A stretch of DNA of 36,123 bases, taken from assembly GCA_947063855.1 (NCBI GenBank), contig CAMSTW010000034.1, positions 1 to 36,123 on the forward strand, given 5' to 3'. Position numbers and translations under genes: made by a program. The stretch comes from an uncultured Dorea sp. (lineage in GTDB: Bacteria > Bacillota > Clostridia > Lachnospirales > Lachnospiraceae). Below the pieces are notes generated by a model. That model saw nothing but the letters and a program-made list of their open reading frames with translations, was not told the origin of the DNA and did no database searches. Below, in pieces: positions 1-36,123 of the stretch; position 1 is the first letter of the stretch, and each line of letters begins with the position of its first letter.

Positions 1-12
1 AATTTATAAAAG

Positions 13-74
13 CAACGGCCTGCGGCCGATTAGCTTCGCATTGCGGCCGTTTTGCTCCGCAAAACCGGCCGTTG
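13..74 (-). other. GC-rich nested inverted repeat at the window edge
   Basis: CAACGGCC at 13-20 is perfectly complementary to GGCCGTTG at 67-74. Inside lies a second perfect hairpin, GTTTTGC (49-55) and GCAAAAC (59-65) around a 3-nt loop. GGCCG recurs several times. Read on the minus strand the outer stem is followed by TTTTATAAATT, so it could act as a terminator for something beyond the window. The polysaccharide operon already has its own terminator at 173-206. Positions 75-172 hold nothing I can assign. Confidence 0.45.
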
Positions 75-172
75 GGTGTCGCAATATGCACCGTTCCAAT
101 ACTTCTTAATCGGAAGAATCCCCGTTCTATACGCAAGCTTTACGAATCTCTTCGACTGTAAAGAAATATAAC

Positions 173-206
173 CAAAAAAGAACCTTAACACTTCTGTCAA
201 GGCTCT
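173..206 (-). terminator. Rho-independent terminator of the polysaccharide operon
   Basis: On the minus strand a 12-bp stem (AGAGCCTTGACA with TGTTAAGGTTCT, two G-U pairs) with a GAAG loop runs into six T. It lies about 40 nt after the stop codon of the last gene of the operon. Confidence 0.85.
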
Positions 207-242
207 ATTCCATTAACTATATGATATTCGTTACCCTATTGT

Positions 243-2108
243 CTACTTCGTATAATGATAAGTCGGCACAATCTCCGCCACAATCTCCTTAATCCTGGAG
301 GAATCCTGTCTGCTGACCTTATCAAGAAGCCTTAACTTCTCTTCAAACCATTCGTCATCCATCTCAATCGGATGTCCGATATGAATCATCTCATTCGCCG
401 TATCCTGAAGACCTTCTTCGTCCATCAGAAGCTCCTCATACAGCTTCTCACCGGGTCTCAGACCCGTATATATAATCGGTATATCCACATCCGGCGTATA
501 CCCTGATAACCGGATCAGGTTCCTTGCCATATCATCAATCCGCACCGGATCCCCCATATCCAGGACGAAGATCTCTCCCCCCTGGGCATAATAAGACGCC
601 TGCAGTACCAGTGATACGGCTTCCGGTATCGTCATAAAGTAACGTATGATATTCTTATCCGTAACTGTGACCGGACCGCCCTGGGCAATCTGCTTCTTAA
701 AGAGCGGAATCACACTTCCGTTACTTCCAAGAACATTACCGAAACGAACCGCCACGAAGTCTGTCTGTGTCTTGCGGTTCATCATCTGCACAACCATCTC
801 ACACAGACGCTTGGAAGCGCCCATGATATTCGTAGGATTCACCGCCTTATCTGTAGAGATAAGGACGAACTTCTTCACGCCTGACTTCGCCGCCGCGGAC
901 GCCGCTTTATAAGTGCCCATGACATTGTTCTTGATCGCTTCGTTCGGGCTGTCCTCCATCAATGGCACATGCTTATGAGCCGCGGCATGGTATACAATCT
1001 CCGGCTTATAGGTATGCATAACCTGATTAATCCGGTTACTGTTGCGTACAGACCCAATAAGCACCACCAGGTCAAGCTGTGGATATGCCCGCTTAAGCTC
1101 CTGCTGGATCTCATATGCGTTATTCTCGTAGATATCAAATATAATCAGCTTACCGGGATTCGCCTTGGCAATCTGACGGCAAAGCTCGCTTCCTATGGAT
1201 CCTCCGCCTCCGGTAACCATGACTGTACGCCCCTGGATGGCCTTGAAGATCTCGTCGTTATTCACCTTGACCTGTGCTCTTCCTAAGAGATCGGAGATAT
1301 CCACATCCCTGAGCTTGCTGACACTGACCTCTCCATTGACCAGCTGATAGACTCCCGGCACTGTCTGAAGCTTACAGGACGTCTCTTTGCATATATTTAA
1401 GATATCCTTCTGGTTCTTTCCTGTCGTCGCCGGAATCGCGTATATGATATGATTCACCCGATATCTTTTCACCATGGCAAGGATATCGTTACGATTCCCC
1501 ACAATCGGTATGCCCTCCAGGACTCTTCCCAGCTTGTTCGGATTATCATCAATCACACAGCACACCTTCGTGTGCAGCTTCCTGCTGTTGACCAGTTCTC
1601 TGATCAGCGTCTGTCCTGCCGCGCCTCCGCCGATTACCATGATACGATCCTGATCCGACTCGCTCACAGCCTCCCGGCTTCCCAGATACGTCCGCAGGAA
1701 ACGATAGGAGAACCGCATCGCCGTCGTCATACAGAAGCAGATGACATATCCCATGAAATAATAGCCTCTTGGCATCTTCAGACGCATAAACACAGCGCCC
1801 GCCGCGTAAACCGGAACCAGCGCCAGATACGCCGCAACACTCATCTGCAGCTCTGAGATACTGGCCAGACTCCAGATGCTGTGATACAGTTTAAATATAT
1901 AAAACACTACAATCGTAGCTGCAATCCAGAACGGCATCGACCACAGATAACCGCTCCGGTAGGATTCGGGAATACGGGAAAATATAAAATCAAATCGAAG
2001 GATCAATGCTAATCCATAGGATATCACCACAAACAGTGCATCCAGAATCGCAACCAGGATTGCTTTGTGTACCCACAGCATTCCCCTGCCTTCTAATATT
2101 TTATTCAT
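243..2108 (-). CDS. CapD/WbpM-type membrane nucleotide-sugar dehydratase/epimerase
   Basis: A 621-residue polysaccharide biosynthesis protein of the FlaA1/CapD/WbpM long form. The N-terminal ~140 residues hold four hydrophobic segments. A first Rossmann fold follows (GGGAAGQ near 160-166), then a catalytic SDR domain with a second dinucleotide-binding motif GGGGSIGSE near 300-308. The active-site region STDKAVNPTNIMGASKR has Met where ordinary SDR enzymes have the catalytic Tyr, which is the rule in this 4,6-dehydratase family. By family knowledge it acts on UDP-GlcNAc-type sugars at the inner membrane face to make a deoxy-amino sugar for surface glycan. The exact substrate cannot be read from sequence. 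It is the last gene of the operon, and its ATG overlaps the end of the small upstream gene by 8 nt. No glycosyltransferase follows in the window, so the sugar-assembly genes must be elsewhere. Confidence 0.93.
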   Translation of the reverse strand: MNKILEGRGMLWVHKAILVAILDALFVVISYGLALILRFDFIFSRIPESYRSGYLWSMPFWIAATIVVFYIFKLYHSIWSLASISELQMSVAAYLALVPVYAAGAVFMRLKMPRGYYFMGYVICFCMTTAMRFSYRFLRTYLGSREAVSESDQDRIMVIGGGAAGQTLIRELVNSRKLHTKVCCVIDDNPNKLGRVLEGIPIVGNRNDILAMVKRYRVNHIIYAIPATTGKNQKDILNICKETSCKLQTVPGVYQLVNGEVSVSKLRDVDISDLLGRAQVKVNNDEIFKAIQGRTVMVTGGGGSIGSELCRQIAKANPGKLIIFDIYENNAYEIQQELKRAYPQLDLVVLIGSVRNSNRINQVMHTYKPEIVYHAAAHKHVPLMEDSPNEAIKNNVMGTYKAASAAAKSGVKKFVLISTDKAVNPTNIMGASKRLCEMVVQMMNRKTQTDFVAVRFGNVLGSNGSVIPLFKKQIAQGGPVTVTDKNIIRYFMTIPEAVSLVLQASYYAQGGEIFVLDMGDPVRIDDMARNLIRLSGYTPDVDIPIIYTGLRPGEKLYEELLMDEEGLQDTANEMIHIGHPIEMDDEWFEEKLRLLDKVSRQDSSRIKEIVAEIVPTYHYTK

Positions 2109-2229
2109 ATCTGCTCCTTAACCTGCTTCCTATCATCTTACTGTTTCTTACAATAAAGATCACAATACCGACTACAATTACCACCCCTGCCGCAATTACG
2201 GCTCTCTGCGGATCAATCACATTAAACAT
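2101..2229 (-). CDS. Small single-pass membrane protein (42 aa)
   Basis: Starts at ATG 2227-2229 behind GGGAGAGAACTAAGG, 2 nt after the stop of the LCP gene, and overlaps the dehydratase start by 8 nt. The product is a short N-terminal stretch, one hydrophobic helix (about residues 10-31, AVIAAGVVIVVGIVIFIV) and a basic tail (KMIGSRLRSRYE), predicting Nout-Cin topology. A longer reading frame upstream lies inside the LCP gene and lacks a ribosome site, so I use the internal ATG. I recognise no family. Tight coupling on both sides suggests it is translated and works with the membrane-bound assembly proteins. A regulatory or scaffolding role is only a guess. Confidence 0.6.
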   Translation of the reverse strand: MFNVIDPQRAVIAAGVVIVVGIVIFIVRNSKMIGSRLRSRYE

Positions 2230-2231
2230 CC

Positions 2232-3668
2232 TTAGTTCTCTCCCTCTATTTTCTTCATCTTTCTCGATATATCTGAAACAATTGCATTGTCCGGCCACAT
2301 TACATACAGAAGCTGTGACCCTGACGAATAGCATGGCTGTTTGTCTCCGCTTCCTGTTGCCGCCGTCGTCTCAATCTCCCATGCAGCCATCTCCGAGAGC
2401 TGCATATTGATAAACTTCGCCATCTCATCCTGTGTCATATTCGTCTCGACACAATCTGCAACATGATTTAATATCTGATTCGCCTGAAGAAGAATATCTG
2501 GAAACATAACTCTCTCCAGAATTGCTTTCAGGATCGCCTCCTGATTCTTTCCCCTTTGATTATCTCCATCCGCGAAACTGTGACGCTCTCTTGCAAACGC
2601 AAGCGCCTGCTCACCATTCAGATGATTCATTCCTTTTACGAAGCTGTAGCCTCCGGCTTCAAACGCAAACTCGGAATTCACATCCACTCCTCCCAGTGTA
2701 TCTACAATAGTGATCAGTGAAGTAAAATTCACCCTCGCATAATAGGAGATATTAATATCATATAAACTTTCCAGTGTCGCCATCGACCGGTCCACGCCAT
2801 AGATTCCCGCATGGGTCAGCTTATCTCTCGCTTCCCCCGAAACTCCCGGAATCGGCACATAATAATCTCTTGGAGTGGTTGTCAGAAGAATCTTCTTCGT
2901 CTTAGGGTTGATGGTCATGATGATGTTCACATCACTGCGGCTGTTCGTGGTAATCGAACCCGCCACATCTATACCGCTGATATATATATTGAACGCCTCT
3001 TCGACATTCGTCTCTTCCTGTTCAATCTCTGTCTGGATCCCATACTGGTACAGCACTCTTACCTGATCCTGATAGTTCTCAATAGTCTCCTCGATGATGC
3101 CGCTGTATGCTTCGTTATATATAGCCGCGTCTATCCTTCCGTCAAGAAGCGCCTGTGCCATGTCCACCACTGTAGCGTTCTCTACCAGCATCAGTTCTCT
3201 GCCCACCCTGGACTCAATATCTTCAATCATAAGAGCATTGTTATCCTGATCTGCCGCCGTCTGATATCCAAACCGATAATCCTTCGCAGCCTCTATAGCC
3301 TCTGCCGAATCGTCCTTCTTGACCACGACAATCATGTTATCCGTCTTATATGTTGCACCTCCCACATCCCCAAGAACCTTATCTGCCTTCGCAAAATATA
3401 GAATCCCTATCCCCAGGATGATGCTGATCAGGATGCTCAGAGCAACACCTGTCACACTAATCTTGTCATTCTTATCGCTCACATGCTGTAGTGCATATAT
3501 AATCCCGCACACAATCAACAGCAATACCAGAACAATCAACAGGTACTTCGCGGGTATCATACGGCTCTTCCACAACATGGCTGTAAATCCCATGGACACA
3601 ACCAGCTGCAGCAGAACAAACATCTTCGCGATTATACTGTTTCTCTTTCTTCTGGTGAGATGCTCCAT
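2232..3668 (-). CDS. LytR-CpsA-Psr (LCP) family glycopolymer ligase
   Basis: A 478-residue membrane protein. Three hydrophobic segments (about 13-33, 42-60, 72-93) precede an extracellular part. Residues about 110-210 look like a substrate-binding-protein fold (for example VDMAQALLDGRIDAAIYNEA), an accessory region seen in CpsA-like members. The LCP catalytic domain follows at about 225-400, with the expected polar residues: D247, the R267-D268 pair in TTTPRDYY, R360 and R362 in AFARERH, and RGKNQEAI at 372-379. By family knowledge it transfers undecaprenyl-phosphate-linked glycopolymers to peptidoglycan, outside the membrane. It sits 12 nt from the Ig-like protein gene upstream, in the same operon as the phosphatase, chain-length protein and kinase. 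This context supports capsule or exopolysaccharide attachment. Confidence 0.92.
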   Translation of the reverse strand: MEHLTRRKRNSIIAKMFVLLQLVVSMGFTAMLWKSRMIPAKYLLIVLVLLLIVCGIIYALQHVSDKNDKISVTGVALSILISIILGIGILYFAKADKVLGDVGGATYKTDNMIVVVKKDDSAEAIEAAKDYRFGYQTAADQDNNALMIEDIESRVGRELMLVENATVVDMAQALLDGRIDAAIYNEAYSGIIEETIENYQDQVRVLYQYGIQTEIEQEETNVEEAFNIYISGIDVAGSITTNSRSDVNIIMTINPKTKKILLTTTPRDYYVPIPGVSGEARDKLTHAGIYGVDRSMATLESLYDINISYYARVNFTSLITIVDTLGGVDVNSEFAFEAGGYSFVKGMNHLNGEQALAFARERHSFADGDNQRGKNQEAILKAILERVMFPDILLQANQILNHVADCVETNMTQDEMAKFINMQLSEMAAWEIETTAATGSGDKQPCYSSGSQLLYVMWPDNAIVSDISRKMKKIEGEN

Positions 3669-3680
3669 ATCTAATCCCCT

Positions 3681-4376
3681 CTATTCGACCGTCAATGTAA
3701 GTATATGCGGATCCGACGCATTCCCATCGCTGTCCGTAACGTAATATCGAAGTTCGTATACGCCAGGGGTATTCAGATTATACTCTCCGTCTACATGGAT
3801 ATTCTGATATAACATCTCCATGCTGTCCTTATCATCTACTGCTCCCTGGACCACGCTCAACGGATCAAATTCTCCTCTGACCGGAACTGTCAGCTGTTCT
3901 GCCGTAAGCGCCATGACCGGTCTTGGACCATTCGCTTCCAACGGCGTCGGCTCTCCCCCTGCCGGAACCGCTCCATCTGCCGTTCCTTCTCCCGCCTCTC
4001 CTGCGGCATCTGCAGCCGAATCATCTGCCGGCTCATTCGCCGCTTCCTCTGCGGTCTTGTAATTCACTCTTCGTCTCGCCATGCCCACATTATTGCTCTC
4101 GTCCATCACGCCGTAATAGACAACAGCCGCATGCTCATCTGTAAGTACAATCTTATTGACGAATACTTCACTGGTCAGATCGCCGTCTGCCTTATCCGAC
4201 GCAGACACACCCTCTAAGAGACCCTCGTAGCTGTCTCCCTCCGTATAAGTAATATCTCTCTCTTCTATCTTAATCTCCGGCGGCGTGGTATCCTGGCTCA
4301 CTGTTAAGAATGCCGCTATCACTCCCAGAACCACACATCCTCCTGCCAGCGCTATTGTTAATCCCCGATGCTTCAT
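3681..4376 (-). CDS. Membrane-anchored protein with two Ig-like (DUF5011-type) domains
   Basis: A 231-residue protein with an N-terminal hydrophobic anchor (about 8-26). An Ig-like region begins DTTPPEIKIEERDITYTEGD, with the DxTPP..I start and a K..ADGDLT turn typical of DUF5011-like domains. An Ala/Glu/Gly-rich linker follows (about 108-150), then a second Ig-like region ending in YYVTDSDGNASDPHILTLTVE. It is exported or outward-facing by topology. No catalytic residues are evident. It lies between the BY-kinase (12-nt gap) and LCP genes, so it probably serves as a structural or glycan-contacting partner in polysaccharide export or attachment. That role is inferred from position. Confidence 0.75.
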   Translation of the reverse strand: MKHRGLTIALAGGCVVLGVIAAFLTVSQDTTPPEIKIEERDITYTEGDSYEGLLEGVSASDKADGDLTSEVFVNKIVLTDEHAAVVYYGVMDESNNVGMARRRVNYKTAEEAANEPADDSAADAAGEAGEGTADGAVPAGGEPTPLEANGPRPVMALTAEQLTVPVRGEFDPLSVVQGAVDDKDSMEMLYQNIHVDGEYNLNTPGVYELRYYVTDSDGNASDPHILTLTVE

Positions 4377-4387
4377 CGCAATGCCCT

Positions 4388-5101
4388 CTACTTCTTCTTC
4401 TCATCTTCGTGACCATAACTTCCGTAATAATCACCGTAATATTTGCCGTAATATCTTCCGTAATACTTATTCTGCTTCATATTAACCTTATTAAGCACAA
4501 CTCCCAGAATCGGACAGTCTGACTTCTCCATCTGCTCCTTCATACTCCTGGCAAACTTATAGCTGATGGTGTTGGCCGCAATCACCAGCACGGCCGCATC
4601 ACAATTCTTGGCTATGATGGCGCTGTCGATAACGCTTCCTACCGGAGGCGCATCAATAATCACATAATCATACGCCTTCTTCGCCCCCTGGATAAACGCC
4701 TCAAATCTGCGGTTCCCCAGAAGCTCTGCCGGATTAGGCGGTACAACTCCTGCAAGAACACAGAAGAGACCATTCTCCTGCGTCTTGGCTATTACATCCT
4801 TCGCCTCTGCCTGTCCTGACAGGAAATGGCTGAGCCCCTTGATGGACCCCTTGATCTGATGCCGTCCTACCAGTACGGACTTCCTGAGATCCGCATCTAC
4901 AAAGAGTACATTCTTATCTGCTTCTGCCAGTGATATTGCCAGAGACAACGACACGGTACTCTTCCCCTCATTGGGAGTACAAGACGTGAATACAATCACC
5001 TGCTTATCTGAACCCGAGAATTCGATATTCGTCCGGAGAGTCTTGTATGCTTCATTGCTCCGGTAACCCTTCGCTACATTCTTTAATACTACTTCCTGCA
5101 T
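4388..5101 (-). CDS. cpsD: CpsD/CapB-family bacterial tyrosine kinase (BY-kinase)
   Basis: A 237-residue cytoplasmic ATPase-fold kinase. Walker A is SCTPNEGKST (40-49), Walker A' is FVDADLRK (67-74) and Walker B is YVIIDAPP (146-153). The C-terminus carries a tyrosine cluster from 213 to 229, four YYG-type doublets plus one Tyr, which is the autophosphorylation tail of this family. The cluster is encoded by a 12-bp tandem repeat (near 4420-4470), so its length may vary between strains. It pairs with the adjacent Wzz/CpsC protein, whose cytosolic C-terminus activates such kinases, and with the PHP phosphatase, which reverses the phosphorylation. Together they control chain length and export. 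The gap to the upstream wzz gene is 14 nt. Confidence 0.95.
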   Translation of the reverse strand: MQEVVLKNVAKGYRSNEAYKTLRTNIEFSGSDKQVIVFTSCTPNEGKSTVSLSLAISLAEADKNVLFVDADLRKSVLVGRHQIKGSIKGLSHFLSGQAEAKDVIAKTQENGLFCVLAGVVPPNPAELLGNRRFEAFIQGAKKAYDYVIIDAPPVGSVIDSAIIAKNCDAAVLVIAANTISYKFARSMKEQMEKSDCPILGVVLNKVNMKQNKYYGRYYGKYYGDYYGSYGHEDEKKK

Positions 5102-5115
5102 CTCTTCTCTCCTTC

Positions 5116-5895
5116 TTACCTCTTCTTACTTCCCATAAGCTTCTTCGCCGATAATCCTCTTACCTTCTTAGTCTTAGACTTCTCCGCGCCTTCCTGTATC
5201 GGAATCGAGGTAAGCACATTAAGTCCCAGATACTGCTCTACATCATCCGGACTCTTAACTGTATCATCCAGCACAAATATCAGCACGATAACTCCAATCG
5301 CTATAATAACTCCCAATATCCCGCCGATCAGTGCATTCTTCATCGTGTTCGGAGAAGACGGTGATGTCGCCAGATTACCCTCCTGTACCGTATTCACCGC
5401 TTCCGCATCCATAATCTCCGTAATCTGAACTCCTACGGCCAATCTCACCGCATCTGCAAGTTCCTTCGCCACCTTGGGATCCTCATTGCGGACACTGATA
5501 TTCAGAACACGGGTATCTGTCTCTGTCTCCACACTGATCATATCTGCAAGCTGTTCTGCTTCCATATCAAGATTCAGCTGCGAGATCACCTGCTCCATCA
5601 CCGGACGGCTCTTAATCAGGACCATATAGTCCTTCGTCAGCTGCGTACCTGTCTGCAAGTCGCTGTAAGTAACGTTCGCATTATTATCCTGCTTGGTCAA
5701 TACATACATCTGGGTAACAGATGTGTATAACGGCGTAATAAAGAGTCTTGTCCCCACAAACGCCAATAAAGCCATCAGCAGTCCTGACAGCAGTATGATA
5801 TGAATCTCGGACCACAATACCATGATCAGCTCTGTCAGGTCTATTGTGATCTCATCATTGTCAAATTCCGGATTCGTCATCTTATCGTAACTCAT
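5116..5895 (-). CDS. cpsC: CpsC/Wzz chain-length determinant and kinase activator
   Basis: A 259-residue Wzz-domain protein. TM1 is at about 31-53, an extracytoplasmic domain of about 120 residues follows, then TM2 (GGILGVIIAIGVIVLIFVL, about 190-209) preceded by the Pro/Ser-rich PSSPNT segment typical of this family. The basic cytosolic tail SKTKKVRGLSAKKLMGSKKR should contact the kinase encoded next. Its ATG overlaps the end of the phosphatase gene by 14 nt, which indicates translational coupling. As in Gram-positive systems generally, kinase and activator are separate proteins rather than one Wzc fusion. Confidence 0.92.
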   Translation of the reverse strand: MSYDKMTNPEFDNDEITIDLTELIMVLWSEIHIILLSGLLMALLAFVGTRLFITPLYTSVTQMYVLTKQDNNANVTYSDLQTGTQLTKDYMVLIKSRPVMEQVISQLNLDMEAEQLADMISVETETDTRVLNISVRNEDPKVAKELADAVRLAVGVQITEIMDAEAVNTVQEGNLATSPSSPNTMKNALIGGILGVIIAIGVIVLIFVLDDTVKSPDDVEQYLGLNVLTSIPIQEGAEKSKTKKVRGLSAKKLMGSKKR

Positions 5896-6619
5896 TCTTC
5901 TGTAACTTCTTCAGCATGACCTTCGCATTACTGAAGAATATCCTCCTCATATATTCGTCGCCAAACTTCTTCTTAACATAAGCAGCCGCTTTCTTCATTC
6001 TGGGCGCGCGGTGCCTGCAGCTGTGGGCGTCCGTCCCGACGCAGAAGACCAGGTCTTCATCCATCAGGCACTTCACAAACTTCTTAATCTCTCTGCCATT
6101 CTCCCCGGTAATACTATCTGCGTTCACCTGAAGGCGGATTCCCATCTCACACAACTGCTCTGCCAGGTCTATCTCCCTGACCATACAGTTGTATCTCTCT
6201 ACATGGGCAAGAATAACCTCATACCCTGTCATCTGCATCTGCTGAAGGCTCTGCCGGATATACGCATACGTATCGGAGGGCGAGAACTCCACAAGCACAT
6301 AATCCCTGTTATTCATGGATAATATCTCACCGTCTCTAAGCTTATCCGGCACATCCTGTCCAAAGAAAATCTCTGTCCCCAGATAGATGCGGAAATGCTC
6401 GTCAATCTCATGGGCAGCCTCCCGCACCAGCTTCGCCTGCCGCCTCAGTATCTTCGGGCTCTCCTTGCCACGTCTCGGATGATGATGTGGAGTAGCAATA
6501 ATACAACGTATCCCTTCCTCATATGCGATTCTTAACATCTCTTTCGTCTCGTCGATATCTTTCGCGCCGTCATCTACTCCCGGCAATATATGACAATGCA
6601 TGTCTATATAGCCTTCCAT
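5882..6619 (-). CDS. cpsB: CpsB/CapC-type PHP-domain tyrosine phosphatase
   Basis: A 245-residue metal-dependent phosphatase of the PHP family. The N-terminal metal ligands are in DMHCHILPGVDDGAKD (residues 6-21), followed by ATPHHHPRRG near 42-51. Further ligands lie in ILAHVERY and VGTDAHSCRHR. By family knowledge it dephosphorylates the tyrosine tail of the BY-kinase. It is the first gene of the operon. The ribosome site AGAAGGGTG precedes the ATG, and the consensus promoter at 6655-6683 gives a leader of only about 30 nt. Confidence 0.94.
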   Translation of the reverse strand: MEGYIDMHCHILPGVDDGAKDIDETKEMLRIAYEEGIRCIIATPHHHPRRGKESPKILRRQAKLVREAAHEIDEHFRIYLGTEIFFGQDVPDKLRDGEILSMNNRDYVLVEFSPSDTYAYIRQSLQQMQMTGYEVILAHVERYNCMVREIDLAEQLCEMGIRLQVNADSITGENGREIKKFVKCLMDEDLVFCVGTDAHSCRHRAPRMKKAAAYVKKKFGDEYMRRIFFSNAKVMLKKLQKNELR

Positions 6620-6651
6620 ATCTTCACACCCTTCTTATATATAGCCTGTAT

Positions 6652-6762
6652 TTAATAATACCTTGTCCATATAATTTTGTCAACCGCTTTAGCGTCAAAG
6701 CCCGCCTCATAAACTCTTCCAATTTTTATGGGCTGATCCAGTAAATACCAGTCAAATCTCAC
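6652..6762 (-). CDS. Possible 36-aa ORF, or remnant, overlapping the polysaccharide promoter
   Basis: A GTG at 6760-6762 lies behind AAGGACATCT and opens a 36-codon frame (starts MRFDWYLLDQPIKIGRVYEA, ends KIIWTRYY). The stop is inside the -10 region of the polysaccharide promoter, so its last codons are also the -35 and -10 boxes. The composition looks protein-like. The same frame is open further upstream only as far as a TAG at about 6790. It may be a short peptide gene or the decayed 3' end of a gene. I recognise no family, and the call is weak. Confidence 0.25.
   Translation of the reverse strand: MRFDWYLLDQPIKIGRVYEAGFDAKAVDKIIWTRYY
6655..6683 (-). promoter_or_regulatory. Consensus promoter of the polysaccharide operon
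   Basis: On the minus strand, -35 TTGACA (6678-6683), a 17-nt spacer and -10 TATTAT (6655-6660). The -35 is a perfect SigA match and the start is expected near 6648. No operator or phase-variation inverted repeat is visible around it. Confidence 0.85.
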
Positions 6763-6814
6763 AGATGTCCTTGGATTAATCTTAGTTTCTTCCTATTATA
6801 ATGGATGTATGATC

Positions 6815-7378
6815 TTACAGCCCTAATATATCCGCAATCGCACCCATCTCCTCCAGCGCAACGTCGATCAGATCATCCAGACTCAGCCCTGTGAATTCAA
6901 TCGCTTCCATATAATCACGGTTAGCCCCTGCCGCAAACCGCAGCTCATTAAAACGCTTCATTACCGACTTATGCTTCACACTCGCAATCTTCTTATCCGG
7001 GTAGATCTGCGCAACTGCCTTGACGAATCCGCTCATAGGATCTGCCGCCAGTATCGCATACTGAAGCTTGCTCTTCGCCTTCACACCACACTTGGGATTA
7101 TGTGCGCAGATGGCGTCGAATAATACCTTATCATCAATTCCTTCCTTCTTCAGAATCTCCACAGATGACGGACCATGGACTGCCATATCATGCTGCCAGT
7201 CGCACTGCTCCTCATCCAGATCATGAAGAAGCCCTACGATACCCCAGTATTCCACATCATCCGGTGCAAGGCGCCGGGCAAGTCCCTTCATAATCGCCTC
7301 CACAGCATATGAATGGGTAATATAATTCTCTCCCTTCATATACTTCATCAATATATCGTGTGCCTGCTCTCTGGTCAC
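6815..7378 (-). CDS. HD-domain hydrolase
   Basis: A 187-residue HD-superfamily protein. Metal ligands are H22 (NYITHSYAVE), H52-D53 in GLLHDLDEEQ, and the later AADPMSGF Asp. It resembles the small stand-alone HDIG-type proteins of Clostridia, probably a phosphohydrolase. The substrate (nucleotide, ppGpp-like or other) cannot be told. The start is GTG at 7376-7378, eight nt after GGAGG. It has its own promoter at 7456-7484 and is a single-gene unit. No clear terminator separates it from the polysaccharide promoter downstream. Confidence 0.85.
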   Translation of the reverse strand: MTREQAHDILMKYMKGENYITHSYAVEAIMKGLARRLAPDDVEYWGIVGLLHDLDEEQCDWQHDMAVHGPSSVEILKKEGIDDKVLFDAICAHNPKCGVKAKSKLQYAILAADPMSGFVKAVAQIYPDKKIASVKHKSVMKRFNELRFAAGANRDYMEAIEFTGLSLDDLIDVALEEMGAIADILGL

Positions 7379-7455
7379 TGCTGTTTCCTCCTTTGTCAGT
7401 TTCTCTTATCCTCTATGTTTTCTCACTCGCCTTAACTTCAAGTCTTACGTTCAAA

Positions 7456-7484
7456 ATTATAATCTTTTTACCTCTAAAGGTCAA
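7456..7484 (-). promoter_or_regulatory. Promoter of the HD-domain gene
   Basis: Minus strand: -35 TTGACC (7479-7484), 17-nt spacer, -10 TATAAT (7456-7461). The start is near 7449, leaving a leader of about 70 nt before the GTG. Confidence 0.75.
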
Positions 7485-7538
7485 GATATATCTTCCTATA
7501 ATTATAACCTTTTTGCCATATCGGTACATTCTTTTCAC

Positions 7539-7578
7539 AATCTTAACTTATATAATCTTAACCTTTCACAATCTTAAC
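7539..7578. repeat. Three direct repeats AATCTTAAC upstream of the HD-gene promoter
   Basis: AATCTTAAC starts at 7539, 7554 and 7570 (spacings 15 and 16 bp). It is extended to AATCTTAACCTT in the last two copies and preceded by TCAC in the first and third. It lies about 55 bp upstream of the -35 box of the HD-domain gene, between it and the 84-aa gene. It could be a multi-site binding region for a regulator. The role is unknown. Confidence 0.6.
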
Positions 7579-7593
7579 CTTTGATATCTTCAT

Positions 7594-7848
7594 TCACCGT
7601 TTTCTCCCATACAGCTTACCAAGCATCTGCGCCTCCCTGACGTCGATCTTACGGAAGATTGCGCTGTAATCTATCTCGTTCACCTTCTCCATCGCAACTC
7701 CTACTTTATGAAGAATCAGCACCAGGTATCCAGTCATAATGTCGTCTATACGCCCGCTCTCTGCAATCGCGCAGATCTCTTCATTTGACTTCTCATATAA
7801 ATTAACCATAACTCCTACGTATTCATTTTCCATCTTAATATGGTTCAT
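7594..7848 (-). CDS. Small hypothetical protein (84 aa)
   Basis: Start chosen at ATG 7846-7848 because AGGAGTG stands 5 nt upstream. A longer frame has no ribosome site. The soluble, mixed-charge product begins MNHIKMENEYVGVMVNLYEK, with a likely helical middle (IMTGYLVLILHKVGVAMEK) and a basic end (KLYGRKR). I recognise no family. It has its own promoter just upstream and lies in tandem with the HD-domain gene, 215 nt downstream. Confidence 0.7.
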   Translation of the reverse strand: MNHIKMENEYVGVMVNLYEKSNEEICAIAESGRIDDIMTGYLVLILHKVGVAMEKVNEIDYSAIFRKIDVREAQMLGKLYGRKR

Positions 7849-7873
7849 AGCTTCACTCCTGTTCTTAAATAAA

Positions 7874-7902
7874 ATAATACTCAAATTGGAAAACATTGTC
7901 TG
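7874..7902 (-). promoter_or_regulatory. Putative promoter of the 84-aa gene
   Basis: Minus strand: -35 CAGACA (7897-7902), 17-nt spacer, -10 TATTAT (7874-7879). The start is near 7868, about 20 nt from the ATG. Confidence 0.5.
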
Positions 7903-8060
7903 AATCCGACGATACACTCTGAAATGAATGTAAATAGTTAAATGAACAATAGATAATTACTTCCCCTGCAATCTTACTTCTCTTATTCTATCAAATCTTC
8001 TGCATAAATCAATACTTTTCCACAAAATAGCCGAACAAATTTTCGACATTTTTCGACAAT

Positions 8061-8086
8061 AAAATAAGGAGCCAGACAGCTCCTTA
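8061..8086 (-). terminator. Terminator after the M24 peptidase gene
   Basis: Minus strand: TAAGGAGC (8079-8086) pairs with GCTCCTTA (8065-8072) around a 6-nt loop and is followed by TTTTATT. It lies about 15 nt after the stop codon. Confidence 0.85.
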
Positions 8087-8100
8087 TAAGAACCGGACTC

Positions 8101-9186
8101 TTATTCTTCCGGTACTACAATCAGATCTTTTGTAAAATGATTCAGCACTTCACACCCGTCCTCTGTGACGATCACAAGATCCTCAATACGAACGCCGATT
8201 CCTTCATCTGCAAGGTAGATTCCCGGCTCAACGGAGAAGCACTGTCCTACCTGGATGATGTCCTCATTGACAGAAGATACATCGCCGAATTCATGATCCT
8301 CCAGACCGATGGAATGGCCTGTTCTATGGGTAAAATACTGGCCATAACCCTTCTCTTCGATATAATTCCTTGCGGCAAGATCCACGTCGCACATCCGGTT
8401 GCCCGGCTTTGCCGCCTCGATGCCGCGCCTGTTCGCCTCGACAACGATATCATAGATCTCTCTTGCACGGTCGGATACTTCCCCGATAAATACAGTTCTC
8501 GTCATATCAGAAGCATAATTGTCCTTGAATGCTCCGATATCAAGAATCACACAGTCACCGCGTTTTCCCTTTGAATCATCTGTCACGTGATGCGGATCCG
8601 CCGCGCCTTTTGCATAAGCTGTAATCGGATCGAAAGATACATCCTCACATCCAAGCTCCTTGTAGATCTCGCGGATCTTCGCATTCAGCTCCTTCTCCGT
8701 CAGTCCCTTTGCCACCCACGGAATCAGCTTCTCCATAGCGATATCGTTAAGCCTTGAGGACTCTCTCATCAGCTCCTTCTCTTTCTCATCCTTCACCATA
8801 CGGATATAATCAATGATCGGAGAACCATTCACGAACTTGCTTCCGCCGCCCAGTTCCTGCAGACGAAGAAGGAATCTTGCCGGCCATGTCTTGTCGATTC
8901 CCATCGTCTTGTCCTTCTCTACAAATCTGCTTAGGATCTCCACGCCATCCTCAATATCATCGTACCATACCAGCTCTACTCCCAGATCCTTCTCCTGCGG
9001 GAACAGCTTGTTGATCACAAGCTTGTGGCCGCCGTTGACATTCAGATATAATGCCAGCAGTCTCTCGCCCGGGATAATCCACTTCCCCGTAAGATAAAAA
9101 ATCGCAACCGGATCAGAGATAATCATCTGCGGAATCTGATGCTCCTCCATTGATTTTAACACTCTTGCCACTTTGTTCTGGTCCAT
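8101..9186 (-). CDS. M24-family metallopeptidase (Xaa-Pro dipeptidase/aminopeptidase type)
   Basis: A 361-residue cytoplasmic peptidase with a creatinase-like N-terminal domain and a C-terminal pita-bread domain. The five dinuclear metal ligands are recognisable: the two Asp in ILDIGAFKDNYASDMTRT, His in THRTGHSIGLEDHE, Glu in FSVEPGIYL and Glu in GVRIEDLVIV. By family knowledge it releases residues N-terminal to proline from peptides. Start choice: the ATG at 9184-9186 follows GGGGA. The in-frame TTG at 9196-9198 has its Shine-Dalgarno directly abutting it and is less likely. It has its own promoter and a ~120-nt structured leader. Confidence 0.9.
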   Translation of the reverse strand: MDQNKVARVLKSMEEHQIPQMIISDPVAIFYLTGKWIIPGERLLALYLNVNGGHKLVINKLFPQEKDLGVELVWYDDIEDGVEILSRFVEKDKTMGIDKTWPARFLLRLQELGGGSKFVNGSPIIDYIRMVKDEKEKELMRESSRLNDIAMEKLIPWVAKGLTEKELNAKIREIYKELGCEDVSFDPITAYAKGAADPHHVTDDSKGKRGDCVILDIGAFKDNYASDMTRTVFIGEVSDRAREIYDIVVEANRRGIEAAKPGNRMCDVDLAARNYIEEKGYGQYFTHRTGHSIGLEDHEFGDVSSVNEDIIQVGQCFSVEPGIYLADEGIGVRIEDLVIVTEDGCEVLNHFTKDLIVVPEE

Positions 9187-9229
9187 TGTCTTCCCCAACC
9201 TTTCTCAATTATTATTTGGATATTCTATT

Positions 9230-9296
9230 ATATAACAGAGCCCTCAGGCATCTGGTTATATCGGCAGACCAAGGTGCCGGAACCGGGAATCCGACC
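9230..9296 (-). promoter_or_regulatory. Structured 5' leader of the M24 peptidase gene
   Basis: Two stems lie inside the predicted ~120-nt leader. One is at 9230-9261 (ATATAAC with GTTATAT outer stem, an inner AGA-GCC / GGC-TCT stem with bulges). The other is at 9273-9296 (GGT-CGGA with TCCG-ACC, 2-nt bulge). No poly-T follows, so this is not a plain terminator. A cis-acting RNA is possible, but I match it to no known riboswitch. Confidence 0.35.
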
Positions 9297-9315
9297 TTCC
9301 GTTCCTGACAGTTTC

Positions 9316-9344
9316 ATTATAGTATTTTGCCTTGTAAAAGTCAA
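9316..9344 (-). promoter_or_regulatory. Promoter of the M24 peptidase gene
   Basis: Minus strand: -35 TTGACT (9339-9344), 17-nt spacer, -10 TATAAT (9316-9321). The start is near 9309. Confidence 0.75.
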
Positions 9345-9381
9345 TCCGCCTGCGTCTTTTCAATGAAATCCCACCCATATG

Positions 9382-10287
9382 TCACACGCCTGTTCCGTCA
9401 AATTCCGGTATAAAGCTCTCCAGAGCGGCCCCGCCTTCCTGGATAAAGCCGCACTCCACACCAATCTCCAGGGCGTAATCAACTACCTTCGCATACTCTC
9501 TCTTCGTGACCTTACGCCCAAGCAAGGGATGACCGGATACCCGGGGCACAGGCGTATACTGGCTCATAATGCTGATCATAATCTCGTCTCCGTAAGTCTC
9601 ATACAGATAGCGGATCACTTCTCTTGAATCCTTCACATGCCCCGGAAGCACCAGATGCCGGACGATGATACCGCTTCGCAGCATACCGGTCCGTGCGTCA
9701 ATCTTAAATCCACCCGTCTGCGCATACATCTCTGCTAACGCCTGTTTTGCATAGAACGGATAATCCGGCGCGTTAGAACAGGCTCTGGCAAGCTCTTCAT
9801 CCATATATTTGAAATCCGGCAGATAGATATCAACATATCCCCTTAACATCCGCAAGGTTTCCGTCTTCTCGTATCCGCCCGTATTATACACAACAGGAAG
9901 ACTCATTCCCCATTTCCTTGCCAGCTCTATTGCCTCTATAATCTGCAGAACATAATGCGTAGGCGTCACAAGGTTGATATTGCCTGCCCCCTGTTCCTGC
10001 AATTCCAGAAAAATCTGCGCCAGACGCTCAGCCGTAATCACTTTTCCGGCTTTTGCACTTGAGATACTGTGATTCTGACAGAAGATACAACCCATATTAC
10101 ATCCGGAGAAGAATACCGTGCCGGAGCCTCTTTTTCCGGAAATGCACGTCTCCTCCCACATATGCAGGGCCGCTCTTGCAGCCACAAGCTCTGCTGTCTC
10201 CCTGCAGTATCCCCGCTCTCCTCCCAGACGGTTGACATGGCATTCTCTTGGACATAACGTGCAGTCTGACATCCTTGTATCTGTCAT
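9382..10287 (-). CDS. PflX-like radical SAM protein (COG1313 type)
   Basis: A 301-residue radical SAM protein. The cluster-binding CX3CX2C is C63-C67-C70 in SGCNMGCIFCQN. An extra N-terminal Cys set (C9, C12, C16, C28; CTLCPRECHVNR ... GYC) is typical of the PflX branch related to pyruvate-formate-lyase activases. The target is unknown for this group. Start: ATG 10285-10287 forms an ATGA overlap with the stop of the upstream chorismate mutase gene, the mark of translational coupling. A longer frame to 10344 lies inside that gene. It is the last gene of the serine-dehydratase operon, with no clear terminator before the M24 promoter. Confidence 0.85.
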   Translation of the reverse strand: MTDTRMSDCTLCPRECHVNRLGGERGYCRETAELVAARAALHMWEETCISGKRGSGTVFFSGCNMGCIFCQNHSISSAKAGKVITAERLAQIFLELQEQGAGNINLVTPTHYVLQIIEAIELARKWGMSLPVVYNTGGYEKTETLRMLRGYVDIYLPDFKYMDEELARACSNAPDYPFYAKQALAEMYAQTGGFKIDARTGMLRSGIIVRHLVLPGHVKDSREVIRYLYETYGDEIMISIMSQYTPVPRVSGHPLLGRKVTKREYAKVVDYALEIGVECGFIQEGGAALESFIPEFDGTGV

Positions 10288-10853
10288 AAGGTATCCGCCA
10301 GCCCCAATATTCTGAACTCTTCCGCTTCTTTCCCGATCTGGCACAGGAGACGCTTCACTCCCTCGTCGTTCACATTTCCCTCAAGCGTCATGATCACCTG
10401 CTGCCGTCCATCCTTACGCTCTGCATGCATCCGGATGATTCCGACCCGGTTCAGCCGCGCCATATCCACAAATGTACTCAGACTGCCAGCCTCATAGCCG
10501 CAGCTAAATCCAATCTCTACGCTGCAATGCTTTGTACCGGCAGACAGACCGGCCGTCTGAAGCGCCTCTTTCACAACCTGTGCCTGCATCTCCTCTAACA
10601 GTCCATATTCATATCTTCTGCAGACGCTCATGAGATGCCCGAGAAATGCCATGTATTCTTCCTTAATATCTGCTTCCACGCCGGAAGAACGTCGTTCGAT
10701 AACCGCCTGCTCCCTCTCCGGCACATATACACTGCCTCCTGTGGCAGACTTGACTTCGGCTACATGCTTTGCACACTCCATTCTTCTGATAAACAAAGGC
10801 TTTATCGCATTGTCAATGGAGTCAATCTCTATGCGAATCTCTTCTAAAGTCAT
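10284..10853 (-). CDS. Chorismate mutase (AroQ type) fused to an ACT-like domain
   Basis: A 189-residue protein. Residues 1-85 match the AroQ chorismate mutase helix pattern (LEEIRIEIDSIDNAI ... RRMECAKHVAEVK ... VYVPEREQAVIERR). By eye alignment with the E. coli P-protein mutase, R7, R24, K35, R47 and E48 fall on R11, R28, K39, R51 and E52. The positions equivalent to S84 and Q88 appear to be Cys and Glu. Residues about 108-189 resemble the ACT domain at the end of prephenate dehydratase (GSLSTFVDMARLNRVGIIRM ... LEGNVND). The dehydratase domain that normally sits between the two is absent. It lies in an operon with L-serine dehydratase, 9 nt after sdaAA, which is an unusual place for an aromatic-pathway enzyme. 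Confidence 0.75.
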   Translation of the reverse strand: MTLEEIRIEIDSIDNAIKPLFIRRMECAKHVAEVKSATGGSVYVPEREQAVIERRSSGVEADIKEEYMAFLGHLMSVCRRYEYGLLEEMQAQVVKEALQTAGLSAGTKHCSVEIGFSCGYEAGSLSTFVDMARLNRVGIIRMHAERKDGRQQVIMTLEGNVNDEGVKRLLCQIGKEAEEFRILGLADTL

Positions 10854-10862
10854 CTTTCTCCC

Positions 10863-11732
10863 CTACATGTTCATTCTCTCAACAATCTCCGCCGCCTTAA
10901 CGCTTCCGGCTACTCCGCCGAATCCCGTCTCCCGCAGGCTTACGTCCATCTTATCCCCGACTTCCTTCATCGCGTCGATGACCTGATCCACCGGAATCTG
11001 GCTCTCAATCCCCGCCAGCGCCATGTCCGCCGCCGCAATCGCGTTAAACGCGCCGCCTACATTTCTCTTCACACAGGGAACCTCTACCAGACCGCCTACC
11101 GGATCGCATACCAGCCCCATCAGGTTCTTAAGTGCCATGGCGCAGGCGTGTCCGATCTGGGCCGTACTGCCGCCCTTCACGTGACAGATCGCGGAAGCCG
11201 CCATGCCGGAACCGGAACCAATCTCCGCCTGACATCCTCCGGACGCACCGGCAAGATATGCCCGGTTGGCAATGATCTGCCCGATCCCCGCCGCCACATA
11301 CAAGGCCTCGATCATCTTCTCCTCCGGGACATCATATTCTCTATAGTATGTCACGAGTACCGCCGGCATCACGCCGCAGGCCCCCGCCGTCGGCGCCGCC
11401 ACAATCCGCTTCATACAGGCGTTGTTACATCCCATCTTCAGGGCATTGCTCATGACCTTCGCCATAAATTCACCGCATAAGGGATCTCCTGTCTCCCGGT
11501 AGGCATCCATAAGTCCTCCTTCCTTCCCGACCATCCGGCTCCTGGACATCAGATCCGGGTCATAAGCGTCCAGACTGTCCAGCATCGTCCTCCACATCTG
11601 CTTCATCACCTTCCAGGAATCCTCCTCCGTAATCTGGCGTTCGTTCGCATCCTCCAGCTGAACGGCCTTCCAGAACGGGATTCCTTCCTTCTCGCACCTT
11701 ATCTGTGCCTCTTCCATTGATTGATAAGACAT
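10863..11732 (-). CDS. sdaAA: L-serine dehydratase, iron-sulfur alpha subunit
   Basis: A 289-residue alpha subunit of the [4Fe-4S] L-serine ammonia-lyase, which converts L-serine to pyruvate and ammonia in the cytoplasm. The glycine-rich segment RIVAAPTAGACGVMPAVL and the segment GLVCDPVGGLVEVPCVKRN, both containing cluster cysteines, are characteristic. Length is normal for the two-subunit Gram-positive form. It follows the beta-subunit gene after a 22-nt gap. Serine dehydratases of this type are oxygen-sensitive, which fits an anaerobe. Confidence 0.96.
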   Translation of the reverse strand: MSYQSMEEAQIRCEKEGIPFWKAVQLEDANERQITEEDSWKVMKQMWRTMLDSLDAYDPDLMSRSRMVGKEGGLMDAYRETGDPLCGEFMAKVMSNALKMGCNNACMKRIVAAPTAGACGVMPAVLVTYYREYDVPEEKMIEALYVAAGIGQIIANRAYLAGASGGCQAEIGSGSGMAASAICHVKGGSTAQIGHACAMALKNLMGLVCDPVGGLVEVPCVKRNVGGAFNAIAAADMALAGIESQIPVDQVIDAMKEVGDKMDVSLRETGFGGVAGSVKAAEIVERMNM

Positions 11733-11754
11733 ATCTTCTTATTATCCTTTCTTG

Positions 11755-12417
11755 TTAATTCGCCAGCAGGAACTTCACCCTGATAATCCCATCCTTACTT
11801 GCAAGATCATCCATCGCCTCCTGCGGCACAATCTGGTCTGTCTCCACCACCATGATGGCATGTCCGCCGCGCTTGTCGCGGAACACCTGCATCGTAGCAA
11901 TGTTAATCCCGGCATCACTAAGCGCCACCGCAACTTCCCTGATCCTTCCCGGCTCATCCAAGTTACGGATGATCAGTGTATTACTCTCGCCGCTGAAATT
12001 CACATCTATCCCGTCAATCTCGCAGACCCTGATCCTTCCGCCGCCGATTGAATATGCCTGGATCTTCATCGGATCTACGCCCTCGGCTTCCATGATAACC
12101 TGCGCCGTGTTCGGATGCGCCTCCCTGATCTCCTTCGGCTCTATGGTAAATGCCATCCCTTCCTCTGCCGCGATCTTAAAGCTGTCCGGAATCCGCATAT
12201 CATCGGGCTTCATTCCCAGAAGTCCTGCAATCAGCGCCCGGTCTGTCCCATGTCCCTTTCCTGTTGCCGCGAATGAGCCATGAAGATATACCGCCGCCTT
12301 CCCGGGCTGCCTGCCGAACAATTGTCTGGCAACCATTCCGATCCGTGCCGCACCCGCCGTATGCGAACTGGAAGGACCTACCATAACAGGCCCTAAGATG
12401 TCAAATATACTTCCCAT
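11755..12417 (-). CDS. sdaAB: L-serine dehydratase, beta subunit
   Basis: A 220-residue beta subunit. The N-terminal part has DILGPVMVGPSSSHTAGAARIG, the substrate-binding signature of this family. The C-terminal ~75 residues are an ACT domain (NTLIIRNLDEPGRIREVAVA, INIATMQVFRDKRGGHA), the usual regulatory module. It is the first gene of the operon, with GAGGATC upstream of the ATG and a promoter at 12463-12491. Confidence 0.95.
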   Translation of the reverse strand: MGSIFDILGPVMVGPSSSHTAGAARIGMVARQLFGRQPGKAAVYLHGSFAATGKGHGTDRALIAGLLGMKPDDMRIPDSFKIAAEEGMAFTIEPKEIREAHPNTAQVIMEAEGVDPMKIQAYSIGGGRIRVCEIDGIDVNFSGESNTLIIRNLDEPGRIREVAVALSDAGINIATMQVFRDKRGGHAIMVVETDQIVPQEAMDDLASKDGIIRVKFLLAN

Positions 12418-12462
12418 TTTCTGATCCTCTTTCCTTCCTTATTTTGACATATATTTTCCTAT

Positions 12463-12491
12463 ATTATACTCGTAAATCTGATTGTTTACAA
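12463..12491 (-). promoter_or_regulatory. Promoter of the serine-dehydratase operon
   Basis: Minus strand: -35 TTGTAA (12486-12491), 17-nt spacer, -10 TATAAT (12463-12468). The start is near 12456. No clear promoter could be assigned to the divergent plus-strand gene in the same 156-bp gap. Confidence 0.7.
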
Positions 12492-12573
12492 TTACCAATT
12501 TCTGACCGCACATCTGACATTTTCCGGCATACAATGCAGTAACTACTATTATTATGATGAAAGGATCTATATT

Positions 12574-13512
12574 ATGTATATCATTTTCCCCTGTATCCTG
12601 CTGCTGCTTCTCATCTGCGCTCTGCTGATGTTCTGGCGCAGGAAAGCTATCATAAAGAAGCTCTGCTGCATGCCGGTCAAGGAAAAACTCTGCCGGTTAA
12701 ACGAGCTGGTCCGTCCCTTTGGCTTCGAATATCTCCTGTCCCAGGATATCTTTACCTCTCTTATGGACGCGTGGCAGAGAGATTTTGGATACTGCTGGCT
12801 CTACGACAAGAGCGCGGATCTGTTCAACATGGTCTTTGACTGTGAACCTGTCTGCTTTGATTATAAGGGCTGCACATGGATGATTGAACTGTGGAAAGGG
12901 CAGTACGGCATCAATACCGGCGCCGAGATCGGAATCTACAAAGCGGATTCCCTCGTTTCCAGAAATCAGCGGAAATCCACGCTCTTCCACACGGTGCCGG
13001 ATGAGGACCTGCCTTTCTTTGAATGTACCTTGTACGACCGGGATATTCCCCTCTGCCGGGTGGCGCAGAGACACTGGTGGCTGACGGGATTTCGGATGGG
13101 TCATTACGCTGATCCCGGCCAGCTGGCCCTAAGGGTAGAGATCACCTTCCCTTCCTTTGAAATGTTGCATGCATTTGTACGGGGTATGCTTGACTGCGGA
13201 TACGCTTCTTCGGAGATTGAGGTCTGCCGTCAGCATGTTTCCTTTGAATTTGCTGCGCCGCACACACGACAGCCGCGCTGCTCCCGGCGCATCCGGGCAG
13301 CGTTTGCCCAGTGGAAGAACCGGATATTCCTGCGGATCTACTGCCGCGTTACGAAGGAATTCTGCTTTACCATGGATAAGTTATTGTACCTCTATGAATA
13401 CATGCCGTTTGCTTTCCGGCATATGATGCACATCCGGCATAAGAAGAGCAAGAGAAAGGCGCAAAGAAAGATGCAAAGAAAGATGCGAAGAAGGATGCGG
13501 CATGTCCGCTGA
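12574..13512 (+). CDS. DUF4474 domain protein with N-terminal membrane anchor
   Basis: A 312-residue protein. Residues 2-22 form one hydrophobic helix followed by basic residues. The body matches the DUF4474 pattern as I know it: VRPFGFEYLLSQDIF, DAWQRDFGYCWLYD, VFDCEPVCFDYKG, WMIELWKGQYGINTGAEIGIY. The function of this family is unknown. The conserved D/E and W residues could suggest binding or hydrolysis, but no catalytic motif is named. The last ~25 residues are very basic (KRKAQRKMQRKMRRRMRHVR) and come from a 12-bp DNA repeat. The gene overlaps the metallophosphoesterase start by 11 nt, so the two proteins probably act together. Confidence 0.85.
   Translation: MYIIFPCILLLLLICALLMFWRRKAIIKKLCCMPVKEKLCRLNELVRPFGFEYLLSQDIFTSLMDAWQRDFGYCWLYDKSADLFNMVFDCEPVCFDYKGCTWMIELWKGQYGINTGAEIGIYKADSLVSRNQRKSTLFHTVPDEDLPFFECTLYDRDIPLCRVAQRHWWLTGFRMGHYADPGQLALRVEITFPSFEMLHAFVRGMLDCGYASSEIEVCRQHVSFEFAAPHTRQPRCSRRIRAAFAQWKNRIFLRIYCRVTKEFCFTMDKLLYLYEYMPFAFRHMMHIRHKKSKRKAQRKMQRKMRRRMRHVR
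13461..13496 (+). repeat. Three 12-bp tandem repeats at the end of the DUF4474 gene
   Basis: GCAAAGAAAGAT occurs at 13461-13472 and 13473-13484 and as GCGAAGAAGGAT at 13485-13496. In frame it encodes the basic QRKM/RRRM repeat. It ends just before the ATG of the next gene, and its AGAAGGATG also serves as that gene's ribosome site. Confidence 0.8.
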
Positions 13513-14431
13513 CAAAAGGCTTGAAGCGGCATTCGCCCATGCGCCGGTGCTGCCGCTTACGCCTTCTTCCCGGTACATTCTTTTCAGTGACTGCCACCGC
13601 GGCTGTGGTACGAACAATGATAACTTCCTTAAGAATCAGAACCTGTACTTTGCCGCGTTACAGCATTATTATAATCAAGGATATACCTATATTGAACTGG
13701 GCGACGGCGATGAACTGTGGGAAAACCGCTCCTTTGACGCGATTAAGTCCATCCACAACAATACCTTCTGGCTGCTGTCACGTTTCCACAAGGAAGGACG
13801 GCTCGTCATGCTTTATGGAAACCATGATATCGTCAAGCGGAATCCCCGGTTTGCCAGGAAGGGCTGTTCTTCCTATCCCTGCAGTACATGCCGGGAAGAA
13901 GAACTGTTCCCGGATATGGTCTTTCATTCCGGGGTTATTCTGAAAATACTTTCTGATACGCCGGACTGCCGCTGCCCAAAGCCGGCTGCCGCCAGAACAG
14001 ACGCTGTAATATCCCGCCGGGAAATATACCTGACACATGGCCATCAGGCGGATTTCTTCAACAGCGTCCTGTGGCGTACTTCCCGGTTTCTGGTCAGGTA
14101 TCTCTGGAAACCGCTGGAATCCGCCGGTTTCCTGGATCCTACCAGCGCCGCGAAGAATAATACCAGGAAGAAGAAGGTGGAACGCATCCTGACCGACTGG
14201 GCCGACAAGAACTCCTGCGTGCTGATCACAGGGCACACGCACCGTCCCATGCTGGATGAGTCTGTCTCATACTGCAACACCGGAAGCTGCGTGCATCCAA
14301 GGTGCGTTACCTGTATCGAGATCAGGCGTCTCAGGATCTCTCTGGTCAAATGGACGCTTGCCACGCATCCGGACCGCTCTCTTTATGTGGCCCGGGAAGT
14401 CTTGTCCGGCCCCTTCCCGCTGGTGTACTGA
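13502..14431 (+). CDS. Calcineurin-like metallophosphoesterase
   Basis: A 309-residue protein with all five metallophosphoesterase blocks in order: FSDCHRG, GDGDELWEN, YGNHD, LTHGHQAD and TGHTHRP. The GDGDELW block and size recall the UDP-diacylglucosamine-pyrophosphatase-like branch, but a Gram-positive would not make lipid A, so the substrate is open. A Cys-rich insert (CSSYPCSTCREEELF) lies after the GNHD block. It overlaps the DUF4474 gene by 11 nt and ends 31 nt from the convergent ABC permease gene, with no terminator seen between. Confidence 0.88.
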   Translation: MSADKRLEAAFAHAPVLPLTPSSRYILFSDCHRGCGTNNDNFLKNQNLYFAALQHYYNQGYTYIELGDGDELWENRSFDAIKSIHNNTFWLLSRFHKEGRLVMLYGNHDIVKRNPRFARKGCSSYPCSTCREEELFPDMVFHSGVILKILSDTPDCRCPKPAAARTDAVISRREIYLTHGHQADFFNSVLWRTSRFLVRYLWKPLESAGFLDPTSAAKNNTRKKKVERILTDWADKNSCVLITGHTHRPMLDESVSYCNTGSCVHPRCVTCIEIRRLRISLVKWTLATHPDRSLYVAREVLSGPFPLVY

Positions 14432-14462
14432 CCACATTGCATAATTAACGGTGAATAACAAC

Positions 14463-15323
14463 TTATTTCACCGCGCCGGCAACCACGCCTCCGATGATCT
14501 GCTTTTGAAGCACCACGTACAGAATCAGGATTGGTACTACGCACAGCAGAAGCCCTGCCATGATGGTTCCGTAATCTGCCGAATAGGTCCCGTAGAAGCT
14601 GTAAGTAGACAACGGCAGAGTCAGAAGCTTCTTATCCGTCAGCACCAGAGACGGGAGCAGGAAGTCATTCCAGAACGCCAGTGAGTTCAGGATTACCATG
14701 GTGGAGATGATCGGCTTCAAAAGCGGAAGCACAATCTTGAAAAATGTCTGGGAATGTGTGCATCCGTCGATATATGCAGCTTCCTCAAGCGCCATAGGTA
14801 CATTTCCTTTGATAAATCCGTGGAACATAAACACGGACATCGCCATGGAAAATCCGGTATGCATGAATATCAGCGTAATCCTGTGGTTCAGTATATTCAG
14901 CGTACCGCCGTAGATACTGACAAGCGGAATCATGATTGCCTGGAAGGGAATGATCATGGACGCTACCATAAGCGCGAATGTAATCTTAGAGATTCCGTTG
15001 TTATGACGCACGATATAATATGCCAGCATGGCCGCAAACAGTGTCACGAGAACCGTCGCAGACACAGTTACAAATAATGAATTCTTAAACGCATTGATAA
15101 AATCCATCTGCGTGAAGGCTTTCACGAAATTGTCAAAGGACAGTCCTTTGATGGTAAACAGCCAGGAAAACGGGCTCTTGATGATATCTCTCTTCTGCTT
15201 CAGAGAATTAATTACTACCATTAGGAACGGGAACATATATGCAATGAAGATAATAATCAGTCCCGCCATTGCAAGTGCGTTTGTCACTTTTCTCTTCGTA
15301 CCGCCGACCGTTGTCTGTTTCAT
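14463..15323 (-). CDS. Carbohydrate ABC transporter permease, MalG type
   Basis: A 286-residue inner-membrane permease with about six transmembrane segments. The EAA loop that docks the ATPase is EEAAYIDGCTHSQTFFKIVLPLLKP. It is the CUT1 (MalG-like) partner of the preceding MalF-like permease, whose stop and this start overlap as TAATG. No ATPase gene is present in the operon, so a shared MsiK-type ATPase encoded elsewhere is presumably used. The sugar is not identifiable. Confidence 0.93.
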   Translation of the reverse strand: MKQTTVGGTKRKVTNALAMAGLIIIFIAYMFPFLMVVINSLKQKRDIIKSPFSWLFTIKGLSFDNFVKAFTQMDFINAFKNSLFVTVSATVLVTLFAAMLAYYIVRHNNGISKITFALMVASMIIPFQAIMIPLVSIYGGTLNILNHRITLIFMHTGFSMAMSVFMFHGFIKGNVPMALEEAAYIDGCTHSQTFFKIVLPLLKPIISTMVILNSLAFWNDFLLPSLVLTDKKLLTLPLSTYSFYGTYSADYGTIMAGLLLCVVPILILYVVLQKQIIGGVVAGAVK

Positions 15324-16195
15324 TATGCTTCCACCTCCTGCTTCTTCGTAAAGTAAACCTGCAGACCGCTGAGTACTGCAACGATAATAAACAAGATAAA
15401 TGCTTCTGCCTGACCTACTCCAAACTGTCTGGATGTAAACGCCTTCTCGTATACGTGCATGGCCGCCATCTCCGTTGTCCCGTAAGGCGCGCCTGCCGTC
15501 AATGACAGATTCACGTCATATACCATGAATGCACGGGATAAGGTAAGGAACAGACAGATTGTGATGGAGGACATCATAAGCGGCATGATAATATTCTTAA
15601 GCTTCACAAATCCTGACGCCCCATCGATGCTTGCCGCCTCCATCACATCCTCGCTCAGCCCCATGAATCCTGCCACATAGATCAGGATCATATAACCGGA
15701 CAACTGCCATACAGATACGACTACCAGCGCGACAAATGCATTGGTCGGATCCGACAGCCAGGACACCTCAAAAAGCTTCCATCCCGTACTCTCCCCGATA
15801 TTGACAAATACTCTTGAGAATACAAACTGCCAGATATACCCAAGGACAATACCACCGATCAGGTTCGGCGTAAAGAAACCTGCGCGGAAGAAGTTCTGTC
15901 CCTTGATTCCCCGCGTAAGAAGGTAAGCGATGGCAAATGCAAGGATATTTACAATCAATACTACAAAGATTACATATTTAAAAGTCAGAAGCAATGATGT
16001 CCAGAACTGTCCGTCCTTCATCACGCCTCCAAAGTTCTTAAGACCGATAAAATTCTTTACCTTCGACACGCCGTTCCAGTCCGTGAGTGTCAGATAAACA
16101 CCATATATGAATGGTACGATGACAACTGCAAAGAAGCAAAACATACCCGGTAATGCAAACATGCAGAAGTCTTTTCCATTGTTTTTTGATCTCAT
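15323..16195 (-). CDS. Carbohydrate ABC transporter permease, MalF type
   Basis: A 290-residue permease with about six membrane segments and an EAA loop MEAASIDGASGFVKLKNIIMPLM. It is the MalF-like half of a CUT1 sugar importer. GGAGGAGCGG precedes the ATG. An 87-nt gap containing a hairpin separates it from the binding-protein gene upstream, a common way to keep the binding protein more abundant than the permeases. Confidence 0.93.
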   Translation of the reverse strand: MRSKNNGKDFCMFALPGMFCFFAVVIVPFIYGVYLTLTDWNGVSKVKNFIGLKNFGGVMKDGQFWTSLLLTFKYVIFVVLIVNILAFAIAYLLTRGIKGQNFFRAGFFTPNLIGGIVLGYIWQFVFSRVFVNIGESTGWKLFEVSWLSDPTNAFVALVVVSVWQLSGYMILIYVAGFMGLSEDVMEAASIDGASGFVKLKNIIMPLMMSSITICLFLTLSRAFMVYDVNLSLTAGAPYGTTEMAAMHVYEKAFTSRQFGVGQAEAFILFIIVAVLSGLQVYFTKKQEVEA

Positions 16196-16234
16196 GATCC
16201 GCTCCTCCTAATTTATTATAGCACCGCGTCTCCT

Positions 16235-16263
16235 GCGTCCGCCGGCAATTTGCCGGACGGCGC
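16235..16263 (-). other. Intercistronic hairpin between binding-protein and permease genes
   Basis: CCGGCAA and TTGCCGG (16242-16256) form a tight stem, with GCGTCC/GGCGC able to extend it. No T-run follows. Position suggests mRNA stabilisation or partial termination that favours the binding-protein gene. Confidence 0.5.
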
Positions 16264-16282
16264 TTTCACACGTCCCGCAGCC

Positions 16283-17659
16283 TTACTCCTGCTCATCCCA
16301 GTATTCCTGAATAGACTCTGTAAGCTCTTCTCTGTCGCTTCGGTCTGCCAGATACTTCTGCATCGCCGCGCCTAAGACCGCCCAATGGTCGTTCGGCACG
16401 ATTGCGGATGCATTGAACGCTTTCCCTTCATGAACCTTGGCATAAATGTCTGCGCTTAAGGGGTCGCCCGGCTCATACGGATTATTCTGAAACGGCGGGA
16501 TGATATTACAGGTCTTCACAAGCATCTGCTGCCCGATCTCACTGAATACGATCCAGTTCAGGAATTCCTTTGCCGCCTTCTGCTCCTTCTCGGTTGCGAT
16601 CTGCCCGTCCAGCATGATCTGTTTTGACGGAGACGCCTGGATCTGCTGGTTGACGAAATCATCCCTGTCATTGTTCAGGAAATACGGCAGGAACCCGTAG
16701 GCATCCTCTTCATTGGCTCCCGCCTCTGAGATGTTCGGCCACGCCCAGTTACCATTGAACCAGAACGCCGTCTTGCCGTCTGCAAGGTCGATGGCCATCT
16801 CATCATAGTCCGCTCCCAGCGGGTCGCCCTTTGCCACGTTATATTTCTTCAGGATATCGAACATATCAAGAAATTCTGACAGCCTGTCATAGGATGCAAG
16901 GTCGAGCCTGCCTGCTTTGATCTTCTCGATCACTTCCCGGGCGCCCTCGCTGGTTCCCTCGTATGTCTCATAGATGTACTGTAACTGATGCGCTCCCAGC
17001 GACCAGTCTTCCTTCGCCATGGATACCGGTTTCTCGATACCTGCGTCCACCAGTCGGTCAAGAAGCTCTGCGAACTCGTCCTGGGTTGTGACAGAGTCCG
17101 CATCGAAGCTCTCTCCAAGAGCTTCCTCAATCACAGCTTTGTTGTAGATAATGCCTCTGCCCTCAATACACAGCGGGAAACTGTAGACCTTGCCGTTCAC
17201 CTCGGTCACATATCCTTCTGCTTCATCCACCCAGGGTTCCTCTGTCAGATCTGCCGCCTTCTCCTCCGCAAGTGCAAGCACGTCCGTCGTGTCCAGAATA
17301 GACGCTGTCGGTGGAGTCCCTGAATTGTAGAGGCTTACAACCTTCGTATAGGGAGAATCACCGTCCGTGACCGGCATAACCTCAACATGGACGCCGGATT
17401 TCTTCTCATACTCGGCGCCCATCTTCTCAAGCGCCACCTGGATCTCCGCCTTGGAATTCAGAAGAGTGATATTCGTTCCGCTTAAGGCCGAATCATACTC
17501 AAACGTATCCACCGACGTGTCAATCGGCACTTCCTTCTCCTCCTCATTGGGGTCGTCCGGGTCGCTGGCAAACCCGAACCGGCAGCCTGTCAGCATAGTC
17601 ACTGTCAGCGCCATCACAAGCCCTGATGAGACGACCTTTGTCATGACTTTCCTTCTCAT
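16283..17659 (-). CDS. Extracellular sugar-binding lipoprotein of the ABC importer
   Basis: A 458-residue family-1 solute-binding protein. The signal peptide ends in the lipobox LTGC (Cys about 26), followed by an acidic spacer (DPDDPNEEEKEVP). The mature part has features typical of the fold (VVSLYNSGTPPTASILDTTD near the N-domain, WFNGNWAWPNISE, and the C-terminal FLNWIVFSEIGQQ). It captures an oligosaccharide outside the cell and hands it to the two permeases. AGGAGG stands 8 nt before the ATG. It is the first gene of the operon, under a promoter whose start lies in a LacI-type palindrome. Confidence 0.92.
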   Translation of the reverse strand: MRRKVMTKVVSSGLVMALTVTMLTGCRFGFASDPDDPNEEEKEVPIDTSVDTFEYDSALSGTNITLLNSKAEIQVALEKMGAEYEKKSGVHVEVMPVTDGDSPYTKVVSLYNSGTPPTASILDTTDVLALAEEKAADLTEEPWVDEAEGYVTEVNGKVYSFPLCIEGRGIIYNKAVIEEALGESFDADSVTTQDEFAELLDRLVDAGIEKPVSMAKEDWSLGAHQLQYIYETYEGTSEGAREVIEKIKAGRLDLASYDRLSEFLDMFDILKKYNVAKGDPLGADYDEMAIDLADGKTAFWFNGNWAWPNISEAGANEEDAYGFLPYFLNNDRDDFVNQQIQASPSKQIMLDGQIATEKEQKAAKEFLNWIVFSEIGQQMLVKTCNIIPPFQNNPYEPGDPLSADIYAKVHEGKAFNASAIVPNDHWAVLGAAMQKYLADRSDREELTESIQEYWDEQE

Positions 17660-17737
17660 GAATCATTCCTCCTAGTTTTGATATTTTTCCGCCTCCACGT
17701 ATTGTCGGTACAGGTCGTACGTGGAAATATATTGAAT

Positions 17738-17762
17738 AACCGGTAAAGTAACCGGTTACTTT
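17738..17762. promoter_or_regulatory. LacI-family operator, perfect 18-bp palindrome plus adjacent half-copy
   Basis: AAAGTAACCGGTTACTTT (17745-17762) is a perfect palindrome. A partial copy TAACCGGTAA (17738-17747) abuts it, the two ACCGGT centres being 12 bp apart. A CG at the centre of a palindrome is typical of LacI-family operators, and the divergent LacI gene is next door. Confidence 0.85.
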
Positions 17763-17768
17763 ATGTGT

Positions 17769-17797
17769 ATCATAACACTGCCGATTATATCCGTCAA
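17769..17797 (-). promoter_or_regulatory. Promoter of the sugar ABC operon
   Basis: Minus strand: -35 TTGACG (17792-17797), 17-nt spacer, -10 TATGAT (17769-17774). The predicted start, near 17762, falls at the edge of the 18-bp palindrome 17745-17762, so repressor binding would block initiation. Confidence 0.8.
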
Positions 17798-17862
17798 TCG
17801 CTAAAATCATTTTTGTGAATTACAGCCAAATCTCATATTGGGAAATTGTATACCTTTTACAA

Positions 17863-17874
17863 AACCGGTTACTT
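17863..17874. promoter_or_regulatory. Second LacI-type operator, proximal to the lacI gene
   Basis: AACCGGTTACTT repeats 12 bp of the first operator. Its centre is 113 bp from that of the perfect palindrome, on the lacI side of the gap. Left and right arms match only partly. It suggests autoregulation of the repressor and possibly a DNA loop between the two sites. Confidence 0.7.
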
Positions 17875-17998
17875 GACCGATTATTTATTGTCTGATTTCT
17901 TCACTTTTGATATACTGAAAGAAACCTGGCGCTCCGTCCGGCATGAAATCGGACCTCCGGTGCGCCGGTACATCATTCAGGAAGGTTATATATGTTAT

Positions 17999-19051
17999 AT
18001 GAAGCAAAAAAAGAATGTAACATTCAGTGATATCGCCGAGTACACGCATTTTTCCAAGACTACAATCTCACGATACTTCAACAACCCAGATTCACTGACC
18101 CTTGAAAATCAGGAAATCATTGCAAAGGCTCTTGCGGACCTTAATTACAAAGAGAACCGGGTCGCCCGGATTCTCGCCAATGGAAAGACTGAATTTATCG
18201 GCATTATCATCCCGAATCTGTTCTTTCATTATTATTCCGAGATGCTGGATCAGATTCTTGCCACTTACGAAACTTTTGGCTACAAATTTCTTGTATTCAT
18301 CGGAAACGGACAGGAAGAGACGGAGCGCAGCTATATAAAGGAGCTGCTTGCCTATAAGATTGAAGGGCTGATTATCTTAAGCCATACCATTCCTTCCAAA
18401 GAACTGTCAGAGCTTGGAATCCCAATCGTGACGATTGAACGTGAAGATAAATATGTATGCAGTGTGAATACGGACAACTATATGGGCGGCTACCAGGCGG
18501 CCGGCCTTCTGGCAAGGCATCACTGTGATATCATCATCCACATCAACTATATCCGTGCGTCTGTTCATTCCGAAGTGCCTGCTTACGGGCGTATAGAGGG
18601 ATTTCTTGACTGTTGCAAAGAACATAACATACAACATGAGATGATTCTGAAGGAGATGGAAGATACTTATGAATCCACCTCCCACTATCTGGCAAATATT
18701 TTGGAAGCTACTTTCCGGAAATATCCGGGGATGAAAAAGGGATTATTTGTTTCCAATGACACCCATGCAAATGTCCTAGTTAATCTGCTTGTAAGAAGAT
18801 ATGGGAAACTCCCGGATGATTTCTTTCTTGTCGGATTTGACAATTCGCCGATTTCCCGTGAAGCAGTCATTCCGATCAGTACGGTGGGACAACAGATTGA
18901 TAAGATTGCCTTTGAGGCGGTAAGTCTTCTGGTTGAACAGATGAATGAAAGAAAGAAACGGCGCCCCACCCCTCTGGAGACGCCGATTCATAAAGTAATT
19001 CCGCCTGTACTTTTCAGGCGGGAGACTACGGAGAAACAGCCAGAGCCTTAA
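17999..19051 (+). CDS. LacI-family transcriptional regulator of the sugar importer
   Basis: A 350-residue repressor. The N-terminal helix-turn-helix (VTFSDIAEYTHFSKTTISRY, then the hinge region RVARILANGKTEFIG) is followed by a periplasmic-binding-protein-like effector domain (IGIIIPNLFFHYYSEML ... FVSNDTHANVLVN ... FFLVGFDNSPISREAVIPIST). The start is ATG 17999-18001 behind AGGAAGG. A longer frame back to 17846 runs through the operator region. Divergent orientation and the ACCGGT palindromes make the ABC operon its obvious target. Its 3' end overlaps the convergent ferritin-like gene by 26 nt. Confidence 0.93.
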   Translation: MKQKKNVTFSDIAEYTHFSKTTISRYFNNPDSLTLENQEIIAKALADLNYKENRVARILANGKTEFIGIIIPNLFFHYYSEMLDQILATYETFGYKFLVFIGNGQEETERSYIKELLAYKIEGLIILSHTIPSKELSELGIPIVTIEREDKYVCSVNTDNYMGGYQAAGLLARHHCDIIIHINYIRASVHSEVPAYGRIEGFLDCCKEHNIQHEMILKEMEDTYESTSHYLANILEATFRKYPGMKKGLFVSNDTHANVLVNLLVRRYGKLPDDFFLVGFDNSPISREAVIPISTVGQQIDKIAFEAVSLLVEQMNERKKRRPTPLETPIHKVIPPVLFRRETTEKQPEP

Positions 19052-19574
19052 GCAGCATAATATGATATTCTTCATCCCTGATGATCCTGCGCAATACCGC
19101 GTTTACGTCCTCATCCCCGATCATCCTTATATGCATCTTATATTGGTCAATCGCTGCCCGCTCCGCCTCTATATCCGCCCGTATCATTGCGCCGGCATTC
19201 TCCGGGATCGTCAGATACTCCGGCGTCCACATCCTCCTGGCGCCGTTCTGGTGCTTTGCGGTAAAGTCAACATTTCCGCCCAGCAGAACGATCAGTTCCG
19301 CTAATTTCTGCAGATGCATCATCTCTGCAACACCTATGCCCAGGAGGGTCTTTGCCATAGGGCAGTTCACACAGGACAGGCGGCTCTCATTATTGATATA
19401 CTGTGTGACCGCAGATAACTCCGACACAGAGCCGCAATAATCAATACTCAGAAGGTTCGCATAGGATTGATTCTTTTCTCTGACCTTAAGCGGCGGATAC
19501 GACAGATCCGCCATAATCGGCTTGAGGCCGGCAAAGCTGCAGGAGCTTGTGAGTGGTCTGTTGGTATGCTCCAT
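19026..19574 (-). CDS. Ferritin-like diiron-domain protein
   Basis: A 182-residue four-helix protein. Diiron ligand motifs are visible: Glu in SVSELSAVTQYINNE, ExxH in AEMMHLQKLAE, Glu in ADIEAERAAIDQY and EExH in IRDEEYHIM. This is the bacterioferritin/rubrerythrin-like arrangement, but the rubredoxin-type Cys4 site of rubrerythrins is missing. It may act in oxygen or peroxide defence or iron handling. The N-terminus has a Cys and CVNCPMA lies mid-protein. GAGGAG precedes the ATG. Overlap with the lacI 3' end creates convergent antisense transcripts. Confidence 0.8.
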   Translation of the reverse strand: MEHTNRPLTSSCSFAGLKPIMADLSYPPLKVREKNQSYANLLSIDYCGSVSELSAVTQYINNESRLSCVNCPMAKTLLGIGVAEMMHLQKLAELIVLLGGNVDFTAKHQNGARRMWTPEYLTIPENAGAMIRADIEAERAAIDQYKMHIRMIGDEDVNAVLRRIIRDEEYHIMLLKALAVSP

Positions 19575-19653
19575 TATACATATCTCCTCACGATTCTTTC
19601 TATATAATATATTGCGCCCGCGCCGGATCTGTTCCTGTGTATCTGCACTTGTG

Positions 19654-22600
19654 CTAGTACAGCTTTGCTTTTTTCCTTCTCTTTTGCACTACGCTCCATG
19701 TGCCGGCTGATACTGCAATGAGCAGTACATAAAGACCAACCGGCGCATCATCGCCCGTCTGAGGGCTCTTGTTCTTCCCGGAAGCAGCATCCTTCTTGTC
19801 CGTATCTCCTGACGCCCCGGCATCTGGTTTCTTCCCGCTGTCCGGATCTTGGCCGTCATCGGCCTTATTCATAACAACCTTATCCAGTTCAACTACCTTA
19901 TCAAAGACTGCCGCTTTATATATGACGGAATATTCTCTTGTCCCATCCACATACTCTGAGATGTCATATCGGAAGGTCTCTGAGGTATCGCCGTCATTGA
20001 TCGAATGGCTCCCCTCTACACTGGAGAATACCACCTTGCCATCCTGTACCACTTCCATGATCAACGGAATGGAAAGTTCCGGGTTACTGTTCAAGGTATA
20101 GGAAGAAGCCGGAATGATATTGTAATATGACCCGATGCCCTCCAATGCTTCAAACTCAGCCTTTACTTTGACGCCCTTCTGCGTATCAACCGTCAGCGTT
20201 CCGGACAGCAATGCATCTATGGCGTCATCCGCCTGATACATATGGCTTCTTGCGTAGGCAAACGCATCGTCAAAATACGGCACATAGAATGCACTGTTAT
20301 GCTCGCCGTTTTCAATAAAGAATTCGTGTTCGATACCTCTTTCCGTCAATATCCTGTCCAGATCAATTGCCGGCGCGCCAAATCCATAGGAATCCTGATT
20401 GCCGCAGATGAAATACAGAGTGTAATAGTTCAGATAATCCACTGACTCATTCTGCGCAATCTTCAATGCATCTTCTGCATCTGAAGGCGGCATGGATAAT
20501 GCGCCGAAGAAGCTTACTGCTCCCGAGAACTGATCCGGATTGGTCAGTCCCACTCCAAATGCACCTTGTCCGCCCATGGAACAGCCTGCGGTCATACGGA
20601 ACCTCGCATCCTTAATAGTACGGTATTTCGAATCTATCAGCGGTATCAGCTCTTCTGTCACCATCTGCTCCCACTTACCTGTCCACCAGCTGTTTTCACT
20701 GCTGTTAGGCACGATCACAATCATCTCGTCAAATAATCCTGCCTTCACAGACTCATCAATAATCCTGTCAATCTCATCCGTCTTATAGGATGTATGGTCG
20801 CTGTTAAACTGATGCAGCAGATATACGGTCGGATAGTACCGCTCGGTCTCATAATAGCTCTCCGGAAGATAAACCAGATACTTCTCGTTTCCTCCTATAG
20901 AAGCGGACTCAAATTCCTCCTCGAAGAAACGGGACTGACCATCCTCCTCTTCCTCGAAAGCCGTCTGGCTGTACAATGCAACCGGCCCGTTATACCAGCC
21001 GCCGCCGCCAAATGGAAGATCGTTCCATGCACGGACCACAACCGTGTTACTCTCACCGCGCTTTAACAGAGACGGCTCAATCGCGAAGCTGCTGTATACC
21101 GCCCAGGTCGTCTCTCCGGTCGGATTCCCGCTCTCGTCCATCCCTGTAGCACCTACCCGCTCACCGTTCAGGAAGACCTCGCAGCGGTCGTCCACATACC
21201 CTATGGATAACCTTATATCTTCACTGTCAAACTCTTCTGGCACTTCGAATTCTCTGACATAATATCCGTTACCTGTGACCCTATAATTAAAATACGGAGA
21301 ATCCGGAGATACTCCTACCGTATCCGCATTAATATTTCCATAACCGTTGACCCAGTTGCCCAATCCCGGCTGTACAACAGACCAGTTCTCATCTTTGCAG
21401 CCCTGCGCGGTCAAAGCTTTCGCATCAAGGCTTCTGCGTGATCCGGTGTAATTGAAATACCAGTCTCCCATCAGATCAATCTTCTGATAATCTCCGTCGA
21501 TTACAGTCTCCTGGATACGGATCAGTGAAGCTGTTGCCAGAACCAGCTTTGTCCCGAATATTTCTACAGATAACTGTACCTCTGAGGATGTCCCGTTAAC
21601 CAGATTATCCAGTGTTACTTTCCCCGTATACTGTCCCGGCTTTTCAACTTTATGATTCTCGGATGTCTGCGCCAACGCTTCGCCTGTATCCGGATCAATC
21701 ACAGCTATCTCTGCTTTCATATCTGCCGCACCGGAAGCAAACGTTCCGAACGAGTCTGCTATGTTGACCGTGTAAGTGATATCTACGTTCTCTTCATCAG
21801 CCGTCAGTGCCGATTTATCAAGCACAACCGATCCTTTTGCGAGGCCGGACAGCACCTTCTGGGTCATACGGTTCAGAATCCTTCCGGCAGACTCCTCTGA
21901 GAATCCCTCCGTATAAGCGCCTGCCCTTACCGTAAATTCATGTGCATCCTTGCCTGTTCCCCAGCCGATGAACAACTTGCCCATATCATTGGTCGAACCC
22001 GTCTGGTTGGTATAGGTATCCTTAACCGGCGCGTCCATATATGTATACCAATTAGTGATGTTCTTCGAACCAATCTCACTCAGATATGCAGATACATCTC
22101 CATATGATGCATACCACGGATTGTCGCCGCCTGTGAAATTACCTCTGACACTTGCTACCGTAGCAAACAGCTTCGGCGCCGACAGCACGGCACAAGGCGT
22201 CTGGCCTTCCTGGTCCGCTGGCTCCGCCTCTTTTACTTCCGTTTTTTCTTCTGAGCCGGTTCCTTTGGCAGTTCCTGGCTCGGTTGTCTTGGCTCCTTCT
22301 GCTGATTTTCCTTCATCTGCCGCTGATCCTTCTGCAGCTTTTCCTTCATCTGCCGCCGATCCTTCTGCGGTTCTCTTTTCATCTGTCTCTGAGTCTTCCG
22401 TAGTCTTCCCTGCAGATTCTATCACATTGGCGTCTGCCGAACGGATTTCTTCCCCGGCTTTTACACCTGCTTTTACCTCTCCTGACGCTTCTGCTTTTGC
22501 GTCTTCTGCCGCCTGCTCTTTCTCTGTTCCCTCTGTCTCTTCAGACCCATATGCAGCGTCGCCGGCAGACTGTGTATTGCCATCCGCAATTTCTCCGGCC

Positions 22601-23163
22601 TTATCTTCTTCCTCTGTCTCTGCCTCCGGCGTCTGCCCTGTTCCTTTTGCACCCGGATCTGCCGTATCTGCGCCGGCCTGTCCCTCTGCATCCAGTCCTT
22701 CTGTCTCTTGTGCTTCTTCTGCATCAGTCAGTCCGGCAATATAAGCAAGATAGCCTCCCACGCCTGCACCCACAGCCGCCCGGTATCTGCTGTCCGGAAT
22801 CGTGCGGTACTTACTGTCAACCTCCGCAACCATCTGTTCCATAACAGAATGAAGGTCCATATCCGCTTTAAGACTGGGCCTGACAATAATCATATCCATG
22901 CCGGCATCTGTCTTCATCACATCCTGCAATTTCTCCGAAAGACTGCCTGTTGTATAGCCGTCCTCCGGCAATACATATATAACCGGATATCTCACACTGC
23001 CTGTCTCATACCCGGCCGGCAGAATCACCTCATAACTGCACGCTCCGTTCTCTTGTACCCTCTTTTGCTGCCCTGCTTCTGTCGCCTGTACGCCTGTTGG
23101 CTGCAAGATGACCGACAAGATCATCACCAGACTCAGCGCAGCCGCTGAAATTCTTCTTCTCAT
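19654..23163 (-). CDS. Cell-wall-anchored double esterase-domain protein
   Basis: A 1169-residue surface protein. The ATG at 23161-23163 follows AAAGGAGGAGCAGC. Signal peptide is about 1-29. Esterase-like domain A (about 42-146 and 323-430) has GAGVGG at 132-137 where the nucleophile motif should be, so the Ser is Gly134, and the His position appears to be Tyr417. It is split by an acidic low-complexity insert (147-322) containing 11-residue repeats (EGSAADEGKAA). Then come a linker/Ig-like part (440-555), a galactose-binding or GH2-like sugar-binding domain (about 558-732, DDRCEVFLNGERVG), and an intact esterase domain B (about 750-978) with GCSMGG (Ser862), probable Asp924 and His955. It ends with a C-terminal domain, a linker and the sortase signal SPQTG (1133-1137), hydrophobic helix and RRKK tail. 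Likely a carbohydrate esterase on dietary or host glycans, but its substrate is unknown. Confidence 0.88.
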   Translation of the reverse strand: MRRRISAAALSLVMILSVILQPTGVQATEAGQQKRVQENGACSYEVILPAGYETGSVRYPVIYVLPEDGYTTGSLSEKLQDVMKTDAGMDMIIVRPSLKADMDLHSVMEQMVAEVDSKYRTIPDSRYRAAVGAGVGGYLAYIAGLTDAEEAQETEGLDAEGQAGADTADPGAKGTGQTPEAETEEEDKAGEIADGNTQSAGDAAYGSEETEGTEKEQAAEDAKAEASGEVKAGVKAGEEIRSADANVIESAGKTTEDSETDEKRTAEGSAADEGKAAEGSAADEGKSAEGAKTTEPGTAKGTGSEEKTEVKEAEPADQEGQTPCAVLSAPKLFATVASVRGNFTGGDNPWYASYGDVSAYLSEIGSKNITNWYTYMDAPVKDTYTNQTGSTNDMGKLFIGWGTGKDAHEFTVRAGAYTEGFSEESAGRILNRMTQKVLSGLAKGSVVLDKSALTADEENVDITYTVNIADSFGTFASGAADMKAEIAVIDPDTGEALAQTSENHKVEKPGQYTGKVTLDNLVNGTSSEVQLSVEIFGTKLVLATASLIRIQETVIDGDYQKIDLMGDWYFNYTGSRRSLDAKALTAQGCKDENWSVVQPGLGNWVNGYGNINADTVGVSPDSPYFNYRVTGNGYYVREFEVPEEFDSEDIRLSIGYVDDRCEVFLNGERVGATGMDESGNPTGETTWAVYSSFAIEPSLLKRGESNTVVVRAWNDLPFGGGGWYNGPVALYSQTAFEEEEDGQSRFFEEEFESASIGGNEKYLVYLPESYYETERYYPTVYLLHQFNSDHTSYKTDEIDRIIDESVKAGLFDEMIVIVPNSSENSWWTGKWEQMVTEELIPLIDSKYRTIKDARFRMTAGCSMGGQGAFGVGLTNPDQFSGAVSFFGALSMPPSDAEDALKIAQNESVDYLNYYTLYFICGNQDSYGFGAPAIDLDRILTERGIEHEFFIENGEHNSAFYVPYFDDAFAYARSHMYQADDAIDALLSGTLTVDTQKGVKVKAEFEALEGIGSYYNIIPASSYTLNSNPELSIPLIMEVVQDGKVVFSSVEGSHSINDGDTSETFRYDISEYVDGTREYSVIYKAAVFDKVVELDKVVMNKADDGQDPDSGKKPDAGASGDTDKKDAASGKNKSPQTGDDAPVGLYVLLIAVSAGTWSVVQKRRKKAKLY

Positions 23164-23187
23164 GCTGCTCCTCCTTTGACAAATTGA

Positions 23188-23214
23188 ATGCCGGAGATAC
23201 AATTTCCCCGGCAT
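23188..23214. promoter_or_regulatory. Stem-loop in the leader of the esterase gene
   Basis: ATGCCGGAGA (23188-23197) pairs with TTCCCCGGCAT (10 bp, one wobble, 7-nt loop). It lies just upstream of the esterase ribosome site. On the minus strand only a weak T-rich stretch follows. It may be a partial terminator after the AraC gene or a leader control element. Confidence 0.45.
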
Positions 23215-23328
23215 TTTGCATCTACATAATAACGATACAAGCTTTTTCCTCTCTTATGTCCACATTTACACTTCTAAAATAATCATTTTCATTTATGTTA
23301 GACGATTTCACCATATATTTCTTCTTCA

Positions 23329-24261
23329 CTATATTTTTTTGTTGAAAACCCTCTTAATTTCATAAGATTTCCGGTCTCTCTTTTGGACAATTTGCCTGTT
23401 CTCTCTCCACTGGGAAGGCAGCATTCCTGTTCTCTGCTTAAAATTCCTTTCGAATGTTGTAATCGACGGAAAGCCGCATTTTTCCCCGATCAGCCTTACG
23501 GAGTCTTCTGTATCTGTAAGAAACTGACAGGCAGCGCGCACACGTATCCAGTTCAGGTAGGCCATAGGGCCGACTCCCTTCATCTCAAGGAATACCTTCC
23601 GAAAATAACTCTCGCTGAAATGGCAGAGTTCTGCAAGCTGCCTGATTTTTATCGGTTCCATATAATGGTCAAAAATATATTGGATTGCGGGCTTTATCGG
23701 CAGATTTACACCGCCGTCCACGATATTCTCCCGCCGTCCGTCCGAGATCACATCATATATCTTCAAAAGCATCGCGTACAGCAGGCTGATGATCTGCATT
23801 CTGTAATGCGGCTTCCCTTCCCTCCCAAGACGGATAATCTCCTGGATCAGCCAGAGAATATCCGGGTGGGACAATCCATCCAGGCAGAAAAAATCCTGCG
23901 AAGCTTCCTGCTCCATCTTAAGCTTCGTCTTCATCTCTCCTTCCGGAAACAGCCTGACAAGATCTGAAAGGTCTACATATATATTGCCAAAACGAGTATA
24001 GATGTCTGTATCCGAACGAGTCGTATGCAGAACATTGGGCGCTGTAACAGTAATATTGTATGCTCCAACTTCGACCGTCTGCCTGTTACTGCTGAAATAC
24101 CCTCTTCCTTCAAAACAATATCCAATCTCCAGATAGTAGTGGAAATGAAGAGGCTTCGCTTCCTCGTCCCATATTATCGAATCATTGATCAATATCGGGA
24201 AATCTGGATATATAGAAAATATCTGTTCTTCTATACTATATTGCTTCTTCCTTTTCCCCAT
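23329..24261 (-). CDS. AraC-family transcriptional regulator
   Basis: A 310-residue regulator. The N-terminal half is a cupin-type sensing domain (PLHFHYYLEIGYCFEGRGYF ... APNVLHTTRS). The C-terminal ~100 residues hold two helix-turn-helix motifs (IKIRQLAELCHFSESYFRKVF and VRLIGEKCGFPSITTFERNFK), with the family end GMLPSQWRE. It is transcribed in the same direction as the esterase gene, 165 nt upstream of it, and may control it. That link is inferred from position. GGAGAGGAAGC precedes the ATG. Confidence 0.92.
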   Translation of the reverse strand: MGKRKKQYSIEEQIFSIYPDFPILINDSIIWDEEAKPLHFHYYLEIGYCFEGRGYFSSNRQTVEVGAYNITVTAPNVLHTTRSDTDIYTRFGNIYVDLSDLVRLFPEGEMKTKLKMEQEASQDFFCLDGLSHPDILWLIQEIIRLGREGKPHYRMQIISLLYAMLLKIYDVISDGRRENIVDGGVNLPIKPAIQYIFDHYMEPIKIRQLAELCHFSESYFRKVFLEMKGVGPMAYLNWIRVRAACQFLTDTEDSVRLIGEKCGFPSITTFERNFKQRTGMLPSQWRENRQIVQKRDRKSYEIKRVFNKKI

Positions 24262-24424
24262 CCATGCTTCCTCTCCTCAAGCAAAAAGTTTTCTCCCCCA
24301 TTATAAGAGATACCAGATTATCACTGCTTTATGTATTCAGTTTCGATTCTGAATTCAGCAGTTTTGATTTTACACAATCTGATTTGACTTTGGAAAAGCC
24401 GCCGCAGATGCAAATCCTTTAGAC

Positions 24425-24453
24425 TTGTCAACCCATCACAAATGTGCTAAGAT
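24425..24453 (+). promoter_or_regulatory. Promoter of the DUF4317 gene
   Basis: -35 TTGTCA (24425-24430), 17-nt spacer, -10 TAAGAT (24448-24453). The start is near 24460. Confidence 0.7.
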
Positions 24454-24503
24454 TGGAGAAGCTGCCAGCGGAATATTCTTTAGAAAAGGAAGTGCAGACA
24501 ATT

Positions 24504-25622
24504 ATGAATAAGAAAGAGATACTTGAGATCCGCAAGCAGTTCACTCCGGAGAACTGCGCCATCACGCGTATCTGCGGCTGCTATGTGGATCACGAGAAGG
24601 AGAAGAAGGCGGAACTTAAGAAAGCCTTCCTGTCCCTGCCGGAGGAGGAAGCATTCAAATACTTCGATATCTTCCGTCATACCCTCTCCGGCACGCTGGG
24701 GAAGAACATGCTCAATATGAGTTTCCCTCTTGATGCAGAGCTTGATGGGGGCGCTCAGGAATTTCTCCTGAAGCTCCGCGACAGTAAGCTTACAGACGAC
24801 CTTCTGGTCGAAGAATTCTATGACCGGGTTATTGACAATTACATTTACGCAGAGAATTACTACATCATCCTGATCCATGCAGTATATGACGTCCCCGGCA
24901 GATCTTCTGACGGTATGGAGATGTTCGACGCTTCAGATACAGTGTACGAGCATATCCTGTGCAGCATCTGCCCCGTGAACCTGACGAAGGCCGGCCTTAC
25001 ATATAACGCAGAGACCAACAATATCGAGGACCGGATCCGCGACTGGATTGTGGAGGCTCCTGCGAAGGGTTTCCTCTTCCCTGCATTCCAGGACCGTTCC
25101 AGCGATGTCCACAATATCCTGTATTACACCAAGAAGCCGGAAGACCTTCAGCCGGAACTGATTGCGAATGTACTTGGGAGCACCATTCCGCTGACAGCGG
25201 GGGATCAGAAGACCACATTCCAGTCGATCATCAGCGATACGCTTGGGGAAGACTGTGAGTACGAGGTGATCCGTAATATCCATGACAATCTGAATGAGAT
25301 GCTGGAGGAATCGAAGGAAGAACCGGAGCCGCTGGAGTTATCCAAACCAGAGGTTAAGAAGCTGCTTGCCAAAAGCGGCGTATCTGAGGACAGGCTTGAA
25401 TCCTTCGACGAAGAATTTGAACAGGCCGTCGGCGGGAAGCAGACCCTGCTCGCTTCCAACATCGCCAGTGTGAAGAACTTCCAGATAGAGACGCCCGATG
25501 TAGTTGTGAAGGTGAACCCGGAGCGTTCCGACCTGGTGGAGACGCGGGAGATTGACGGGCGGCGTTGTCTGGTGATTGCGATTGACGATCATCTGGAAGT
25601 GAACGGAATCGAAGTCCACTAA
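24504..25622 (+). CDS. DUF4317 domain protein
   Basis: A 372-residue soluble protein matching the DUF4317 family as I recall it: it begins MNKKEILEIRKQFTPENCAI, followed by ITRICGCYVDHEKEKK and later DVHNILYYTKKPEDL. Function is unknown. Members occur across Clostridia as stand-alone genes. The start at 24504 follows AAGGAAGTG. An upstream in-frame ATG at 24444 lies before the predicted -10 box and cannot be used. Single gene between its own promoter and a strong terminator. Confidence 0.85.
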   Translation: MNKKEILEIRKQFTPENCAITRICGCYVDHEKEKKAELKKAFLSLPEEEAFKYFDIFRHTLSGTLGKNMLNMSFPLDAELDGGAQEFLLKLRDSKLTDDLLVEEFYDRVIDNYIYAENYYIILIHAVYDVPGRSSDGMEMFDASDTVYEHILCSICPVNLTKAGLTYNAETNNIEDRIRDWIVEAPAKGFLFPAFQDRSSDVHNILYYTKKPEDLQPELIANVLGSTIPLTAGDQKTTFQSIISDTLGEDCEYEVIRNIHDNLNEMLEESKEEPEPLELSKPEVKKLLAKSGVSEDRLESFDEEFEQAVGGKQTLLASNIASVKNFQIETPDVVVKVNPERSDLVETREIDGRRCLVIAIDDHLEVNGIEVH

Positions 25623-25639
25623 AGCTTTTTAGAATCTTT

Positions 25640-25686
25640 CTGCCTGTGCCCTGAAAATCCATTTTCAAACGTACAGGCAGTTTTTT
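25640..25686 (+). terminator. Terminator of the DUF4317 gene
   Basis: CTGCCTGT (25640-25647) pairs with ACAGGCAG (25673-25680). An inner perfect stem TGAAAAT/ATTTTCA sits inside, and six T follow at 25681-25686. Confidence 0.9.
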
Positions 25687-25717
25687 ATATATTTTTTGAA
25701 TTTTTTAAAAAAAGTAT

Positions 25718-25746
25718 TTGCAAAATCCGTTAACCTGTGATAGAAT
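25718..25746 (+). promoter_or_regulatory. Promoter of tRNA-Leu(CAG)
   Basis: -35 TTGCAA (25718-25723), 17-nt spacer, -10 TAGAAT (25741-25746). The tRNA 5' end is at 25758, so the 5' leader is only a few nucleotides. Confidence 0.75.
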
Positions 25747-25757
25747 AAACTCTGTTA

Positions 25758-25840
25758 GCGGAGATGGCGGAATGGCAGACGCGCTAGATTCAGGTTCTAG
25801 TGGGAGCAATCCTGTGAGGGTTCAAGTCCCTTTCTCCGCA
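25758..25840 (+). tRNA. tRNA-Leu (anticodon CAG)
   Basis: 83 nt. Acceptor GCGGAGA pairs with TCTCCGC, discriminator A. Anticodon stem CTAGA/TCTAG encloses TTCAGGT, anticodon CAG. A long variable arm and T-arm GGGTTCAAGTCCC complete a class II tRNA. CCA is not encoded. Confidence 0.96.
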
Positions 25841-25845
25841 GTTTA

Positions 25846-25890
25846 CGGTGCGAAGTTGAACCCCGGAGGTTTAGATTTTCGCACCGTTTT
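25846..25890 (+). ncRNA. Conserved hairpin tail of tRNA-Leu, copy 1
   Basis: Starts 5 nt after the tRNA. Outer stem CGGTGCGAA/TTCGCACCG and inner GAACC/GGTTT, followed by TTTT. It is homologous to the element at 35781-35824 behind the other tRNA-Leu. The two differ by a compensatory pair (T-A here, C-G there) in the outer stem. It could be a first terminator or a processed 3' RNA. Confidence 0.65.
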
Positions 25891-25904
25891 ATGCATTGAA
25901 TCAT

Positions 25905-25945
25905 AATCCCGAAGCCTTGAAAACAAAGAGCTTCGGGATTTTTTT
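25905..25945 (+). terminator. Second terminator of the tRNA-Leu(CAG) unit
   Basis: AATCCCGAAGC (25905-25915) pairs with GCTTCGGGATT (25930-25940), and the T-run continues to 25945. It begins 17 nt after the TTTT of the hairpin tail, as in the other tRNA-Leu unit. Confidence 0.88.
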
Positions 25946-26006
25946 GTTTTAAAAACCAAATTTCTAAAGAAAACCTTATATCTTCGTGAACATTCTGTGA
26001 TACCTC

Positions 26007-26035
26007 TTGAGTCCCCGAATAAAACGTACTACAAT
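26007..26035 (+). promoter_or_regulatory. Promoter of the acidic membrane-protein gene
   Basis: -35 TTGAGT (26007-26012), 17-nt spacer, -10 TACAAT (26030-26035). Confidence 0.7.
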
Positions 26036-26062
26036 AAGAAAATGTTTTAAGGAGGAATTCAC

Positions 26063-26791
26063 ATGAGTATAAATAACACAAAATCTATGCGAAAGACAAA
26101 AGATATCTTTGACGATAATTTTGAAGTCATCTATCAGGAAGACTACTCCGACATTCTCCGGGATGACTATGAAGAAGACAAGAACGACGACGATTATGAA
26201 GACGTCCTGTCTTCGCTGTCCGAACTGGATGCGGAATATGAGAATGGGACCCGCAGAAACCGGAAGCGCCGCAAAGTCCCCAACCTCGCCCCGCCCGCCG
26301 CAAAAACAGTCAAGACTGGAGGCAAAGTCATCTTCCGGCTGGTCAATATCCTGCTGCGAACGGCGTCCTTACTTCTGACTGCCGCAATTACATACATACT
26401 GGCTGTGCATTTCTGGAAAAATCACGCCGCCTACGGTGATGTATTCCGCACGTTCATTGAGGGAAATTATATCCTGGTATCCTATGCGGCCGTTGCACTC
26501 TTTCTGGTATTGTTTGAATTTTTCACCTTTCTGCTGATACTGACCAGAAGCAAAAAAAGCGATCATAAAGAACGTTATCTTGATACCGGAAGAGGGATGT
26601 TTTCATTTGTCTTCATCTGCGCCGGCGCCTGGCTGGCCTATATGCTGAACGGGTTGATCCCCGCTTCCCCCGCGCCGCTTCAGGGCGTACAGGGCGCTCT
26701 GCTGGTTTACGGAACCCTGCGCAATACATTGACGCCTCTATGTATCGGCGGCGTAATCAGCTGTCTGATACGAAGATTTTTCATCCGGTAG
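26063..26791 (+). CDS. Hypothetical membrane protein with acidic N-terminus
   Basis: A 242-residue protein. The first ~60 residues are strongly acidic (DDYEEDKNDDDYEDVLSSL), then a basic patch (RRNRKRRK). About four hydrophobic segments follow (near 90-113, 132-158, 177-197, 205-235). No family is recognised. The acidic tail would be cytosolic. Start: AAGGAGGAATTCAC precedes the ATG. It is a single gene with its own promoter. Confidence 0.75.
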   Translation: MSINNTKSMRKTKDIFDDNFEVIYQEDYSDILRDDYEEDKNDDDYEDVLSSLSELDAEYENGTRRNRKRRKVPNLAPPAAKTVKTGGKVIFRLVNILLRTASLLLTAAITYILAVHFWKNHAAYGDVFRTFIEGNYILVSYAAVALFLVLFEFFTFLLILTRSKKSDHKERYLDTGRGMFSFVFICAGAWLAYMLNGLIPASPAPLQGVQGALLVYGTLRNTLTPLCIGGVISCLIRRFFIR

Positions 26792-26812
26792 ACAGAAAGG
26801 ACAGGCAGAAAT

Positions 26813-26858
26813 AAAAAGGCACTTCGTTCCCAGCCATAACTCCCTGTAACGAAGCGCC
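26813..26858 (-). terminator. Terminator of the smsCB (SUF) unit
   Basis: Minus strand: GGCGCTTCGTT pairs with AACGAAGTGCC (one wobble) and is followed by TTTTTATTT. It lies a few nt after the smsB stop. In the plus direction it also follows the membrane-protein gene but lacks a T-run. Confidence 0.85.
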
Positions 26859-26863
26859 GCACC

Positions 26864-27793
26864 CTAATTCAGAAAATTATCAATAATAACTCCTTCCGCC
26901 TCTTCCTCTGTCATGCCCAGCGTCCGAAGCTTCACCAGCTGCTCGTCATTAATCCTTCCAATCGCCGCCTCATGGATGATCGCGGCATCCAGATGCTTCG
27001 CATTGATCTCCGGAATCGAACTGACCTCGGCATGATCCATAATGATTGAATCACACTGCACATGGGCATGGCATCTGGCATTGCCCACCGCCTTGGGATG
27101 GAACACCTGCCGGGAACGCCCCTTTGCAACCGATCTGGAGACAATCTGGGCGGAGCTTCCCTCTCCGTTCATCTGGACCTCCATATTCGATTCCGCAGTC
27201 TGCAGGTCATGCGTCATCAGCTTCTCCACCACATACAGTCTGGAATTGCTCCCCATCGCCACATCCGTCTCCCGGATTGTAGAATCCACGCCCTTGATCT
27301 GTGCCGTATCCAGAGTAAATACCGCATCCTCCTCCAGATATATCTTCGTCACAGGGTTCAGCACCTTTCCACCGGTTCCCTCCCCTTCTCCGTAATGCTT
27401 CTCCTCATAGCGCACATTCGCCCCCTTCCCTACATGGAAGGAATGTATCCCGTCGTGGCGGCTCTCGTTACACCCGCTGTTATGGATTCCGCAACCGGCA
27501 ACAATCGTCACATCCGCCCCTTCGGCAATATAGAAATCGTTGTAGACCACATCATGCATCCCCGAAGAATCCACCACCACCGGAATATGCACCTGCTCGC
27601 CCCTGGTCTGCCCGTCTATGAAAATGTCGATCCCCTGCTTGTCTTCCTTCTTCCTGATCTTAATATGCTCGCTGTCTCCATGACAGAGCGCGATACCGTT
27701 ATGCCGCAGGTTAAATGCCCCTTTCTGCTCGAATCCTTCCCCGTCTATCTTCTGTAATATCTTCTCAGTAATCTTATCCAGTAATTCTCCCAT
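26864..27793 (-). CDS. SufB/SufD-family Fe-S cluster assembly protein of a minimal SUF system
   Basis: A 309-residue SufB/D beta-helix protein. The family core is seen in DAAIIHEAAIGRINDEQLVKLRTLGMTEEEA and in HAHVQCDSIIMDHAEVSSIPEI. It is shorter than SufB (~470) or SufD (~420) of full SUF operons. Cysteines near 101 and 109 (GCGIHNSGC) and later HAHVQC may be functional. Its only partner here is the SufC-like ATPase upstream. There is no SufS, SufU or second SufB/D. This matches the two-gene SMS (minimal SUF) arrangement reported in anaerobes and archaea. A 134-nt gap with no recognised feature separates the two genes. Confidence 0.88.
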   Translation of the reverse strand: MGELLDKITEKILQKIDGEGFEQKGAFNLRHNGIALCHGDSEHIKIRKKEDKQGIDIFIDGQTRGEQVHIPVVVDSSGMHDVVYNDFYIAEGADVTIVAGCGIHNSGCNESRHDGIHSFHVGKGANVRYEEKHYGEGEGTGGKVLNPVTKIYLEEDAVFTLDTAQIKGVDSTIRETDVAMGSNSRLYVVEKLMTHDLQTAESNMEVQMNGEGSSAQIVSRSVAKGRSRQVFHPKAVGNARCHAHVQCDSIIMDHAEVSSIPEINAKHLDAAIIHEAAIGRINDEQLVKLRTLGMTEEEAEGVIIDNFLN

Positions 27794-27927
27794 TCATCCA
27801 TCGCTCACTTTCTATACGTGCGTGCAGCAAACAATCTTTTTTTGCCCGTCACTTTTTGCTCTTACAACCATCATTTATACTTACAAGCATCCGTCTTCAC
27901 ATGCCCGGCAGATTACGGAAATGCGTT

Positions 27928-28656
27928 TTAGACGGCCTGCCTGTTCATACAGGAGCATTCTCCTTCCTCTTTAAGCAGCGTCGGTAGTATCTCATCCCTT
28001 GGACCAACTGCCCCGATCGTTCCATTCTCAATCACCATGATCCTGTCCGCCATCTGTATAATCCGCTCCTGATGCGAGATCAGTATCAGGCTCTCTGCTT
28101 TCTTTTTATGAATCTTCTCAAATTCCTGGATCAACATGGAGAAGCTCCACAAGTCGATCCCCGCCTCCGGTTCATCGAAGATACAGAGCTTATGGGGCTT
28201 CGCAAGCACCGTCGCGATCTCAAGACGCTTCATCTCTCCGCCGGAAAGTGTCGCGTCTACCTCCCTTCTTACATATTCCTGCGCACAGAGTCCCACCCTG
28301 CTCAGCAGTCCGCAGCATTCTGACTCCTTAAGCTTACGTCCTGCCGCCAGGGATAATAAACGGTTCACCGTCATTCCCTTGAATCTGGGCGGCTGCTGGA
28401 AGGCAAACCCAATCCCGGCATTCGCCCGGTGGTTGATATCGAAATCCGTGATATCCTCCCCATCCAGTATAATCCGGCCTTCATCCGCCTCTTCAATCCC
28501 CATCAGTACCTTGGCAAGCGTCGACTTGCCGCCGCCGTTCGGCCCTGTAATTACAAGCATCTCACCGTCATCCACATGGAAACTTATATTCTTGACGATG
28601 CTCCTCTCTATTCCATTCTCATTCACCTTGAACGTCAGATTCTTTACCTCAAGCAT
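27928..28656 (-). CDS. SufC-like ATPase of a minimal SUF system
   Basis: A 242-residue soluble ABC ATPase. Walker A is GPNGGGKST (38-46), the Q-loop lies in FAFQQPPRFKG, the signature is LSGGEMKRLEIA (137-148), Walker B is LCIFDEPEAGID (157-168) and the switch His is in LISHQER. FAFQQPPRF and the DEPEAGID block are the SufC pattern rather than that of transporters. The C-terminal extra Cys pair (CSC, near the end) is unusual. It is the first gene of the unit, with GGAGAGTGGCGGA before the ATG and a promoter at 28697-28725. Confidence 0.92.
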   Translation of the reverse strand: MLEVKNLTFKVNENGIERSIVKNISFHVDDGEMLVITGPNGGGKSTLAKVLMGIEEADEGRIILDGEDITDFDINHRANAGIGFAFQQPPRFKGMTVNRLLSLAAGRKLKESECCGLLSRVGLCAQEYVRREVDATLSGGEMKRLEIATVLAKPHKLCIFDEPEAGIDLWSFSMLIQEFEKIHKKKAESLILISHQERIIQMADRIMVIENGTIGAVGPRDEILPTLLKEEGECSCMNRQAV

Positions 28657-28696
28657 TCCGCCACTCTCCTTTTTGTAAATGTATTACACATCCTAT

Positions 28697-28725
28697 ATTA
28701 TAATCACCTTTTGTGTATGAGGCAA
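28697..28725 (-). promoter_or_regulatory. Promoter of the smsCB unit
   Basis: Minus strand: -35 TTGCCT (28720-28725), 17-nt spacer, -10 TATAAT (28697-28702). No Fur box or other clear operator is seen around it. It starts directly at the end of the ATPase gene. Confidence 0.7.
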
Positions 28726-30117
28726 TCATTCTTTGAACAAATCTTCCACCGTCAACAGTACTGCCCCTTCCTCCTTCGCCCGTCTTCTCACCGAATCCGC
28801 AAATCCACCCTTACTGATAAACATCAGATACTTTTTCATCGTTTCTGGAAATCCTTTCGCCGCAATCAGCAAATCCTCGTATTCCGCCATCGGCATCGGC
28901 TTATTTGTAAATTTGCATTCACAAAAGATGCCCTCTGTTTTCTTCTTATTCAATGCAAGTATATCTACATCATCCTGCGCCTTTATAATCGGATTATTCC
29001 CCCACCATTTCCCAATCATGGCCGGAACAAACGGCAGCTTCTTAAGCCTGGCCCGGCGAACCAGATATTGTCTGCAGATTTCTTCGAATGCACTCCCCAT
29101 AAAATCTGAGATGTCATCTATAATTTCCTTTGCCGCATCCTTTTCCCCCAGCATTTCATAATAACTCTTATTGGCAAAAATATAATGATACCAGAATCTG
29201 TAAAAATTATCTGTCAATGTATAAATTGTTTTTTTACTGCCGGGGGCTTCTCCGCACGGCACTCTTTTTTCAATCAGCCTTATCGTAAGCAATGTGAGGA
29301 TATATTTACTGCACTTGCTCTTGTCTTCGTGAATACAATCTGCAATTTCTGTCACCTTGTTATATCCTCTGGCTATTGCCTCCAGAATACTGTTATATAT
29401 ATTCGGCTCCCGAAGTTCCATTCTCAAAAGCATCATCGGTTCATCATTCAGAAAGGCACCGTTCGTGAGGATTTCCTTCTCTATATTATCCCTGATAGAC
29501 TTCTTCGATGAAAATGCATTCAAATAACGCGGCACTCCTCCTAATATACCATAGGCAGTCAATTGATCCACATATGAATAATCCGGGAAGAACTTCGCGC
29601 CGTCAAAATAGTCAAATGGCCGGACCTCCATGGAGGAAGTTACTCTGCCATACAGCGGACTTTCATAACCCATAATATCATTCACCATAAAGCTTACGCT
29701 TGAACCGCACAGCAGAAGAAAAATATTCTGCTCCTTCCATTTATGGTCTATTTCATGCTGAAACATACTTTTAATAGAAGGATTCGGCCCGGCCATAAAT
29801 GGAAATTCATCTATGACAATCATCGTCCTCTCATCACCTGACCGCTCTGTTATATATGAAAGCGCATCCTCCCATGTCTGAAAAGGTGCAATAAACCGGC
29901 CGTCAAAATACTGTTGGAGCGTCCGTGAAAAGTCCTGCAGATTCAGACTGTCATTTTTTTCCTGCGCAGGATAAAAAACAATCTTGTGCCTGTTCGCAAA
30001 TTCCCGTAGAATGGTCGTTTTTCCAACACGCCGCCGGCCATACATAACCATGAATTCAAAGCGGCCGCTATTATATAACTCCTCAATCTGCCCAAGTTCC
30101 TTTTCCCTGCCTATCAT
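28726..30117 (-). CDS. Archaeal-type AAA ATPase with C-terminal DUF234 nuclease-like domain
   Basis: A 463-residue protein of the COG1672 group. P-loop GRRRVGKTT near the N-terminus, Walker B MIVIDEFPFMAG, then a winged-helix-like region (NKVTEIADCIHEDKSKCSKYI). A C-terminal DUF234 part has a PD-(D/E)XK-like trio, DVDILALNKKKTEGIFCECK. The biological role of these proteins is poorly known. Start chosen at ATG 30115-30117 behind GGAGGG. The longer frame to 30204 crosses the promoter. It has its own promoter overlapped by a palindrome. Such genes are scattered and mobile across prokaryotes, so recent acquisition is possible. Confidence 0.88.
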   Translation of the reverse strand: MIGREKELGQIEELYNSGRFEFMVMYGRRRVGKTTILREFANRHKIVFYPAQEKNDSLNLQDFSRTLQQYFDGRFIAPFQTWEDALSYITERSGDERTMIVIDEFPFMAGPNPSIKSMFQHEIDHKWKEQNIFLLLCGSSVSFMVNDIMGYESPLYGRVTSSMEVRPFDYFDGAKFFPDYSYVDQLTAYGILGGVPRYLNAFSSKKSIRDNIEKEILTNGAFLNDEPMMLLRMELREPNIYNSILEAIARGYNKVTEIADCIHEDKSKCSKYILTLLTIRLIEKRVPCGEAPGSKKTIYTLTDNFYRFWYHYIFANKSYYEMLGEKDAAKEIIDDISDFMGSAFEEICRQYLVRRARLKKLPFVPAMIGKWWGNNPIIKAQDDVDILALNKKKTEGIFCECKFTNKPMPMAEYEDLLIAAKGFPETMKKYLMFISKGGFADSVRRRAKEEGAVLLTVEDLFKE

Positions 30118-30147
30118 AACGCATGCCCTCCATAAGATTATATACTT

Positions 30148-30182
30148 ATAAGTAGTATACTTATGATTCCACAAATTATCAA
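30148..30182 (-). promoter_or_regulatory. Promoter and palindromic operator of the AAA ATPase gene
   Basis: Minus strand: -35 TTGATA (30177-30182), 17-nt spacer, -10 TATACT (30154-30159). A 7-bp perfect inverted repeat ATAAGTA-gta-TACTTAT (30148-30164) covers the -10 and start. TATACTTAT also recurs directly at 30141 and 30156. The layout is that of a repressor site. Confidence 0.65.
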
Positions 30183-30289
30183 CTCTTTCTTTTGAAGCAT
30201 GCATAATTAATTATTTAACAATTTTTTAACAAACTAAACTTCTATTTTATACACATCTCCCAAAATACCACCTTTTTACAAATTTTCTA

Positions 30290-30317
30290 TTTACAAATCC
30301 TTCTTCCTGTGTATAAT
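30290..30317 (+). promoter_or_regulatory. Promoter of the glnB-amtB operon
   Basis: -35 TTTACA (30290-30295), 16-nt spacer, -10 TATAAT (30312-30317). The start is near 30324, so the leader before glnB is about 140 nt. Confidence 0.8.
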
Positions 30318-30324
30318 GAATGTC

Positions 30325-30412
30325 ATATAAAAAATTTGTCTTTGACAGGTTTTATATATACACTGATATCGAAAACGAAGGCGTTTTTCCGCAGGGAAAA
30401 GCGCCTGTTTTT
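30325..30412 (+). promoter_or_regulatory. Attenuator-like leader of glnB-amtB
   Basis: Hairpin I: 30325-30340 pairs with 30344-30359 (16 bp, one mismatch, TTT loop), starting at the predicted transcript 5' end. Hairpin II: AGGCGTTTTTCC (30379-30390) pairs with GGAAAAGCGCCT (30395-30406) and is followed by GTTTTT, a canonical terminator about 50 nt before glnB. GAAAACG (30371-30377) can instead pair with CGTTTTTC (30382-30389), which uses the left arm of the terminator, so the two folds exclude each other. This is the logic of ANTAR-protein or other antitermination control. The exact class is not proven. Confidence 0.65.
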
Positions 30413-30463
30413 GTATATCCAGTCTGTCTTATGTACATCTCTGTGAAAAAGGAGGAGGATTCT

Positions 30464-30802
30464 ATGAAGAAACTGGAAATTATCATCCAGCCTGAGAAAC
30501 TGGAGGACTTAAAGTCCATACTGGATGAAAGCGATGTGAATGGATTAATGATCAGCAATGTAATGGGTTATGGAAATCAGAAAGGACACAAAAAAGTATA
30601 CCGCGGAGCCGAGTATAATGTCAATCTTCTGCCAAAGGTGAAGGTTGAGACGGTCATTGAACCCGAGATAGCGGAACAACTCATTGAAAAGATCGTATCC
30701 GAGATCCGTACCGGGAAATACGGCGACGGCAAGATCTTCGTATACGAAGTGGAGGACGCCGTGCGCATCCGTACCGGTGAACGCGGATCAGACGCACTCT
30801 GA
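30464..30802 (+). CDS. glnB: PII nitrogen regulatory protein
   Basis: A 112-residue PII protein. It begins MKKLEIIIQPEKLEDLKSIL. The T-loop region reads KKVYRGAEYNVNLLPKVKVE, with the usual Tyr-Arg-Gly-Ala-Glu-Tyr. The C-terminal signature is IRTGKYGDGKIFVYEVEDAVRIRTGE. It senses ATP/ADP and 2-oxoglutarate, and by operon position controls the adjacent ammonium channel (GlnK-type role). AGGAGGAT precedes the ATG. The longer frame back to 30320 runs through the leader hairpins and is not used. Confidence 0.95.
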   Translation: MKKLEIIIQPEKLEDLKSILDESDVNGLMISNVMGYGNQKGHKKVYRGAEYNVNLLPKVKVETVIEPEIAEQLIEKIVSEIRTGKYGDGKIFVYEVEDAVRIRTGERGSDAL

Positions 30803-30870
30803 TATCTGCTTAGCTTTCAAGGAATTAAAGCATCAGGACATCAAGGAAGACAAATCAGGAGGATAAAATT

Positions 30871-32121
30871 ATGGATTTAACAACTTTAATCGCAGGCGGC
30901 ATGGATACTGCCGAAGCCGCCGGTCTGCTGATGAACATCATGTGGACTATGATCGGCGCATTTCTCGTATATTTCATGCAGGCGGGCTTCGCCATGTGCG
31001 AGGCAGGCTTCACCAGAGCCAAGAACACTGGCAATATCCTGATGAAGAATATGATGGATTTCGTTCTCGGCAGCCTGTTCTTTTTCGTATTTGGTTTCGC
31101 GGTCATGCACGGAACCGACTGGAACGGAATCATAGGTATCAGGGGATTCTTCAACCCTTCATCGCTGGCAGATGCAGACGGAATGATGAATGGACTTCCC
31201 CTTGGCGTCTTCATGGTCTTCCACACCGTATTCTGTGCGACAGCCGCAACCATCGTGTCGGGCTCCATGGCCGAGCGGACGAAATTCATCGCTTATCTGG
31301 CCTACAGCGCAGCCATCAGCATCTTCATCTACCCGGTATCCGGACACTGGATCTGGGGCGGCGGGTTCCTGTCACAGATGGGCTTCCATGATTTTGCCGG
31401 CTCCACCGCCGTACACATGGTGGGTGGTATCTGTGCGCTGGCAGGTGCGAAGATCCTTGGTCCCCGCATCGGCAAATACGGCAAGGACGGCAAAGCAAGA
31501 GCGATTCCGGGACACAATCTTCCGATTGCGGCCCTGGGCGTGTTCATCCTGTGGTTCTGCTGGTTTGGATTCAACTGCGGCTCTACTACCGCCGCTTCCA
31601 CAAGCCTTGGACATATCGCCATGACGACGAACCTGGCTGCCGCCGCAGCTACGCTTGCGGCCATGATTGTTACCTGGGCGCGTTACGGCAAACCGGACGT
31701 ATCCATGACCTTCAACGGTTCCCTCGCCGGGCTTGTGGCAATCACTGCCGGCTGTGATGTGGTAAATGAATGGGCCGCAATCCTTATCGGCCTGATTGCA
31801 GGCGTACTGGTCGTATTCTCCGTAGAGTTCTTCGATCAGAAGGTGAAGATCGACGATCCGGTCGGCGCTATCAGCGTACATGGAGTCTGCGGCGCCGCCG
31901 GTACGATTCTTACCGGCATCTTCGGAGAAGGATGTAATATCGCAACCCAGCTTATCGGCGTCGGTGCAACGGCCGCATATGTACTGGTTATGGCTGTTCT
32001 GGTATTCACAGTTATCGACAAGACCATCGGTCTGCGGGTTACAAGAGAAGAAGAAGTGGACGGACTGGATGTCCACGAACATGGCTCCTCTGCTTATGCG
32101 GACTTCAACTTCCGGATCTGA
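30871..32121 (+). CDS. amtB: Ammonium transporter
   Basis: A 416-residue Amt/MEP/Rh channel with about 11 membrane segments. Characteristic stretches are MQAGFAMCEAGFTRAKNTGNIL, the HMVGGICALAGA region with a pore His, WFGFNCGSTTAAS, and the second His in VGAISVHGVCGAAGTIL. The cytosolic tail is short. It imports ammonium and is gated by the PII protein encoded 68 nt upstream. CAGGAGG precedes the ATG. Confidence 0.96.
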   Translation: MDLTTLIAGGMDTAEAAGLLMNIMWTMIGAFLVYFMQAGFAMCEAGFTRAKNTGNILMKNMMDFVLGSLFFFVFGFAVMHGTDWNGIIGIRGFFNPSSLADADGMMNGLPLGVFMVFHTVFCATAATIVSGSMAERTKFIAYLAYSAAISIFIYPVSGHWIWGGGFLSQMGFHDFAGSTAVHMVGGICALAGAKILGPRIGKYGKDGKARAIPGHNLPIAALGVFILWFCWFGFNCGSTTAASTSLGHIAMTTNLAAAAATLAAMIVTWARYGKPDVSMTFNGSLAGLVAITAGCDVVNEWAAILIGLIAGVLVVFSVEFFDQKVKIDDPVGAISVHGVCGAAGTILTGIFGEGCNIATQLIGVGATAAYVLVMAVLVFTVIDKTIGLRVTREEEVDGLDVHEHGSSAYADFNFRI

Positions 32122-32130
32122 TAAATGAAT

Positions 32131-32180
32131 CTGCACTTCCCAAACGGCAGCTGTTTGGTAAAAACTATAACGAAGTGCAG
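32131..32180. other. Nested stem-loop downstream of amtB
   Basis: CTGCACTT (32131-32138) pairs with AAGTGCAG (32173-32180), and inside it CCAAAC (32140-32145) pairs with GTTTGG (32153-32158). No T-run follows on the plus strand. It may act as a 3'-end stabiliser or weak terminator. Confidence 0.5.
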
Positions 32181-32219
32181 AATACCGGCTTGCAGACGCA
32201 CATCTGACACAGCTACACA

Positions 32220-32258
32220 GCCGGCGCAAAACACGTGAAACATCTGTTTTGCGCCGGC
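32220..32258. terminator. Perfect 14-bp inverted repeat between convergent amtB and feo operons
   Basis: GCCGGCGCAAAACA (32220-32233) and TGTTTTGCGCCGGC (32245-32258) pair perfectly around an 11-nt loop. It lies 20 nt past the stop of the last feo-operon gene and about 100 nt past amtB. Neither side has a proper T-run. A bidirectional terminator is the likeliest reading. Confidence 0.6.
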
Positions 32259-32278
32259 CTGTATGATTCGTAATGACT

Positions 32279-32449
32279 TTAGTCCGTCCTCTTCGACGGG
32301 CATGTTCCGCTGCAGCCGCTGCAGCCACATCCGCAGCCGCCTCCGGACTTCTTCTTTTTCCATATACTCCTTGCAGCCATCGCCAGGATCACACACACGA
32401 CTGCACCCACAATCGTCGTCGAGACGATACTGCTTGCCGCTAATACCAT
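32279..32449 (-). CDS. FeoB-associated Cys-rich membrane protein (56 aa)
   Basis: A short frame of 56 codons. It begins MVLAASSIVSTTIVGAVV, forming one membrane helix (about 6-25), then a basic stretch (WKKKKSGGG) and a Cys-rich end CGCGCSGCSGTCP. This is the pattern of the FeoB-associated Cys-rich protein family that follows feoB in many Firmicutes and is thought to help ferrous iron transport. GAAGGG precedes the ATG. It lies 173 nt downstream of feoB, with the 50-bp repeats in between. Confidence 0.88.
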   Translation of the reverse strand: MVLAASSIVSTTIVGAVVCVILAMAARSIWKKKKSGGGCGCGCSGCSGTCPSKRTD

Positions 32450-32480
32450 ATCTAATCCCTTCTTTCCACCTCTATATTAA

Positions 32481-32630
32481 TCCATCTTCCGAATCGGCGC
32501 AACACCCGATCAAGTATCACAGCTATATCTTCCATCTTCCTGACCAGCGCAATGCCCAATTGGAAATCGCAGCTATATTTTCCATCTTCCTGACCGGCGC
32601 AATGCCTAACCGGGTATCGCAGCTATGCCT
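32481..32630. repeat. Three direct tandem repeats of exactly 50 bp
   Basis: TCCATCTTCC starts units at 32481, 32531 and 32581. Conserved parts are TCCATCTTCC, GCGCAA and ATCGCAGCTATA-like ends, while the ~10 nt in the middle vary. On the minus strand each unit can form a short hairpin (GCGAT with ATTGC). The third unit includes the feoB stop codon. The period is not a multiple of three, so it is not coding. Confidence 0.9.
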
Positions 32631-34788
32631 GCGCCCTGCTCCCGGATGAAACAGACAACTTCATGCTGAATACCTCTGACTCCTTATACGGCCTGAACAG
32701 CAGATACAGGAATCCAATCAGCACCAGAAGCGCTGCCACAGTTCCTGTCCCGAATCCTCCCCCCGCAAATAACATTCCAAACTGATAGATGCACAGCGAC
32801 ACTGCGTAAGCGAATATACACTGATATCCAATCGCAAACCAGGTCCACTTCGCACTGTTCATCTCCCTCTTGATCGCACCGATTGCCGCAAAGCATGGCG
32901 CACACAGCAGGTTGAACACCAGGAAAGAGTACGCTGAGAGAGCCGTCATCTCTGCCGCCAGTGTCCCCCAGATCTCAGTCCCATCCTCTGCCACTTCTGC
33001 GAACCCAAAGAGAATACCGAAGGTTCCTACCACATTTTCCTTCGCAACAAGCCCTGTGATCGCTGCAACCGCAGACCGCCAGTCACCAAATCCCAGCGGA
33101 GTGAAGATCCACGCAAAGGCCCGTCCGATACCTGCCAGGAATCCGTCGCTTAAGTCTTCCACCATTCCAAACTGTCCGTCTACAATCCCGAATCCGGAGG
33201 TAAACCATATGATGACCGTTGACAGCAGAATCACCGTTCCCGCCTTCTTGATAAAAGACCATCCTCTCTCCCACATGCTTCTTAAGACATTTCCCACCGT
33301 CGGCATATGATAAGCCGGAAGTTCCATCACAAAGGGCGCCGGATCTCCCGCGAACATCCTTGTCTTCTTCAGAATGATACCGGAGCAGATAATTGCCGCA
33401 ATACCTGCAAAATAAGCGCTTGGCGCTACCCAGGAAGCACCGTCAAACAGCGCGCCCGCGATCAATGCAATGATTGGCAGTTTCGCACCGCATGGGATAA
33501 ATGTAGTCGTCATGATCGTCATCTTGCGGTCGCGGTCATTCTCGATGGTACGGGACGCCATGATTCCCGGTACGCCGCACCCGGTTCCGATCAGCATCGG
33601 GATAAATGATTTGCCCGACAGGCCGAATTTGCGGAAGATTCTGTCCATGATAAATGCAATCCTTGCCATATAACCGCATGCCTCCAGGAACGCAAGAAAG
33701 ATAAACAATACCAGCATCTGCGGTACGAATCCCAGAACCGCGCCCACGCCGGCTATGATACCATTAAGAATCAGTCCCATGAGCCAGTCTGCACAATGTA
33801 TGCTTACAAGAAACTTCTCTGCCGCGGGCGGAATGATTTCTCCAAACAACACATCATTGGTCCAGTCCGTCACGATGGCTCCCACCGTTGAAACCGATAC
33901 ATAATAGACCACCCACATCACGGCTGCAAAAATCGGCAGCGCCAGCCAACGGTTCGTGACAATCCGGTCAATCTTATCCGAAGCCGTCAGCTTCTCTTTC
34001 CCGGCCTTTTGAAGGCATCCCCCTGTCACGGACGCTATGTAATGATACCGTTCATTCGTGATAATACTCTCCGTATCATCATCCAGCTTCTCCTCTGCCT
34101 CTGAAATGATATGCGATACATCCGGCGCATCGGCCATCTGCTCCCTGACCTTTTCGTCTCTTTCAAATAATTTCACCGCATAGAACCGCTTCTGCTTCTC
34201 CGGCACATCCGCCAGCATATTCTCAATCTTCTCAAGATATCCTTCCACCTCTGCCGAAAATGTATGGACACGCGAATGGGCGCCGGCGTCCGCGTTCTTA
34301 TTGTGCGCCAGTCTTACCGCCCTTTCCGCCGCTTCACTGACGCCGTCGCCCTTCAGCGCAGAAACAGGTACGACCTCACATCCCAGTTTTCCCGACAGCG
34401 CCTGCATGTCAATCCGGTCGCCGGATTTTCTCACCGCGTCCATCATATTGACCGCCATCACAACCGGGATCCCCAGTTCCATCAGCTGCGTACTCAGATA
34501 GAGATTCCGCTCCAGATTCGTCCCGTCCACGATATTCAGGATTACGTCCGGATGCTCTGCCGTCAGATAATTCCTGGCGACCACTTCCTCCAATGTATAT
34601 GGCGACAGCGAATAGATGCCCGGCAGATCTGTAATCGTGACCTCTTTATTTCCCTTTAATTTCCCTTCCTTCTTCTCAACGGTAACTCCCGGCCAGTTCC
34701 CTACGAACTGGTTTGAACCCGTGAGCGCGTTGAACAATGTTGTCTTCCCGCTGTTGGGGTTGCCTGCAAGTGCGATTTTCACTCCCAT
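32623..34788 (-). CDS. feoB: Ferrous iron transporter FeoB
   Basis: A 721-residue membrane GTPase. G1 GNPNSGKTT lies at the N-terminus, then GVTVEKKEG, G3 DLPGIYSLSPYT and G4 NMMD. A helical GDI-like region follows, then a membrane domain with two gate regions (MLIGTGCGVPGIMASRTIENDRDRK in part, and the FIPCGAKLPI segment with a conserved Cys). It imports Fe2+ across the cytoplasmic membrane. Start: ATG 34786-34788 behind GGAGGCAGG. The frame extends upstream to 34857 without a ribosome site. It is the fourth gene of the feo operon. Confidence 0.96.
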   Translation of the reverse strand: MGVKIALAGNPNSGKTTLFNALTGSNQFVGNWPGVTVEKKEGKLKGNKEVTITDLPGIYSLSPYTLEEVVARNYLTAEHPDVILNIVDGTNLERNLYLSTQLMELGIPVVMAVNMMDAVRKSGDRIDMQALSGKLGCEVVPVSALKGDGVSEAAERAVRLAHNKNADAGAHSRVHTFSAEVEGYLEKIENMLADVPEKQKRFYAVKLFERDEKVREQMADAPDVSHIISEAEEKLDDDTESIITNERYHYIASVTGGCLQKAGKEKLTASDKIDRIVTNRWLALPIFAAVMWVVYYVSVSTVGAIVTDWTNDVLFGEIIPPAAEKFLVSIHCADWLMGLILNGIIAGVGAVLGFVPQMLVLFIFLAFLEACGYMARIAFIMDRIFRKFGLSGKSFIPMLIGTGCGVPGIMASRTIENDRDRKMTIMTTTFIPCGAKLPIIALIAGALFDGASWVAPSAYFAGIAAIICSGIILKKTRMFAGDPAPFVMELPAYHMPTVGNVLRSMWERGWSFIKKAGTVILLSTVIIWFTSGFGIVDGQFGMVEDLSDGFLAGIGRAFAWIFTPLGFGDWRSAVAAITGLVAKENVVGTFGILFGFAEVAEDGTEIWGTLAAEMTALSAYSFLVFNLLCAPCFAAIGAIKREMNSAKWTWFAIGYQCIFAYAVSLCIYQFGMLFAGGGFGTGTVAALLVLIGFLYLLFRPYKESEVFSMKLSVSSGSRAQA

Positions 34789-34807
34789 TTTCCTGCCTCC
34801 TGTTCTG

Positions 34808-35086
34808 TTATGATGTACTCTCAAAGCCTCTCCTGCGCCCGGTCTTGCCGTGCACAATCATATCCTGCTGCACTTCAATCATCTGCGCGTCCGCTTTCCT
34901 CAGCGACAGCTCATATCCTCTGACCCTAACCTCCACCGGATCTCCAAGCGGCGCAACCTTCCTTACATATACCGGCGTTCCCTTTGTGATCCCCATATCC
35001 ATGATCCTCCGTTTTGTCGCGCCTTCGCCGTGAAGCTTCACAACCACCACATTCTGATCACATTTTACATCTCTTAACGTAAGCAT
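34808..35086 (-). CDS. feoA: FeoA-family protein (second copy in operon)
   Basis: A 92-residue SH3-like FeoA protein: VVVVKLHGEGATKRRIMDMGITKGTPVYVRKVAPLGDP is the family core, with the GDP-VEVRVRGYELSLRK end. Such proteins bind and regulate FeoB. AGGAGG precedes the ATG, and the gene ends 19 nt before feoB. It carries a basic C-terminal extension (KTGRRRGFESTS). Confidence 0.93.
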   Translation of the reverse strand: MLTLRDVKCDQNVVVVKLHGEGATKRRIMDMGITKGTPVYVRKVAPLGDPVEVRVRGYELSLRKADAQMIEVQQDMIVHGKTGRRRGFESTS

Positions 35087-35099
35087 GAACCATTTCCTC

Positions 35100-35309
35100 C
35101 TATATCATAATCTTATTTGCAATTCCCCTACTTACCGCAACTCTGGAATCCTTCACCTGAACGATGATATTTCCATTATTGCTTGAAACGACCCGGATCC
35201 TCTCCCCTGCCGTAAATCCCAGGTTCTCAAGAAACCTTTTTGATTCGTCTCTTCCACCGATCCTCTTAATCGCAGCGTCCTCACCCGCCCCAAGCATCGT
35301 CAATGGCAT
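35100..35309 (-). CDS. feoA: FeoA-family protein (first copy in operon)
   Basis: A 69-residue FeoA-type SH3 protein: AAIKRIGGRDESKRFLENLGF, TAGERIRVVSSNNGN, VAVSRGIANKIMI. Start: two adjacent ATGs (35310-35312 and 35307-35309) follow GAGGTG. The second has the better 6-nt spacing. A longer frame to 35417 lies inside the Fur-like gene and is unlikely. Two different FeoA proteins in one operon is common in Clostridia. Confidence 0.88.
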   Translation of the reverse strand: MPLTMLGAGEDAAIKRIGGRDESKRFLENLGFTAGERIRVVSSNNGNIIVQVKDSRVAVSRGIANKIMI

Positions 35310-35340
35310 CATAATCACCTCTCTCTCCGGCCGCCATAGC

Positions 35341-35589
35341 TTATAGCCGTACGACCATCTCCTTATGAATAATCTCCATATCCATAAGCAGCTGTACCAT
35401 ACGATACACCGTCGCAATTCCTACCCTGTGGTCTTTTTCTTTTGCGGCAAAATATATCTCTTTGCAGGAAGAATATTCATTCTCCAGGATCATCTGTATC
35501 AACATCTTCCTCTGTGCGGTAATCCTGTATCCACGATCCTTCAGCTCCCTGATCACAGTTTCTGCTTTTTCTTCCTTTTTCAGACACAT
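35341..35589 (-). CDS. Fur-family regulator reduced to its DNA-binding domain (82 aa)
   Basis: An 82-residue protein with only the winged-helix part of Fur: ELKDRGYRITAQRKMLIQMIL, SSCKEIYFAAKEKDHRVGIATVYRMVQLL. It stops right after the wing (IIHKEMVVRL). The C-terminal dimerisation and metal-sensing domain (another 50-70 residues) is missing, and the feoA start follows 31 nt later, so there is no room for it. It may bind DNA without metal sensing or be a remnant. AGAGGTGAAGT precedes the ATG. It is the first gene of the operon, directly behind Fur-like boxes. Confidence 0.85.
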   Translation of the reverse strand: MCLKKEEKAETVIRELKDRGYRITAQRKMLIQMILENEYSSCKEIYFAAKEKDHRVGIATVYRMVQLLMDMEIIHKEMVVRL

Positions 35590-35605
35590 ACTTCACCTCT
35601 ATTTA

Positions 35606-35661
35606 TGATATTGATTATCATTTACATTGGTATTGTATTCCAAATGAAATTGATTGTCAAT
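35606..35661 (-). promoter_or_regulatory. feo-operon promoter with two Fur-box-like sites
   Basis: Minus strand: -35 TTGACA (35655-35660), 17-nt spacer, -10 TACAAT (35632-35637). The sequence TGATATTGATTATCATTTA (35606-35624) closely follows the GATAATGATTATCATTATC Fur box and lies at the start site. ATTGA-TTG-TCAAT (35649-35661), a perfect inverted repeat, covers the -35. Iron repression of the whole operon is strongly suggested. Confidence 0.85.
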
Positions 35662-35726
35662 AACGTTATTGATGTTTTTTTCTCAATAAGCCCGGAAGCC
35701 GCTGCTCTGTTCTTGATTTTTGGATC

Positions 35727-35763
35727 AAAAAAAGCCCGAAGCCCTTTATTCAAAGACTTCGGG
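35727..35763 (-). terminator. Terminator of the tRNA-Leu(UAG) unit
   Basis: Minus strand: CCCGAAG (35757-35763) pairs with CTTCGGG (35735-35741), with flanking pairs, then a seven-T run (35727-35733). Confidence 0.88.
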
Positions 35764-35780
35764 AATCTGGTTCCATACGC

Positions 35781-35824
35781 AAAACGGCGCGAAACATGAA
35801 CCATCGCGGTTCCATTTCGCGCCG
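35781..35824 (-). ncRNA. Conserved hairpin tail of tRNA-Leu, copy 2
   Basis: Starts 5 nt after the tRNA-Leu(UAG) 3' end. Outer stem CGGCGCGAA/TTCGCGCCG and inner GAACC/GGTTC, then TTTT and 17 nt to the terminator stem. The same architecture and spacing is found behind tRNA-Leu(CAG) at 25846. Confidence 0.65.
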
Positions 35825-35829
35825 CAGGA

Positions 35830-35910
35830 TGCGGATGACAGGACTTGAACCTGCACGGGAAGCCCACTAGATCCTAAGTCTAGCGCGTCTGCCAATTCCG
35901 CCACATCCGC
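35830..35910 (-). tRNA. tRNA-Leu (anticodon UAG)
   Basis: 81 nt. Acceptor GCGGATG/CATCCGC, discriminator A. Anticodon stem CTAGA/TCTAG encloses CTTAGGA, anticodon TAG. Long variable arm and T-arm CAGGTTCAAGTCCTG. CCA is not encoded. Confidence 0.96.
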
Positions 35911-35938
35911 ATATAATCGCCTGTATATTACAAGTATT

Positions 35939-35982
35939 AAAAAATCCCCGCACTCCTTATATCTGCAAGTGTTACGGAGATT
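35939..35982 (-). terminator. Terminator between tRNA-Lys and tRNA-Leu
   Basis: Minus strand: AATCTCCG (35975-35982) pairs with CGGGGATT (35943-35950) with an inner CACTT/GAGTG stem, followed by a T-run. tRNA-Leu(UAG) therefore probably has its own weak promoter or lives on read-through. Confidence 0.75.
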
Positions 35983-35990
35983 CTTATTAC

Positions 35991-36063
35991 TGAGCGTGCC
36001 GGGATTCGAACCCGGGACAACTTGATTAAAAGTCAAGTGCTCTACCACCTGAGCTACACGCCC
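35991..36063 (-). tRNA. tRNA-Lys (anticodon UUU)
   Basis: 73 nt. Acceptor GGGCGTG/CACGCTC (one G-U), discriminator A. Anticodon stem CTTGA/TCAAG encloses CTTTTAA, anticodon TTT. T-arm CCGGGTTCGAATCCCGG. Confidence 0.96.
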
Positions 36064-36070
36064 ATAACAA

Positions 36071-36123
36071 CTGGGCTAGTTGGATTCGAACCAACGAATG
36101 CAGGAGTCAAAGTCCTGTGCCTT
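36071..36123 (-). tRNA. tRNA-Gln (anticodon UUG), 5' end outside the window
   Basis: The 3' 53 nt of the tRNA. Anticodon arm CAGGA-CTTTGAC-TCCTG, anticodon TTG. T-arm TTGGTTCGAATCCAA, 3' acceptor strand TAGCCCA with discriminator G. Part of a Gln-Lys-Leu cluster. Confidence 0.93.

Follow-up and report, generated by a model that had tools for sequence, protein, structure and literature searches.

A conserved sense-strand hairpin unit in the 3' flank of tRNA-Leu genes of Lachnospiraceae

tRNA genes are favourite landing sites of phages, and the DNA just behind them is usually treated as inert. In Escherichia coli, 3'ETS-leuZ is a tRNA trailer that acts as a sponge, and repeats of approximately 178 nt (rtT) lie behind tyrT. 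Short imperfect hairpins in several copies are features of REP elements. The small RNAs RrA, RrB, and RrF lie behind rRNA operons and bind Hfq and CsrA (PMC8144298). A survey of stem–loop families removed tRNA-related clusters from its set (PMC2267715). In the open-access PMC literature, we found no published account of the hairpin unit behind tRNA-Leu genes that we describe here.

The window (the whole stretch of DNA analysed, 36,123 nt) is one whole contig of a genome of an uncultured Dorea sp. (3.34 Mb, 84 per cent complete). It contains two tRNA-Leu genes with similar tails, whose features are as follows.

25758..25840, + strand: tRNA-Leu(CAG), without encoded CCA, 3' end ...CTCCGCA
25841..25845, + strand: CAG tail, 5-nt spacer, the first nucleotides of the unit
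25846..25886, + strand: CAG tail, conserved unit hairpin of 41 nt, GCGAA..GAACC.....GGTTT..TTCGC
25887..25895, + strand: CAG tail, TTTTATGCA, 3' end of the ~54-nt unit (consensus TTTTGYGYA)
25896..25945, + strand: CAG tail, TTGAATCATAAT and CCCGAAG/CTTCGGG terminator, resembling the phage att core of relatives
25887–25890, 25891–25907, and from 25908, + strand: TTTT, 17 nt, and the CCCGAAG..CTTCGGG terminator of the CAG tail
35830..35910, − strand: tRNA-Leu(UAG), 3' end ...CATCCGCA
35825..35829, − strand: UAG tail, 5-nt unit spacer
35785..35824, − strand: UAG tail, conserved unit hairpin of 40 nt
35776..35784, − strand: UAG tail, TTTTGCGTA, 3' end of the unit
35727..35775, − strand: UAG tail, TGGAACCAGATT and CCCGAAG/CTTCGGG terminator block
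35784–35781, 35780–35764, and from 35763, − strand: TTTT, 17 nt, and the terminator of the UAG tail

A preliminary description of this DNA had reported that the two tails share order and spacing and that a T-A pair in the outer stem of one copy is C-G in the other. The coordinates confirm both copies, and the compensatory pair is present between the CAG and UAG hairpins; none of 200 shuffles folds as well as these hairpins (z = −5.6 and −4.2, respectively). In relatives, the terminator block is a phage attachment core (see below), so the matching order and spacing are attributable to 3'-flank DNA that is shared and exchanged no less than to function. The neighbouring genes are a DUF4317 protein gene upstream of tRNA-Leu(CAG) (24444–25622, + strand) and, downstream of tRNA-Leu(UAG), an 82-aa ORF that is possibly cut short (35341–35589, − strand), followed by FeoA (35100–35417, − strand) and FeoB (32623–34857, − strand); the 82-aa ORF is presumably Fur-like, judging by its sequence features.

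The observation proved correct and larger than first stated, with copies at four genes of the window's own genome and across the family. Pattern and tRNA searches located the CAG and UAG genes of the window, a CAA gene (contig C5), and an AAG gene (C19), and each of these four, the only tRNA-Leu genes detected in the incomplete genome, has the hairpin approximately 5 nt past the gene end. Among the 17 other tRNA genes called, Met and Gly genes run into contig ends, and none of the 15 with readable downstream DNA is followed by the hairpin. A covariance model of the four copies retrieved no further match in this genome. The tail leaves the predicted tRNA fold unchanged in three of the four genes; for UAG, the predicted minimum mixes tRNA and tail. 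The CCCGAAG terminator occurs in this genome only behind the CAG and UAG genes, and it is a separate block, because relatives without the hairpin also have it. No phage trace was seen at the window's own tRNA-Leu loci. Near tRNA-Gln and tRNA-Pro genes of the same genome, one stretch (L017, 1768–2136, − strand) is weakly similar to the 372-aa integrase introduced below (21 per cent over 149 aa, E = 8e-6). Membership in a known Rfam family was rejected: at the gathering level, Rfam 15 gives only tRNA in the window, and the best weak match of the CAG tail is the trpB motif (27.2 bits vs 59).

The unit comprises approximately 54 nt: a 5-nt spacer, a hairpin of 17 bp in which one A is bulged and the loop varies, and UUUUGYGYA, which is the only conserved single-stranded part. 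Its consensus reads (T/G)NNN(A/G), then GGCGCGAAAUCGAAC-N6-GGUUC-A-GGUUUCGCGCC, then GUUUUGYGYA. The unit starts immediately behind the terminal GCA of the tRNA, or some bases later at four loci (L084, L085, L086, and L093), and at five loci (L125, L129, L131, L146, and L147) two units stand head to tail.

We aligned 46 units, collected by models or by a pattern in which the hairpin is presupposed; left out were short or shifted units (L048, L084, L085, L090, L093, L095, L105, and L106), the second copy in each of the tandems L147 and L129, and identical or nearly identical units (L075, L076, L078, L079, L082, and L151). In this alignment, 91.9 per cent of cells pair and 11 of the 17 pairs show double changes; none of 500 shuffles reaches any of five measures, and slid structures score far lower. 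G.U cells outnumber A.C cells 91 to 11, and in 29 rows from the pattern scan (some also found by the models) the counts are 61 and 7, or 19 and 4 in columns free of the pattern. The transcribed strand is therefore the folding one, and the selection on RNA structure that the preliminary description had deduced from a single pair is upheld. Outside the alignment, L223/L106 has AAA/TTT of the stem replaced by GGG/CCC. Chance origin of the hairpin is ruled out by the shuffles, the genome and family searches, and the covariation. A common neighbouring gene was also sought (nearest one upstream and two downstream ORFs, 48 loci), and none was found beyond ordinary synteny.

The proposed covariance-model search across relatives, asking whether matches sit behind tRNAs, did find further copies behind tRNAs. 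In 40 relatives searched on the plus strand with the four-copy model, every match better than 1e-4 lies behind tRNA-Leu (two loci in G007, one in G009, and one in G008). A nine-sequence model gave matches in 43 of 397 family genomes at E = 1e-3 or better. Of the 21 forward matches of at least 36 bits, four of them from the window's own genome, 19 are behind tRNA-Leu, one is behind a tRNA-Leu 3' fragment (L105), and one is elsewhere (L088, 33–36 bits, a copy away from an intact tRNA). Counting weaker matches, a unit directly follows a tRNA gene in 20 of the 397 genomes; these bulk counts are lower bounds, because genomes were scored with strict filters. One of these units follows a tRNA-Arg(CCG) gene that also ends in GCA (GTGCA; L091, 51 bits with the final model, itself built with L091). 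The remaining family matches (20–36 bits) have no tRNA directly before them and mostly look like ordinary terminators.

A pattern scan of named genomes, several of them the same as in the 397-genome search, yielded 33 stretches, of which 28 are behind tRNA-Leu and one is behind a tRNA fragment (L143); the other four are not near a tRNA and come from records of other phyla. The source is labelled Lachnospiraceae, Dorea, Coprococcus, Roseburia, Faecalicatena, or Mediterraneibacter for 23 of the 28 and has no family name for five; these genera belong to Lachnospiraceae. One of the carriers is a cultured strain, Mediterraneibacter agrestimuris DSM 111629 (L141). When 23 named carrier genomes were searched with a model, six further copies of at least 38 bits emerged besides the seeds and tandem partners. 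Four are behind tRNA-Leu (L273, L274, L277, and L282) and two are not: a 47-bit unit directly after GTGTA with no tRNA before it (L278, around 1501) and a 41-bit copy behind GGTTCAAGTTTTGCGCA, away from an intact tRNA (G803, C40). By the labels of its named carriers, the unit is an accessory cassette of Lachnospiraceae. Occurrence outside the family was set aside: among 391 genomes of the class (some of the same family), no match lies directly behind tRNA-Leu besides those of the window's genome, and 12 other genomes have matches of 29–37 bits, one of them approximately 30 nt behind tRNA-Cys (L208). In another genus, a tRNA-Leu(CAG) gene is followed by a different hairpin that shares the GGAAC..GGTTCAGG heart (L186, 1303–1351, − strand; 24 bits), perhaps a distant member.

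Many tRNA-Leu genes have no unit. In a sample of 35 other family genomes, none of 37 tRNA-Leu genes located by a pattern (in 21 genomes, one gene at a contig end) carried it, the best nearby match having 24 bits, and 12 of the 19 genes located in carrier genomes lacked it; neither 0/37 nor 7/19 is a rate, because the pattern finds only part of the tRNA-Leu genes (it missed the AAG gene of G015, a carrier [L093, 36 bits], and the carrier genes of G200, G211, G264, and G309). The unit is therefore not needed for tRNA-Leu as such, and a general tRNA-Leu maturation signal, one of the options raised initially, does not agree with these counts, even with at least one carrier gene (G015) missed.

At orthologous loci within the genus, the unit is present or absent as a block starting from the tRNA end. 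Among CAA loci with collinear genes on both sides, G000, G004, and G009 are filled and G003, G005, G008, and G010 are empty; the CAA locus of G006 is also empty, with a matching upstream side and a prophage downstream. In the cleanest pairs, empty sites read GCA, TTGAATNAG..terminator (CAA in G003, G006, and G010; CAG in G005 and G011), and filled sites read GCA, unit, TTGAATNA..terminator (CAA and CAG in G007; CAG in the window).

The identities among units do not follow the isoacceptors. Within the genus, units at the same isoacceptor are 45–75 per cent identical, against background medians of 53–73 per cent, and in eight of nine cases the best match in another genome (identities up to 91 per cent) is at a different isoacceptor. 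Units of G007 and G390, which are different genera by label, are 85–87 per cent identical. The nearest neighbour has the same isoacceptor in 12.25 of 44 cases vs 10.6 expected (P-value = 0.28; 44 of the 46 units, without the Arg and tRNA-fragment units), and the mean distance is 0.291 between paralogues within a genome vs 0.324 between genomes. The unit is therefore not passed down together with a particular tRNA gene. Copying of an entire tRNA locus was ruled out, as acceptor stems and neighbouring genes differ. Taken together, the unit is a conserved sense-strand hairpin found mainly behind tRNA-Leu, in some cases as tandem pairs, and its inheritance does not follow the isoacceptor.

The DNA that adjoins the unit has a phage context in this genus. 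The block TTGAATCAGAATCCCGG..terminator recurs behind tRNA-Leu of CAA (G006), CAG (G011), and UAG (G010) type, and it is followed by a 372-aa phage integrase (96 per cent identical) and repeats AATGGGGCAGAAATGGGGCAA at three isoacceptors in three species. Behind the G011 integrase lie terminase, helicase–primase, polymerase, and exonuclease genes of phage families. G011 also has 70 bp (97 per cent) common to two places at most 40 kb apart, made up of AGTCCCTTTCTCCGCA and the terminator with the same flanking repeats; we read the two places as attL and attR. In the viral contig L292, the core lies between two stretches of phage-side sequence and is accompanied by the integrase (96 per cent); this is either attP or a junction of tandem prophages. 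From these integrases, the shared core of G011, and L292, it follows that phages use the tRNA 3' end together with its terminator as an att core in the genus, and that those with one integrase attach at different tRNA-Leu genes there. An integrase and arm sites adjoin the terminator block in L053, L059, L070, and L292.

For the unit itself, the att contexts observed are limited to one decayed attL and to sites behind fragments of tRNA genes that have been displaced. The CAA locus of G007 has, in order, tRNA, unit, terminator, arm repeats, and 31 codons of the integrase at 84 per cent, which places this unit within the remains of an attL. Behind the units of the G007 CAG locus (L127), L145, and L147 there are likewise arm-like repeats with a period of 11; exact arm-like repeats are present at 3 of 51 loci, where shuffles expect 0.4 (the scan flags five loci, and the repeats of L131 and L134 are of another kind). 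Two units have been displaced to positions behind tRNA 3' fragments (L105 and L143, the latter next to an integrase); they indicate integration upstream of a unit, of which such displacement is a known trace (PMC9897764). Viral pattern scans found no complete unit in viral contigs, and the stretches of prophage DNA examined from G006, G010, and G011 are without one. Near unit loci, relatives of two tested integrases were found only at L143 and as the G007 remnant, in a search that unrelated integrases would escape. Phage or plasmid relatives of the tail were also sought in annotated collections, which returned none or short weak matches, the phage match being a similar terminator.

Five IMG/VR contigs (L295–L299) have, beside GCA, a stretch resembling the 5' half of the unit, followed by phage DNA without the 3' half; a tRNA-Leu (AAG or GAG) is at that place in four of them, L299 being without one. 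The stretch of L296 agrees with the best unit in 21 of 25 letters and that of L295 in only 17 of 25. Either the 5' half of the unit possibly forms part of an att core here, or the likeness possibly arose by chance within a phage gene; convergence may account for it, because the stretch also admits a reading as the terminal part of a phage gene, and the motif itself had been used to find the contigs. The related IMG/VR contigs L224, L225, and L226 have a terminator-like hairpin ending in TTTTGCGCTTTTTTGTGTA, with a partial model match (23.5 bits) and no tRNA found nearby.

In our leading reading, for which we judge the chances about even, the unit would be a new RNA hairpin family of the tRNA-Leu 3' flank that is exchanged by phages and acts in the transcript as a trailer or weak terminator. 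Starting right after the last base of tRNA-Leu (GCA), the unit should be co-transcribed with the tRNA. It would travel in an exchangeable 3' flank as phages integrate, recombine, and decay, and upon cutting of the tRNA 3' end it would leave with the trailer. The hairpin may protect the trailer or serve as a weak first terminator, which would keep the tRNA transcription unit intact. Of the features of an intrinsic terminator, it has the G+C-rich hairpin, and its commonest U-run is only UUUU. A simple scan found a second U-rich terminator within approximately 230 nt at 26 of 47 loci (in L129 and L131 it is the second unit itself) and none at 21, so the hairpin is hardly one thing only. The sequence conservation of the unit is not explained by a weak-terminator role.

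The 21 loci without a second terminator speak for an alternative that we regard as improbable: the tail would be an old cis-acting part of some tRNA-Leu genes (a terminator or 3'-processing hairpin), spread by gene conversion between paralogues and lost by slippage between GCA/GYA repeats. The RNA-level covariation with its G.U/A.C asymmetry, the close copies at two G007 loci, and the short direct repeats flanking the unit agree with it. However, paralogues within a genome are hardly closer to each other than to units of other genomes, the best matches are mostly at other isoacceptors elsewhere, and many tRNA-Leu genes are without the unit. The sponge proposed earlier, a trans-acting small RNA released from the tRNA trailer like 3'ETS-leuZ, appears very unlikely: apart from the position behind tRNA-Leu and a stable hairpin at the 5' end of the would-be released trailer, nothing favours it, and loop and flanks vary, UUUUGYGYA is the sole conserved single-stranded seed, and the occurrence is patchy.

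Mobility of the unit itself is the remaining alternative. It is doubtful that the unit is a minimal non-autonomous mobile element, whether REP-like or a recombination site of folded single-stranded DNA, with insertion directed to the position behind a GCA/GYA motif at tRNA 3' ends. Every tRNA-linked unit that was read has the orientation of its tRNA and starts at GCA or within a few bases of it, the unit end TTTTGYGYA resembles the GCA/GYA target, tandem units occur, and the copies behind GTGCA of tRNA-Arg(CCG) and, off tRNA, behind GTGTA (L278) would suit such a target. Against this, we found no mobilising gene; Y1 (REP/IS200-type) transposases were undetected in 9 of 18 carrier genomes tested, many of them incomplete (G000, G007, G009, G273, G390, G309, G397, G264, and G121; the window's own genome is among the nine); and the window's genome has only four copies, all at tRNA-Leu, which is too specific for a target of 3–4 bases. 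REP/IS200 mobility was set aside on the transposase result, and the many dispersed intergenic copies typical of REP elements are not seen in the window's genome. We hold it similarly unlikely that the unit is a self-contained 54-nt mobile RNA or DNA hairpin that homes to tRNA-Leu 3' ends across the family and builds tandem arrays through phage integration machinery or another enzyme; if true, it would be among the smallest mobile units of cells.

Beyond the choice among these readings, a structured RNA family is tied to the spot behind tRNA-Leu; the tRNA-Leu gene concerned varies between genera, and one genus has clean examples of both filled and empty sites. The unit offers a test of whether integrating phages both carry and rewrite the 3' flanks of their target tRNA genes, and with them termination and processing.

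Among known systems, the tRNA-gene att sites of temperate phages resemble the present case in two respects: the unit adjoins the tRNA 3' end, and in relatives the block next to it is a core of this type. They differ in that no phage core with a complete unit was found. To our knowledge, accounts of tRNA att sites do not usually include a conserved RNA hairpin within the flank that is exchanged. REP elements with their RAYT transposases share the short imperfect hairpin in several copies, whereas the unit is mainly behind tRNA-Leu, has few copies, and is accompanied by no detected Y1 transposase in half of the carriers tested. The rtT RNA, likewise made of repeats behind a tRNA gene, is similar by position only, its repeats of approximately 178 nt contrasting with units of 54 nt with a hairpin. 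3'ETS-leuZ is also a trailer RNA behind tRNA-Leu, but the unit has no seed or target, possesses its own conserved stem, and occurs in a different phylum. RrA, RrB, and RrF differ in being behind rRNA operons, and the abstract on them mentions no exchange between loci (PMC8144298); located between the dual terminators of E. coli rRNA operons, they are like the unit in that a structured RNA separates a stable-RNA gene from the final terminator.
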